Assembly: GCA_963575745.1 (NCBI GenBank)
Contig: CAUYUJ010015703.1
Span: 253,269 to 317,268, forward strand
Direction of reading: 5' to 3'
Source: Prorocentrum cordatum
Taxonomy: Eukaryota > Sar > Dinophyceae > Prorocentrales > Prorocentraceae
Length of the DNA: 64,000 nt
Below the pieces are notes generated by a model, which did not search any database, was not told the origin of the DNA, and worked only from the letters and a program-made list of their open reading frames with translations. Below, piece after piece: positions 1 through 64,000 of the stretch. The translations under genes and the position numbers were made by a program. The first letter of the stretch is position 1. Each line of letters opens with the position of its first letter.

Positions 1-64
1 GCGGGCGCCGGCGGGCCGGTAGTGCCCCCCCCTGGTCGGCGCGCAACCCCCGCTCCCCGGCCGA

Positions 65-343
65 TCACCGCTCCCCGAAGAAGAAGTAGGGCAGGAAGTT
101 GGCCACGTACTCGTCGAACTCGTCCTCGGGCGGGAGCAGCACGGACTGGTTGTTGATCAGCAGCAGCAGCGTGTAGAACAGGAACAGCATGACAATCGCG
201 AACACCAGCACCACGTACGTGGCGGGGCTGTCCTCCTTGGCGGTCACGCCGTACTCGCTGTTGAGGGGCTTCAGGAGGTCACTGAGCCCAGTGCGGATGC
301 CGTTGAAGTTCGGCTTGCGCCTCGGTGCGTCGTAGGCAGTCAT
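65..343 (-). CDS. Small single-pass membrane protein, 92 aa
   Basis: A complete short open frame with ATG at 343 and TGA at 65-67. The N-terminal 41 residues are polar and basic (start MTAYDAPRRKPNFNG), residues about 42-63 form one strongly hydrophobic helix (ATYVVLVFAIVMLFLFYTLL), and the tail after it is acidic then aromatic (PPEDEFDEYV, FLPYFFFGER). The third codon position is almost always G or C, as in the other credible genes of this window and unlike the repeat-derived frames. That pattern and the clean membrane helix are why I accept it. I do not recognise the family; a small integral membrane protein of an internal membrane or plasma membrane is the limit of what can be said. No intron is needed. 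A spliced-leader acceptor could be one of the AG dinucleotides a few bases upstream of the ATG (minus-strand CTAGAG just before GACATG). Confidence 0.6.
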   Translation of the reverse strand: MTAYDAPRRKPNFNGIRTGLSDLLKPLNSEYGVTAKEDSPATYVVLVFAIVMLFLFYTLLLLINNQSVLLPPEDEFDEYVANFLPYFFFGER

Positions 344-469
344 GTCCTCTAGGAGACGGCTGGGGTGTCCGAACCGGCTGGGGCCCCAGAGAATCGGTCG
401 GAAGGGGGAATGAAGCCAAATCCACTCAAATCAATGCCCAGATCCCTCCGAGGGTCCACTTGGTGCAGT

Positions 470-660
470 TTTCCACCCCAGATTAATTTTGTTTACGATT
501 CAGGGGCGCGACGAAAAGCCCCCGGAGGCGGGAAAAGACAACAAAAACCATCCCAAGCCCAACGCCTAGAACCTGCCCCCATTCCTGCTGGCTGGAACCA
601 GTGCTGGGCCCCCTCAAATCCTCAGCCGGCTCCCCAGAACCCCGACGCTGTGTATTTTGT
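470..660. repeat. Dispersed repeat, copy 1 of a pair
   Basis: The stretch around TCCTGCTGGCTGGAACCAGT (590-609) and the bases after it align with 38630-38690 (TCCTGCTCGCCAGAACCAGC), in the same orientation and with similar upstream A-rich sequence. I see no gene in 344-1029; this interval holds this repeat and the one at 860-975. Confidence 0.5.
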
Positions 661-859
661 CTACATTGTCGACTCTCAGAAGTCTGGTCCCTGGACCCCC
701 TCCCCGGGACCAGTTTTTCATCATGCGTCGTTTCTGGACGGTCCCGAGGCCCGATGAGGGCCTCTGGAGGCCGAAAATTGCGAAGGTCCTACCGGCGCGA
801 CTTTGTTTACAACGCGCAGGGGTCTGGCTTCAGATCGGGAGCGGCCAAGAGGGGGGTGT

Positions 860-975
860 CCAAGAGAGGGGGGGGGTGCAAATCATGACCGGCGGCATGT
901 GCGCGGCCCAGCGGGGGGGCCAGGGACGTAATGAAATAAGAAGAGGCGCCATGAAATCTGGGGAAATATCATGGC
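860..975. repeat. Dispersed repeat, copy 1 of a second pair
   Basis: Begins GTCCAAGAGAGGG, followed by GCAAATCATG, TGTGCGCGGCC and AAGGGGCGCC-like blocks. The same blocks recur in the same order and orientation at 41949-42045. A small palindrome (ATATCATGGCCCCCGCCATGATAT) closes it at about 966-990. No coding capacity is recognised. Confidence 0.55.
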
Positions 976-1029
976 CCCCGCCATGATATCCCCCCCCCTA
1001 GTCATCCCTCCCCTCTTTTCCGCCCCCGA

Positions 1030-1182
1030 TCAGATGTCCTCGAACTGGTTGTTGCGTAGGACGCTCGCCGAAACTCTGGCCTCTCGCGGCTGCTGCGCGG
1101 CGGGGCCGGAGACGAAGCCCGATCCGCCGCACAGTGCCAGGGCCGCCAGCGCGGCGGCGCAGAGGACCGCTGGGCGCGCCAT
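1030..1182 (-). CDS. Short ORF with signal peptide, 50 aa; possibly a first exon
   Basis: ATG at 1182, TGA at 1030-1032. The protein opens MARPAVLCAAALAALALCGG, a textbook n-region, hydrophobic core and small-residue cleavage zone, then continues SGFVSGPAAQQ and ends NNQFEDI. Six bases upstream of the ATG the minus strand reads TTTCTTCAG, a pyrimidine tract with AG that would suit cis- or spliced-leader trans-splicing. It could be a complete small secreted peptide, or the first exon of a secreted or plastid-targeted protein whose donor site lies before the TGA (a phenylalanine near the cleavage site is common in plastid presequences of this lineage). No downstream exon is evident before 65-343. 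The signal peptide is clear; the gene boundaries are not. Confidence 0.4.
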   Translation of the reverse strand: MARPAVLCAAALAALALCGGSGFVSGPAAQQPREARVSASVLRNNQFEDI

Positions 1183-1225
1183 GGGTGCCTGAAGAAACCG
1201 CAGCCTGCTGCGGGGCCGGCAAGGT

Positions 1226-1435
1226 GGCGAGCCGAAGATCGGCAGCGAGCGAGGGGGGGAAGTGAGGAGGAGAAGGCCTTCTCAGTGAAGGCGTCGGGGC
1301 CTCTCAGAAGCGCCTCGGCCTTGTGAGAGGCTTTCTGCATCTTCGGGGAAGGCTCAGAAAGCTTCTCTGAAGGCCGGGGAACTCCCGAGGCTTCTGAGAA
1401 GGCCCGCCTCTTCTCACTTCCTCTCTGGGCTCGGT
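1226..1435. mobile_element. Family F inverted-repeat element, copy at 1.3 kb
   Basis: Bounded by GCAGCGAGCGAGGGGG on the left and a TTCTCACTTCC block on the right, with internal GAAGGCCTTCTCAG and its complement scattered in both orientations. Other copies lie at 16.7, 35.25-35.44, 48.58-48.79, 53.36-53.54 and 54.44-54.61 kb. The structure is a degenerate foldback without coding capacity. Confidence 0.55.
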
Positions 1436-2640
1436 GCCGAGAAGAAGCTGGAGCCGAGATTGCTACTCTGGATCGCTAAATAATCGCCTCCCCCTTGGAG
1501 TGCCAGGGAGGGTTGGCCGCGGCGCGTCCGCAGGGGTGCCAAGGGGGGTCTGGGGTTCGTTCCCTGGCGGAGGAGGAGGAAGAGCGAGGAGGAGGAGGAG
1601 CGAGGAGGAGGAGGAGGAGGACGAGGAGGAGGAGGAGGAGGAGGAGGAGGAGGAGGAGGAGGAGGAGGGGAAAGGAGCGAGGAGGAGGAGAGGAGGAGGA
1701 GGAGGAGGAGGAGGAGGAGCGAGGAGGAGGAGGAGGACGGAGGAGGAGGAGGACGAGGAGGAGGAGGTAGGAGGCGGAGAAAAAGAGGAGGAGGCGGAGG
1801 AGGACGAGCACGAGGAGGAGGCCCCGAGCCCCCGAGGCGTTGCCGCCGCTCCCCAGGCTGGGGAGCGGAGAAGGGCTCCGCTCTCCGAGCGGCAGGGCGT
1901 ATGTGCAGCTGCTGTCTCGCCCTCGACGTGCGGGCAGCTGGGGCGGGCGGGCGGGCTCCAACTCGGGCGGTGTGGCTGTCCACCTCCTCCTCCTCCTCCT
2001 CCTCCTCCTCCTCCTCCTCCTCCTCCTCCTCCTCCTCAGGTGGCGAGCCGAAAAAGATGGAGCCGAAGCGCTCTCCGAGCAACAGTCGTCCTCGTGCTCG
2101 TCCTCGACGTTCGTCGTCCTCGTCCTCGACGTCCGCGTCTTCCAACTGGGCCATCGTATGCAGCTGCTTTCTCGTCCTCGACGTTCGGGCAGCTGGGTCG
2201 GGCGGGCGGGCTCTCACTCGGGCGGTGGGGCTGGCCAGGGGTCGGGCGGGCGGGCTCCAACTCGGGCGGTGGGGCTGGCCAGGTGGCGAGCCGAAGAAGA
2301 TGGAGCCGAAGCGCTCTCCGAGCAGCAGTGCGTATATGCAGCTGCTGTCTCGCCCTCGACGTCCGGGCAGCTGGGTCGGGCGGGCGGGCTCTAACTTCAA
2401 GTCGGGCGTGTCCCCCTACAGGGGGATTTTCGACGAAGAATAAGAACATTCCCCCAAAATATTCCAGAATGGTCAAAACATACTCAAAAAATAGTCCCCC
2501 GACTATTTTTTACCATGGTTGAATTTTCCTCCTGTAGAGGGACAGGCCCGACTAGACTCTAGCTCGGGCGGTCGGGCTGGCCAGGTGGCGAGCCGAAGAA
2601 GATGGAGCCGAGGTGGCTGATTACGGCGGGGTCATGTCGT
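1414..2640. repeat. GGA microsatellite plus a broken tandem repeat
   Basis: 1565-1790 is nearly pure GGA/GAG repeat and 1981-2037 is CTC repeat. Around them a longer unit recurs about four times (near 1860, 2040, 2160, 2290 and in part 2590), recognised by GGTGGCGAGCCGAAGAAGAT, GGAGCCGAAGCGCTCTCCGA, GTATATGCAGCTGCTGTCTC and GGGCGGGCGGGCT. Units have been split by the microsatellite and by the family D element at 2401-2552. Open frames of over 300 codons on both strands here are created by the repeats and are not called. Confidence 0.6.
2401..2552 (+). mobile_element. Family D terminal-inverted-repeat element, copy 1
   Basis: 152 bp bounded by inverted repeats: GTCGGGCGTGTCCCCCTACA on the left and a right end whose complement reads GTCGGGCCTGTCCCTCTACA. 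The interior is AT-rich compared with the surroundings and holds a palindrome (AATAGTC..GACTATT). Seven copies of this family occur in the window, all in this orientation. No coding capacity; MITE-like. Confidence 0.75.
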
Positions 2641-2959
2641 GTCGACCCCAGCGTGGAATTCTCACGCCGCGTCCGAACAGTCGGCGGCTTTTCGACCACC
2701 AGATCGCTCCATTCTCGTCGACTCTGGGCGAGTGGCGGCGTTCAGCCTCGAGCGCCCACGGCGGGCCGTCGCCGTGTGGACACGACACGAACCTGGCGTG
2801 CGGAAGTTTGCCCCGAGCCCTCGATACGCTGCTGCCGTTCCCCATGGGGACGGCCGCGCGGACCCTGACCCTGGCAGCCGGGTCGGGCGCGCGGGCCCGA
2901 ATTCCCAGACGGAACACATGGATGTTAGTCAGTGTGGGCCCCAAGCATGATTCATTGCA

Positions 2960-3232
2960 ACCTGCGCGATGCAATCGAGGCGGTGCAGTCAAGGTGGCAC
3001 AGAGAAATGCAGGCCAATGCGAAGCAGTCGAATGCGATGCAGAGCAAGGCCTCGCAGTGCAGAACAATGCAAATCAACACAACACAACACAGAGCAGTGA
3101 AAAGCAAAACAAAGCAATGCAAGCCAGTGCAACTCAATGCAGAGCAATGCGACGCGATGCAACATAGTGCAGCGCAGTGCAGCGCAGTGCAATGCAGTGC
3201 AGCGCGGCGCGGGCGGGAACGGGCCCAACATT
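2960..3232. repeat. Degenerate GCAnT pentamer/decamer tract
   Basis: A run of GCAATGCAG, GCAGTGCA and GCAACGCAA-like pentamers across about 250 bp. It is the approximate complement, in composition, of the TGTGC/TGTGT tract at 18405-18652. No gene is seen between 2640 and 3235. Confidence 0.6.
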
Positions 3233-3234
3233 GA

Positions 3235-3329
3235 GTCGGGCATGTCCCCCTACAGGTGGATTTTCTACGAAAAATAAAACATACCCCAAACATGCCCCAA
3301 AATGGCCAAACAATGCTCAAAAAATAGTC
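3235..3329 (+). mobile_element. Family D element, copy 2, cut by the assembly gap
   Basis: Left inverted repeat GTCGGGCATGTCCCCCTACA then the family D interior (GGATTTTCTACGAAAAATAA, AAAAATAGTC) up to the first N. The right end is expected inside the gap. Because exon 4 of the adjacent minus-strand gene runs into the other side of the gap, this copy may be the next intron of that gene. Confidence 0.65.
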
Positions 3330-3429
3330 NNNNNNNNNNNNNNNNNNNNNNNNNNNNNNNNNNNNNNNNNNNNNNNNNNNNNNNNNNNNNNNNNNNNNNN
3401 NNNNNNNNNNNNNNNNNNNNNNNNNNNNN
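3330..3429. other. Assembly gap, 100 N
   Basis: Exactly 100 undetermined bases, probably a placeholder of unknown true length. It hides the end of exon 4 of the WW/PH-like gene and the right half of a family D element. Confidence 0.99.
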
Positions 3430-6400
3430 GGACTCCGTGGGGGAGCAGCACGACCTCGCTCATCTCGCTGGCGAGGTCCAGAGAAAACTTCACTTGGTCC
3501 ACCGAGCCAGGCTCGCAGACATGCAACTTGCAGCCCTCCAGGATCAGTCTTCGACGGTCGTGGCGCTGCGAGATGCCCCCCGACCCGCGGGCGAGCCTAT
3601 AGACTTCCGCAGTGAGGCTGGTCGGTGACGAGAGGCACGGCGGCGAGGGTGGCGCACCCGACCAACCCGACTGAGGCAGGCTCGGGCTGGTGCAATGCGA
3701 CGGCGCGGGAGAGGAGGCGGCGCTGGCCGCCGCCGCCGCTGGGCGCGCCGCAGCAGGCGCTGGGACCCACTGCTGCGCGTCCGTGTCCTCCCTGTCCAGC
3801 TGCGGCTGTGGCGGCGCGGTGTTCTGCGACCGGGGCGACTCGCGCTCGTCCAGGTCCAGCCACTGCACCGGCGCCGGCCGCTCCCGCGAAGCGGGCGCAA
3901 AGGGCGAGGCCGCGGCCTGCGGACGTGGCGGCTTGAAGGGCGAGGGCCCGGAGGCCACGGAGCGAGGGCTGACGGCGGAAGGCGTGGCGCTGGCCTCGGT
4001 CTGCTCCAACTCCCACGGCGCCGGGCCCAGCGACGTGTGGTGCCACATGATACGGCCTCCGGGGCCATGGCGGCAGACCCAGCCGTCAGGTGGGAGGCCG
4101 GTGTCCTCTGGAGGGAACCTGCCAGCTAGCGTCACCTCCTTGGGGAAACCACAAGGCAGGTACCGATACCGCTACTCCCTGGACCACTCCCGGGGTGCGT
4201 GCTGACCAGACTTTCGAGGCGAATCCAACGGTGGCGACGAGGGCCTCCGAGGAGGCCCGAAGAGGGGAACACGGGCGGAGGGCAGAGGTATGGGCACCTG
4301 TTCCTCCTCTGACTCCTGGCTCTGGCTAGCTCCAGGGGCGCTGCAGCCCAGCCCCTGCACGACCGTGTCGTAGGCGCGCCGCCGCAGCGAGCTCTCGCGG
4401 TGGCGCCAGCTGCTGCCCTCGCCCGAGCCCGTACTCTGCCTGCGCCCGCTCGCGGAGGAGGACAGCCAGGACCGCTCCCTCTGCTTGTCCTCCTCGTCGT
4501 CGCTGCCCTCGAAGGCCTCCCCCGCCAGCGCGAGGCCGTCGTCGGCGTCGAAGAGCGTGGGCTGCGTCCGCGCCGCCGCCATCTCGGTCAGGGCCGGCAG
4601 GTCGGGGAAGGCGTCGCCGACGCACTCGCGGAACTGCGGGGAGGCGAACACGTGCTCCAGCTGCATGCAGGCGTCGTGTATCCCCTCGACCATGTGCGGC
4701 AGGCGCTCCGGCGCCGAGCGCGAGCGCAGGTCCTCGATGGCCTTCGCCAGCAGCGCCGAGTGGCTCTCCCGTGCCGTGACGGCGCGCTCGATGGCACCGT
4801 GCGCTCGGCTGAGCTGGATCTCTGTCGGGATGGGCTTCTTCACCTTCTGGCCTCGCGCCTTCGCCAACACCAGCTCGGTGTCCATGCCCGCGTTGAGCGT
4901 GGCGAGGTGCCCCTTCAGCCCGAGGACCTTTGTGGAGAGGCCCAGGGACACGCAAACGAACAGACACAACTCCTAGGACTTCCAACCTCTTCCCACATGT
5001 TCTGGGTTTCCGTCTTCCCCCCCCCCTTTCCAATGTTTGCCCATATTGTCCTCGGAATCGCCGATTCATTGTGTCTCTGTGCTCTTCCCCCTCCTGAACC
5101 TTATCCACGATCGCGTCCAAGAACGGGTGGAGCCACGGAGCCACCCGGATCATGCCGTAATCGCCCATTCCGTCGCTGATCCTCTGGAAGTGCACGAGCA
5201 CTTCGCCCAGAAGGTAGACCAGGTGGAACACGGTCTCCGCTGCGTCCACGAACGTCAGCCGGAACTTCTTTAGCCGGGCCTCCCGGAAGGGCCCCGCGAA
5301 GCCGGAGTTCGCCTTGAGCGCGTCCCTTTCCAGCTCCTGCCGGACCTCCGCGAAGAAAGTGGTCACGCTGTCCGCCGCGATTGCGGACACCAGCGCCGTC
5401 TCCTGCGGCAACATCCGAATCCTACCCCCCCCAACCACCGATTCTCCAGAATCGATGGGAGCCGGGGGCAGGATTCGGGTTTCGCCAAAACGCTCGGCGA
5501 ATTCCGAATCGTATACCCCCGCCGCCCATCGAGTTGCCTGAATCATGGATGGGCGAGGGCAGGGTTCGGATTTCGCCACCGATCTCCGCCGCCGTCGCCG
5601 GCTGACTGGTCGAGCCCGTGGCGCCGCCCGCGGCCGTGAAGCCGCTCGAGGCCTGGGCCTCAGCCTCGGCCCCCGCGGAGTCGAAGACGCGAAAGGTGGA
5701 CGGCATGCTCAGCAGTCGGGCCACCACCGCACCGCACGTGGTCTGCCAGCCCTCCTTCATGAGCTTCTGCAGCGCCACATCGGCGCGGCTCGGCAGCGGG
5801 TTCGTCTCGCTGGGCAGGGACTGCCACAGCGCGACCACCTCCACCGACGGCAGCTTGTCCGTCTTCCCCAGGTCAGTGGTGGCCACCAGCAGGAAGATGA
5901 TGGCGTCGGCGATGAGGTTCCTGCTCAGGGAGAGGCACCGCACTGCCAGCTCCGCGCACGTGCGGTCTCTCTCCAGCACTTCCCGCAGCTGGACCTGCAG
6001 GTGCTGGTAGACCTCCGCGAGCGTCTGCATGAAGCTTCTAGTGTTGCGAGACGGGAACAGGTTTGGGTGATTGAGGATGTCACGACAAAGCATGCACATT
6101 CTGTGCACTTCCTCTTCCAGAACGTCCTTGTTCGGTGCGCTGGCCCGCAACCACCGCTTCAGGAGCTCTATCAATCGTGTCCGGGGGTCGTGTGTGTACG
6201 ACCTCCTCATGATGGCGAGACCGCCGAGCGCCTTGGCACGCCGGTCGCGCTGGTAGGCTAACAGCGTGTCCAACGCTGCCACCAGGTGGGTGTTCTCGTA
6301 GCGGGAGATGCCACGCTCAGTGGACGTGATCCCAAAGTCGCTCGCATTCGCCAGGTTTATGAGGGACGGGTCCGTAATGTGCTTGGTCACCAGGTGCTGC

Positions 6401-6480
6401 AGCACTTCCAGCTGGGTCTTCTTGCGCGAGCCCGTGAGCCCACTGAGTCTAGAAGTGCTCGTGGTGCTGGCCTCGGCCAT
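3430..6480 (-). CDS. Four-exon gene, WW-like and PH-like segments; 3' end lost in gap
   Basis: Exons read 6480-5587, 5402-5094, 4927-4298 and 4138-3430 (open at the gap), giving at least 847 residues; all three introns are phase 0, which supports the model. The start MAEASTTSTSRLSGLTGSRK follows a pyrimidine-rich AG. Residues 1-500 are mainly helical and lack recognisable motifs (LVTKHITDPSLINLANASD, ELLKRWLRASAPNK, FFAEVRQELERDALK). Residues about 550-600 are serine/arginine-rich and acidic. Residues 626-654 resemble a WW domain (LPPDGW, GGRIMWHHTS, APWE; tryptophans 631 and 653), a fold that binds proline-rich peptides. A proline-rich linker follows, then a PH-like segment from about 790 (RRRLILEGCKLHVCEPGS, EMSEVVLLPHG). 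Likely a cytosolic scaffold or signalling protein; the family as a whole is not one I recognise. Each intron is a copy of a different dispersed repeat. Exact splice positions may be off by a few codons because the junctions carry short direct repeats. Confidence 0.7.
4139..4297 (-). mobile_element. Intron 3 of the WW/PH-like gene = family A introner
   Basis: 159 nt with minus-strand GT donor (CAG then GTGCCCATACC) and AAG acceptor. The plus strand shows inverted ends CAGGTACCGATACC (4157-4170) and GGTATGGGCACCTG (4287-4300). The core GAATCCAACGGTGGCGACGA with flanking TTTCGAGGC recurs at 36.5, 38.85 and 48.27 kb, always in the same orientation. The right terminal repeat overlaps the exon-intron boundary, as expected if the element supplies the donor site. 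Confidence 0.7.
4928..5093 (-). mobile_element. Intron 2 of the WW/PH-like gene = family C introner
   Basis: About 166 nt between CAG/GAGGGGGAAG (a GA donor) and a CTCCACAAAG acceptor. The plus strand carries the family C signature: CCCAGGGACACGCAAAC on the left, TGTTCTGGGTTTCCGTCTTC in the middle followed by a C run, and GGAATCGCCGATTCATTGTG on the right. Other copies are at 16.93, 17.88-18.41 (split), 37.61 and 39.90-40.65 kb (split). Confidence 0.7.
5403..5586 (-). mobile_element. Intron 1 of the WW/PH-like gene = family B introner
   Basis: About 184 nt. The flanking exons join in frame as PATAA then ETALVSAIAADS if a GA donor (GAGATCGG) and CAG acceptor are used; a nearby GT would break the frame. 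Inverted ends are ATCCGAATCCTACCCCCC (left) and a right end whose complement reads AAATCCGAACCCTGCCC. A second copy lies at 17660-17835. Confidence 0.65.
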
Positions 6481-6490
6481 GGCTGCACCT

Positions 6491-6516
6491 CTGAAAGACT
6501 CTTGCAACAAAAAAAC
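6491..6516 (-). promoter_or_regulatory. Candidate spliced-leader acceptor of the WW/PH-like gene
   Basis: On the minus strand a T7 tract is followed by GTTGCAAG and then TCTTTCAG, 10 to 20 nt before the ATG at 6480. Dinoflagellate mRNAs receive a 22-nt leader at such AG sites; which AG is used cannot be told from the sequence. Confidence 0.4.
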
Positions 6517-6989
6517 GCGACTACGGTCAGGAACTTGTTTGCCGAGCGTGTCGCGGCGGCGGCCCTGGTGGCACGCCATGCCCTGCGAGCGGCTAGCGTG
6601 TCGCTCTGCTCCGCGGGGCGGGAGGCTGGGAGAGGCTCGAAAAAATTGTCGCTCGGGGACTGAAGCGTGGGTAGCTTGTCGCGCCGCAGCGTGGTGGGCC
6701 AGCACCGGCGGAGCGACACGCTAAACCAACGTTCCTGACCGTAACACGGCAACGTCCCCAAACACCCCACACGTGACACTTGGAACTCCAGCTTGAGCCA
6801 GAGGCTGCAAGACCGACTTGGCCAATGTCAATATATACCTGGGCGACAGTGTACGAGCGGCCAGCGGTAGCATACCACCAGCATCGAGAAGCATCCCGAA
6901 CTGTGAGACGCATTGCCGGGCTGCTCACTTGCCAATGCCGGAAGTCTCTTCTGTCTGCCCTGCGACCCTGTCTCCTGAAGCACGAGGGT

Positions 6990-7505
6990 GGCCCCACAGG
7001 GTTCCAGCATGGCTCCCAAAGGTCAGCAATGGGGGGGCACCCGGGACGACCTCGGCGGCGAGCGGCCCCAGGAGGGCCCGGGATGCCCCAGGAAAGACAA
7101 ACGTGCCCCGGGGAGGCGATCGGAGGGCCCAGTGACGTGCAGCGGGGAAGCATCAGGACGCCCCAGGAAAGACGGCCCATGGAGACACCAAAGGGCCCCA
7201 GCGGGCCCCAGGAGGCCGAGGGGGAGAAGAGGGAGCCAGTGCCTTCACGAGCTCCTCAACACACCTCCTAGGCCCCAGAGCTGAGAGGCCACTGAATCGC
7301 TCTGCAGGCCCTGGCGGCTCCCCGAATGGCCCAAGATGGCTCCAATACTACCCCGCATGGCCAAACATAATCACTTGCATCACCCAAATCGGCCCAACTC
7401 TGTCGAAGATGGCATCCACGATGGCTCAAAGATGGCTCCACGTGAGCGCTCAAAAGGACCCTGCAGGAGCCCGAAGGCGCCCAAGAGGGCATCCAAGAGG
7501 ACACG
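6990..7505. repeat. Degenerate GGCCCCAAGA-type repeat
   Basis: Loose repetition of about ten-base words such as GGCCCCAGGA, AAGATGGCTCC, CCCAAGAGGG and CATCCAAGAGG. The same sort of tract lies at 44.16-44.96 and 58.69-58.96 kb. Nothing gene-like is seen in 6520-7505. Confidence 0.55.
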
Positions 7506-8739
7506 GCAATGATGGAAGAGCGCGCTTCTGGCTTATGCTCACTGCATCCGTACCCTGGCCTCCATCACACGTCCTCCCGGTCCCCCTCCACCTCCTGCCC
7601 CCTCCTCTTCCTTTGCCTCCTTCCCCCCCTCCTTCTCTTCCTCCGCCTTCGCCTCCTTCTCCCCCTGCTCCTCCGCCTTCGCCTCCTCCTCCTGCGCATC
7701 GTATCGCTCTTCATCGTCTTCCTCCTATTCCACCTCCTCCTTCTCCTCATGCTCCGCCTCTTCGCTTTCCAAAGGGACCTTCCAGGCCTTTTCTGAACCC
7801 CTGCTGAGTTGCAAATGATTGCGGCAAAAAAAATACCAAGTGACAACTTACTACTGTATTCGAGAACATCCTAGGTAAGTCGCCCGGGCCCCCTGTGTAG
7901 ACTGCAGAAAAAGCACCCTTGCAAGCAGTACCCCGACAGGCGAAGCCGTCTAGGAAATGTACCTGGGGAAGGGATCGAACTGGGCAGGACTGTCTAGCCA
8001 ACGCCCAGGACCCTCCAGCAAACGCCACTCGTGGTCGGGTTTTTTTGTTCCCCTTCCTCGACGATGGGCCACACGACGCGCGAGGGGCATACAGAAGCGG
8101 CTGCCGGGGCCACGTGCGGGCTGCGCCCACGCGGGCTGCGCTCTGCATGGGCAGCGGCCTGCGCGAGGGGCGGCTGCCGAACGGCATGCTCGGGCCTGGT
8201 CCGGGCGCGCCCACCGGAGCGGCAGCCGTGGCTCCCCCCCGTGGGGCACCCGGGCGCAGCGCGAGGGGCGTGCCAGAGCTCAGCGGCAGCAGCGGCAGGG
8301 CGGGCTGCCGCAGCAGCGGCCGCAGGGTCTGGTGGCTGGCGGCGTCGGGGAAGGGGAGGGGGGGGACGTCGCGCGGCGCGGCGCCGAGGGGACGACGACC
8401 AAAATCCACAGGAGGGGGTGTGGGGAGCACACAATGGGCGGGGGGAGGGGCGTCGGGCTCGAAGGGGGGAGCGGGGGAGGGTCTAGAAGCCTGGCTGGCA
8501 GGGGCGCCGCGCTGGTAGCGAAGATCTGGGGCAAGATTCTCTCATTCCGCGCCGCCTCCTCAGCATGTCCTCTGTTATGAGAGTGAGGGGGCCGAGCGGT
8601 CTTGCACCATCCCTGGGTGCCCGGCTGTAGTGCGGTTCTGCGGTGCGGGTTGTCGGTGTCCCCCACAAGCTAAGTTAGGTTTTGGTGTTCTCCCAACCCG
8701 CGTCGCACCCGCGCCTCTCCCAACATACACACACACACA

Positions 8740-8771
<32 letters not shown>

Positions 8772-9034
8772 CACACACAAACACACGCACACAATTGTTG
8801 ACAGCGGCGCGTTCGGATAGCTGGCGGGCCGCGCGGGGCTGCATACACACTCACACACGGCTCCCCCCCTTCCCTCTCTTCTCACACGCATGCGCATGGA
8901 CACACGCACACATGCAGCCGTGCAACCACACAACACACATACACACCGCACGCATCCACACCACGCACAAGTAGGAGTAGGAGGACACGCAAAACGCGAA
9001 ACGCTGACATAACAACGCTAGTACACAACGGGTG
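7506..9034. other. No supported gene; CT-rich and CA-rich microsatellites
   Basis: 7550-7780 is CTCCTC-rich and 8725-8990 is dominated by (CA)n with a clean (GCAC)n block near 8740-8772. Between them the minus strand is open over 7747-8430 with a proline/alanine-rich translation (PPLPFPDAASHQTLRPLLRQ, GAPGPGPSMPFGSRPSRRPL). It could be an exon, but the opposite strand is equally open and there is no motif, so I do not call it. Confidence 0.5.
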
Positions 9035-9190
9035 GCCAGGGGGGGGGGTCGCTATCCGAGTCAGACTCCAAGGGCGCGGCAGGGGTGGCATATTCTCGAC
9101 ACCAAATGGGGGTGCGCAAGTGGTGGGGTCACTATCCGTCTCAGTCCCCGAGGGCGTGGCAGGCGTGGCCTTTCCTCGAAACCAGATGTC
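9035..9190. repeat. 80-bp tandem repeat, two units
   Basis: Two units of a repeat with landmarks GGGGTCGCTATCCG, GGGCGTGGCAGGCGTGGC and CTCGACACC. Landmark GTCGCTAT recurs after about 80 bp. Further units start at 9590 after about 400 bp of unrelated, lower-GC sequence. Confidence 0.75.
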
Positions 9191-9589
9191 ACTCAGGACG
9201 AGGCCGCACGGGGTGCAAGTGAACATTTCGCGGCGCAAGTTTTGCTCATTTGGCAAAGAATGCATACATTTCTCCGCGAAACCCTTCGGGTTCCGATGTC
9301 AAGTCCCCAGTGAAGTTCAGTGTGAATTCATGGCGAATATCTGGTGAATTGCTCGTGGATTTGTTCGACCGTTTTGGCTCGACAATGTTGCCTCTAACCG
9401 AGACGTACTTTCCGCGCGAAAGCCACTTGTAACTCATCGGCCTCGTTTTCCCGAAATCCACTTGGGGATTCTCCTCGCAAGTTTGCACGGCCCGCCACTC
9501 GAACTCTGAAAGTTCCTTCGTCACCCCTGCCGACCGCGCACGCAACAAGAGCAAGTCACTGCTGGCATGGGCCACGGTAATGCAAAGGG

Positions 9590-10025
9590 GTGCGCGAAGG
9601 GTGCGGTCGCTACCCGTGTCAGGCTCCAAGGGCGTGGCAAGTGTGGCACTCTCTCGACGCTAGAGGGGGTGTGCAAAGGGTGCGGTCGCCATCCGGCCAT
9701 CCGTGCTGGGCTCCCAGGGAGTGTCAGGCGTGGCAATTTTGACGACGCCAAAAGGGGCACGCAGGGGGTGGAGTCGCTATGCGCGTCAGGCTACCAGGGC
9801 GTGGCAGGCGTGACACTTTCTCGACGCCCGAGGGGGGTGCGCAAGTGGTGGGGTCGTTCGCCGTGTCAGGCTCCCAAGGCGTGGCATGCGTGGCATCTCC
9901 TCGACGCCAGAGGGGGTGCGAAGGTGGTGCGGTCTCTATTCGTTGTAGGCTCGCAGGGCGCGGCAGGCATGGCATTTCCTCGACGCCGTAAAGGTTTCGC
10001 AAGGGGCGCGGTCTCTACCCGCGGA
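9590..10025. repeat. 80-bp tandem repeat, about five and a half units
   Basis: Same unit and orientation as 9035-9190; GTCGCTA-type landmarks at about 9604, 9684, 9773, 9854, 9934 and 10009. Units differ at many positions. A CTC microsatellite follows directly at 10035-10135. Confidence 0.75.
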
Positions 10026-10135
10026 AGCTGCTCTTCCTCAGTCCTCCTCATCCTCATGCTCCTCCTGAACCTCCTGCTCTTCCTCCTCCTCCTCCTCCTC
10101 CTCCTTCTCCTCCTCGTCCTCCTCCCGCTCCTCGC

Positions 10136-12068
10136 TTCCCGAAGGCACCGATGCCGAAAAACGGAGTCCTCCTCGGCCAGCTCCTTGATGTCGCAGCCCT
10201 CGCCGAGCGTCTCGCAGCACCTGAAATGGGGGGCAACAAGTGTCAGCGCAGAACCCTCACGCACGCCCTTCCTCAACGGCGGATATGAGGCGAAGGGGAG
10301 CACAGTGAAGAGGAGGATGGAGAGGGTGACGAGGCAGAGGGCATCGACCAGGATGGTAATGACGACGACGGCGGCGACGACGACTGGGCAAGGAGGATGA
10401 TGACGACGAGGACAAGGAGGAAGAGAGAGGGAGGAAGCAAGGCGGGTGATGGGAAGACGGAGAAGAAACACAGGAAGGAACAGGAGAGGGAGGGAGGATA
10501 GAGTGGCACGCTCACTCCATGATCCAGGGCTCCAGGCATACGACGTCGTCTATTGGTCTGCGACAAAGAACATTCCCGCCCTGACACAGAGCTACTGGAT
10601 ACTGGGCCTTGACATGGAATAGCGCAGCCACGGCGAACCATACCTGCGTGTTGCCAGCGCCGCTGAGCAGCTGAGCATCAGCTACTACGAGCCCTGGACA
10701 AGTATTAGTAACTTCGACCTTCGACGGGCACACCACTGCACCGTTGATACAGCCAGTTGGCGGGAAACGGGTGGCGGTCAAAGCTTGGCATGCAAAGCCC
10801 GGCAAGTTTTAAACAGAGCAACCAAAACCGTGGGACCCCCCGTTGTGACAACCACTAAATGGGATTCCGGCAGGCCCTGCATCTGCAGATTAGCGGCGCA
10901 TGGTCAACGACCGGGCGCCGCACAGTCTGCGCATGACAGATCCCATGAACTCCAACTCGGGCACCCTAGCAAGATCCACTCCTGTTCTGTATCCGTGTGC
11001 GGGCGCCTGGGAAGCACCAGGATCTCAAGCGGATACATCATAAGGGCAGCTGCGAACATCACCCCAGTGTCGTGCCAGATTCTCTGCGCTCTGTTCGATG
11101 GACGGTGGGGCCGAGGGCACGGGGTCGCCCACTGCTGGCGGCATTCAACGGGCACATACATGTTATCTTATGTCAGCGGCGCAGAGGGTCCTCAGGCGCG
11201 AACAGCAAATGCAGGTGCTGATTGCGATCGAGCATCGTCGAAGGCGCAGTGTACGAAGCGTCGCACACAGAAGAGTGCAAACATGGGTAGTCGGAAGGAG
11301 AAGCTGTAAGTCCAAACGAACGTGCAGCGGCCAGAGAACCGAGGAGGCTACTCAACTCGTGCGGGCGCATACACAGGCACCGCCTGAGGGCGTGGGCGGC
11401 GGTGCTGTCCGGAACCATGTCGCCGTTTCAGCATCTGGGTGCCAGAGGACACCCAAGCAGTAATCCAAGAGAAAAAGAGAAAGAGAGAGAGACAGAGAGA
11501 ACTAAAGAAAGAGAAAGAGAGAGAGAGAGAGAGAATAAGACAAGCAATAACGTCAAGGAAGTGGAAGCTGCTCGACTCGGGAAGCGCGCCAGGGCATCTT
11601 CGTGGCTATACACGGGGCAGCCAAGACCATCAGAGTGCTTTGCAACCCCGTTGCTCCTCTCTGCTTCCCTTGAGAAAAGGAGGGCTACACGAGCGAAGGG
11701 CGAGACCGAGAATGCCGAGACCGAGACCGAGAACGACGAGCAACAGGAGAAGAGAGGGAGCAAAAGCAGGGGGCAGAAGGGGGAGCAGGAAGCAGCGCAG
11801 CCTGGGAGCAGCAGCGGCAGCAGCAGCAGGACGACGACGCCGCGGGCGATGACGGGCCGCGCGGGCGGAGGAGGCGCCACTTCAGCCTCTCCGGCGACCA
11901 GCCCCGGTCCCAGGCGTACTCCCCGCTGTAGCAGTCGTACGGCGGACCTGAGAGCAGCGCGGGGCGCCCCGCGCAAGCGGCGGCCCGCGGACCCAGCCCC
12001 GCGCCGGGCTCGGGCCCCGCTTCGGGCCCGGGCTCGGGCTCCGGGATCGTGCTCGGGCTCGCGCTGAG
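10136..12068. other. No recognised gene
   Basis: Holds a GA-rich strand (10280-10500), ordinary complexity sequence (10500-11460), a GA microsatellite (11470-11540) and GC-rich CGGGCT repeats (11990-12065). A minus-strand frame at 10904-11161 contains one hydrophobic stretch (DTGVMFAAALMMYPLEILVL) but lacks a convincing start or splice context. Confidence 0.5.
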
Positions 12069-12217
12069 GTCGAGCGTGTCCTCCTGCAGGCGGATTTCGG
12101 ACGAACCATCAAATAGCCAGTGAAGCAAATTTTCAGAAATACTCCAAAAAGTCGTCCCCACACCATTTCTTGGGGGCTCTTTGGAATCATTCCTCCTGCA
12201 GAGGGCAGCTGCTCGGG
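12069..12217 (+). mobile_element. Family D element, copy 3 (diverged)
   Basis: Left end GTCGAGCGTGTCCTCCTGCA, interior GGATTTCGGACGAA and TCCAAAAAGTCGTCCCCA, right end ATTCCTCCTGCAGAGGG. The right inverted repeat has decayed beyond the CAGAGGG block. Confidence 0.65.
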
Positions 12218-12354
12218 CTCGGGCCCGGCCTCGCCGGGCTCGGGCCCCGGGCTTCGGGCTCGGCTTTCGGGCTCGGGCTCCGCCCTCCTGCCTGCCGCCT
12301 CTCGAGCCCCCCGCCTGCTGGCCGCGGGCTGCCCGGCCCCCAGCCGGCCTCATC

Positions 12355-12624
12355 CCCCTCCTCCTCCTCCTCCTCCTCCTCCTCCTCCTCCTCCTCCTCC
12401 TCCTCCTCCTCCTCCTCCTCCTCCTCCTCCTCTCGGGCCCCATCCTCTTGCCCCAGCCGGCCACCGCCAGGAGAGCCCCCTGGCCCCGGAAGGCCTCCAG
12501 GAAGGTTCCCACGAGGAGGCTGAGGAGCATGCACAGGCGTAAATCCCTCGAGCGCCCGTCCTCGCTCCTCGAGCGCCTGTCCTCATCGTCATCATCGTCA
12601 TCATCGTCATCATCATCACCATCG

Positions 12625-12679
<55 letters not shown>

Positions 12680-12699
12680 CCTCATCGTCGTCGTCGTCG

Positions 12700-12744
<45 letters not shown>

Positions 12745-13310
12745 CCATCATCACCATTCATCATAATCATCATCACCATCATCACCATTCATCATCATCA
12801 TCAGCAGCAGCATCAGCATCAGCATCATCATCATCATCATCATAATCAGCATCATCCTCAGTAGCAGCAGCACAAGCACCAGCATTACCCTCATCACCAT
12901 CATCATCATCATCATCATCATCATGATTATGCTCATTAACATCATCACCGTCGTCATCATCATAAGCATCATCATCATCATCAGCAGCATCAGCATTAGC
13001 ATCATCAGCATCATCGTCGTCATCATCATCAGCAGCATCTGCATCATCGCCGCCACCATCATCAACATTAGCATCATACGCATCATGATCAGCAGCATCA
13101 TCATCATCATCATCATCATCGTCATCATTACCACCAGCATCATCATCAGCTTCACCATCGTCATCATCATCGTCATCATCATTGTCATCATCGTCATGAT
13201 CGTCATCGTCGCCATCATCATCAGCAGCATCATCGTCACCGTCCACATCGCCATTACCATCACCATCATCACCATCATCAGCATCATCATCATCAGTATC
13301 ATATTCCTCC
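12355..13310. repeat. (CTC)n then a 720-bp (CAT)n-type microsatellite
   Basis: 12355-12433 is pure CTC repeat. From 12588 to about 13310 the plus strand is CATCATCAT with interspersed CAG, CAC and CGT, the largest trinucleotide tract in the window. Apparent proteins of poly-Ser, poly-Asp or poly-His/Ile on either strand are artefacts. No gene is recognised from 13310 to 15100; 13525-14640 has balanced composition but no coding signal I trust. Confidence 0.85.
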
Positions 13311-15099
13311 TGTTCTCCTCCGACTCCTCCTCCTCCTCCTGCGAGTGTTCACCTCCCCGCATCCGTGCGCGCAACGTGTGCCTCCTGCTCCTCCACCTCC
13401 TCGTCTCCACACCTCCTCATCGGCGTCGTCGCCGTGGCGGTTGTGGTGGTGGTCCTCCTCCCCCTCCTCCTCATGCGCCTTGTCCTTTTTGCTTCTGCCG
13501 CAGGGCCTAGAACACTCACTGTGTTAACCACTTGTTCCCGTCACGATATTCAAGCACAAACTACACGGTTGACAAGGTGAAAGACACGACACAGGAGACA
13601 ACGCTGCTGCTACACATGGCCCATGGCGATTAGGCACTATCTTCGGCATGGCCAGTGCTGCCTCTTTAGAGTCAGGGCCTGAGCCGTGAGAGAAGTAACG
13701 TGTCGTGACAAACGTTCCTAACAACATGTCGCATAAACAATTACGGTATCGTATCGTCCACGTGGCACCGCAGCTTCAAGATACCACGCTGCTGCAAAAC
13801 ACGACGTCGCCCCTGTGCCGCCATCGGTGCAGACAATGAGGCTGCCACGGTACAAATCTACCGGCTCAAATGGGGAACACTGGTACTATGACTTTCCCTC
13901 GTCCATTGTGACGTTCACGAGGTGACCTCGCGCCTTTGCCAAAGTACGATGTCATCGCGGTCACGCGGCGGCCGCCAACGATAGTGCACAATGTCCTCAC
14001 AAGGTCGCGTGATACGGCTCGACATTGGTGCCACAGACGGAGCTGTCAAGATGTTAGCACCAATTGCGACGTCAGCAAGTGGCGGGCAATCCGTGATGCA
14101 GAGCGCACGTCCACGGTCGCCGTCCCAAGTAGCAGGAGGTGCGCCCTTCCCGTGATCCCCAGGAATATCTTCCAACGGACGTGAACCAGTCCTCCTTCGC
14201 TTCGAGCACGATGGCGCCGCTGTGACTGTCTGCTCTGCGCTGTCGACTTGACCAAAGAACAACTCTCATCTTGTGCAACATCGTCTTTCCCAGAAAAAGT
14301 AGGTTCGCATCCGCTCGATCCCTGTCAGCATGCATCCCACTGGGAACGCCACTCGGCACCGACCACGGGCAGGAACACGTCCTCCCATTCAACTCTGCGC
14401 CCACGTCCTGCGTGCGACGCTCCCTGCGTTCCCCTCTCCCGCTTCCCATCAAGCACACCGCTTCCCAACCCCAGCTGGCACGAAAGAAGCACGGCAGAAC
14501 AGGGTAGGTGTGGCATCCACGGCCCATGGCAAACGCTTCACGCCAAGAGCTTCTGAATACGCTGTGGCGAGCACGACAATGCAACGGCTTCACACCAGAA
14601 AGAAGAAACATACGTCCCTAAACTGTGGGCCGGACGTAACATGATTGGTGATGCACTTCACCCGACCTCCGACGAAATCCGAGCACTTCCTGTAACATTC
14701 GAAACTCCTACATTTGAACCTTGATCAGGACGTGTTCCGAAGGGTGCCATGTGGAGCGACAATGTGCTTCCGAACCTTCCTCGTCCTCGTCCTCATCCTC
14801 CCCCCTCCCTCCTACTTCCCTCCCCCCCTCCTCCCTTCCTCTTCGCCGTGACTCTATGGGTGCGCGTTCGCCCGTTTCTCGCAAGCGCCTATATGAAACA
14901 GATTGCCAACCGCGAAGACGCCGCCACAACGGTGTTGGCTGCCCCAGCATGTCCCAGCATGGGATCGGGATCCCTGGGTCTGCGACAAACTGGGCAGGGC
15001 GCCGAAATTTGGAAATCCCTGTTGGCTGCCCTTGTCGTGCCAGGCAGTCTGGGGACATCCCACCTCGAAGGGAAACTTAACGTCTTGCAGTCACTCCTC

Positions 15100-16440
15100 C
15101 TACTTCTCGTTCTCCCTCCTCCTCCTCCTCCTCCTCCTCCTCGTCAAACCTCCCCTCTTCCTCCCTCCTCCCTCCTCCTCGGCGTTTACGCACTGCAGCT
15201 GCTGATCCCTCCTCCTTCTCCTCCTCCTCCTCCTCCTCCTCCTCCTCCTCCTCCTCCTCCTCCTCCTCCTCCTCCTCCCCCCTCCATCCCCTCCTCCCCA
15301 TCCGTCCCTTCCCTCCTCTTTCTCCTCCTCTTTCTCCTCCTATCCCTCCTTTCCACTCCTTCCTTCCCCTTTCTTCCCCCTCCTCCTTCTCCCCCTATCC
15401 CCCTCCGCCCTGCGCATCTCTCGCTTTGTCACCCCCGCACCCCCACCCCGCTGCTCCCCCGCCTCTCTCTTATCGACTACACGCAAGGGTGACCCTGGGT
15501 AAGAGAGACCGTTGGTGCACGGCTTTTTGGGGCCGCGGGGACACCAAACCTGGGCGCGCAAGTCGGTGCTACCGCTTCGTTTTCAGCCATCTGAGGGCCC
15601 ACCTGTGCCCGCACCAAAGGTCACTCCAGCGAAAGGTCACTCTCACGTCTAGTCGATCTTACCTCTCAAATCCCTTCAGCCCTTCTCCTCCTGCCGCCCT
15701 TCCGCGACCCCCCCCTGTCGTGCTCTGCTCTTGCCTGCCGCCACCTCTCCTCACAGCTTCCTCTGCCATCTTCTCCGTTGCACCTCACCTCCTCCTCACC
15801 TCCTCCTCCTCCTCCTCCTCCTCCTCCTCCTCCTCCTCCTCCCGCCTTCTTCTTCTTCTTCTTCTCCTCCTCCTCCTCCTACTCCTCTTCCTCCTCTTCT
15901 TCCTCCTCCTCCTCCTCCTTTCGCCTTCTTCTCCTCCTCGCATTCCCCCCTCCCACCTGGCTCCCTCCCTCACCTGCCTCGCGCATGATCCCTCGTGCCT
16001 TCCCTCCGCCCTCCCCCTTGGCGACGAGCTCGCAGGACGAGGATGTGGAGACGGAAACTGATACGGATAGAGTATACCGCGCATGGATTTCAATCTACAC
16101 AAATGTATGTATACAGACAGACGCACAGAGAGAGAGAGAGAGGGAGAGGGAGAGGGAGGCAGAGAGAGAGGGAGAAAGGACACAAAAACGGTAGAGGGGG
16201 CGAAGACGAGCACAGATGAGCGAGGGGGGGAATATTGTAGGAGGGGGACGAGGAGAAGGAGGAGGAGGAGGAGGAGGAGGAGGAGGAGAAGCGGGAGGGG
16301 GACCAGGAGGAGCGGGAGGGGGACCAGGAGGAGGAGGAGGAGGAGGAGGAGGAGTAAACGAAAGAGGGAAAGGAGGATGGGGGGGAAGAGGACCAAGACC
16401 ACGGCAGCAAGGGGGAGGAAGAGGAGAAGTGAGAAGTGTC
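15100..16440. repeat. CTC-rich tracts followed by GGA-rich tract
   Basis: Plus strand is CTCCTC-rich at 15110-15400 and 15790-15960, then switches to GAGAGA (16125-16185) and GGAGGA (16255-16440). The strand switch makes a loosely inverted arrangement. No gene seen. Confidence 0.75.
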
Positions 16441-16659
16441 GATTCGAGAAGTTCGTACTCCATCACTTTCCCCCTCCTCCCCCTCCCCCCCTCCCACAGA
16501 GAACTCCGGAGGACTGTGGAGGGCCCCGACGGCACCGGAGGCCCCCCGAGCGGAGCCTCCGGACTCTCGAGCCGCGATCCTCGCTCGCCGCTCCTCGCCG
16601 CCGCCCTCTGCACTCGCACATCGGCCCCTGAACTTTGGCGGCGCGCAGAAGGGGGTGGA

Positions 16660-16790
16660 GGGAGGGGGGAAGGCTTCTTAGAAGGAGGCTGCTGCTTAGA
16701 GGGCGGCGACCTTACATCTACACAGAAGGACCGCGCCTTCTCAGAAGCAGGGGTGCTTCTGGGAAGCCCTCCCCCCTCCCTCCACCCCCC
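16660..16790. mobile_element. Family F element, degenerate copy
   Basis: Contains GAAGGCTTCTTAGAAGGAGG, CTTCTCAGAAGCAGG and CTTCTGGGAAGCCC in inverted arrangement, matching the family F theme. Edges are not clear. Confidence 0.4.
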
Positions 16791-16924
16791 TCCGCGCGTG
16801 GCCGAACACTCCCCGACCTGTCCAGCGGTGCTGCGCGACTGGAACTCCGATGCGACTCTGGCCGTGGCGACGGGGGCGCCCCGGGAGGCCACATACACAC
16901 ACAAAACCAGAGATCCCCTGTGTA

Positions 16925-17105
16925 ATGAAGGGGCCCCAGGACACACAAATGAATACACACAAATAAAAAGATCACCCATCTTTTCCCATATTTTCCCAGA
17001 TGTTCTGGGTTTTTGTCTTCCCCCCCACTTCCCATATTTTCCCATATTTTCGGTGGAATCGACGGTTAATTGTGTCTGTGTGTTTTTTCTCCTCCTGAGT
17101 TACGG
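16925..17105 (+). mobile_element. Family C element, intact copy
   Basis: Starts AAGGGGCCCCAGGACACACA, continues AATACACACAAAT, contains TGTTCTGGGTTTTTGTCTTC followed by a C run and CCCATATTTTCCCATATTTT, and ends TTAATTGTGTCTGTGTGTTT with TCCTCCTGA. A/C-rich left end and T/G-rich right end form an inverted repeat. Probably an intron of a minus-strand gene, although flanking exons are not recognised. Confidence 0.7.
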
Positions 17106-17659
17106 ATGGCAGCGGGCTTCGGACAAAAAAAACAACCACCCGCCCGAGGTCCATCGGCGCCATGCCGCAGGGGCGGATGCAACGCATGGGAAAAACGCGC
17201 GTGCCTGAAGATCCAGGACGCCATCCACTCCGTCTGCCTCCGCCCGAAGACCCAGGACGGAAAGAGCGAATGAGACCGACGCCCCAGGGTTCAGGCCCCG
17301 CGCCGAGAAAAGATGCACACGTCCGAGCGATGGCAAGTAAGAGTGACCCTAGACAAGAGTGGCCTTTGGTCCACGGCCTTCGGGGGGCCGCGGGGGGGGC
17401 ATCCCCAAGCGCACAAGACGCTAGTATCGCATCACGTTCGGCGATCGAGGACCCCAGTGGGCCCGCAACAAAAGATCACTCCGGCGAAGGGTCACTGATG
17501 ACGTGGAACCGATCCAGGCACGGCAGGAAGGGGGGAGCCCCCCCCGCCAGGATCAGCTACGCACATGTTTGACTGCCCCCAGGGCCCGACCACGGCGCGG
17601 CCCCTACCCCCTGGAGCGCGACACGAGCAGGCAGGCAGCGCGAATGAGCAATAATGTGC

Positions 17660-17835
17660 GGCGACAGCCGGACCCTACCCCTACCAACCCTCGACCCTCC
17701 CGAATCGACGGGAGGCTGGGGAGAGGTTTGGAGTTCGCCACGTGTTCGACGAATTCCGAGCCCTACCGCCCCCCGCCCATGGAGTGGCCTGAATCGTTGA
17801 CCGGCGAGGGTAGCGTGCGGATTTGGCCGACGAGA
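17660..17835 (+). mobile_element. Family B element, second copy
   Basis: Same order of blocks as 5403-5586: CCGGACCCTACCCCTACC, CCCGAATCGACGGGAGGC, GAGTTCGCC, GACGAATTCCGAGCCCTACC, CCATGGAGTGGCCTGAATC, and a right end GCGAGGGTAGCGTGCGGATT that is the inverse of the left. Confidence 0.65.
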
Positions 17836-17879
17836 GCACCAATCCGCCCGCCCGACCATCCAGGACTGCATGGAAGGAG

Positions 17880-18412
17880 ATGAAGGGGCAAAGAAATGGA
17901 CACAGATCCCAGGATTCCCCTCATGTTCTCCTACGTTCTCGGTTTTCGTCTCCCCCCCTCACACTTCCCATACAGTCAGCCCGCATAGACAGGATGGGCG
18001 GCCTTCCCAAGGGTGCCCTTGCATCCTTGCCTCTTCGGTCCATCCTTGGCAACTTTCGTTGGCCGCGCCCCGCTGGAGAAGTTTCGACATGGTCCTCCAA
18101 GGCCCTTTCATCCCTATCGCGCTGCCTTACGATATGGGCCGACTGTATTAGAAGAAAGAAGAGCGCCATAAACATAAACTTTTGGCGCTCCGCGCGGATT
18201 TCTTGGATCCGCGATGGACTCCCCTCCCTGGCCAGGAGGGCGCCAGGGGCGGCGCCGGAGGCGCCGCCAGGGGGGGGGCCCAGCGTGGATCCAAGAAATA
18301 CACGCGGAGCCCCAAAAAGGTGTCTCTGTATGGCCTTTTTCTTCTTCGAGACTGCATGTCCCAACATTTTCCTGCGAATCGACGACTCTTTGTGTCTCTC
18401 TGCGTGTGTTGT
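17880..18412 (+). mobile_element. Family C element split by a family E insertion
   Basis: The left half (17880-17985: GATGAAGGGGCAAAG, TTCTCGGTTTTCGTCTCC, CACTTCCCATACAG) and right half (18355-18412: ACATTTTCCTGCGAATCGAC, TTTGTGTCTCTCTGCGTGTG) match the ends of family C. About 370 bp including family E copy 1 lie between them. The right half runs into the TGTGC tract at 18405. Confidence 0.55.
18160..18335. mobile_element. Family E palindromic element, copy 1
   Basis: Left CATAAACATAAAC then GGCGCTCCGCGCGGAT, TTCTTGGATCCGCG; right half carries the inverse, GTGGATCCAAGAAATACACG and GCGGAGCCCC. The centre is an inverted GGCGCCGCC-type GC block. Other copies: 39.46, 41.2, 53.6 and 55.95 kb. Confidence 0.65.
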
Positions 18413-18652
18413 GTGTTGTGTTGTGTTGTGCTGTGCTGTGCTGTGCTGTGTTGTGCTGTGCTGTGCTGTGCTGTGCTGTGCTGTGCTGTGCTGTGCTGTG
18501 TTGTGCTGTTGTGTTGTGTTGTATTGTGTTGTGTTGTGTTGTGTTGTGTTATGTTGTGTTGTGTTGTGCTGTGTTGTGCTGTGCTGTGCTGTGCTGTGCT
18601 GTGTTGTGCTGTGTTGCGTTGCGTTGCGTTGCGTTGCGTTGCGTTGCGTGCC
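18405..18652. repeat. TGTGC/TGTGT pentamer tract
   Basis: About 50 pentamers of TGTGC, TGTGT, TATTG-type and finally TGCGT. Frames rich in Cys/Val/Leu or Thr/Gln/His across it are artefacts. Confidence 0.85.
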
Positions 18653-18884
18653 TCGGTGCCTGTGTTCTTGCCCCCCTCCCGAGGAAAAAGCGGCGCGAGG
18701 CCGCCGCCCCGCACGCCGCGCCGCGGGGGGTCCGAGGCCGCGGCTCGTGGTCGAGGCCGCAAGGGCGCTCACGGCGGCGGGCGCGGCGCCGGCCTGGGCG
18801 GGCGAGGCGCCCGCCTGCGGGGGGGCCCGCAGGGCGGCGGAGGGGGGGGGGGGGGCGAGGAGAGCGGAGGGCGGTGGGGGGGTC

Positions 18885-19234
18885 CTCCTCCTCGTCGTCG
18901 TCCTCCTCCTCCTCCTCCTCTCCTCCTCCTCCTCCTCCTCTTCCTCGTCGTCGTCCTCCTCCTCCTCCTCGTCCTGGGGGGGGGGGGGGGGGGGGGGCGG
19001 GCGGGGGGGGGAGGAGGCGAGGGGAGGAGGAGGCAAGGGGGGAGGAGGAGGAGGAGGAGGAGGAAGGAGGAGGAGGAGGAGGAGGAGGAGGAGGGGAGGA
19101 TGAGGAGAGGAGGAGGAGGAGGAGGAGGAGGAGGAGGAGGAGGAGGAGGAGGAGGAGGAGGAGGAGAGGAGGAGGAGGAAGAGGAGGGAGGGAGGAGAGG
19201 AGGAGGAGGAGGAGGAGGAGGAGGAGGGAGGAGG
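18885..19234. repeat. TCC tract, G-runs and GGA tract at the 3' side of the LINE
   Basis: Plus strand is CTCCTC (18890-18972), then a G-run of about 24 (18976-19000), then GGAGGA up to 19234. In the orientation of the LINE (minus) the last part reads TCC repeats beginning right after its A tail. Confidence 0.85.
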
Positions 19235-19342
19235 TTTTTTGCTGCAAGAACGATGCCTGGCGGTCCCCGCCCCAGCTCGCCACAAGAGAAAGAGAGGATG
19301 GGCGGGCACTCCGCCACGGGGTGCCTCCCGCCCCGTCCTGCC

Positions 19343-22300
19343 TCAGTCCATGAGGCACTCCCAGAAAGCGTCACACTCCTCCTGTACCAGGGAGCGCGGT
19401 ACCGCTTCGAGGGAGACCTTCACTGCGTAAGGATTCCTGCCTCGGCGCAGGAGCGAGAGGCGGTACCCTGCGGTGGGGTTCGCTGGGGCCCCGACGCAGG
19501 CGCCCAGGAGCTTGTACCCCCTCTCGCTCGAAAAGACACCGCACCGATCGCAGAAGGTATACTGGCCCACTCGGTGCAGCCCGTGCCCTAGGGCCGCTCC
19601 ACGGAGGGCGGGAGAAATGTCTCCTTCCCCATCCCCCCGCCCCAGCCCGACACCCCAACGACGATCCACCCTCATCTTACCCAGGCAGGGTCTGCGCGCC
19701 AACGCGCGCTTGGTCTTGCCGGAGAAAGCTTTGCGGCCACACGTCGAGCAACGCCACGCCCCCCTCCTCCAGAGGAGGACGTGAGCTCGGGCCCCCTCGG
19801 GCGGTCCTTGCCGCCTTCGGCTGGCCCCGCTGGAGCCCGCGGCAGGCCTCCCCGTGGAATCCCCGAAATCCGCAGTCAACCCCGTCACCCCCGCCACCAG
19901 AGTCAACACCGCCTGGACCTCCGCCGAGCGGGTGGTCCAGGTCTGGGCCTTCCACGGGGGGACCTCCTGCATGTCGGCCCCTAGGCGGGCCTCATTATCT
20001 GCCAATTGGTTCCCTTGAAAATCGAGAAAACTTTCGTGCGAGTCATCCTTCGGCCCGCGCGCATGGGCCTTTACCTTGACGGCCTGGAAGTCGCCTTCTT
20101 GGCTGAAACTATCCTGGAGCTGGGCCCAAATCCTGCCCCAGAGGTCGGCGTGAGGCCTCCGAGGGCTGCAGCACCAACGGGGACCTCTACGGAGGCCTCG
20201 AATGACTGAACTGTTGTCGATCCCTACCCTCAGCGGAGGGTGGGCGCTATACAGCAACTTGAGCAATCCATACAATTCAGCACGGAGGACGGAGGCGAGG
20301 ATACGCAGCCCTGGGAGGGTACCCCGCATGGCCTTGACAGCCCCCCCGTCCTGGTCCAGGAAAACGAAGCCCCAACCGAAGCTCTTGAGCCCTGGTGGGC
20401 CTCTGGCCGATCCGTCAGAGTAGGCCCACCCTGAGACCAGCGGGGGATTCACAAAATCGGGGTTTTCATCCGCCAGGGCATTAATCCAATCAGACTGCGG
20501 GTCCTCCAGGGGGTGCTCGTGAAGCCCACGGGAGAAGAGGAGGGAATCCGAGGAGGAGGATTCAGCACGATGCACGATCCCTTGGAGGCCCTCAGCCTCT
20601 GCGACGGTGGCTCTCGCCGCTCCTCGGTCTGGGCAACAACAGAAATGATGGTGCTGACATCCGACTTCTGCGCCACAGGCTTGGCAGGACCTGTCGTCCC
20701 CGAAGCCCGCGCGCCAGACCTTTTCCTGGGTCCAGAAGTCTCGGCCCATGTAGGCCAGGATAGCCGATCGCCTCTGCGGCGATCGGTTAGCCTTTCGCCG
20801 AAGGAGAGCCCGAATAGGCTCGAGGAAAGGACGGGTGATTCCGAGGTCCCTGGAGGCCGCCCAGGAGGTCATAACCGCAAATTCCAAACGGGTCCAGATC
20901 AGCTTCTTGAGACACTGCGGTGCCGTCCTACGCAACTCCCAGTGCTGCCCGAGATGGTCGGAGAAAACGTGAGGGGCAGGCCACGTCCACGAGAGGAGAT
21001 GGAGTGTGGCCCAGACGGCTGAGGCAGGTCCTTTTATCTGTCTCCAGGGGTTGCTCCCAGGCTTGGCGGCAGCAGCCGCCGCAACAGCTCCACGCCACCC
21101 CGCAGCCATGATCTCCCCATGGCTGCCAGCAAAGATAGCCTCCGCCCATTTGAGCAGTGGCTTCGTGCAAGCGTCGACCAGGGGGTCGCAGCGAAGCGTC
21201 CACAGGCGCAGCAGTCGGTCCTTACCGATTGCGTTCCCGCCCAGCGCTGAAGCCATGAGAGCCCTCGCTCGGGTGAGCCGAGTCGGGTCCATTCCGAGGC
21301 AGACCGCCCCATACAGCACAGAGGGGAGAAATCCCATACGCGCAACTTGAAAAGTGCGCGCACCCTGATTGCCGAGACTCGACAACTTACTTCTGCGTCG
21401 CCGAGCGCTCCCCATCCTGGCATCGGCCCTGGCGCGCAGCGACACAACTCCTGCTCCCGCCGAATCAACTCCAAGCTGCGTGCTGTTGGCCTGGACATCC
21501 AGTCCCAGGCTGTGGGCCCAGCCTTTGATGCGGGCCCGCAGGGAGCGCTGCGCTGTCATGATGAACCCCTTGCCCTTCGGCTTGTCTGGTCGGGCCCTGG
21601 AGACGGGGATCCCACGGGCCTCCATTTCATCAATATACTGGGTCGTGGCGGCATGCAACGAGGCCGAGACATCCGCCTCCGCACCTCGCGCCTGAATGCT
21701 TAAATCATCGACAAATAGCTTCAGCTGCATGGCAGGGTGCTCTTGCGCCAACCCGTCTACAACTGACAAAATAGCTAGCTTGAGGCATATCGTGCCCCCG
21801 CTGCTGCCAGCAACGACTGCAGAGAAGGTGGTGACTGAGTGCACCGACACCACTCCGCGGAACGAAACAACGCGCGTGGCTGTGTATATTGAGATCAGGA
21901 GCTTCAAAAGCTGCAAACGAAACTGATGCGTGGGCGCCTCGGCCCACAGCAAGTACATCGTGACATGCTCAAACGCCTCCTCGAGGTCTAAGACCGCCGT
22001 GCCCGTCACCTCCCCAGGTTGGGCTCCTTCGTCGAACAGCATCTGCTGCCATATCGCTTCCTCTGATCCCCCGCCTGGCGCCGCGAAGTCGTAGTCCCGT
22101 CGAATCTCCCGCTCCCAGTCGTGGAGCTGGTGCGAGTGCGCGCGCTCCACCAGCCGCGCTGCAGTGGTGAGGAGGCCGATGGGCCTAGTCCCCCCACCCT
22201 GCTTGGCCAGTAGAAGATACATCACGTAGCGCAGCTGGGGGGGGGCCACCTGGCCGTGCGCGACGCGTAGGCGACGAAGGCGGCCAGGAACACGAGCCCT

Positions 22301-22378
22301 TCGTCCCCCAAGCTCGCAAACCACCTGGGGTGCCAGTTGTCCACTCCAACCCCCGTGCGCCCTGGGAAGGCCCTGCAT
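19343..22378 (-). pseudogene. ORF2 C-terminal part: reverse transcriptase, RNase H, Cys motifs
   Basis: 1011 open codons ending at TGA 19343-19345. RT landmarks: GGGTRPIGLL near residue 62, the catalytic-A motif LDLEEAF near 129, SGGTICLKLAILSVVDGL as the B region, and FVDD at 222-225 as the catalytic C box. RNase H: YSDGSARGP near 652, AELYGLL near 698, GIDNSSVIRGL near 719, and NQLADNEARLGA near 790, i.e. the D-E-D-D set. The tail has CxxC pairs (CSTCGRKAFSG and CDRCGVFSSERG) that could bind zinc. The frame is shifted by one relative to the endonuclease part; the join is in a run of nine G at 22237-22245, where AAFVAYASRTARWPPP passes into QLRYVMYLLLAKQGGGTRPI. This segment itself is uninterrupted, so it decayed little. 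Acts with ORF1 protein on its own mRNA in the nucleus. Confidence 0.9.
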
Positions 22379-24954
22379 ATGGCCCTGATGTTGTCCGCTG
22401 TAGGCTCGGCCATGCTATACTCGAAAGTGGCCGCCTCCCAGGGCCGAGGGAGCTCGCCTCGGCTCTGGGCGCCGTGGGGGGTCCAGAGGTCGATCCACTT
22501 CAGCGCCTCCAAGTCCACCGCGGCCTGTGAGCAGGTCATGTCCAGATTGGTGCGCCCTCTGGCCCCGAGCGTGGGGTCGACCCCCTGGCGCCACTTCGAC
22601 ATGCGATGGACAAAACCTGCTCCTCCTTGTGAGCCGTCCTTGAGCCTCTGCCGCCACGCCTTGGCCCTCTGGTCTCGGAGGCCCTGCTCGATGACGTGGG
22701 CCTGCTGCGTGGCCCGACGCTGCAGCTCCATCGCCCTGGGAGCGTCCTCCCAGAGCGCGTCCCCGTCCCAGGTGAGGTCGCCCAGCGATAGGAGCTCGAC
22801 GTGCACGGCCCTGGCGTCGTCGCCCAGCGCGTCGCACCAGCGGGCAGCACCATGGTGGAGGCGTCTGCGCAGGCGCCGCCACTGGTCGGCAAACGGCTGC
22901 CAGTCGCGCCGCTGGCGGGCCGCCTGCGCCAGCCAGACGATGTCCCCGACGCGGCTGGCCACCCAGCGCCATGCCCTGGAGCGCGTGGTGCCCCTGGGCC
23001 TCGCATGCGCCTCTGGGCCTGCGATCGGGGCTCTGGCCCATCGAGGGTGGCCCCCCCTGCCAGTGTAGTCGGTCTCGCCAACGAGGTCGTGGATGCCCTG
23101 CAGGTCGTGCTCGGCCGCCGCCGAGAACTCAGCCCACAACTTCTCCAGCTCGGCGTCGCTGTAGCTTGCTCCGCTGTCGAGGATCGGCCAGGCTGGTGGC
23201 TCCCTACGACAGCCCACGGGGAGGCGAGTCGGGAAAGCACGAGGCTTGACCAGCCTCCAGCCTAGCCGCTCCCGCAGTGGCCTCTCCGTCGTGATGGCGA
23301 CGGGGCTGTGCGGGGCGATGGGCGCGTCGAGCACCTCCGCTGCACCGAAGGCTGACGCGATGCGCGCGTCCACCACAAAGTAGTCGATGACCCTCCCGCC
23401 TCCCTTGCCTTGGCAGGTGGGGGCGGCCGAGGAGAAGATGATGCCCCCGACGTCGTCCACCCAGCCCGTGGCCCTGAGCGTGTCGGGGGTGTTGTTGAAG
23501 TCCGCCTGGAGGACCCACGGGATGTCTTAGGCCCTCACTAATTCTCCTATGGCGTCCAAGATGGACAGGTTGCGAACTGCCCAGCCCTCTGAAACCCAGA
23601 AGTAGGCGCTGAGGACCATGAGGCCACCACGAAGAAACCCAGGGGTCCAGGCCGCCACCAGCCTTCCTGGCGATCCTGGCGGCGAGAAGTCGAAGGTGCC
23701 AACGCCCTCAAGGTAGGTGAGGCCCACGCAACGTGGGGCGACGATCCCCACCCCTGCCACTCTGCCGCCACCTGGCCCCACTGCCGCGGGAGCAAGGGCG
23801 ACGGTGAGGTGCCTCTGGGAACAGCTGGCGCTGATCTCGCCGACGTAGTCGCTGGTGAGGCGGTGCTCCTGGACCAGCATGATGGTGTTCCTGCCCAGCG
23901 GCATCTCATCCAGATGGTCGACGAGGGTGCCCCAGGCGCTGCAGTTGAGGCCTCTGAGCATCATGCCAGGCTTTGCGTGGCGCCCCTTGCCTCTAGTTCT
24001 GGGCCTCCAGTATCCCTCTCCCCAGCTGGGCTGCATCGGCCACCCCCCCGTCGGGGGAGCCGAGCTGGGGGCGCTCGTGCCGAGAGGCGTCGACCACCCG
24101 CACGTCTGCGGCTCTCGGTCCCACGGGCCCATCGCTGATGGCATCGACCACCCGCCTGTCGGCGGCACCAGCGAGAGGGGCGCATGGGGGGAGGCGTCGG
24201 CCACCCGCGCATCCGCGGCTCCCCACTCATGCGCCACTGGGGCCTCTTCCGAGGCGTTTGTGGCCGTGCTCAAGCCTGAGCTGACATCCATGTCGGGCTT
24301 GGCGTGGCGGCCCTTGCCTCGCGGTGGGGGGTTCCAGTATTCCTCTCCCCAGCTTGGCTGCGTCGGCCACCCCCCCGTCGGGGGAGCCAAGCTGGGGGCG
24401 CTCGTGTCGAGAGGCTTCGACCACCCGCACGTCTGCGGCTCTCCGTCCCACGAGCTCATCGCTGACGGCGTCGACCACCCGCCTGTCGGCGGCATCAGCG
24501 AGAGGGACGCATGGGGAGAGGCCACGGCCACCCGCGCATCCGCGGCTCTCCACTCATGCGTCACTGGGTCCTCCTCCGAGGCGTCCGTGGCCGTAGTCGA
24601 GGCTGAGCTGACCCCCATGCCAATCTTGGCGCGTCGCCCTCTGCCCCTCGACCGAGGCCCCCAGTAATCCTCTCCCCAGCTTGGCTGCATCGGCCACCCC
24701 CTCGTCAGGGGAGCGGGGCGCTCGTGTGGAGAGGCGTCGACCACCCGCACGTCTGCGGCTCTCCGCCCCACGAGCACATCGCTGATGGCTTCGACCACCC
24801 GCCTGTCGGCGGCATCAGCGAGAGGGGCGCACGGGGAGAGGCATCGGCCACCCGCGCATCCGCGGCTCTCCACGCATGCGTCTCTGGGGCCTCTTCCGTG
24901 GCGTCCGCGGCTGTGCTCGAGGCTGAGCTGCTGCTGTCCCGCCGTCGGAGCCAC
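22246..24954 (-). pseudogene. ORF2 N-terminal part: tandem repeats and apurinic-type endonuclease
   Basis: One frame covers this segment except for an in-frame TAA at 23527-23529 (ELVRA, stop, DIPWVLQADFNN). Endonuclease landmarks of the exonuclease-endonuclease-phosphatase fold: LNCSAWG near 23950, LVQEHRL, then after the stop QADFNNTPDTL, VIDYFVVDARI and APHSPVAI, which supply the N, E, D-x-N, D and H positions. After it comes a long linker with RWASLGDEGLVFLAAFVAY leading into the RT. Upstream are three units of a protein repeat of about 108 residues (WRAADARVADASPHAPLSLM, PPTGGWS, EPQTCGWSTPL, QPSWGE). The single stop, together with the frame changes, makes the copy inactive as read. Confidence 0.85.
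23970..24885. repeat. Three tandem units of about 323 bp inside LINE ORF2
   Basis: Landmarks such as CATGCGTCACTGGGTCCTCC recur at 24229, 24554 and 24875 (spacing 325 and 321 bp). In coding sense each unit encodes about 108 residues with two copies of PPTGGW. The unit nearest the 5' end has lost a few bases near 24718 relative to the others, which shifts the frame. Confidence 0.8.
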
Positions 24955-25338
24955 GGCGCGAGCAGCTGGCGGCGGAGCGTGTCCGCGCCCCTGAGCGCCC
25001 GCCGCGCCCAGGTGCTTGAGGAGGAGCTGTCGCCGTCCCCGCCCAGGATGTTGATGCCCTCTTCTATGGCTGGGACGTGGGCGCTCGTCCCCACGATGAA
25101 GGCGACCCGCTTAGGCCCAGGCTGCCTCCGCCTGCTTGCCCACCGGGGCAGCTCCTCCGAGACGGGCGGAGGAGTCGCCCCCCATGTAGTGGTAGTGCTC
25201 GTAGATGTGGTGGGGGTCGCCACGACCCCGTCGATGTCGGGTGGTACGGCTGGCGCACTTCGCCTCCGCGCGGCAGTCTTGCCTCGGCCACGGCGTGGGC
25301 GCTGACGCCACCTTCGCCAGCCTCGCGGGGCTGACCCT
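24705..25338 (-). pseudogene. LINE region between ORF1 and the ORF2 repeats
   Basis: The readable frame here contains PGPKRVAFIVGTSAHVPAIE and EGINILGGDGDSSSSSTWA, then enters the first 108-residue repeat unit before the frameshift near 24718. It probably represents the N-terminus of ORF2. No convincing ATG is placed in this frame after the ORF1 stop, so translation might start in another frame or by re-initiation; I cannot tell. Confidence 0.5.
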
Positions 25339-26467
25339 TCAGGCTGTGCTGGGGTCTCCGTCGGCCGCTGGGGGGTTGGCTGCTGCCCGCTCCAGGATCC
25401 TGGCTCGGACGTCCTGTGCCAGCTCGCGCTTAGTCCTGCCTGCGGCCCCCGCAGGAGCAGTGGCGCCTGCAGCGCCGCCTCCGCTGGCTGCAGCAGCGTC
25501 GCGAGCACCGTCAACGCCAGCATGGGGAGGGGCTGGTGGCCCCGCTGTGGGGGCCGCCTTGGCCGCGGCCGCCACTGGCTGCTTGCCGTCTGCGCCGCCT
25601 TTGCCTGCCGCCTTGCCTGGTGATCCCCCATGAGGCGGGAGCCGCAGCGGCCTCTGGTGGGGGAGGCTCCGACCTAGCCCTCTTGCTCTTGAGCCTGTCG
25701 CTGAAGGCCTTGAGGTCCGCGCGCATCGCGGCGAGCCCCTCCGCCGCTGGGCCGAAGTGCCTCTTGACCTCCGACTGGACCTGCTTGACGAACTGGCCCA
25801 TCTGCGCCTCGAACTGGCGGTGCTCTTCGGGCGGGATGTCGAGCCCCTCCAGGTCGAACGCCTTGCCTGGCAGCACGCTGAGGATGTCCAGGTCACCTTC
25901 GAGCAGCTGCGAGAGGTCCAGGGCTGGCGTGGGCTCCTCCACAGGCGCCGCGACCTCGGGCGCCGCTCGAGCGTAGGCCGCCTGGACCGCCGCCTCCGCG
26001 TCGGCGGCCTCGATGACCCAGGTCTCCCGCTGCTCCTTCTGGTCCTGCAGCCACTGCTCCCCCTCGGCGATGCTCTCGATGGTCCTCTTGAGCGCTGCTT
26101 CAGCCCTGCGGAGCCGCGCCTGGGCCTGGTTGAGGGCGACGTCTGGGTGCACCTCTGGTGGCTGCACACGGGCGAGCGCCTCGAGGTGCTGGGCGGCCTC
26201 TGCGTCGCCGTCTGGGAGGGTGGCCCGCAGCTGCTTGAGAAGCTCCTCACGGCTCGGCCTGACTGACGGCCGACTGCGGCGCCGCGAAGAGGCGCCGTTG
26301 GGGCCCCAGGCGCCCTGCGGGGCTCGCTCTTGAGAGGTGGCTGGCTGCAGACCTCTCTTGCACTTGTAGCACTCCGACCTGTTTGTCCAGTTCCACTTAT
26401 GCCCACATCCCCTGCACTTCGCATACTGGCCTCCAGTCTGCTGATCATCCTTCTCCCTGCGCCCCAT
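25339..26467 (-). pseudogene. LINE ORF1: zinc finger and coiled-coil protein, one frameshift
   Basis: Starts MGRREKDDQQTGGQYAKCRG at 26467, about 170 nt after the spliced leader. Residues about 17-38 form a CRGC...CYKC zinc finger of RanBP2-like spacing (C-x2-C-x11-C-x2-C with WNWTNRSE between). A long charged helical region follows (ALNQAQARLRRAEAALKRTI, QWLQDQKEQRETWVIEAADA), likely coiled coil, then a segment FEAQMGQFVKQVQSEVKRHF and an Ala/Pro-rich tail. Near 25627, at a run of five G, the reading frame shifts by one and continues to TGA-type stop at 25339 (TKRELAQDVRARILERAAAN). By analogy with other LINE ORF1 proteins it would bind the element RNA; that is inference. Confidence 0.7.
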
Positions 26468-26636
26468 GCGCGACCGTGGAGAATAGATCTCCTGCACGAC
26501 CAGTACAGTGCGGGGGGCCCTCGGAGCGTGAACAAAAATGTGAGGGCGCCTGCCTTGCCCAGCAGGCCCCTGATGCGCGGGCCGAGCCTGCTGGGCAGGC
26601 TCCTGGTCTCTGCAAACCACCTCGAGAAATGGTTTA

Positions 26637-26657
26637 CTTGAGCCAAAATGGCTACGG
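26637..26657 (-). other. Spliced-leader sequence at the LINE 5' end
   Basis: On the minus strand these 21 bases match positions 2-22 of the dinoflagellate spliced leader, including GCCATTTTGGCTCAAG. Position 1 of the leader (normally A, G or T) would be the C at 26658, which belongs equally well to the TCC microsatellite. The leader ends AAG, so its own AG could again act as a trans-splice acceptor. Confidence 0.95.
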
Positions 26658-26690
26658 GGAGGAGGAGGAGGAGGAGGAGGAGGAGGAGGA
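26658..26690. repeat. GGA microsatellite at the 5' side of the LINE
   Basis: Eleven or so GGA units on the plus strand, i.e. TCC repeat in element orientation, directly in contact with the spliced-leader sequence. Confidence 0.9.
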
Positions 26691-29600
26691 CCGCAGCCAT
26701 GTCGGCCCAAACCATTCTAGCCCAAGTCGCCGCATGCGGGCCCGGGGAGCGGGCCCGTCGGCCCCGCAGCCCGCGGCGGCGACGAGCGCGGCGCCTGGCC
26801 GCGCGCCATGGCCACCTGGGTTGGGGCGCCCACGGCTGGCCACGCCCCTGCCCATGGGACGCACAGGGACGTACTAATGCTATACGTCCTCCTTGGAGGC
26901 GCGCATCCGACCCGAACATACAGTATACCCATACTGTAGCAGATTCTGCGACGCTGCCCGGCGCCCTGGCTCGCTAAGAAGCCCGAGCCACCATGGCTAC
27001 GACATGCGCTGTCCAATGAAGGATCCAAACTCGTCCGTTTCGGTTTCTGTCGGCTCTTCATTGTAAGTTTCAGATCCTCTCTCTGTTAGACAGACATATT
27101 CGCCCCCCTACCTGCCCTTGCCAACCAGCCGATCAAGTTTCGCCACCAATGGTAATTTCAAGCAAGCGAGTGTCACGACATTCCGCTGACAGCCTGCGCC
27201 CTGCGGGCGAGACGTCTCTCCCCAGCGCGGAGGCAATGTGAAAACGGGAGCGGGCCTCGCCGCACTTGCGAAGATCCCTCTGGAGCCACGAGAATTTTCA
27301 CTCGCGGGCATACGCGAGAGACCACGCCCGCAACTGCGCGGATGTTGTTTCGAGGAGCTATTGGCTTACATTCGTGCTCTTGCAAGGATGTCATTTAGGA
27401 AACGCACTGCGGGCCAGCAAAAGGACGCAAGACATAAGCGATCTTCCGATTCGCGATCTGTTCTTCGAAACATCGTGCCATTGACCAGGGCCGCGCGACG
27501 CGGGCGGGGGGCGGGGGGGGGGATTGCTGCTCCTCTAACGGCCTCGAAAGGCAACAAAAACAACGGTCTGCCACTGGGCACCAGGGCAGATTACACAGCC
27601 AAGCGTTGCGCTTGAACTGGGCGAGGTGTCTCCTACGTTGGGCTTGGAAAACGACTGTTCGTGACCTGGATCCCCGGCAACTGGTCAGTCCGCGCTTCGG
27701 TCGGCGGGCTGCTCGCGAGGAAAGTCGCCCCCGAACCTGCCGGGGAACTCGGCGCCGACCCTTTCGTCGACAAGGAAATGGCGCGCCGCGTCGCCCACCT
27801 CGCCAGGGAAGAGCAGACCGCGTCATGTGACGACCGCCGCGGCACAGGCACGGCCCACCCCATCGGTCTCGACGATTTGGTTCGATGGCGCCAAGAACCT
27901 TGCAAAAAGCAAGGCGCGTGGACCCGCGAGAGACAGCTTCGGCCGACTATGAAATGAGGTCGCTGTGGCGCCCGCTCACGCAGAAGACTTTGATGTCTAC
28001 GCGTGCGATGATGCCGCCGCCCGCAGTTGCGACTGGGGGGGGGGGGGGGGGGGGCCGGCCCGGGCTAGCCCGGCGGTGCCGCCATGGCAATGACTAAACC
28101 CAATTTGAAATTTGGCGCGAGCTCCCACTGCAAACGCCCCAAGGGAACTAGGCCGTCAAAATCCTAGACGCGCCCGTCGCAAAGCACGCACGGGCAGATC
28201 CCAGTTCCAGCGCGCTCGGATTCGGCGGCCCCCCATCGACGCGCACGAGCTGGTTCATCAAGTCCTGGCGACCGCAAAATACACACTGCTTTGATTAGGT
28301 GCTTCAGCAGCACCGCCGCCCGCATCGCGCGACCTGCTGCGGGGTTCTCAGGGCTGGAGTTGGATGCTCCAAACTCCACTTCAACCATAATTTGCGGCCT
28401 TTACGGTGTTCCGTAATTTCGCAAGCCGCCCCAGAGACCCACGCGTCGCCCTCCAGAGCACCGCGCAAACGAACGCGCGGCATTCGAGGTCTCTGCTGGC
28501 CTCGCGGACAGCAATGCAGCGAGCATCAAAAACAACTGGTCCACGTATAACCGCTGACAACTTGCAACTGCTAGATGTCGAGATCCGCAAATGAATGCTC
28601 TTGCTAAGTAGCTGTACTGTTAACGATTCAAAAGCCCTCTTCCATGCCTGTAGGGGCGATGCCGGAACTTCTCTGTTTCAAGAAATCGCAACATCTATAA
28701 AGGATCCGACTCCCGTTCGGGAAATACGATCCTGCACTTGAGAACCTGCCTCGAGATGCTCAGCAAGCCCGCCCGATGGACTGGGAAGGCGCAAAGTGAT
28801 GTCCGCCAACTCTTCATATTGAAGTGACTGGGCGGCTTGCCGTCTTCGTTCAAGGACCTTGGTAACATCTCCCATGCTTTCTTCCCGATCACGGGGCCCG
28901 CTGTTTTCCCGCGCACTTCAAGTTTGGCGCGCTCTTTGACCCATGGACGCGCTTGGGGTGATGAGCGAACGCGAAATTGACGGGCACCGCGGGGCCTCCC
29001 CGGCCTGCGGGCGGAAAGCGGGCCGCGAGCTCTAGTCGCAATCGGGCAACTTCGCCACGGCGGCCCCACGCGCCAGTAATCTCTTAAGTTTTTGAAGGGG
29101 AGCTCCATGACGCAATCCCAATAGAGACGGGCAAATAGGTCTTTCAATGCGAGTTTCTCTCGGGTTTGATATTTCCCCGCCCCGGCCCTTCAGTCCTCTC
29201 TGTGCGCCTTTGGAATGCTCGCCCTCGCATTTGCCTTTCGCTTCGCAGACCCCCCCTTTGTCGTCGGCGCCCCGGCCCTCGCCTTCCGCCGGCAGACGCA
29301 GCTGCGAGGAGGAGCGGCCCATGCGCGGCCTCGGCTTGCGGTTGCTTCCCCCCCTCCTCCTTGTCTCGTTCCTTCCCTCTCTGCTCGCTGCTTTCTTCCC
29401 TTCCCTTTCCTCCTGCCCCCCGCCTGCTGTGTCCGCCTAGCCCCTCTTCTGCCTCCCCGCCTGCCCCGCGGGCCCCGGCCCCCCGCCTTCCGCCCGGCAG
29501 CGCGGCCTGCCGACTGGCCGGGCCAGGGCAAGGTGGCCGGCCGAGCCCAGCGCGCCGCGGCTCGGCGCGGGCTGCCCTCTGCGGGATCCACCCGCCGCCC

Positions 29601-29779
29601 CGCCGAGGAAGTGCGGGGCGGCGCGCGCCAGGGGACGCCGGCGCGACGCTGGCGACAGGGCGCGGGGGGCGTCCGCGCAGCCCAGCATGGGGGGGAATGG
29701 GGCGGGGGGGGGGCGCTGGGCAGCGCCGGGGGCTTCTCGCGCAGCGTCCGCCGAGGAGGTAGTCGTGGCCGCGGTCAGG
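26691..29779. other. No supported gene
   Basis: Mixed-complexity DNA. A G-run of about 17 lies at 28037-28054. The minus-strand frame 28695-29147 (LFARLYWDCVMELPFKNLRD, KAWEMLPRSLNEDGKPPSHF) reads somewhat like protein but has no motif or splice support. 29160-29780 is very GC-rich, open in several frames at once and not called. Confidence 0.45.
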
Positions 29780-30190
29780 CGGGCCGCTGCCACTCGCGCC
29801 CCTCCAGACTGCGCTTGCGTCTGGAAGCGCCGCAACATCGCCCGCGCGTTCTCCCTGCATGCGCAGGGGGACGGAAAGTCGCCGGGTGCGCTGGTCCGCA
29901 ACCAGCGCGGCGTCTTCCCCCGTGGCGTCGGCCACCCTTTTGGCCAGGACCCCGAAGGCCCTGCGTGCATCGCGGCCCCGCCCGACGCCGCTGGCTTCCA
30001 CCTTCGTGGGGATGAAGGTGAAGCCCAGCGCCGCGCACAGCCGCGCGGCGTCTCGGTGCTGCCTTTGGAACTACTCGTGCCGCTCCGTCGCCGCGCTCGA
30101 CGAAGCGGCCGACGCGGCGAGGAGATCGGCGCGCAACCCTGACGTGGCGGCGAAGTCCCAGGCGACCGCCGTGCCGTCGGAGGGTCTTCC
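29780..30190 (-). pseudogene. Fragment of a retroelement-like coding region, broken
   Basis: The minus strand reads GKTGRPSDGTAVAWDFAATS and GLRADLLAASAASSSAATER, hits a TAG, then continues in the same frame FQRQHRDAARLCAALGFTFI, PTKVEASGVGRGRDARRAFG and VLAKRVADATGEDAALVADQ. After LSVPLRMQ the sense moves by one base to ENARAMLRRFQTQ. This string of motifs resembles the C-terminal region of polyprotein-like retroelement genes that are common in dinoflagellate genomes (from memory, not searched). One stop and one frameshift mark it as a relic. It is not part of the 7.4-kb LINE above, whose C-terminus is different. Confidence 0.45.
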
Positions 30191-32265
30191 TGTCTTTCCT
30201 TTGATCGCAGATTTCTCGTAATTTTGCCTCTCGCTTTGCCACAATATTTGCCTTTTCTGTTCCTTTGCCAGCCCCCGCGCCTTTGATCGGAGAGTGGTCC
30301 TGGCCCTTTTTTGTCAGCACTTCTTCGGCGCATTTTCAGGGCATAGCATGCCGTGTATAACGTCCCGGCACAGCGTAGCTGGGTTGCCCGTTACACCAGC
30401 TCTTTGCTCCAGGACTTACGTGTCCTTGAACTCGCTTGGCTGCTTGTTGCTGTTCGAATGTGTCCAAGTCTGCTGCACGAAGATCTCCAAACTACGAAAC
30501 GTACTGCTCTGGGGTGAACTGCACAATCTCCAGTGGACTCATGTTTGTTTCGTTTGGTCTCTGCTGTTCACTCTTAACTGCTTGGCCATCTTCGACCTGG
30601 CTGCACCGTCCACGATACTCTCAGATAGAACTGTCGCTCGCCCTTTTTTCGTGTCGTCGTTCTCAAGATCTGCCAACTTCAAACCATCTTCGCCCGAACC
30701 GAGGCCCAAGCTCTGCCAACTGTTCGGTTGACCGCTAATGTGCCTCCACGCCCGCTGCAGACATCCCACGAAACTCCTCCTCGTCAAAATCCGAGGCGCC
30801 ATCGTCAAAAAACGATGGCGAACCCGAGTCCTGGCAAACCCGGGTCTTACGCTCCCCCGATTCTTGGAGTTATGTGCTTCAACATGTTTTGCTGCTATCA
30901 GAGGAACCTGCCAGGCGTCAGGAATTCCGCGGTGTCGCCGTCCAGGAGTGGCCACACGCGACCAAAGCTGCGCGACATTGCGCGTGTGCCGGGTGGCCTG
31001 GACCGCACTGGCCGCAGCTGCCATGAGGATGTGCCGGCACTCAGTGCGTAAGCGTGGCGGCACGATGGCAAGGGAGAGCACGATGGGCACGGCCCGCAGC
31101 TCCGCAGCTGCCGCCGTGCGCAGCGCAGCCGTATGCCACCAGGCACCCGCAGCCAGGACACGACCACAATGCCGCAGCCAGTGAGCTGGTGCTTCCAGAC
31201 TGGGCCGCACCCCATGGAGCCAAACGTGTACCAGCACAAAAAACCGAAGGCGAAACGTCCCGCGGGCCGTGAACCATCGAACGGCAGCCTCCTCCTGCAC
31301 CGCGGGGCGCGGCAGCCGCAATGCGAGCAGCCCGCGCGTGCGACGCAGCGTCGCGCGGGCCTGACAAAACGCCAAAGCACTGGTTCGGCGATTCGGCCCA
31401 CCCCGCCGGCGGCAGCTGTCGCTTTCCTGGTTGTCCGAAAGTGCCCCCCGGCGCTGCACCTGGCAGGTCTGGCCATGGATGTCGTCGGCATTCCGCAGCC
31501 GAGCGAGGCGCACCGAAGGCCACGGAGCGCGAGTCGCGGCACAGAGGAGCAGGAGGCGGCACGGGCCCGACCACTGCAGGGACGGCGCGATGAGACACGA
31601 AGAGGAGAGGAGGGAGGGATGCATCAACAAAGCTGCAACACAGCCTCGCGCCCTAAGCCCCCCCTCCCCTCAGAAGTCGCTACGATAATCCCCTTGTCAC
31701 TCCGCGACCGCCCGTCTGCAAGACTGGCGACACTGGGTCTGATTTTCAGGAAAAACAAGAAGTGAACAAATCCGTGCGCGGTTTGCGCACTCATGGATTC
31801 CCAATCATCTGTCTGAAGTCGAACCTAGCGATACCCCCACCCTGTGCATTTGTTACGAAGCGCTTGGTCATATCATGCGAAGCCATGGCACGCGAAAACG
31901 CACTTTGAAGACGAACCCGTTCCCAATATGACTGCTGGAATGTTGGGGCATGCTCGAACGAATGATGCGCGGCGCCAGCGCGAAACCGCAAGTTGAGAGC
32001 AAGCCGCCCTTCATCCGTGGAACTCTTGGCAGCATCGAGCTCAGTGGTCACGCGGGAAGCCCCATGCGAAGCGACTGGCCGCCCACCCTAACGACGCGTC
32101 TGGCGGAGCGAAGGGGAAAAGCGAAAGAGAGATGGAGGAGGAAGGAGGGAGGAGGAAGAGGAGGAGGAGGAGGCGCATGCGGAGGAATGGGAGACTTGTG
32201 AAGAGAGAGAGAGAGAGAGGAGAAGGGAAAGAGGGAGGGAGGCAGAGAGGGAAGAAGAGGGGGAA
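30191..32265. other. No supported gene; one long uncertain frame
   Basis: The minus strand is open for 363 codons at 30539-31630. The last third (EDGLKLADLENDDTKKGRAT, VLSESIVDGAARSKMAKQLR) looks protein-like, but the first part is Arg/Ala/Trp-rich, shows no domain, and the plus strand is also open for long stretches. I leave it uncalled. 31660-32265 holds no coding signal I trust. Confidence 0.4.
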
Positions 32266-32809
32266 ACGGGACATTCATCATCATGATCACCACCAGCATC
32301 ATCGTGTCATCCTGTTCGTAGCTGCCGTCATCGTCATCATCACAACAACAAACTTCATCGTGAAAATTGTCATCACTACCATCGTCATCGTAATGATCAA
32401 GATCCTCATTATTATCTTCCAACGCTTTATCATACAACCCATCATCATCGCCATCACCACCACCAATATCATCATCACCAGTATCATCACCATCGTCATC
32501 ATCATACATTGTTTCCCTCTTCCGGGCGGCCTGGTGGGGACGGGGGCTTCCTTGCGTCATCATGCTGCAAATCGAAACCACGATAGGTGGAGCTACAGGC
32601 CCAGTCATCTACAGCGTGGTTGTACTGGGAGCATGCGCTACCCGACGAGCGCGAGGGAAACACTGCAAGACAGGCAGAGAGGAAGATCGAGGAAGACGAG
32701 ATGGGGACAAGACGAAACGCCAAGAAACAGACAACGCCGTGGAAAAGAGGCAGGGACGCGACAGGCGACGAGAAAAGAGGCATCATCATCATAATCATCA
32801 TCATCATCC

Positions 32810-32865
<56 letters not shown>

Positions 32866-32915
32866 GTCATCATCGTCATCATCATCATCATCATCATCAT
32901 CATCAACATGACCAT
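32266..32915. repeat. CAT/ATC trinucleotide tracts
   Basis: 32270-32515 is degenerate ATC/CAT repeat and 32783-32915 is a cleaner CAT tract, separated by about 270 bp of normal sequence. A short GA tract precedes it at 32205-32260. Confidence 0.8.
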
Positions 32916-33591
32916 CATCAACATCATCACGGCTCTCCCAAGCCTGGGGACCTGAAGGTTACACGTGACGGCCTCCCGTGCCCTTCGAACGATTGCCACC
33001 CAGAATGCTGGACTGGCACGGTGGCTGGACTTGCCGCAGGCAGCTGGATTACTTCACAAGCAAAATGCGCACGTGTGCCCCTCAAAGCATTTCCTGATGG
33101 GGCAAATGGCTTGTGCCAGATCGGGCCGGGTAGGGCGCAGTCTGGTTTGAGGTCAAAGAGCGAAGAGGGTGGAGTGGACTAGATAGGCTGGAATAGAGTA
33201 GCGTAGAATACAGATGGAAGGATGGTTAAGGTAGGCACTGTCGAGCAGAATATGAAATATCACTGAGTCTGCATCAGATAATCGAAGGTATAAGATTAAG
33301 CGAAGACGCGCGCAGGCTGAGTACATCGTCCGACCATCTGCTATCATCACTCAGACTTTTATTTCTGTGAACTCAAATGTGGGGCCAGCCCCAATATAGA
33401 CTCATTTAGAATTCGGGGTGGGCACGATCGACTCGAGCGGTTCCGACTCGAGGCAACTGCTCGCCCATGTATGCTTTCATCGATCGAATCATGAACAACC
33501 TTGCGTGCCAAAATCTTCCATCCATCCAGACGGCTGGGGCGCCGCGCGAAGCGTCTGGACGCCAAGAGACTCTTCATTCCCCATCATCATC

Positions 33592-33630
33592 CTCCGCTGC
33601 TGCTGCTGCTGTTGCTGCTGCTGCTCCCCG
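33592..33630. repeat. (CTG)n microsatellite
   Basis: About 11 CTG/TTG units. The surrounding 32916-33910 interval shows no supported gene. Confidence 0.8.
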
Positions 33631-33916
33631 TGATGCCTGCCACTCCGCATGTCTTCGCTTTTTTCCTGCGCTGCATGAGATATTCTATATTCTCCCACTG
33701 TGCCTGTGTCTATCTCGGGCAAACGTGATCTGGCTTCGTTTCGTGCGCTAGAGCAGAATACTGTGTGAAAGCGCTCAAGCGCACCCACAAAACTGCGCCA
33801 TCCCTGTCAGGACCCGCCATGATCCAAGCGGCGTCGCGGAACAATGTGACGATGACACCCGCTCACCACGAAAAATATTGCGTCGTGATGCCACAATTGA
33901 CACGACTGGCAACAAC

Positions 33917-35794
33917 CTATGACAACAACGGCTGGGACACGGCCGTGCGGTGCCAGGCCCTGCGCGCCGCTACGAAGGAGACGGCGGCGGAAACAGCAGC
34001 GAGAGCGCAGGTCAAAGCGACGCCCACGGCTACCACAAGTCTTTTGCCATCGCCATCGACCTGCTCGACCTCATCGGCCGACATGCTTTCCCAGGAGTCC
34101 GGCAAAAAAGACACGTTCAACGGCACATTTGACGCCAGGCAATCGCCCGCTTCGTTCTTACAGAAACCATTCTTGCAGCGACACACGCCGTACAGTCTGC
34201 CCGTGCACTCCTCCGCCTCCCTGCACTCTTGAAATTCCACCGCCCCCTGCTTGCCCGGGGTCAAATAGCTTGTTGCATAAACATGCCCGAATAGGCTTGC
34301 CTGTATGAGCTCGTACTCCTCATCATGAAATGACCCAGCATGCCGGCCAATCATATTGCATTCGCGCGATCTGGGTGGTTCTATATATGTTGTAAAAATC
34401 CAAGCTCATCCCAACTGTTGGGGAACCTGTTGGAATCCAACGGGTGCCATGATGAAGTACTAAAGGTATGCCAATGCTGTCTTCAGGATCTCCCAATTCC
34501 TTCCGATGGCTATTTCAAAGGACTCCGCTCGGATTTCAAATGGGTCGGTGCAGGTCAAATGGATTCCAATGGTATGCGGCATGCGAATCGATTCCAACGT
34601 ACGGGACGTACGGGTATCCAAATTGATGCCAATGCGCAATGCAACTGGCTCCTGGGAGTATTTCAACGCATTCCGACATGTATACCTAGGCGAGGTGAGG
34701 AAGAGGAGAAGAGTAAGACGGAGTCCCACTGTTCGCCCTTCCACACGGAGCGCCTCAAGACACCTCGGCGACTCCCGAGCTTCTGGGGCTGGCGGAACGG
34801 CGTTGGCGTAAGAACGGAAACACTCCCGGTCGCTTTGGTCGATGTCGCACATTCGCGGGAGGCTTGTGTCTCGTGCGCACATCCCATGCTGGTTACAGTA
34901 CCCTGGCCTGCACAGGCACTTGAAGTCCACGGGCCCCCTCGAGCAGTACGTCGCCCCCCGGCTCGCGTCGCACCAGAGTCAGTCAACCCCTGCCTGCTGG
35001 GGGTGGCAAGACGTGTGAGATGCTCTTGCTATCTTTGCCATGCTCGCTCGGTGCTGCACGCTCGCACCCACAACCCCTCCCGCAGAGCCTGGATGCTCAC
35101 GGCGGTAGGGATAGCCGGGACAAGCAACGACGAACATCACCTCCAATACTCCTCCGTGCACCTGCTTGCACCTCCCACAGGCCTCCGCCACCTTCAACGG
35201 CAACCGAGACCGTGAGGTCATCGGCTGCTCCTGGACCCTTTCTTGGCAGCGAGCGAGGGGGGGGAACTGAGAAGGAGAAGGCCTTCTCAGAAGGCCTGGA
35301 AGTCCCCCGGCCTTCTGAGAAGTTTTCTGAGCCTTCCCAGAAGACACAAAAAACTTCTGAGAAGGCGCGAGGGCTTCTGAGAAGTCCCACCGCCTTCTGA
35401 GAAGGCCTTCTTCTCATTCCCCCCTCGCTCGCCGCCGAGCTATCGCCGGGAGCCCAAATCTAAGCAACCCTGTGGACGTGGGTGGCTCGCAATGCCAGGC
35501 TCCATCCTTCCACTTCGGGGAGGGGTTCGCTAACCAACCCCTCTTCCCCCCCCTCTCCCGAGGTCTGAATCCCCTGGCCGCGATGAGGTGGAGCATCCAG
35601 GACAGCTCCCAAGATGGCCCCAGACGGCCCAATGGTGCCTCCAGGCTGTCGGGCGGGTGGCACTGGGGGGTGACCTAAACGGGGGGTGACGAAGAGCGCC
35701 CTCAAGGGGCCCTTCGGGGCCTCTTTTTAGAACCAGTAGGGGTCTAAAAGAGGCCTCAAGGGCCCCTTTAGGGCCCTTCTCTTCACCCTCCGTC

Positions 35795-35826
<32 letters not shown>

Positions 35827-37117
35827 TACAAATAGATATACGTATATAAACCTCGCATTGCCACCCGCCCGAGGTTGGCACGAGATGGCCCACGAGGGCT
35901 CCGGCGTGCACGCAGGATGTCTCACCCCCTGGCGGCGGGCACACTGGCGCAGAGCAGGGGAGGCATCCTTCCAGGAAGGAGCCACGCCTCCTGGGAGGTG
36001 TGGGTGCGAGGGCGCCGGACACACCTGCACCGATCGTGGCAAGCGCCCACCCTTTGAGCAGGGACCGACCGTCCCGGCATTCCCATAGGCCTACCACGAC
36101 ATGTTAGACATGTTCTCAGAACCTGAAGATTTTATGTGATATGAGGCACAGAGCCGGGGTGCTCAAACAAGACAGCCCCAGCCAGAGATGTTCTGAGAAC
36201 ATGTCGTGCAAGCCACAAACAGTTCTTAGGTTGTTTGGTGGGCCTATAGCCTATAGGCAAGCCAGGACGCCTCGCCACTACTCGAATACAGTGCCCAGGG
36301 TTGGCGTCGGTGTGTGTTGGTCGGCGTCCCCCCGAGTGGGGTGGCGTGGCTTCGTGGAGTGGCGCGGCTTCCTACAAGGGGGCCCACTCTCTCCGCCGAG
36401 GCCACCCCGCCCTTCTCGGAGGGCTGCCATGGCCCCCCCTCGGCTCGCCGCCAAAGCTCTGGGGCACACAGGGATACCGCTACCGCTACCCCCTGGAGCT
36501 CTCAAGGGGCCTGCTCTGACTAGGATTTCGAGGCGAATCCAGCAGCGGCAACGAGACGGGGATAGAAGAATCATAACACCATGAGCATAAAAGGCTCGGA
36601 GTGCGCCAGCGGGGAGGTGCCGGAGGGCGCCGCCAGGGGAGGCCGGCACCGGCTCGGAGAGATCGGGGCGGGCCTCCGCACGTCCGTGCTGATGCTGCTC
36701 TCTCTCTCTCTCTCTTCTTCGAGGGTGGCGTTACCTCTTCTTCCTCCTCCTCCTCCTCCTCCTCCTCCTCCTCCTCCTCCTCCTCCTCCTCCTCCTCCTG
36801 CTTGGGATGTGGGTCGGGGTCACGCGCCATCTCCCACGCAGCGAGAGGACCGCGCGAGGGCCCCCAAGGAGTCCAACGAGCGAGGGCCCGAGGGAACGAC
36901 GCCACGGCGGAGGGCCCAGCGACCGAGCGAGGAGCCGCGGCCCGAAGCCCGCAGGGGCTCTCTGCCTCGACTCGGAGGCCTGCGGCGGGAGGAGGGGCGC
37001 AGGCCTGGAGACTACGTTGCAGGTGCCCCCCGTGTCCACCTCGCAGCCGCTGCTCGCCCAGGCGGCTCCCGGCTGGGCGGCCCCAGCGAGGCCCAGCGCG
37101 ACCGCGAGTACGAGCAT
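33917..37117 (-). CDS. Cysteine-rich secreted or membrane-anchored protein gene, at least three exons
   Basis: Exon 1 is 37117-37016 (34 codons): signal peptide MLVLAVALGLAGAAQPGAAW then SSGCEVDTGGTCN, ending at a GT donor. Exon 2 lies within 34978 to about 34790: WCDASRGATYCSRGPVDFKC, LCRPGYCNQHGMCARDTSLP. Exon 3 is about 34246-33917: ECREAEECTGRLYGVCRCKN, GFCKNEAGDC, then one membrane helix (LVVAVGVALTCALAAVSAAV) and a short tail ending QPLLS. The order signal peptide, DTGGTC, C-x2-SRG-x-T-x-C, CxCxxGYC is, from memory, typical of a cysteine-rich secretory family in dinoflagellates, and this linked order argues that the exons belong together across a 2-kb intron. Splice sites for exon 2 are unresolved: a TGA lies in its frame at 34979-34981, so either the true acceptor is further inside or this gene is damaged. 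Function unknown; likely extracellular. Confidence 0.55.
35248..35440. mobile_element. Family F element, best copy
   Basis: Inverted ends GCAGCGAGCGAGGGGG and CCCCCCTCGCTCGCCGCCGA, inside which GAAGGCCTTCTCAGAAGG blocks occur in both orientations. Lies in the long intron of the cysteine-rich gene. Confidence 0.65.
35680..35791. mobile_element. Foldback element, 112 bp
   Basis: Arms of about 50 bp: GGGTGACGAAGAGCGCCCTC..GGCCTCTTTTTAGA against TCTAAAAGAGGCCTC..CTTCTCTTCACCCTCC, with a loop of about 12 bases. A TA/GA microsatellite follows at 35798-35827. Confidence 0.7.
36052..36260 (+). mobile_element. Family H element, copy 1
   Basis: Begins GAGCAGGGACCGACCGTCCC, then CATAGGCCTACCACGACATG, TTCTCAGAAC; centre AAACAAGACAGCCCCAGCCA; right part TTCTGAGAACATGTCGTG and GGGCCTATAG, partly inverse of the left. 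Copy 2 is at 61184-61385 in the same orientation. Confidence 0.65.
36460..36565 (+). mobile_element. Family A element, right-truncated copy
   Basis: Left end GGGATACCGCTACCGCTACC, then GATTTCGAGGCGAATCCAGC and AGCGGCAACGAGA as in the intron at 4139-4297. The right inverted end is missing or reduced to GGGGATAG. Confidence 0.6.
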
Positions 37118-37215
37118 CGCACCCCCGAGGCTGCGGGGGAAGAAACACCTCCTCCTCGTCCTCCTCCTCCTCCTCCTCCTCCTCCTCCTCCTCCTCCTCC
37201 TCCTCCTCCCCCTCC
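36700..37215. repeat. CTC microsatellites flanking exon 1 of the cysteine-rich gene
   Basis: 36735-36800 and 37143-37212 are CTC repeats on the plus strand, i.e. GAG repeats in gene sense, lying about 215 bp inside the first intron and about 25 bp upstream of the ATG. On the minus strand TTTCTTCCCCCGCAG, ending 15 nt before the ATG, is a good trans-splice acceptor. Confidence 0.7.
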
Positions 37216-37611
37216 TCCTTGCTCGGACGCCCGGCACGGAGACGGAAGGAATGGCTTCGGTGTCCAACAACAGCCGTGGTCCAGAACAGACAGCGGCCGC
37301 TGTTGGGCAGGCGGCCTTCTGTCTCAAATGGACACGGCCCGCGGCGGCACTCCAAAATGGACAGGGGCTGCTGTCGGTCTTCGTCTCCATGGTCCGGGCC
37401 CCCCCGACGACGGTGACGCTCCGGGAGGGCCATCCGGGCACAGCAGAGAACCAAAGCCACCACTGAGTGGATTGCCCAGGAGGGCCCTCTCGGGGCAGAA
37501 TCCATGAGCACCTTGGCTGTGGTTGTGGTCGGTTTGGCCGTCCTGGGGCGCTTCGTCGACCCGGGCATCAGCACAAACTCTCAACGGTCCGCGCGGACCT
37601 CCGACAGTTTG

Positions 37612-37785
37612 TGAAGGGGCCCCAGGACACACAAATAAATACACACAAATAAAACAAATCCCCCATATTTTCCCATATTTTCTGGGTTTTTGTCTTCCCC
37701 CCCACTTCCCATATTTTCCCATATTTTCTGCGGAATCGAGGATTAATTGTGTCTGTGTGTTTTTTCCCTTCTGAAGTTTGTGCTG
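37612..37785 (+). mobile_element. Family C element, intact copy
   Basis: GAAGGGGCCCCAGGACACAC, AATACACACAAATAAAAC, TTCTGGGTTTTTGTCTTCCC, CCCATATTTTCCCATATTTT, GATTAATTGTGTCTGTGTGT and TTCTGA in the canonical order. A GGTCCGCGCGGACC palindrome of family E type stands just upstream (37590-37603). Confidence 0.7.
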
Positions 37786-37919
37786 ACGGCGTTGTTTCTT
37801 CTTCGGCTGAGGCGGGAGCTGCCGCGGCCGCTCGGCGGAAGGCAACACACAGAGTGCGATCCTCGAGCCCGGATGGCTGCAGAGGGTGAAGGAGAGGGGG
37901 GGAGGAGGAAAGACCGACG

Positions 37920-38085
37920 CCGCTGGCTCCTCCTCCTCCTCCTCCTCCTCCTCCTCCTCGTCCTCCTCCTCCTCCTCCTCCTCCTCCTCCTCCTCCTCCT
38001 CCTCCTCCTCCTCCCCCTCCCCCTCTTCTCCTCCTCTTCTCCTCCTCTTCTCCTCCTCTTCTCCTCCTCCTCCGCCCCGCGGCTC
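37920..38085. repeat. CTC microsatellite
   Basis: Nearly pure CTC repeat on the plus strand grading into CTCCTCTTCT. No gene in 37220-38530. Confidence 0.85.
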
Positions 38086-38539
38086 GCTGAAGAGACAAAC
38101 GAAACAGGGGGGAGGCGCAGGATGGACCTGCCAGAGCTCTCGGAGCCCTCTTGAGCTGTCTTGTGGCGCTCGTGGGCCATCAGGCCAGGTAATTATGGGG
38201 TTGTGTTAACTGTCGGTTCCCGACCCGTCGTTATTCCAATGGCCGCACGCTGCTGCCCAGACCAAGAATTGCACGACCTCGCCCTCGCACGCGACACGCA
38301 CCCCACCCGACCAGTCCACTGCGTCCGAAACAGAACCCGACAATCTCTGATCTGATTCTTCCAATCCACGGCCCCAGAGTTCCCAACCCCTTCCTCGGGG
38401 ATGATTTCTCATGATTGCCCCAGGGCCTGAACGGCGGCCCCCGAAGGCCTAAACCGAGGAACAACACCTGGACTGACAACAAAAGCATATCCGCCACCCC
38501 CACCCGCGCACTCCCGAGCCCAGGGGGCGAGAGGATCAG

Positions 38540-38700
38540 GAAGGGATAATGGCCCCCAGGTGTAGAAAAAGACGAAAACCCTCCTCCTCGAACCCAGAGC
38601 CTCCAAGCTCTTCCCCCCCTTCCTGCTCGCCAGAACCAGCGCTGGGCCACCTCAGGCCCCCAGCCAGCTCCAAGCCGAAAGTTTGCCCCATGACGTGCGG
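38540..38700. repeat. Dispersed repeat, copy 2 of the 470-660 pair
   Basis: GTAGAAAAAGACGAAAACC followed by TCCTGCTCGCCAGAACCAGC, GCTGGGCCACCTCAGGCCCC and CAGCCAGCTCC parallels 520-640. Confidence 0.5.
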
Positions 38701-38784
38701 CATACTTCGAAGCGAGCAAGCCGCAGCAGCAGCAGCAGCAGCAGCAGCAGCACGGCGGGACCTCCCCGCAGAGCGCCGGGGGGG

Positions 38785-39305
38785 AAGCCAAAAAAGGCAC
38801 CGCTACTCCCCAGACCTCTCCCGGGGTGGGTTCCGACCAGAATTTCGAGGCGAAATTTCGAGGCGAATCCAGTGGTGGCGACGAGGAACTCCCAACTCCC
38901 CCTCCTCCTCCTCCTCCTCCTCCTCCTCCTCCTCTCCTCTCCTCCTCCTCCTCCTCCCCTCCGCCTCGCTCCTCTCCTCCTTCTCCTTCCTCCTCCCTCT
39001 CTCTCTCTCTCCCTCCTCTCCTCTTCCTCTCCTCTCTCTCTCTCTCTCTCCTCCTCTCTCCTTCTCATCCTCTCCTCTCATCCCTCCTCCTCTCCGCTCC
39101 TCTCCTCTCCTCTCCTCTCTCTCCTTCTCTTCTCTCCTATCCTCTCCTCTTCTCTCCTCTCCTCTCTCTCCTCTCCTCTCTCTCTCCTCTCCTCTCTCCC
39201 CTCCATCCTCATCACCTTTACCATCCTCCTCTCCTCTCCTCTCCTCTCCTCTCCTCAGGAGGCTCGAAAGGTCGAAAACGAGGGTAGCGGTATGGGTACC
39301 GTTTC
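38785..39305 (+). mobile_element. Family A element expanded by an internal CTC tract
   Basis: Left end GGCACCGCTACTCCCCAGAC, core GACCAGAATTTCGAGGCGAA with a 16-bp local duplication of AAATTTCGAGGCGA, and right end GGTAGCGGTATGGGTACCG. Between core and right end about 370 bp of CTC/CTCTC microsatellite (38895-39258) have grown. If spliced like the copy at 4139-4297, the intron has tripled in length. Confidence 0.7.
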
Positions 39306-39461
39306 CTCCTCTGAGCTGGGCGGCGGCCTCCAGCTCCGCCGCGGCCGCCACCAGGGCCCCCGCGGGGTCCTCCGCCGCGGCGCCCTGACGGGCGCGGGCG
39401 CGCGCCAGCAAGTGGGGGGGTTTAGACGAAGCCAGGACTAGAAGAAGAAACAACGCGATAT

Positions 39462-39532
39462 GAATAAACTGCTCGCGCTCCGCGCGGATCCAAGAAATCC
39501 GCGCGGAGCGCGAAAAGTTTATGTTTATGGCG
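39462..39532. mobile_element. Family E element, minimal palindromic copy
   Basis: ATAAACTGCTCGCGCTCCGC, then CGGATCCAAGAAATCCGCG, then GCGGAGCGCGAAAAGTTTAT. The arms pair almost perfectly with nearly no loop; GTTTATGTTTATGGCG follows. Confidence 0.7.
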
Positions 39533-39562
39533 TCTGGTCTTCTTCGAAGGACGAGGGCCACA

Positions 39563-39900
39563 TCAGACGGGGATACATCGGGAATCTCTGAGATGCGGCA
39601 GCTCTGGGGGTGCCGCGGCCTGCTCAGAGCGTTCCGGGACGCTCTGGAACAGATCTAGCCTTGTCCCATAGCCCCGCCCGACGTCGGCTAGAAGGGGGCC
39701 CAGATCATCCGCGACCGGACAGTTTCGGTAACGGGTGTCGGTCGTGTCAAATTTCAGCCGCGACTGCAGGGCCTGGAATTTCGGTGACGGCGAGACGGCG
39801 CGTCGGGGTCCCAGCGAGGGCTTCGAAGACGCCGACGGCTCGTTCGTAACTGGCTCGTCCAGAGCGAAAATCACCCAGACCCCCGACGTGATAATTTTTC
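39563..39900 (-). CDS. Possible exon between two introner-like elements
   Basis: The minus strand is open from the edge of the family C half-element at 39901 down to a stop at 39563, and reads VIFALDEPVTNEPSASSKPS, PKFQALQSRLKFDTTDTRYR, NCPVADDLGPLLADVGRGYG, TRLDLFQSVPERSEQ. Family E copy 2 lies just beyond the stop. The composition is protein-like and the flanking elements are of the kind that form introns, but no domain is recognised and no splice partner is identified. Treat as a hypothesis. Confidence 0.25.
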
Positions 39901-40650
39901 ATAACTTAAGGGGCCCAGGGACACACAGATAAATACACACAAATCCCAGGATTCCCCATATCTTCCTATATTTCCCAACCATCCTGTGGTGTTGGGGCCT
40001 CGTTTTGAAGGGACAGCGCCCCGCGTTCCTCTCCTCCTCTCCTCCACCCCCTCCTCCCTCATCCCATCCCTTGCCTCTGCCCTCGGCATGCCCCCGCCCA
40101 TTTCGGCACACCCGTCACGAGGATCGTGGCCCCATGGGGAGCTCCACCGAAGGCCCCACCTGCAGGGTCCGCATGCGCCCCCCCGCCCATTTCGGCACAC
40201 CCCTCACGAGGATCGTGGCACCTTAGGGAGCTCCACCGAAGGCCCCAGCGGCAGGGTCCGCATACCCCTCACAAGGATCGTGGCCCTATAGGGAGCTCCA
40301 TCGAAGGCCCCAGCGGCAGGGTCCGCATGGCGGCCCCCCGCCCATTTCGGCACACCCCTCACGAGGATCGTGGCACCTTAGGGAGCTCCACCGAAGGCCC
40401 CAGCGGCAGGGTCCGCATGCGTCCCCCCGCCCATTTCGATACACCCCTCACGAGGGTCGTGGCCCCATAGGTGAGCTCCACCGAGAGCGGTGCCCGCAAC
40501 GCGGCACTCAGGGGTGCATGTGGTTGGGTTCTTCGCCAAGATAATGTCTGGGTTTTCGTTTTCCCCCCCCCCAACTCCTGTACTTTCGCATACTCACCTT
40601 GGAATCGACGATGGATCGTGTCTGTGTTCTGTCCCTCCCGAATAACGTCG
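39901..40650 (+). mobile_element. Family C element split by a satellite array
   Basis: Left half 39901-39985 (TTAAGGGGCCCAGGGACACA, AATACACACAAATCCCAGG, CCATATCTTCC) and right half 40535-40650 (AATGTCTGGGTTTTCGTTTT, a C run, TTGGAATCGACGATGGATCG, TGTCTGTGTTCTGTCCCTCC) match a single family C copy. About 550 bp containing the 88-bp satellite separate them. Confidence 0.6.
40085..40500 (-). repeat. 88-bp satellite, inverted locus, about 4.5 units
   Basis: Unit landmarks CCCATTTCGGCACACCCCTC, ACGAGGATCGTGGC, GGGAGCTCCACCGAAGGCCC and AGCGGCAGGGTCCGCATG. The complement of this unit is the unit of the arrays at 45371-45668 and 46545-47600, which lie in the opposite orientation. Confidence 0.8.
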
Positions 40651-40742
40651 ACCCCAAGAGGTCTCGACGCCTTCCGAGTCGTTCTCTGACGGCCCCGACG
40701 CCCGTCAAGGGCCCCCCCGAGGCCGGAGGTTACGAAGAAACG

Positions 40743-40975
40743 ATGTGTCACGACTCAGGGAGGCCCGGGTTCCGAAAGTCCAGGGTTCGCCAGGGAATGG
40801 TTTCTCTCCACCCCGGCCCGAACCTCTCCCGAAACCCTCCGAAAACCGCCCTGGAAGGGTTTCTGGAGGGTTTGGGAGGGTTTTGGAAAGGTTTTCGCCG
40901 TTTTGGGGGGAAACCAATCCCTAGCGAACCCTGGGCTTTGTAAGCCTGGGTACCAGAGTGTCCAGTGTGACACGT
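40743..40975. mobile_element. Foldback element, about 230 bp
   Basis: Arms of about 100 bp: GTGTCACGACTCAGG..CCAGGGTTCGCCAGGGAATG..CGAAACCCTCCGAAAACC against the inverse GGAGGGTTTGGGAGGGTTTT..CCAATCCCTAGCGAACCCTG..CCAGTGTGACAC. Arms are about 80 percent complementary by eye. Confidence 0.65.
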
Positions 40976-41195
40976 CATCTGGGCTGTGCTCGCCCCCCCC
41001 CCCCCCGGACCTCCGACGAGGATCGGGTCGCACGGCAGAGGGGGACGGCAACTGAGGGGGCAGGACACGCACAGCGGCCCGTATATGCAGGAGGAGCGCG
41101 CCCCCGAAGGGCGCAGGGCCGGACAATGGAGCGGCGCTACAGCGTGGCGTCGGCCGTCCCCTCCCCCCTCGCCTTCGGGAAACGAAAAAGGACGT

Positions 41196-41345
41196 AAGCA
41201 CAAAAGCTCTGAGGCCCGCGCGGCCTCGGGGTCCGCGCTGGACCCCCCCTGGCGGCGCGTCGGGCGCCGAGCGCCAGGGGGGGGGGTCCAGCGCGGATCC
41301 GAAGTCCGCGCCGACCTCCGAGTTGTTATGTTTACGTCATTCTTC
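41196..41345. mobile_element. Family E element, copy 3
   Basis: GACGTAAGCACAAAAGCTCT on the left and GAGTTGTTATGTTTACGTC on the right, enclosing GGTCCGCGCTGGACCCCCCC and its inverse GGGTCCAGCGCGGATCC around a GGCGCC-type centre. A CTC microsatellite follows at 41363-41397. Confidence 0.65.
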
Positions 41346-41579
41346 GCTCCCCTGCGCCTGCCTCCTCCTCCTCCTCCTCCTCCTCCTCCTCCTCCTTGCC
41401 GGACCGCTCCGCCGAGGCAAAGAGCACAAGCGGAGAAGGGGGGGGGGCGGCGGCGGCTTGCACGCACGCGCGTCTCTCGCGGACTGCCTCCGCCAAGACG
41501 GGGCGGTGCAGCACGCGAGCGGGAGCTGGCTGTCAGAAGCTGGCGAGGCTGCGACAGGCATTCGACCCACTCGGGGGCT

Positions 41580-41697
41580 CAAAAAACGGGGTCCTGAGGG
41601 ATGGGGTTCTAAGGACGAGGTGCCTCAGACAACTTGAAACCACCCTCGGATCCCTCCTCAAATCTTTAGGACCCCATCCCTCAGGACCCCATTCTTG
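41580..41697. mobile_element. Foldback element, 118 bp
   Basis: Arms CAAAAAACGGGGTCCTGAGG..GATGGGGTTCTAAGGA and CTTTAGGACCCCATCCCTCA..GGACCCCATTCTTG, about 35 bp each, with about 45 bp between. Confidence 0.65.
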
Positions 41698-41944
41698 AAC
41701 CACCGATCCACGTTAGGTGTGCTCACGCACCGTCTGCTGCGAGGCTCGGCCTGACCTGACCTGACCCCGCGGGGCGGGCTTTCACAGCGCCTCCCGGCGC
41801 CGGAGGTGTCCACGGTTACTACAGATCTGCCCCCATGCGCACCTCACTATCCTCCGATCCCATCCCCTCCGCGCGCCTCCAGGTCCCTCCTCCCAGGACC
41901 TCCGACGCCAAACTGCCCGAAATCTTTCTCTCAGCCCCACCGTC

Positions 41945-42050
41945 CGGGGCGTCCAAGAGAGGGGGTCGCAAATCATGGCCCGAAGCACGTGCGCGGCCCG
42001 AGGGGGGGGTCAAGAAACGCATTGAAACAAGAAGGGGCGCCTTGCGATGC
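41945..42050. repeat. Dispersed repeat, copy 2 of the 860-975 pair
   Basis: GTCCAAGAGAGGGGGTCGCA, AATCATGGCC, CACGTGCGCGGCC, GAAACAAGAAGGGGCGCC correspond block by block to 860-955. Confidence 0.55.
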
Positions 42051-42179
42051 GATGCGATGTGACAAAGGTTGCGGACGGTGTCCAGGCCTAATTCGGACCA
42101 GGTGGGTGAAGCCGTGGCCTCGAGAACTTGGCCTGTCTGGATACATGCAATGCGAAACACATACAACGAACAGCTTGGC

Positions 42180-43170
42180 GGAGAGGAGGAGAAGAAGAGG
42201 AGAAGGCGGAGGCGGAGGACGAGGACGAGGAGGAGGAGGAGGAGGAGGAGGAGGAGGGATGGATGGGACGTCATCAAAAAGGCCCTGGCGACCGTCAGCA
42301 CGCTGACGACCGCCAGGGCCCCAAATGTCTCTCAGTCCACTACTCGGCCGCGCTCCCCGCGCGCGGCCGTGGCGCTCTCGACGGCGGCGCCCGAAGCGCG
42401 CCCGCTCGGCCCGGGAGGGGCTGCAAGGCCCCCCAGGCGCGGCGGTGGCCCCGCGGGGCGCCGCACTGGCGGCACTTCCCCGCCCTCCGTCAGCTGACGC
42501 GGCGGGGGGGGGCTGCAGGCGCGGCAGGGGCCCCGCGGGGCGCCGCACTGACGGCCCTTCCCCGTACGGCAGGCGGGCCACACCACACCTGCTGCAGCGC
42601 GCCACTCCTCCACCGCACGCAGCTTGGGGCGGGCCCCGCCAGCGGGCGCCGCACCGCACAGCAGCGGGCGCCGCGCTGGCGGCACTTCCGCGCCCCCCGC
42701 CAGCCGCCGCTGCGGCCAGCCGCTCCTCGCCCCTGCACACGACCTGGGGGGGCTGCAGGGTCCCCCAGGCGCGGCAGGGGCCCCGCGGGGCGCCGCACTG
42801 GCGGCCCTTCCCCGCTCGGTGGGCGGGCCACTCCCCGCCTGCCGCCGCGCGCCTCTCCTCCTCGTGGGGCGGCCGCGAGGCTGCCCCTGGCTCGGGGGAG
42901 GGGCCTCAGGGTGCTCAGCGAGCTGCTCCCCGCCCCGCCCTGGCCTACGCGCCGCCTCTCCTGTCTGCTGGGGTCCCGCCCACGGCGCCCCCCCCACCAG
43001 CGGCGGCCCGCTCTCCCAGCCTCACGCCAACGGCGGCCCACGGGCAGGGCCGCAGGCCCGTGGCGCTCGGAGGGCCCACGGGCGCCCCGGCGGCCTGATC
43101 CACACGCAGCAGGTGGGGAGGCCATCCAGCAGACGGGGCAGCCGCCGCAGCTGCCGTCTTGCCGCGCATG
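42180..43170. repeat. GGA tract then GC-rich region with internal repeats
   Basis: 42185-42258 is GGA/GAG repeat. 42400-42880 contains three imperfect units with GGCGCGGCAGGGGCCCCGCG, GGGCGCCGCACTGGCGGC and CCTTCCCCG-type landmarks. All six frames stay open over long distances because stops are scarce at this GC content; the 350-codon frames on both strands are therefore not called. Confidence 0.6.
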
Positions 43171-43175
43171 GTGAG

Positions 43176-43502
43176 CTACGCCAGCCCATCTTTCAGATAA
43201 TTCGACGGGGATGGCGAGGCAGGCGGCAGCGCCCTGCGGCTGGCAGCTCTGGACGGCGATCGGCTTCTCGACCTGGATCGTCGGTGTGGCGGGATCCAGG
43301 GCGGCTGCTGATCGGCAGCCATCCACGCTGGGCGGCCTCGTTGCCACGCCTCCTCGCACAGCTCTCCGGCCCTCCTCTGCCTCATGCGCCACGCACCTTC
43401 TGGCGTCATGTCCTCGAAGAGGGCACGGAACGGCCCCGTAGGAGCAGGAGGAGGAGGAGGAGGAGGAGGAGGAAAAGGAGGCCATGACATCCGGGGAGGC
43501 AT
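43176..43502 (-). CDS. Proline- and Arg/Ser-rich exon
   Basis: From a candidate ATG at 43502 (an upstream one is at 43526) the frame reads MPPRMSWPPFPPPPPPPPPA, then FRALFEDMTPEGAWRMRQRR, AGELCEEAWQRGRPAWMAAD, an RS run HRRSRSRSRSPSRAASRR, and SPSNYLKDGLA. A GT lies right at its end (GGGCTGGC then GTAGCTC), so it is probably one exon of a longer gene rather than a complete protein. RS-rich plus Pro-rich composition is seen in splicing-associated and other nuclear proteins; nothing more specific can be claimed. No RNA-binding motif is present in this exon. The next exon is not identified in the GC-rich repeat DNA below 43170. Confidence 0.4.
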   Translation of the reverse strand: MPPRMSWPPFPPPPPPPPPAPTGPFRALFEDMTPEGAWRMRQRRAGELCEEAWQRGRPAWMAADQQPPWIPPHRRSRSRSRSPSRAASRRALPPASPSPSNYLKDGLA

Positions 43503-43979
43503 CACAGCCAATCCACCCCGAATCAAGGGCCCTAATCACCACCTCCGTTTAGGCCGCCCACGACACCGCGGGGACTCTGCCGTGTATCCGCGGTGAATTT
43601 TACCAGGACCCCCTGATGGGAAACGGTTGGGGGGGGATGGGCTCTGGGGAAGCATCGACCTGGAATCGGTGATGCGTCGCCGATAAATCGGCGATGGGCT
43701 CCCGACAGCGAATCTGCACGTTCATGGGCGGGGGGGGGGGTACCAGGCCCTATCGGCGATCCATGGGCTATTTAGGGGTCGAGGCGTCTCGCATGAGCCT
43801 GTTCCCACCCGTAACGTTGCCCCTGGCATTCGGGTCATTGCGCGAGCAGTGGAGTTGACAACTGAATGCGAGCGTTGGTGAATTGCACCACGTAGATTGC
43901 CACAGCACGTATTGAACCGCATCGATTGCACAACGTCGATTCCCTTTTCTGCCAGAGCATTAGGATATACACCCCCCAC

Positions 43980-44158
43980 CCTCCACCGCACGCTCGGTTT
44001 TAACCGCCCGCCTTTCCGCACTGCAGTTTACAGATCAGTCTGCCGAATCGCCCATCCGAAATTCGCCGGCCCAACGGGCCAGAGGCGAGCTAAGATCTCC
44101 GGTAACTGGTAAACAGTATTTCTAGTTCGCGCGCGCGGGGCGGCCCCTGGGGGTCCCT
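43980..44158. repeat. Dispersed repeat, copy 1 (partner at 57950-58065)
   Basis: AATTCGCCGGCCCAACGGGC, AGATCTCCGGTAACTGG and GCGCGGGGCGGCCCCTGGGG recur as AATTCGCTGGCCCAACGGGC, AAATCTCGGGTAACTGG and GCGGGGCGGCCCTTGGGG. Interval 43503-43980 shows no gene. Confidence 0.6.
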
Positions 44159-44159
44159 G

Positions 44160-44990
44160 GATCAAAAGTACCCCGGGCGGAGCCCGGGACACTCCCCCAG
44201 ATCCTCCAGGATCGCCCCAAGAGGGCTCCAAGAGGCCCCCAACACAATCCAAGAGAGGTCCGAGACGCCCGAAGATCGCTCCACGGCGCCCAAGATGGCC
44301 TCCAGACGGCCCAAGACGTCTCCAAGATGACCCAACAAGCCTCCAAGATGCCCCAAGAGACCTCCAGGAGCAATCCCAAGAGGGCCCCAAGAGGCAACAA
44401 TCAATGCTTTTTCTTTGGTGTTGGACAGATTTGGGCGTTTTAACCTTTTCGGTTCCCCGACGCCCCTAAACGGCTCAAGAGGCCTCCAAGATCGCCCCAA
44501 GAGGGCCCAAGAGGCCCTCAAAAGGGCCCCAAGACGGCCCAAGACAGCTCCAAGACGGCCCCTGAGGCCTCCAAGACGGCCCAAGAGGGCCCCAAGAACG
44601 CCCCAAACACGGTCCAAGAGAGGTCCGAGACGCCCGAAGATCGCTCCACGACGCCCAAGACGGCCTCCGGACGGCCCAAGACGTCTCCAAGATGGCCCAA
44701 GAAGCCTCCAAGATGCCCCAAGAGGCCTCCAAGAGAACACCCAAGAGGGCCCCAAGAGGCAAAAACCTGTGCTTTTTCTTTGGTGTTGGACAGATTTGGG
44801 CGTTTTAACCTTTTCGGTTCCCCGACGCCCCTAAACGGCTCAAGAGGCCTCCAAGATCGCCCCAAGAGGGCCCAAGAGGCCCCCAAGAGGGCCCCAAGAC
44901 GGCCCAAGACGGCTCCAAGACGGCCCCAGAGGCCTCCAGGACGGCCCAAGAGGGCCCCAAGAACGCCCCCAACACTACACAGCTCCCGAC
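44160..44990. repeat. CCAAGA-type repeat with a 350-bp tandem duplication
   Basis: Ten-base-like words (GGCCTCCAAGA, CGGCCCAAGA, GGGCCCCAAGA) fill the region. The block starting GCTTTTTCTTTGGTGTTGGA at 44405 is repeated at 44770 with near identity through TTTTCGGTTCCCCGACGCCC and beyond, showing a recent duplication of about 360 bp. Confidence 0.75.
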
Positions 44991-45370
44991 GCCGCAGCTC
45001 CACACTGCAAACGACCACTGGGACAGGCGACCACGGTGCGACATTATGGGCCGGCGGAATGAGCGAAGCGATTAATAAGAATTCGTACCATACCAGGCAG
45101 GCCAGTAAAACTCCCCCCCATCCTTTGCAACAAATGTTATGCGCGCGCACCCGTTCATCAAAAATCGTCAGTGCCCTAAAATCCCCTTGCAACAAATCGG
45201 ACAAAATGCGTTCGCGCGCGTCGTCGCGCGCGCGCCTGTCGCACTCTTTCAAAAGCTTCAGGCGTCAATTAATTTCAAAAAAGAATGCCCCGAACACATG
45301 TAATCATCCCAACGAAAAACCCAACCATGTGCAATTGTGGATACCGCGTTGTGGCGCCGCTTTCCGTTAA

Positions 45371-45668
45371 ACTCCCTGCAGGGTCATGAAACGTGTGAGA
45401 GATGCACCAAAATGGGGCGGGGCTAGCCATGTGGACCCTGCTACTTTGGTCTTCGGTGGGGCTCCCTGTGGGGCCACGAACTGTGTGAGGGGTGCGCCAA
45501 AATGGGGCGGCGGCGCCATGTGGACCCTGCCACTGGTGCCTTCGGTGGAGCTCCCTATGGGGCCACGAACCGTGTGAGAGGTGCGCCAAAATGGGGCGGC
45601 GCCGCCATGTAGACCCTGCCGCTGGTGGCCTTCGATGGAGCTCCCTGCGGGGCCACGAACCGTGAGGG
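45371..45668 (+). repeat. 88-bp satellite, about 3.4 units
   Basis: Unit: GGTGCGCCAAAATGGGGCGG, CGCCGCCATGTGGACCCTGC, CTTCGGTGGAGCTCCCT and GGGGCCACGAACCGTGTGAG. No gene in 44990-45370. Confidence 0.85.
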
Positions 45669-46544
45669 GTGCCAGTCGAGCGCGAAACATACCCGTACCC
45701 TTACCCAGGCGGGGTGGCAAGGGGGGGGAGCGACGCGCCGCAGCCGACGGCGGTTGCACAAGTGCAGATGCGACGGCCCATGGGGCATTACAAGACACTG
45801 ACTTCTCCGGGCATCTGCTGGCACCGAAGGCGCGTGCGTTCCAATCGGCAGAGTGGCCGACCACGCATTGGTCGCTCTCGGGCTCGGGTAGCTCGTTCGG
45901 AGGTGCGCCCACGAACGCGCAATCAAGCGTTTGGGGCTCGACGCGCAAAATGCGTCCTGGGTGTCCTGGGCGGACGTCGCTGCAATCCCGCGCTCGCCCC
46001 AAGAGCCTGGGGCTGCAAACGCCGGGCGCGGTCGCCAGGGGCTGCTCCCTGGAACCCGCCTGGCGTCACCCCAGCTAGGTCCCGGTACGTGTTGGGGGGC
46101 ACAATCGCCGACGCGCGTCGATGGTGCCCCTGGACACGTGCCCGTACCTGGTCGAGCTGGCGTTTGGTCGAAATCGCTGTCGGGCGCACGCGCGGCCCCC
46201 GAGTGCGGCCGCAGCGGCCCAGGGGGGAACGCGAGATTGCAACGACGCTCCTGCGGGCAGGCCCAAACGCAACGGAGTGGTGGTTCCTGTTCCCAAATTG
46301 GACAGGCACCACCACTCCAATGTTGTTGTAGACCCCGCGGACACCCCCGATGTCCACAGACGTCCCTGACGCAAACCAGGGCATGTCGCTGCAATCAAGC
46401 AACTAGCCATTCAGCGCGTCGTTGCGTCCTGACGCGCGGATGCTGAACCAGCGCGCACGCGGCAGGCTGATCGGGCGCAATGGCAAGCGCCCAATCCAGC
46501 GGACGGCCCTTTCTCACCCAGGCCGACACCGGAGGACCTATGAG
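45669..46544. other. About 870 bp of unrelated sequence interrupting the 88-bp satellite
   Basis: Satellite units end at about 45668 (GTGAGGGGTGCCAG) and resume at about 46545 (TGAGGTGCGCC). The interior is GC-rich, not repetitive, and open in several frames. The minus-strand frame includes VDIGGVRGVYNNIGVVVPVQ, which looks protein-like but lacks a recognised domain. It has the look of an insertion, without clear inverted repeats. Confidence 0.55.
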
Positions 46545-47600
46545 GTGCGCCAAAATGGAGCGGCGCCGCCACGATGACCCTGCCGCTGGGGCCTTCGGTG
46601 GAGCTCCCTGTTGGGCCACGAACTGTGCGAGGTGCGCCAAAATGGGGCGGCGCCGCCATGTGGACCCTGCCACTGGGGCCTTCGGTGGAGCTCCCTTCGG
46701 GGCCACGAACCGTGTGAGAGGTGCGCCAACATGGGGCGGAGCCGCCATGTGGACCCTGCTACTTTGGTCTTCGGTGGGGTCTCTATGGGGCCACGAACCG
46801 TTTGAACAATGCGCCAAAAATGAACCTGCGCCGCCATGTGATCCTGCTACTCGGGCCTTCGGTGCAGCCCCCTCTGGGGCCACGAACCGGGTGAGGGGTG
46901 CGCCAAAATGGGGCGGCGCCGCCATGTGGACCCTGCTACTTCGGTCTTCGGTGGAGCTCCCTATGGGGCCACGAACCGTTTGAGGGGTGCGCCAACATGG
47001 GGCGGAGCCGCCAAATGGACCCTGCTACTCGGGCCTTCGGTGCAGCCCCCTATGGGGCCACGAACAGGGTGAGGAGTGCGCCAAAATGGGGCGGCGCCGC
47101 CATGTGGACCCTGCCACTTTGGTTTTCGTTGGAGCTCCCTTTGGGGCCACGAACCGTTTGAACAATGCGCCAAAAATGAACCTGCGCCGCCATTTGGACC
47201 CTGCTACTGGGGCCTTCGATGGAGCTCCCTATGGGGCCACGAATCGTGTGAGAGGTGCGCCAAACTGGGGCGGCGCCGCCATGTGGACCCTGCCGCTGGG
47301 GCCTTCGGTGGAGCACCCTTTGGGGCCACGAACCATGTGATCGGTGCGCCAAAATGGCGCCGCCATGTGGACCCTGCCATTGGGGTCTTCGGTGGGGCTC
47401 CATATGGGGCCACGAACAGTGTGAGGGTGCGCCAAAATGGAGCGGCGCCGCCATGTGGACCCTGCCGCTGGGGCCGTCGGTGGAGCTCCCCTTGGGGCCA
47501 CGAACAATGTGAAGGTGCGCCAAAATAGGGCGGCGCCGCCATGTGGACCCTGCCGCTTTGGCCTTCGGTGGAGCTCCCTGTGGGGCTACGCAAACAGTGT
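46545..47600 (+). repeat. 88-bp satellite, about 12 units
   Basis: Twelve units, same as 45371-45668. Units vary at a fixed set of positions, and some form a two-type alternation (units with AACCTGCGCCGCCATGTG after CAATGCGCCAAAAATG recur at 46810 and 47165). The array ends in CAAACAGTGTGAGGGAGG and passes directly into GGA-type microsatellite. Confidence 0.9.
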
Positions 47601-47995
47601 GAGGGAGGAGGGAGGGAGGGAGGGAGGGAGGAGGGGAGGGAGGGAGGGAGGGAGGAGGAGGAGGAGGAAGGAGGAGGAGGAGGAGGAGGAGGAGGAGGAG
47701 GAGGAGGAGGAGGAGGAGAGGGAGGAGGAGGAGGAGGAGGAGGAGGAGGAGGAGGAGGAGGAGGAGGAGAGAGGAGGAGGGAGGAGGAGGAGGAGGAGGG
47801 GAGGAGGAGGAGGAGGGAGGGAGGAGGAGGAGGAGGAGGGAGGAGGGAGGGGGGGAGGGGAGGGGAGGAGGGGAGGAGAGGAGAGAGATAGGAGAGGAGG
47901 GAGGAGAGAGAGGAGGGAGAGGAGAGGAAGGAGAGAGGAGAGGAGAGGAGAGGAGAGGAGAGGAGAGGAGAGGAGAGGAGAGGAGAGGAGCCGCG
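47601..47995. repeat. GGAGG / GGA / GAGAG microsatellite
   Basis: 395 bp of GGAGGGAGG, then GGAGGA, ending in AGGAGAGGAG repeats. Confidence 0.9.
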
Positions 47996-48194
47996 GGGCC
48001 CTGACTAATCAAAACGAAGACCCAACACCACAGTGTGGTTGGAGGAAAAAAGATAATCGTCGTGGTGCAAGATGGCGGCGACGAGGCGGCCACGGGGCGG
48101 CGACGGCGAGCACGGAGCCGCCAGACCCAGCCAGGCCCAGTCCCGTAGAGAAGACGCCTGAATCCCTAAGTGCAAACACTGTCCGTGGGGAAGC

Positions 48195-48365
48195 CAAGAG
48201 CTACTCACCGATGCTAGCACTGCTGCTCCCCGAACCTCTCCCGGGGTGCGTTCCGACCAGGACTTCGGGGCGAATGTAGCGGTGGCGACGAGGACCTCCC
48301 AGGATGCCCGAAGAGGCGAACACGACGGAAAGGCAGCGACATGGGTACCTCCTCCTCCCCCGAGC
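48195..48365 (+). mobile_element. Family A element, copy at 48.2 kb
   Basis: CTCCCCGAACCTCTCCCGGG, TTCCGACCAGGACTTCGGGG, GCGGTGGCGACGAGGACCTC and right end GACATGGGTACCTCCTCC. Same orientation as the intronic copy. On the minus strand the right boundary gives GGAGGAGGTACCCATG, a possible GT donor. Confidence 0.65.
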
Positions 48366-48574
48366 CTGGGGGCTGAAAGCCTTCGGAGGTCCGCCAGCTG
48401 CCCCCAGTCCCCGCTGCCGCATGACAACGACTATTGGGGGAGTGCTCGGCTCCGCCCGTGCCACACTGCAACAAGTGACGTACGCAATCGAAGCTCAGAT
48501 TGTTCTGGGATTCGCGCCTCAACCCGCCCTCGGGCGAGACCGCGCTTTCACCCGCTCTCGGCGGCGAGCCCCTG

Positions 48575-48790
48575 GGCGAAGTGAGAAGGGGCGGGCCTTC
48601 TCAGAAGGCTGGGAAGTCCCCCGGGCCCTCTGAGAAGTTCTCTGAGCCCTCCCCGACGACGCAGGAGACTTCTCAGGAGGCCTGAGTTCTTCTGAGAAGC
48701 CCCGCCCGCTCTCTGAGAAGGCCTTCTGTCCCTCCCTCCCTCCCCCCCCCCTCCCTTCGGCGGCGAGCGAGCGAGGGGAAGTGAGGAGGA
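48575..48790. mobile_element. Family F element, copy at 48.6 kb
   Basis: GGGCCTTCTCAGAAGGCTGG, CCCTCTGAGAAGTTCTCTGA, CTTCTGAGAAGCCCCGCCCG and AGAAGGCCTTCTG, closed by CGGCGAGCGAGCGAGGGG. Confidence 0.65.
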
Positions 48791-49032
48791 GAAGGCCTGC
48801 CCAGCAGGCGGCGGGGCTCCTCCGCAGGCCCCCGGGCCTCCCGAGGAGCCTCCTGCGATGCGGCGGTGGACAGGCCTCCCTTTGGCAAACCTCCCTTTAG
48901 GGAACACGGCCTGGGACCGAAGCCGACGGGCCTGGACCCGCAACAAAAATGACGGCCGCGACGCCCTCTCGCGAACCGAGAACGGCCGCATTCGCCAATC
49001 GCCGCGCCAGGGCAGGAGGTCCATATTGTCAG

Positions 49033-49465
49033 CCTCCGAGGCACCTCGGGGGGCGGGCCCCGAGCACGTCCCCCCCCACCGAGGAGGACCCGAGGGGGGG
49101 GGGGGCGCCCGAGCCTTCGCAGCAGGCCCGCCCCTCCTCACCCTTCCCGGCCCTCCCCCCCCCCCCCTCCCCGGCGCGCCTCCGAGGCACCTCGGGGGGC
49201 GGGCCCCGAGCACGTTCCCGCCGAGGAGGACCCCGGGGGGGGGGGGGGGGGGCGCCCGAGCCTTCGCAGCAGGCCCGCCCCCTCCTCACCCTTTCCGCCC
49301 TTCCCCCCCCCCCCCCCGGCGCGCCTCCGAGGCACCTCCGGGGCGGGCCCCGAGCACGTCCCCCCCGAGGGGGACCCGGGGGGGGGACGCGGCGGCGCCC
49401 GAGCCCTCGGGCAGGCCCGCCCCTCCTCACACCCTTCCCCCCCTCCCCCCCCCCTCCCCCCCCCC
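49033..49465. repeat. 146-bp tandem repeat, three units
   Basis: Starts CCTCCGAGGCACCTCGGGGG at 49033, 49179 and 49324. Each unit contains GGGCCCCGAGCACGT, a G-run, GCGCCCGAGCC, GGCCCGCCCCTCCTCA and a C-run. No gene in 48791-49032. Confidence 0.85.
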
Positions 49466-49530
49466 CCCTTGGCGCGCCGCCGATCCCTCCCTCCCTCCTC
49501 CGGAGCCCCCCGTCGGCCCAGGCTGTTGAG

Positions 49531-49729
49531 GTCGGGCACGCCCCCCTACCGGCGGATTTTGGACGAAGAAGAAAACAGAATCAACAAGTGCTCCAAAAAG
49601 TCATCACAAACAGGCGCGAAATTCGTCCCCATACTATTTTTGTTTGACCAGTCTTGAAGATTCCTCCAGCAGAGGGACACTTTGTTTCACCAGTCCTGAA
49701 TATTCCTCCAGCTGAGGGACACGCCCGAC
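49531..49729 (+). mobile_element. Family D element, copy 4, with duplicated right end
   Basis: Left end GTCGGGCACGCCCCCCTACC and interior GGCGGATTTTGGACGAAGAA. The right end occurs twice: GATTCCTCCAGCAGAGGGAC and TATTCCTCCAGCTGAGGGAC, each preceded by CCAGTCTTGAA or CCAGTCCTGAA. Confidence 0.75.
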
Positions 49730-49924
49730 TTCAGCCCAGGTCCGCCGGGCCCCCCCCCCTTCCCCTCCCTCTCCCGGAGCACCCCTCTGGCCTGGTCGAG
49801 CGCCGCCAGCCAGCCGACGGGGCAGAGGAAGAGCAGGCAGCAGACCTCGGGGCTGCAGGCGCCGCGGAGAGCCCGCCGGCCGGAGGAGGGCACGGCGCGC
49901 GGCGAGCGAGTGCCTGCGTCGCAA

Positions 49925-49958
<34 letters not shown>

Positions 49959-50040
49959 GAGGAGGAGGAGGAGGAGGAGGAGGAGCGGAGGAGGGAGGAG
50001 GAAGGGAGGGATGGAGGAGGAGGAGGAGGAGGAGGAGCAC
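49925..50040. repeat. G-run and GGA microsatellite
   Basis: GGA repeat on the plus strand after a G9 run. No gene in 49730-50780; 50200-50780 has balanced composition without recognised coding sequence. Confidence 0.85.
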
Positions 50041-50781
50041 GGGCCGGGGCCTCGCGCACGAGGCCCGGACCCCCCTTCGCGTCGGGAACGCACCACGACG
50101 ACGGTGGGGGGGGCGCTTGTGCTCCGGGGGCCCTCGACGGCCGCCTCGGGAGCGGTCAGAGGGCGACTCTCGGGAGGAGAAGAAGCCGGTGCATGAGAAA
50201 TGGGTCGATACCTCGGGGGGCCCGCGCTGTGGGGAGAGAGACGGCGTTGGGGAAGCGGGGGGAGGGTCACCACAGCCGCTGCCGCAGCCAGCAGGCCCAC
50301 GCTGAGGCGGGGCTGATCGTGGACGTGCAGGGCGCCCTGCAGGTAGTTACCGGGAAGAGAAGACCTGGATCCCAGAGTGAGGCACACGTACTTCCCGAAC
50401 TCGTGGGACGAGATTGGGGGGGGGGCTTAAATCCCAACACGATGGGGGGCATGGACAAGGAACCCTTAGACAAGGAATCCAGGTTCTTGAAGCAAGTGGA
50501 AAACCCAATGAGGCGTGGCCACTGAAATCACCGCCGCCCTCATCACAGACAGAATCCTCCAGGGTCTGAAGACTCCCGGGGACATTCCTTAACGAACACC
50601 CCCACCGTATCATCAACACCAAATGTATCGTGAAGTTGGACGGCGAACCAAAGGCAGGAGCACCCCACAGGAACACTCCAGATCGCTGGATCCAACACGT
50701 CCTCGTGAAGATGCTGCCCACGAGCCGCCGGCACCGCCACATGTAGCAGCACCATGGTCGCGCACGTGTTTCTTACTGAGC

Positions 50782-50955
50782 TAGGGCGACGAGATCTATA
50801 CGTATCCACTGCTCCCTGGCCGCGCCCATCCTGAACCCGCCAGCGGTGTCTACGGCACGCCCTCCTGGCTTGGCCAGGAGGGCGTATACGCAGCTGCTGG
50901 GTTCAGGATGGGCCTGTCCAGGGAGCAGTGGGTATGCATAGACTTCGTCGCCCTA
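50782..50955. mobile_element. Foldback element with 4-base loop, 174 bp
   Basis: Arms of about 85 bp: TAGGGCGACGAGATCTATAC..CACTGCTCCCTGGCC..GCCCATCCTGAACCC..GCCCTCCTGGC, loop TTGG, then GCCAGGAGGGC..GGGTTCAGGATGGGC..CCAGGGAGCAGTGGG..GACTTCGTCGCCCTA. Confidence 0.85.
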
Positions 50956-51189
50956 TGAGCGCGGGGCCGTTCCACGTGCTGTTGTCTGGAGCCTTCTGCA
51001 GCGTCGTGCGCGCGAACGCGGGGACGGACCGGTAGGGCGCGGCAGCGGGGATGGGGGACGAGAAGCGCCGACGAGCTTTTTGACGGGAGCTGGGCTGCTC
51101 TTTGGACACCCCGAGGGTACAAGGCGGCCACGGCTCACATGCGGTCATCACATTGGCTCTCGTGCGACACTGACTCGCGTTCGATCAGC

Positions 51190-51826
51190 CAGCCAACATC
51201 TTCCTCCTCGTCCTCCGCCTCCTCGTGCTCATCCTCCTCGTCTTCGTGCCTCTCTTCCACTCTCGAGAGCTCATGGTCGAGGAGTCAAGCCTTTTGGCGT
51301 TTGGTGCTCGTTTGGGGCCCCGGGAGGTCTCCGACATCCTCGCTTCATCTCTACCTCCTGTCCTCCCCTTCCCATCCCATCCACTCTGTTTTTCCTCCTC
51401 CATCTCCTCCTCCTCCTCCTCCTCCTCCTCCTCCTCCTCCTCCTCCTCCTCCTCCTCCTCCTCCTCCTCACTTCCTATCCAATCCCTCCCCTCCCTCCTC
51501 CTCCTCCTCCTCCTCCTCCTCCTCCTCCTCCTCCTCTTCTGCCATCCTTCCTTCCTTCCTTCCTTCCTCCTCCTCCTCCTCCTCCTCCTCCTCTTCCAGC
51601 TCCGCGTCATTATGGTTCTCCCCCCCTCTCTCTTCTCCTCCCGCCCCTCCCCCCCGTCCCCCATGCCGTCCTTCTAGAGCGAGGGAGGATGACGACGCCG
51701 CCAGAAGCAAACGGATGGCGGCGGCGAAGGCGACGAGAACCCCCGAGAATCTCCCAGAATCCTTGCAAATCCTCGAGGACCTTCCGACCTTCCAAACATG
51801 TTCAACACAACCGTTGACGGTCTTCA

Positions 51827-51870
<44 letters not shown>
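51190..51870. repeat. CTC tracts and a (GAC)n microsatellite
   Basis: CTC repeats at 51395-51470, 51497-51535 and 51565-51598; CTTCCTTC at 51548-51565; (GAC)n/(ACG)n at 51829-51870. No gene in 50956-52590. Confidence 0.85.
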
Positions 51871-51872
<2 letters not shown>

Positions 51873-52597
51873 CCGCGGCCTCGGCGGCGGCGGCGGCGGC
51901 TGCGACGGCGGACGGCAGTGGCCGCAGAGCCCGAACAGGGCGGGGGGGGGCAAGCAGCCTCGAGCCCGAGCGATGGCAGTCCCAGGGATGTACCCCCAGA
52001 AACTCAAGGAATCTGGCCCAAGGGGTCCCCAGGATCCCTGGGGAGGCCCAGGGCAGCGACGATCAGAAAGGGGCCTCACGCGAGGTGGCGCAGCGGCCCT
52101 ATACGCCGCGGCTCGCGCGGGTTGCGAGCGCGGCGCGCCGCAGTGGAAAAGAGGGCGCCCACGCGCGACCTGACGCGGGCAGCTTGCGCGGCAATGCCGG
52201 CGCAGACGACCGCGTTTTTTGTTGGCCTTGCTCAGCTGGCCTCCAGAGCACCCCGCTCACTGCACCGACCTTGCAGACGTGCTCCAGCGGATTGTCGCGT
52301 GGATTTCTGCCAATTCAAAACCCCGAAACGGCGAGCGAAAAACGACATGAATTTCACATGGATTACATTTTGCGCGCATTCCTGGCCACAAAACATCTGC
52401 CCGAAATTCACTTCGAAATCCGGAGCGAACTTCCGCAGGACACCCCGGGCCCATCCTTTTGTTTTCCGATCGAGATCCGCTCTGCGATGTTGGCGCCAGG
52501 ACCCCTCGCGAGGCTCGGTGGGGCCCCATGGGGCCCCCTAAACGCTGGTGCGCAAAAACCGGGGGCGCCCGATCGGGCCGGGGCCACCTCCTTGCGG

Positions 52598-53048
52598 TAT
52601 CGCTCGGACGTCCATGTCCCGTGTACAGTGGGGACCCGACCACAAGAAACCTTCCACAAGGAACGCAACCCTGAGAACCAAGGACGTCCACGGATTTTTG
52701 GCGTGGGAACGTCACGCTTTCCATGGGAAAACCATCGAAACCCAAGAAACCCAGGGCACCCTGGATGCAAGCAGGGTGTTTCTTGGCATGGGCCCCCACT
52801 GTATGTGTCGGCTTCGTGTGGCTACCTTTCACGATTTTTATAATATAACCACCCCAAGGGCTCTCGAGAGGGCCCGCCGAGTTCCCAAAGCCTCGGACAC
52901 CACCAGAGCCACCATCCCTGCGGCTCCTTAGCCTGTGCCAAAGGCCGTGCGACGGGACACACAGCAAGGCTTGCACAGCCGATGACCCCATAAGCTCCCC
53001 AGCGGCCCTCGCCGAGGAAGACATGCGCACGTCCGAGCGATGCCAAGC
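52598..53048. mobile_element. Family G terminal-inverted-repeat element, long copy
   Basis: Left TATCGCTCGGACGTCCATGT; right GACATGCGCACGTCCGAGCG followed by ATGCCAAGC. The 450-bp interior contains an AT-rich patch (TTTTTATAATATAACC) and no coding sequence. Shorter copy at 62434-62573; right-end fragments at 17313 and 54925. Confidence 0.7.
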
Positions 53049-53359
53049 TTCCGGCGGCACCCGGCGGCAGCGCGACCAGCAGCGCGCCGCAGGCCGCGAA
53101 GCGCGGGCAGGCGCCGCACGCGCCCTGGCCCTTCAGCTCGGGCAGCCTCTCGGGGCGCGTCTCGCGCACGCGCGCGCGCGCGAGGGGCCGTCGAGCGGCG
53201 GCACCTCGGAGGCACCTCGGCGGCCCTCGCTGGCCCTCGGCGCGGCCCCGGGAGGGCAGTCGGAGGCCCCCGGAGGCCCTCGAAGGCCTCCGGAGGCTCC
53301 GGGAGGCCCTCGGAGGCCCTCAGAGACCCCTCCGGAGGCCCTTCGGGCAGCCTCGGCTT

Positions 53360-53540
53360 GTGCGCCCAGAGGGGGAAGGCAGAGGGGCTGGCCTTCTCAG
53401 GAGGCTCAGAAGGCCTCCGGCCTTTTGGGAAGCTGCCCAAGCCTGCCCCGAAGTCAGGGGCGGCTTCCCAGAAGGCCGGGAGGCTCCGGAGGTCCGCCCG
53501 CCTCTGAGGAGGCCTCCCCCCTCGGCGCGCCGCCGATCAA
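53360..53540. mobile_element. Family F element, copy at 53.4 kb
   Basis: GGCCTTCTCAGGAGGCTCAG, AAGGCCTCCGGCCTTTTGGG, GGCTTCCCAGAAGGCCGGGA and CTCTGAGGAGGCC in inverted order. Confidence 0.55.
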
Positions 53541-53613
53541 GGGCAGCTTCCCGTCTTTTGGCAAGGTGGGCGTCTTCGAGGGCGGGCGGGCGGGCCAAAA
53601 AGGAACAAACGAC

Positions 53614-53772
53614 TGCATAAACATGTTTTATCGGAGGTCCGCGCGGAGTATTGCTTGGATCGTCGCGAAGCCCCCCCCTCACTGGCGCGCGGGGCGCGCC
53701 GGGGGCGGCGCTGGAGGCGCCGCCAGGGGGCCCAGCGCCGATCCAAGATATCCGCACGGACCGTCGTGAGTT
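53614..53772. mobile_element. Family E element, copy 4
   Basis: CATAAACATGTTTTATCGGA, GGTCCGCGCGGAGTATTGCT, TGGATCGTCGCG; right half GCGCCGATCCAAGATATCCG and CACGGACCGTCG; centre GGCGGCGCTGGAGGCGCCGC. Confidence 0.6.
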
Positions 53773-53904
53773 GGGGTTTCTGCAGGTTTTCGCCGAAGCC
53801 AAGGGTAAATGGCATCACTGCGTGAACAGGATGGGCGCTGAGCCCCTGAGAGCCGACGGAAGCGAAAGGACTCGGCACACTAGAGAAGCGGGCACCAGTG
53901 CATT

Positions 53905-53977
53905 CGGTGGGGGGGGGGGGTGGGGGGGGGGGGGGGGGGGGGCGGAGGGGGCGGCGGGGGAAGGAGGCAAGGGGGGG

Positions 53978-54014
<37 letters not shown>

Positions 54015-54015
54015 A
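53905..54015. repeat. Poly-G tract
   Basis: Four long G-runs, the longest of about 32 (53980-54012), potential G-quadruplex DNA and a likely site of base-calling error. Confidence 0.8.
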
Positions 54016-54434
54016 TATGAGGAGATGTCGAAAGATGTACCCCAGCGCGCGCCCCGCCCGCCACCAGCGCGCCCCGCCCGACATACGGCCCCCAAGGTGA
54101 AGACCGCCAACCCCAAGGCCGAGTGCAGGAAGGGGAGCGCCTTCTGCGGGGCGGGCCCCCGCACGCACCAGCGAGAGGGTGGTGCGCGCCTCGGACACGC
54201 CGCCCGAGCATGCCGCCCTGCTCGCCCAGCTCGGCAGTCAGCGAGGGTTGTTCTGCTCCTATCGTATTTAAGGACCACACACCTGAAATAATTTCGAGCA
54301 CCCAAAAAATATCGAAACAGTGTCGAGTGAGTATCGTCTCCAAGGGCCCGACACGTGAAAACCCTCAAGTTCCAGTACTTTCTTGGTGCTGGAAACTCTC
54401 TCTGGCGGTCAAGGCTGAAGTAGACTGGAACATC

Positions 54435-54610
54435 GCGATGGGGGGAACCGAGAAGGAGAAGGCCTTCGCAGACGGCGGCGGGGCTTCTCAAGACCCCCCC
54501 CCCCCCCGCGGCCCCCTGAGAAGTGCCCTGTGCCTTCGGGGGCTCCGGATATCTCGGAGGGCCCCGGACCCGGGGCCTCGGGGCCTCCTGAGGAGGCCCG
54601 CCCCCTCCTC
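54435..54610. mobile_element. Family F element, degenerate copy
   Basis: GGGAACCGAGAAGGAGAAGG, CCTTCGCAGACGGCGG, GGGCTTCTCAAGACC, CCTGAGAAGTGCCC. The right half is eroded. Confidence 0.45.
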
Positions 54611-54613
54611 TCG

Positions 54614-54865
54614 GGTTGACCCAAAAGGGGGTCCATCCACCGACAAGCAGGTCGTGCAATAGATTTGGTGCAGTAGATTTGGTGCAATAGATTTGTGGGG
54701 TTGCCCAATACAGTCTGGGACGCAGATGTATTGCTGGACTTTCGCGTGCCATACATGACCTGCAGTACGCCGCAACACAATTCTCCGGCGCAGTACCCTT
54801 GCAATACAGCCGCCCCAGATCTATTGCACAACCCCCCTTGCAGCTAGGCCCCCTTTTGGGTCACC
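54614..54865. mobile_element. Terminal-inverted-repeat element, 252 bp
   Basis: Ends GGTTGACCCAAAAGGGGGTC and GGCCCCCTTTTGGGTCACC, with a second inner inverted pair (GTCGTGCAATAGATTTGG and CAGATCTATTGCACAAC). The inner left part is a short tandem of GTGCAATAGATTTG. Confidence 0.75.
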
Positions 54866-54894
54866 CAGATCCCCGCTCCCCCCCCCCTCTGGAT

Positions 54895-54965
54895 GCTCCT
54901 TACAATACTCCCCGCCGAGAGAAAAATGCACACGTCCGAGCGATACCAAGCAGGAGGCAAGGACG
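54895..54965. mobile_element. Family G right-end fragment
   Basis: ATGCTCCTTACAATACTCCC, GCCGAGAGAAAAATGCACAC, GTCCGAGCGATACCAAGCAG parallels 62505-62575. The left end is absent. Confidence 0.55.
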
Positions 54966-55109
54966 AGCGAGGCGGGAGGACGAGGGGAGGAGGGCCGCGG
55001 GGCGGGCGCTGCACCCCCCCCGGGGGACGTGCAGGAGGCACCTCGGGAGGCGCCGGAGGCAGACTCACGCAGAGTCGGAGCAGGGACAGAAGAGCATCCT
55101 GCAAGAACT

Positions 55110-55401
55110 GGGATGACCGTGGGGGGATCTAAGTGGATAAGGGGGGGTTACGCGTGGATGCTGAGGTGGGTTTTATCTGGCCCCACCTGGCTTCCAAGTG
55201 GGTCACAAGTGCCCTAAGTGGCTTAGGGGGGTTGACGATCCGGGCTAAGTGGGCTCCGCCCACTTAGCGGAGTGATCTAGCCCCCCTAAGCCATTCGGGG
55301 CGCTTGTAACCCACTTATAAGCCAGGTTGGGCCAGATATAACCCACCTTAGCATCCACGCGTAACCCCCCCTATCCACTTAGAACCCCCCACGGTCATCC
55401 C
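55110..55401. mobile_element. Large foldback element, 292 bp
   Basis: Arms of about 140 bp: GGGATGACCGTGGGGGGATC, AAGTGGATAAGGGGGGGTTA, CGCGTGGATGCTGAGGTGGG on the left, mirrored by CCCACCTTAGCATCCACGCG, TAACCCCCCCTATCCACTTA, GAACCCCCCACGGTCATCCC on the right. The centre is GGGCTCCGCCC. The motif CCACTTAG/CTAAGTGG is repeated within each arm. Confidence 0.85.
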
Positions 55402-55949
55402 AGAGCACGAGGCCCTCCGCTGGCCAAGCCGGAGGACCTTCGAGGGCACCCTCCCCCCTCGGATGCCAGCGAGCTCCTATACGCCGCGGGCCGCGGCGGA
55501 GGCAGCCCGCACGCGCGTCGAAGAGCCACGCGGGCAGAGCGGAGGGCGAAAAGTGTCCCGCAGGCAAGAGGCTGGGGCAAAGAAGAGGGCCGGCCGCGGA
55601 GGACGGGGGAGCGGAAGAGGATATCCCAGCGCGACCCTACCTAGGAGTTGGAGCCTCTATAGGAAAGCAGCGTTAGCAGGAGCGGTGAACGCCGTCCTCC
55701 TCCCATGCTTCTGCTTTGCCTGCGCTCTTGCCTTCGCTTTTGCCTTTGCTTCTGCTTTTTTGCTTGGCACCCAGGGAGCGCAACTGGGGGAACCGCGCGA
55801 TTGTTTTTACCTTTGCTGTTGCTTTTGCTTGGCTCCCAGGGGACCGGGGGAACCGCCCGGGGCGGGTTACACTGCCCGGCCCCTTTAAGCCAACAGAGTA
55901 AGAACCCTTCTATAGGCAGAGCCTAGGTAGGGAAAAAACAAGAAAAGGG
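55402..55949. other. No supported gene
   Basis: Contains GCTTTTGCCTTTGCTTCTGC-like pyrimidine-rich repeats (55700-55770, 55805-55840) interrupted by two related words GGCACCCAGGGAGCGCAACT and GGCTCCCAGGGGACCGG followed by GGGAACCGC; a small local duplication. Confidence 0.5.
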
Positions 55950-56125
55950 GCCATAAACAGAAATTGTTGGCGCTCCGCGCGGATTTCTTGGATATGCGCC
56001 GGGCCCCCCTCCCTAACGCGTCTCCGGCGCCAGTGGCGGCGCCGGAGACGCCGCCAGGGGGGCCCAGCGCGGATCCAAGAACTCCGCGCGGAGCGCCAAC
56101 AGGTTGTGTGTATGGCGTCAGTCTT
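55950..56125. mobile_element. Family E element, copy 5
   Basis: GCCATAAACAGAAATTGTTG, GCGCTCCGCGCGGATTTCTT, GGATATGCGC; right half GCGCGGATCCAAGAACTCCG, CGCGGAGCGCCAAC, GTATGGCGTC. The centre GGCGCCAGTGGCGGCGCC is palindromic. Confidence 0.7.
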
Positions 56126-56333
56126 CTTCGGGGGGGGGGGGAAGGCGCATTCACGCGGGAAGTCCGACAAGCACAGAGAACCTCGGGGGGCACCCTCCCC
56201 GAGCCGACCTCGACCTCGTGCCTCGGGTCGGCCGCACTCGACGCTGTCAGTGCGGCGGGGGGGGAGCCGGCGGCTCAGCACGAGCAGGTGCCCATGCTTC
56301 CCTCCAACCCTGAGAGGAGCCGCCTCAGGTTCG

Positions 56334-56454
56334 GTCGGGCGTGTCCTCCTGCAGGTGGATTTTGGACAAAATATCAAAAAATAATCACAATATCGTCCCC
56401 AGATGATTTTTGGAATATTCTTGAAGATTCCTCCTGTAGAGGGACAGGCCCGAC
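56334..56454 (+). mobile_element. Family D element, copy 5, compact and intact
   Basis: 121 bp: GTCGGGCGTGTCCTCCTGCA on the left and GTAGAGGGACAGGCCCGAC on the right, interior AAAATATCAAAAAATAATCA. The most compact copy with both ends intact. Confidence 0.8.
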
Positions 56455-56647
56455 GCAAGCCTCAGGGGCAGAAGAGCCGCCTGCTCCGCGCGTGCGACGC
56501 CTGAAGCCCAGCCTCTCGCTGGAGCTCGCGGGGGCTGCGGAAGGACGAGCGAGGCGGGATTGAAACTCGCCACACGTTCACGATCCAGGGGAGCTTCGTT
56601 GCTCCACGTGGGAATGCCTCGTGCATTACAGCTGCGCAGAGATTGCC

Positions 56648-56703
56648 CTCCCCCTCCTCCTCCTCCTCCTCCTCCTCCTCCTCCTCCTCCTCCTCCTCCT
56701 CCT
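56648..56703. repeat. CTC microsatellite
   Basis: About 18 CTC units. No supported gene in 56455-57950, although 57140-57500 has moderate composition and one plus-strand frame. Confidence 0.9.
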
Positions 56704-57949
56704 TCAGGCCGACGTCGCTCTCCTGCCCTTCCTGCTCTCCCTGCGGTTGCCGATCCTCGCCCTACCCCCCCCCTCCTCCTCGTCGCCCCCCGTCCCTGCA
56801 TCGCCCTGCTCCTCCCTCCTCCCCCTCCCGACGGCCAGGGTGCGGCCTGGCGTAGCCGCCGTCGCCGCCGTGGAGGAAGACTGGCACCTCCTGGGAGGCC
56901 GGCGGGCGGCGCGGGGAGGCAGCCCGCCGCCGCCGCCGCCGTGGCCGTTGCCGTTCACGGTGCCGTCGCGGCCAGGGCCACCGAGCATCGAGGGGTACGG
57001 GGAGCCTGGTCAGCACGCGCCTCAGACGAGGACGGGGGGCCGACTTTGAGGAGAGAGGATGAGCACCGCCGATGGCAAGAGAAAGGGGAACGGCCAGGAG
57101 GAGGGAGGAGGAGAGGGAGGAGGGGGAGGGGGAAGACCACTGGGTCAGAAACCTAGAGGTGCACTGTCCCTCGAGGGCCGCAGAGAACTCGACGGCCAGG
57201 ATGAGAAGGTCAAATATTGGGGGCTCTTCCTATGCGGTCGCATGTTCCAGCGCGTGTTCGTAGGCCTGCCGGAACGGGCCATGTGGAAACGATGGACGCC
57301 CACTCCGAAGGCGAATTCCAAATTCCCATTCGGCGCTCGAGCGAACTCCAACATGCAAACAGGGGCCTTTAGAAAAGAGGTGCAGGAAGAGGACCAGGGG
57401 GAACTCACAAGCGGCTGTATCCATATCCGCCCCCTCGCGGTCTGGATTCTGGGCCGCGATTCCGTGGATACGCGGTCGCACAGATACAATCCGCACGGGG
57501 CCTCTGCGAAGCAAGCGCTCCGCATCCGCGGCCTCACGGCCCGGGAGACTGGCCCGCGAGGCCGCGGACACGGACACGTTCTTGGGCCCACGAGGAGCGG
57601 CCAGCCCGTGGCTCGGCTGAGGCCTCACTGGCGCACGCGGCACCACTGGAGGGACCAGAACCTGCACTCACACAAACGGTTGGAGCTCCGCGCGGATATC
57701 CTGGACCGACTCTCATGGCGTCAGCCGTGGCCGCGGCACCGTGCGCAGCAACTGCGCCCGTCGACGGCTGGAGCCGCAACACCACCGCCCGAGCGCGCGG
57801 GGAAGCTGCCGCGACCCCCCTGAGAAGATGCCGACAGCTTCCAGGGACGCTGCCGTGAACCCTCATGGGATAATCCCACCAGCCCTCTGGGCACGAGCGT
57901 TTTAGAGAGTTCCCTCTTCCACCCTCCCACCTTCTTCCCCTTTGGGGAG

Positions 57950-58065
57950 GGCTTTACCACTGCTCTTTAATTCGCTGGCCCAACGGGCCAAAGGCGTACT
58001 AAAATCTCGGGTAACTGGCGGCAATCAGGATGTATATTCGCGTACGCGGGGCGGCCCTTGGGGGG
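57950..58065. repeat. Dispersed repeat, copy 2 (partner at 43980-44158)
   Basis: See partner. 58066-58410 holds lower-GC sequence in which GATCATGCGCGGACGCACTT, GATCATGCGCGGACACGAGT and GATCATGCGCGGGAGTTTCG recur at about 58142, 58272 and 58374, a loose 100-130 bp triplication. Confidence 0.55.
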
Positions 58066-58689
58066 ACAAACCCGGGACCATGAGCCCTCCCCCGCCACCC
58101 CCTGCAAGAACAATGAAACATGCACTTTACACCAAAATCTGGATCATGCGCGGACGCACTTGGTTTTTCACAAGGACGGCGGGAGGGGGGCGGCATACTG
58201 CCTGCTGCGTGCAACCCCCCCACCACCTTTTGGCGAACAACAGTGCTAATAACACTGTGTACCAAAAATCGGGATCATGCGCGGACACGAGTGCAGGCAT
58301 ATGGTCTGCTGCGCGCAAGCCTAACATGCTTGCCAAACCACAATACGACATATACGTTTACGTTTCGGCAACGATCATGCGCGGGAGTTTCGCGATTACT
58401 TAGCCTGGTTTTCTGAAAGGGATGATGGGGGTGCCGTGGCACGCGCGGCGCACCTCGCGGGCGTCGGGTATTCAGCTGACGTCTGCATCGGCTCCCGACA
58501 GTGGTCGATGGCGGCCCCTGCCCATGCTGGGACTCGAGTGCTACGTATGTGGCGGGAGGGCGGGTGGGAGTGAACCAAAAGAGTGCCTCAGAGAAAAGGC
58601 ACCAATCACTGTGCTTGCAACGGTGCTCGGTCCATTTTAGCCTCCGGGGAATGCGGCCACTTGACGACCCCCCTTCTTCGATCGTTCTC

Positions 58690-58960
58690 TTCCAAAATGC
58701 CCCCGAGATGGCCCCCAAGGCTCCCAAGAGGGCCACAAAGGCGCCCTGGAGGCCCCAAGGACCCCCCAAGAGGTCTCCAAGAGGTCCCCAAGAACCCCTC
58801 CAAGAGGCCCCAAGAGCCCCCCACCCCCAAGACGCTCCAAGAGGACCCTGGGCCGCCGAGAGGCACCAAGACGCCCCAAGACAGCTCAAGGAAGCTCCCA
58901 AAAGACATCAGAAGAGACTTCGAGAGGCATCCAAGAGGCCCCTTGCCTTTCTGCTCGCCC
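58690..58960. repeat. Degenerate CCAAGA-type repeat
   Basis: GATGGCCCCCAAGGCTCCCA, AGAGGTCTCCAAGAGGTCCC, CAAGACGCCCCAAGACAGCT. Same style as 44.16-44.96 kb. Confidence 0.65.
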
Positions 58961-59454
58961 TCATACTCCTCCTCCCCCAGCTCCTTTTCTTGATCCGCCT
59001 GTTCCCCCCTCCCTCCGCCCTCCCCCCTTCTCCCCCCGTCTCCGTCCTCTTCCTCCGCCTCCTCCGATTCCTCCTCCATCCTCCCCCTCTCGGGATAAGA
59101 CTGCGCCCCAACCCCTTATTCCACAGCATGCTCCTTCACATCCTTGAGCAGGGCAATTCGCCTGGGCATCGTCTCTGGATGGGCTGGCAAAGTTACGCGA
59201 AACGTCTTGAAGTTCTGGATGCTTGTATAGCCCTGAAGGGATACCCATTTGAAGAAAGAATCTCTCTGCGACGTCGAGCGTTCCTCCGCGAGCCGCCAGT
59301 CCAGGGCGAAGCAAGGCGCGGGCGTCCTGGTAGCCGGCGTGACTGCGGCCGGCTAAACCGAAGCCCGGCCCAGCGCCTGAGGGGGCGTCGCACGGGGCCC
59401 CACCGCGGCCGCCGCGGCCGCCGATGCCGCCGCCGTCGTCGTCGTCGTCGTCCT

Positions 59455-59545
59455 TCGTCTCCTCCTCCTCCTCCTCCTCCTCCTCCTCCTCCTTCTTTTC
59501 CTCCTCCTCCGCCTTCTCCTCGTCCTCCTCCTCGACATAGCCTTG
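59455..59545. repeat. GTC/CTC microsatellite
   Basis: (GTC)n then (CTC)n on the plus strand. No supported gene in 58961-60700; a CAT-type tract lies at 60360-60435. Confidence 0.8.
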
Positions 59546-60699
59546 GCACAACATAGGTCTGTCACGCCGCACGCGGAGGGGGCCAAACGCCCACCCCGCA
59601 CGACTCCCTAGAGCATGGGAGCCGCAACACCGCCGACGGGGCCCGAGAGAGAACGAAGAGAGACAGAGAGAGAAAAAGGAAAAGGATAGAGGCGCCGGCC
59701 TCACATGTGCTTCACGACGTGCAGCACCGACTCACCGAAGGTGAGCGGCCCCCATGCCTATCTGGCTCTTACAACACCAGGTGACACTGGCCACCCCCAT
59801 CGGGCCACCGCGCGGGGCACGCGGTGCGGGAAGGTCATGTGTGTCCAGGCCCACCCCCGCAGAGCCCCTTGCCCAAGGGTGGTCAGGTGGGACCACGTCT
59901 TGAGCCGTGCCCGTGGGCCGACCCTCCCAGCCACACCCTCGCCCCGCGACTACAGTGGCTGGAGAATGCCCCCGCAGGAGCAGGTACCCGCAGGACGACG
60001 CGGACCGAGATCCACGCCGTCCCAGGGGGGGAACCCTCGCGGCCCCAGAACGCCAGGTCCCCGAGGGACCTGAGACTGCACACCCGAACCACAGCGGGAC
60101 CACCGCTAGAGTTCGGGGGGGCCGCCCCAGGCCCGTCAAGGCACCGACGTTCCTGGCCCGCTGCGCCGCCCCTGCGCAAGCGACGTCTTGGCGGATTCCA
60201 GTTCACCCCAGGAGCCTCAACGGGCCGCCCACACGCCGAAGTGCCCTACTGGGGGCCTCCTCCTCCTCCTCCTCCTTCTCCTCCTCCTCCTCCTTTCAGA
60301 GAGCATTGGAATATTGTTGGCTCTTCCTCCCCTATCAACCTCCACCGGCTCCTCCTCATCGTCACAACCACCATGAGGAGCATCATTGTCATCACATCCA
60401 TCATCATCCTCGTCGTCCTCACCATCACCACGTTGCCATAATCGTAGTCGCTGACGCTGTCGTCGTCCCCCTCCTCACCACCACTGCCAGCAGCACCCCA
60501 AGCATCCCTCCTCCTCCTCCCCCTCCCCCACCTGGCCCTCCGTGCCATGAGCCGACCTTCCCCATCCCGCACGGGGGCGCGCGCGCGCGCCTCCGAGCGT
60601 CGAGCGCATCCCTGGCTCCAGCTCACCATGCCCGCCTGCCAGAATGGCGGGGGCTCCCGCTCCAGACGGCGACGTGGGGAGACGGGGGCCTGCTCTGAG

Positions 60700-61037
60700 G
60701 TCGGGCATGTCCTCCCAAGGGCGGATCTTGGACGAAACATGAAAAATAGTCAAACCATATCCAAAAACGAATAAAACATACAAACTAGAAAAATCGTCCC
60801 CAGACTTCGAGTAGGGTATCGACTACAGAACTGATTTACCCCAATGTTGATTTTCGTCGAATCCATGAGTAAAACGTAGAACGTTCGTTCGACAACGTTC
60901 TACGCACGTTTCTTGTTTCCTGGTTCCGGCGAGAAAATCGAGTTGGGGGTACATCAATTATGTGGTCGATATCCCCTGCTCGAAGACCATTGTTCGACTA
61001 TCTTTGAGCCTTCCTCCCGTAGAGGGACGTGCCCGAC
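60700..61037 (+). mobile_element. Family D element, copy 6, enlarged to 338 bp
   Basis: Left GTCGGGCATGTCCTCCCAAG and GGCGGATCTTGGACGAAACA, right CTTCCTCCCGTAGAGGGACG and TGCCCGAC. About 200 extra bp in the interior include a palindrome around GAACGTTCG..CGAACGTTC-like bases at 60880-60905. Confidence 0.75.
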
Positions 61038-61183
61038 TTCTGAGGCCTGCTCTGCTCCTCCCTGCTCCCCGAGCGGCATCGGACGCTGCCGCACCCGTCG
61101 TCCCTCCCGGCGCACGGTCGGCCGCCCGGAGCGGTCACGCCCAGCGAAGCACTCCATCAAGCACGTCGGCTGCTCGGGGATCT

Positions 61184-61385
61184 TTTGAGCAGGGACCGAC
61201 CGTCCCGGCACTCCTATAGACCTAGCACGAAAGTTCCTTGGAACTCAAAAATGTTCTAAGCACCCAGACAATGTTCTTAGAACATGCACCCAGTGTGCTA
61301 AAACAAGGCAGTCCCAGCCAGAAATGTTCTAAGAACCTGTTGTGGAAACCATCGGTAGGCTTATCGGCACGCCGATCTGCTGCCC
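61184..61385 (+). mobile_element. Family H element, copy 2
   Basis: GAGCAGGGACCGACCGTCCC, CCTATAGACCTAGCACGA, TTCTTAGAACATGCACCCAG, AACAAGGCAGTCCCAGCCAG, ATGTTCTAAGAACCTG, GTAGGCTTATCGGC. Same orientation as copy 1. Confidence 0.65.
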
Positions 61386-61683
61386 CCTGTCAATCCAGAA
61401 CCGGGCCAGTCAGGCCTTGCATAATCCTGCAAGATCCTGCACCCAAACCCGGTTCAACGTGAAGGGTCCTGCAAGATATCCTGCGGGATCCTGCGCCACA
61501 AAGCCCGGGTCCATGCGGCCCTGGCCCTGCAAGCGCCTGCAAGATCGGGCGCTCTGGCTGACCCCCGTCTGCACCGACCCCCCTTCAAGAACAGTCCGGC
61601 CTCGAAGGACGAAACGGGGCCTCCTCCCCCCTCCCCTCGGCGCCCGCTCGGGCCGGGCGCCTCTCTCGCGCACGCGCTCGCGC

Positions 61684-61940
61684 GGATCATGGATCCGTGG
61701 ATCTGGCGCGCGGGCGCCAGATCCACGGATCGGGGAGAGCACCCCCCGAGACATTAGGAGGGCGAGGGCGACGAGGGCGGGGGCGGGGAGGGCGGATGGC
61801 GGAGGGCGGAGGGCGAGGAGGGCGGGGACGACGAGGGCGAGGGGGCGAGGGCGAGGGGGATGGGGGCGACGGCGGGGAGAGGAGGAGGGCGAAGAAGAAG
61901 TGCGCAGAGGAGGGCGAGGGCGAGGGCGAGGGGTGAGGAG
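61684..61940. repeat. Palindrome and GGGCGA minisatellite
   Basis: 61686-61732 is a palindrome (GGATCCGTGGATCTGGCGC then GGCGCCAGATCCACGGATC). 61757-61935 is a degenerate (GAGGGC)n/(GGGCGA)n repeat. Upstream, 61420-61560 repeats CCTGCAAGATCCTGC-like words about five times. Confidence 0.7.
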
Positions 61941-62051
61941 GAGAGCCCCCCCCGAGACCTGAAGCCAGCGCCGCCCGATCCGAAGCCGGAGCGCGCCGCC
62001 GATCCCGTGCGGAGGCGGGGCCCGTCGCCAAGCCTCGCGCCTTGGACTCAG

Positions 62052-62331
62052 GTCGGGCATGTCCTCAAAAACGGTCAGGCATACAGTCGGGGCGTTGACC
62101 CAAGGAACCCTGAATAAGGAACGCGGCCCCTTCTATCCATAAGTTCAAATTCGGCTTCCTATCGAACACCGAAGGACAACCTTAGGAAAGCTATGAAACA
62201 ATCAAGGAACACCGAGCACCTCCCCAACGAAAACGGTTCCTTGTTCAGCGCCCTGACTGTGCTGGAAAAATCGTCTCCCGACTATTGTTGCCAGTGCTTG
62301 ACCAGTCCCCCTGTAGAAGGACATGCCCGAC
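62052..62331 (+). mobile_element. Family D element, copy 7, 280 bp
   Basis: Left GTCGGGCATGTCCTC, right CCCCCTGTAGAAGGACATGC then CCGAC; interior right part AAATCGTCTCCCGACTATTG as in copy 1. The left interior differs from other copies. Confidence 0.7.
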
Positions 62332-62433
62332 GTACGACGAGCTCGGCGCGCCGAGGCGCACTGCAGGGCGGCACGACCTGCACACCTCCGCGGCCCCCCC
62401 TGGCCAGGCCCACCCGGCGGCACTCCCGCCCTC

Positions 62434-62573
62434 GCCATCGCTCGGACGTCCATTCCGTGTGTGTTTTTTTCGGTCTCGTGCGTGGGTTTTTTTCGCCAAG
62501 TGATCAAGGATGCTCCTCGATGGTCCTCGCCGAAGCAAAAATGCACACGTCCGAGCGACGCCAAGCACCAGGC
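62434..62573. mobile_element. Family G element, short copy of 140 bp
   Basis: Left CGCCATCGCTCGGACGTCCA and TTCCGTGTG; right AAAAATGCACACGTCCGAGC then GACGCC. Interior GTTTTTTTCGG and GGGTTTTTTTCGCC. Confidence 0.75.
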
Positions 62574-63902
62574 AACAACCCATCGTGCCTCCGCACCTTC
62601 CGCACCTTCCGCACCCGGGTCCGCCGCAGGGCCAGCTGGTGCACCGGCAGACCACACCGAGAAGGCCATGAGAGCTAGGTGCTCGGTCGGCCGGCGCCTT
62701 GAGGATGGAGCACGTGGCCGAGAAGAGACTCTGCCGTAGTGGCCGTTGGTGAAGCGAAGGGCGCTTATACTCGGAGCTGCCTCGGGGCATTGAGCCAGTG
62801 ATACGGGACAAGGTTTGCAGGGCGTTGCGACTGCTGCCAGTGCCTTGACTTGACGGGCTTGACCGCCGTCTTTGCTGTGCGCAACTCTCTTCCTCGCTCG
62901 ACTGGACACTCGTCAGAGGAAAGTGGGTCTCTGTAGCATCACAGGAACGAACCTGAGCGGCATACACGAATCTGTTCATCGGGGAGCTTTACCCGTACAT
63001 TCTCAATATTCAACCCATCTGCCACCAAGCAACTCATGCACTCTTAAGCCCGACATGTGATGTTCCATTGGAGTCGGATCCAGGGTCTGCCGCAACCCCG
63101 CCAGCTCGATCACATTCTCCCGGCAAGCATATTTGGGTTTGAGCGTTTCAGCTGCAGCATACGTTCCGCACTTGCACGGCAGAGGTGAGCGAGCCAGCAA
63201 CAACGTCCCCAAGGCGATCATCGGCGTTGCTAGAAGGTCACAACATTTTCTCGCGATTGAGGGAGACTGCGTGGATGCACATTTCCCAAAGACAGACTTT
63301 GATGCTAGCCCTTTCGGGACTCACGGCGGACATCGCTCTGTATCTCTCCTGTGCCTACAAGAGTTGGCTCATCTCTGATTGGCCAGCGTACCAAACTGCG
63401 CACGTGTCATCTGATCAGGCAAATCTATGCTGCGTCTGCTGCTGCTAGCTGCTAGCTGCAACGCAGGAGCATTTGCCATGCAGGGTTGGGGCAATCCCTA
63501 TCCCTGGCGGCTTCCCGACGACGAATCGCACCTGGAGCGCAGGCCGATGGCCGCACGCCGCGCTGAGTGAGCAGCCCGGCCCGGAATGGCCATTGTGGAC
63601 CTCCCTCCCCTTCGGATGATTGCACTCGTCTCCCCCAGGGGTCCACGAGTCGAGGACCCGAGTGCGGGCCTGTCCCAAGGTCCTTGGCACTGCCCAGTGT
63701 TGCAGTTGGCGCGCTGACAACAGCTGGAAGACAATGGACCCCAAGAGGCGGGTCAGAAACTGGTCTGCCTGTAGCCTGAGCCCCCTCGAGACAATTACGA
63801 TACCAAGTTGACAAAATCCCCGTCGCGACTGCTTACCTCCCCTGCCATCCAATTTGATGACCCAGCACCGCAATTTCCAGCCGCTCCTGGGGGTGCTGCC
63901 CC
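62574..63902. other. No supported gene
   Basis: Balanced composition with no repeat family recognised and no convincing exon on either strand. Frames of 80-240 codons are present but lack motifs. Confidence 0.45.
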
Positions 63903-64000
63903 CCCTCCTCCTCCTCCTCCTCCTCCTCCTCCTCCTCCTCCTCCTCCAACCTCCTCCTCCTCCTCCTCCAACCTCCTCCTCCAACCTCCTCCTCCTCCAA
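63903..64000. repeat. CTC / CCAACCTCCTCCT microsatellite at window end
   Basis: CTC repeat turning into tandem copies of CCTCCTCCTCCAA; continues beyond the window. Confidence 0.9.

Follow-up and report, generated by a model that had tools for sequence, protein, structure and literature searches.

The window, by which the whole analysed stretch of 64,000 nucleotides of Prorocentrum cordatum DNA is meant, carries on its minus strand a 7.4-kb LINE whose 5′ terminus is an exact copy of the 21-nt core of the dinoflagellate spliced leader (SL). The first-pass annotation, made from the letters of the window, had placed the leader at the minus-strand 5′ end of a LINE-type element, and this is borne out by the 21 exact nucleotides and by the ORF1 and the RVT_1 reverse transcriptase (RT) domain that lie downstream (Table 1). 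The core reads CCGTAGCCATTTTGGCTCAAG; the first of the 22 leader positions is occupied by C, not by A, G or T, and 100 dinucleotide shuffles yielded no match even with up to three mismatches allowed. The sequence that follows the SL is TAAACC, and the GT donor of an SL RNA gene is not present there.

Table 1. Features of the LINE and its flanks in the window (positions are those of the window).
Feature	Position	Strand	Basis or remark
TCC microsatellite, 3′ side	19010..19234	-	Sequence read; orientation as at 5′ side
A-run AAAAAA, LINE 3′ end	19235..19240	-	Sequence read
RNase H region	19976..20446	-	Alignment to P0002; Pfam RNase_H in P0002, 4.7e-07
Reverse transcriptase domain RVT_1	21620..22204	-	Pfam, E 3e-9
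Endonuclease-like region, split by a stop in the window copy	23281..23994	-	Alignment to P0002
Three tandem 327-bp units within the LINE	23954..24930	-	Repeat analysis
ORF1	~26467-25511 (25511..26467)	-	Open reading frame
Conserved ~30-nt motif (TAAACCATTTCTCGAGGTGG...) right after the SL	26605..26636	-	Common to three otherwise non-aligning elements
Spliced-leader relic, 21/22 nt, LINE 5′ terminus	26637..26657	-	Exact match; equal junction in other copies
Perfect (TCC)11 microsatellite, target left at 5′ side	26658..26690	-	Directly upstream of SL

A protein search with ORF1 detected one relative, P0001, and a search with the RT-bearing ORF detected four, in both cases among the 7993 best-sharing candidates that were scored. 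A stretch of ORF1 is 70% identical to P0001 over 74 aa; the ORF matches no Pfam family above cut-off and carries what we take to be a Cys/His zinc-finger-like motif. The RT-bearing protein shares 40% identity with P0002 over 983 aligned positions, and the endonuclease-like region aligns with residues 9-161 of P0002 (42%) and from residue 187 onward (36%). This region is presumably APE-like, judging from its motifs; a Pfam endonuclease was matched neither by the window ORFs nor by P0002. The window copy is interrupted by a stop near 23527 and a frame change near 22300. In the end sequences read, the two ends are not alike beyond the microsatellite, and no Rfam family reached its gathering threshold anywhere in the window.

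Beyond the 5′ microsatellite, a degenerate tandem of SL and relic was detected on the plus strand, starting from the end of the GGA tract (26691-26726); it matches at 28 of 36 bases, compared with at best 25 in 200 shuffles of the whole window. Two SL relics in divergent orientation flank this one microsatellite, and the plus-strand tandem probably belongs to another retrocopy, older than the LINE and oppositely oriented.

The query for a DNA-level search of the assembly (4.13 Gb, 21,875 contigs) was the 5′-terminal 420 nt of the element, and the best 40 of 295 candidates were scored. These 40 matches are 87-100% identical to the query and begin within its first 7 nt in 38 cases, at nt 12 in one and at nt 26 in one. 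Thirty loci were read among them, and in all 30 an SL was found at the junction, alone, stacked or damaged, the damage being a short deletion in L034, an internal deletion in L039, retention of only the last ~10 nt in L045 and deletions in L057. A pyrimidine-rich repeat lies upstream of the SL in each of the 30 loci, consisting of TCC in 28, CAC/CAT in L040 and TCATCC in L046, and in none of GGA; in L051, 15 nt separate the TCC tract from the SL. Outside the masked tracts, upstream sequence is common to L058 and L059 (1275 nt, identical) and to L047 and L048 (93 nt, identical), which were taken for duplicated loci and reduce the 30 to 28 independent ones; weak similarity, in four comparisons over 61-80 nt with 75-79% identity, lies more than 900 nt upstream. 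A set of copies that extend past the SL with common upstream sequence, which the first-pass annotation had named as the finding that would speak against it, was not present among the 30 loci.

A motif of 20 nt, located directly downstream of the SL in the window element, has 65 exact copies in the genome (26 and 39 by strand), compared with none for the reversed control, a count that takes in only copies in which these 20 nt are exact and that includes 23 of the 30 loci read. Directly before this motif an SL, intact or damaged, was found in 65 of 65 copies. Four pairs of copies have interrupted tracts and identical flanks (L047/L048, L107/L125, L113/L134, and L120/L129) and, because these may be duplicated loci, the number of insertion events would be lower than 65. 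The tract preceding the SL is TCC in 40 copies and GGA in 25, the script having called 38 pyrimidine and 25 purine tracts, with L051 and L057 recognized as TCC by eye. It abuts the SL in 60 of the 65 and is separated from it by 6-15 nt of non-repeat sequence in L051, L103, L113, L117, and L134. Three GGA copies of the motif have only ~30 nt in common with the window element, two of them showing in addition a weak ORF1 similarity (36-37% over 38-50 aa); the GGA copies were considered as a sister subfamily, which was rejected on these grounds in favor of distinct elements that have this 5′ motif in common. Since a stretch of ~30 nt downstream of the SL is conserved across elements that do not align otherwise, conservation that is independent only beyond the first 20 nt that served as the search key, such elements appear to possess a conserved 5′ module and hence to keep some 5′ sequence of their own, a point that bears on the movement without promoter-proximal sequence which the first-pass annotation had suggested as possible.

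The reading proposed here, in which a good deal of confidence can be placed, is that the LINE RNA is trans-spliced, A-tailed and inserted in GGA/TCC microsatellites, and that the relics so deposited can be trans-spliced again. Stacked leader relics, which had been predicted from the window alone, were found in 26 of the 65 motif copies; the remaining 39 have a single leader, which is damaged in L034 and L045. The script that counted stacks detects 15-nt units only and returned 23 (21 with two units and two with three), to which the damaged stacks of L039, L057, and L097 were added by eye. Among the 30 loci read, 12 stacks were identified by eye, nine of them with a clean 15-nt unit running from the inner AG to the end AG (two of the nine representing one duplicated locus), two damaged and one odd. 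A 15-nt relic unit cut at the inner AG is as described for dinoflagellate genes in the accessible parts of two papers (PMC12014239; PMC3229502). Genome-wide, 1202 exact stacks of SL and relic (622 + 580) are present, compared with 14218 exact SLs. A 15-bp duplication at the DNA level could in principle also be a source of stacks. The odd stack, at L037, has the order SL-relic-TAAAG-relic-AAACC, which simple re-splicing does not explain.

It has to be considered that the microsatellite is chosen as a polypyrimidine tract, such that the insertion builds its own acceptor from the TCC tract and the GTAG of the relic. The uniformly pyrimidine-rich sense strand at the 30 loci read among the best 40 of 295 matches (28 TCC, no GGA) is in line with this, as is the roughly 3:1 ratio genome-wide between exact SLs that follow 13 pyrimidines plus any base (4007, 28%) and those that follow 13 purines plus any base (1345, 9.5%). 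The background is 2.5% for pyrimidines and 1.9% for purines, as determined from window positions only, which gives enrichments of ~11-fold and ~5-fold. However, a GGA tract precedes the SL in 25 of the 65 motif copies, and stacks were found after GGA in 12 of 25 and after TCC in 14 of 40, so that a pyrimidine tract seems unnecessary; a fixed strand preference of the endonuclease would account for the bias equally well, and no simple acceptor consensus beyond AG is reported in the accessible part of Bachvaroff and Place (2008; PMC2488372). A need for TCC as a polypyrimidine tract is weakened in particular by GGA insertions that stack at least as often, and this explanation of the target is regarded as unlikely.

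Less likely again is that the SL constitutes a fixed, inherited part of the element (e.g., an internal promoter acting via TTT(G)), with RNA that starts at the relic and no new trans-splicing. Copies with a single leader are predicted by such inheritance and make up 39 of the 65, the sequence right after the SL is well conserved too, and a promoter motif in DinoSL relics has been proposed by Song et al. (2018; PMC6050394, accessible part). On the other hand, the 26 stacked copies lie on many branches, and stacks made by splicing require both transcription from upstream and a relic that works as acceptor; moreover, other LINE families have an SL at the same place (see below). The branch positions were obtained from a tree built on 1.5 kb of sequence from 28 copies, 17 single and 11 stacked, on which the two labels are intermixed, with eight changes of which at least six are forced by well-supported branches; shuffling of the labels gave a mean of 9.0 changes, and 168-169 of 500 shuffles were as low as eight. 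This intermixing indicates that relic number changes often. Renewed trans-splicing, the reading proposed here, thus retains the part of the earlier claim that has the relic serve as acceptor in the next round in so far as DNA can document it, through the stacks and their scatter on the tree; the corresponding step at the RNA level is what these stacks would imply.

For the opposite end the 3′-terminal 420 nt served as query; the best 40 of 227 candidates were scored and 30 loci read. An A-run of 0-11 nt is found at the 3′ end, followed by a TCC tract, in some cases short, in 29 of the 30 and by CAC/CAT in one (L063); the flank starts with CCTCC in 21 of 30 and with GCCTC in three of 30. L065 and L066 represent one duplicated locus according to their downstream flank, and some weaker repeats are also common to the downstream flanks of other 3′ loci. 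The phase of CCTCC after the A-run suggests, for the family of the window element, that the purine strand is nicked at GGAGG^A.

Thirteen copies could be compared at both ends, and in five of these an informative, perfect target duplication of 13-14 bp lies immediately outside the SL and the A-run. In four the duplication is 14 bp long and the SL starts at its second base (CCTCCTTCTCCTTC, CCCTATCCTCCTCC, CCTCCTTGTCCTCC, and CACCATCACCAGCA), and in the fifth it is 13 bp long and the first leader base, T, is kept (CTTCCTGCTCCTC). The insert in the informative copies hence spans exactly the region from SL to A-run, as expected for an RNA headed by the SL and tailed with A, and the SL belongs to the element side of the duplication, the flanks being microsatellite. 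In four further copies only pure repeat of 8-14 bp matches (C19712, C13592, C16561, and C14854, the window copy, whose (TCC)11 tract has 8 bp of pure repeat in common with the 3′ flank and is uninformative as a duplication); the ends of C17534 and C19037 do not match, and in C21608 and C117 the leaders are damaged. The A-run at the 3′ end and the target duplication are those of a non-LTR retrotransposon, and both ends of independent copies lie in one kind of simple repeat, as in microsatellite-specific LINEs. Together with the 65 SL junctions, they uphold the central claim of the first-pass annotation, that the LINE was in all probability copied from a trans-spliced RNA that carried the leader into DNA. 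The window copy (L062, C14854) and C19037 (L080) have 1158 nt at 99.8% identity in common from ~335 nt downstream of the element, despite different 5′ flanks and bodies ~4% apart; recombination between copies or misassembly is possible, and this common flank lowers the confidence in the proposed reading slightly.

That the TCC/GGA tracts arose after insertion, for instance by slippage at the junctions, and were never targets is very improbable: such repeats are abundant, as seen in the window, but interrupted and imperfect repeats, one of them CAC/CAT, are duplicated exactly on both sides of the five informative copies. Exact SLs are so common (14218 in 4.13 Gb, ~0.2 expected per window) that a chance neighborhood of an SL RNA gene or an unrelated SL copy with a LINE, which the first-pass annotation had itself raised as a possible refutation, needed testing, and it is hardly credible in view of the 65 of 65 junctions read, the five duplications that enclose the SL and the lack of a GT donor after it.

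Further LINE families show the association as well. The genome listing of exact SL sites was sampled without regard to content by reading its first 28 entries (L004-L031), and the 30 nt before the SL proved to be at least 90% pyrimidine in 14, at least 90% purine in seven and neither in seven, of which one has a CAT repeat, one a TA repeat and five no repeat. Pyrimidine or purine tracts thus precede 21 of 28 SLs, compared with 1132 of 46194 control positions (2.5%) in the same loci. Three sites, picked for resemblance to another SL site, were followed downstream. L008 heads element B, in which the SL leads at once into the ATG of an 1869-aa frame (RVT_1, 7.5e-16), and L010 heads element C (RVT_1, 1.1e-13); each has an exact SL after TCC, and its far end runs into TCC. 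L026 heads a 3.9-kb stretch with a C-like ORF1 that is closed by a 13-bp repeat of its own 5′ flank and in which an RT was not found; right after it stands a second LINE with a mutated SL after TCC, which shows endonuclease/RT similarity ~1.6 and 4-6 kb on. ORF1 similarity to B, C or the L026 element, at 25-81% barring self matches, was detected at L008, L010, L012, L014, L018, L020, L026, and L030, and L004 matches L012 over 75 nt. At least nine of the 28 arbitrary SL sites therefore resemble LINE 5′ ends, the RT itself having been read in two.

Two further features of these sites may be mentioned. The repeats next to the exact SLs at L014 and L027 are (TA)n and (CAT)n; the range of targets may therefore exceed TCC/GGA. 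An ATG directly follows the SL at L004, L008, L010, L020, L022, and L030, elements whose 5′ untranslated region might consist of nothing but the leader.

Exact SLs also occur in a few contigs of other assignment. A search of viral contigs returned one with an exact SL, and no RT patterns were found in viral contigs. The contig, giant-virus-like IMGVR_UViG_3300045993_001077 (L001), is 22% GC with an island of 49% GC at 1936-2913, in which a 254-aa ORF is closely preceded by an exact SL, with another exact SL 147 bp on; the island looks like a host mRNA copied with its leader into the viral genome. Two contigs of prokaryote genomes with an SL are contaminant- or chimera-like. The first, from a Dehalococcoidia MAG, resembles eukaryotic rDNA; its spacer contains an exact SL with GT after it (L003, 4334-4354, minus strand), and an SL RNA gene may be located there. 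In the second, from a bacterial MAG, an exact SL at the contig end adjoins a (TCA)n repeat (L002, 32-52, plus strand), and this contig is probably chimeric because the rest of it encodes bacterial-looking proteins.

A cycle of retrotransposition can be proposed from these data. A transcript through the element would be trans-spliced, giving an RNA with the 22-nt SL at its 5′ end and a short A-tail, in keeping with the exact termini seen at the DNA level. The machinery of the element is predicted to cut one strand of a GGA/TCC microsatellite, and target-primed reverse transcription would then run through the leader to its second or first base, leaving at the target the 13-14 bp duplication that is observed. 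In the next cycle the relic may be trans-spliced at its inner AG (GTAG), whereby a 15-nt relic would be added, as in the stacks; alternatively, trans-splicing at the end AG of the relic would reset the copy to one leader. In this manner the host would renew the 5′ end at every cycle.

Several LINE families appear to behave alike and, given the many other SL-tagged sites in the same kind of target, a like machinery may recycle host mRNAs too. LINEs are therefore strong candidates for the machinery of dinoflagellate mRNA recycling. A more far-reaching proposal, plausible yet held with rather less than full conviction and falling slightly short of the probable, is that these LINEs are promoterless, are transcribed as part of host transcription units, obtain their 5′ end by host trans-splicing in every cycle and insert in GGA/TCC, and that the same enzymes acting in trans are the main recycler of host mRNAs. 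SL relics, which host genes were known to have, are now found on LINEs as well, which offers the actor that retroposition has been missing, and the SL-tagged copies bear the A-run, the 13-14 bp duplication and the target preference of LINE insertion. As SL relics also mark LINEs (nine of 28 sites), counts of retrogenes made from SL relics could include LINEs. The arrangement affords a simple genomic test in any dinoflagellate genome, namely the order tract, SL, body, A-run, tract.

Retrogenes with SL relics, and hence mRNA recycling, in dinoflagellates were reportedly described by Slamovits and Keeling in 2008. Such retrogenes are treated in the accessible parts of several later papers (PMC12014239; PMC6050394; PMC3229502), and the LINE copies resemble them in the SL at the DNA 5′ end, in 15-nt stacks from the inner AG and in re-use of the relic, the genomic 5′ relic being found in 65 of 65 copies and the optional stack in 26. 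They differ in that a LINE is the RNA recycled and in that the exact ends of the insert, its A-run, the duplication of the target and the preference for certain targets could be determined. According to the accessible part of one review, the retroelement that mediates dinoflagellate retroposition is not known and LTR elements of the Ty1/copia type are favored (PMC6050394), and LINEs have been implicated near SL-tagged viral insertions in Symbiodinium (PMC10235124, in the part accessible). The searched literature, as far as its text is accessible, describes neither SL-headed LINEs nor SL retrocopies that target TCC/GGA, and subscription papers may contain such a report.

The dinoflagellate element SymbioLINE-Dnmt likewise has endonuclease and RT, target duplications and a conserved 5′ region; it differs in carrying a methyltransferase and in its reported lack of poly-A tails, and the term 'spliced leader' has no occurrence in the accessible text of that paper (PMC5890265). 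The trypanosomatid elements L1Tc/ingi are also LINEs of an organism with SL trans-splicing, but for L1Tc an internal Pr77 promoter plus ribozyme and unspliced transcripts are reported (PMC8190864, accessible part), whereas the present elements have a trans-spliced 5′ end at the DNA level. Both microsatellites and SL exons have been described as targets of LINEs (PMC4640811). Microsatellite-specific LINEs, which include members of the Tx1 and R1 clades with APE, some HERO and Togen, share the insertion into simple repeats and differ from the present elements in the GGA/TCC target and the 5′ SL of the latter. In SLACS, CRE, and NeSL, LINE and SL adjoin as well. An identity of the P. cordatum element as an SL-exon-targeting LINE was considered and rejected, the SL lying on the inner side of the target duplication, next to the element body, with microsatellite as flank. 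In SLACS, CRE, and NeSL the SL gene is the target, whereas in P. cordatum the SL stands on the element side and would have been part of the RNA that was copied.
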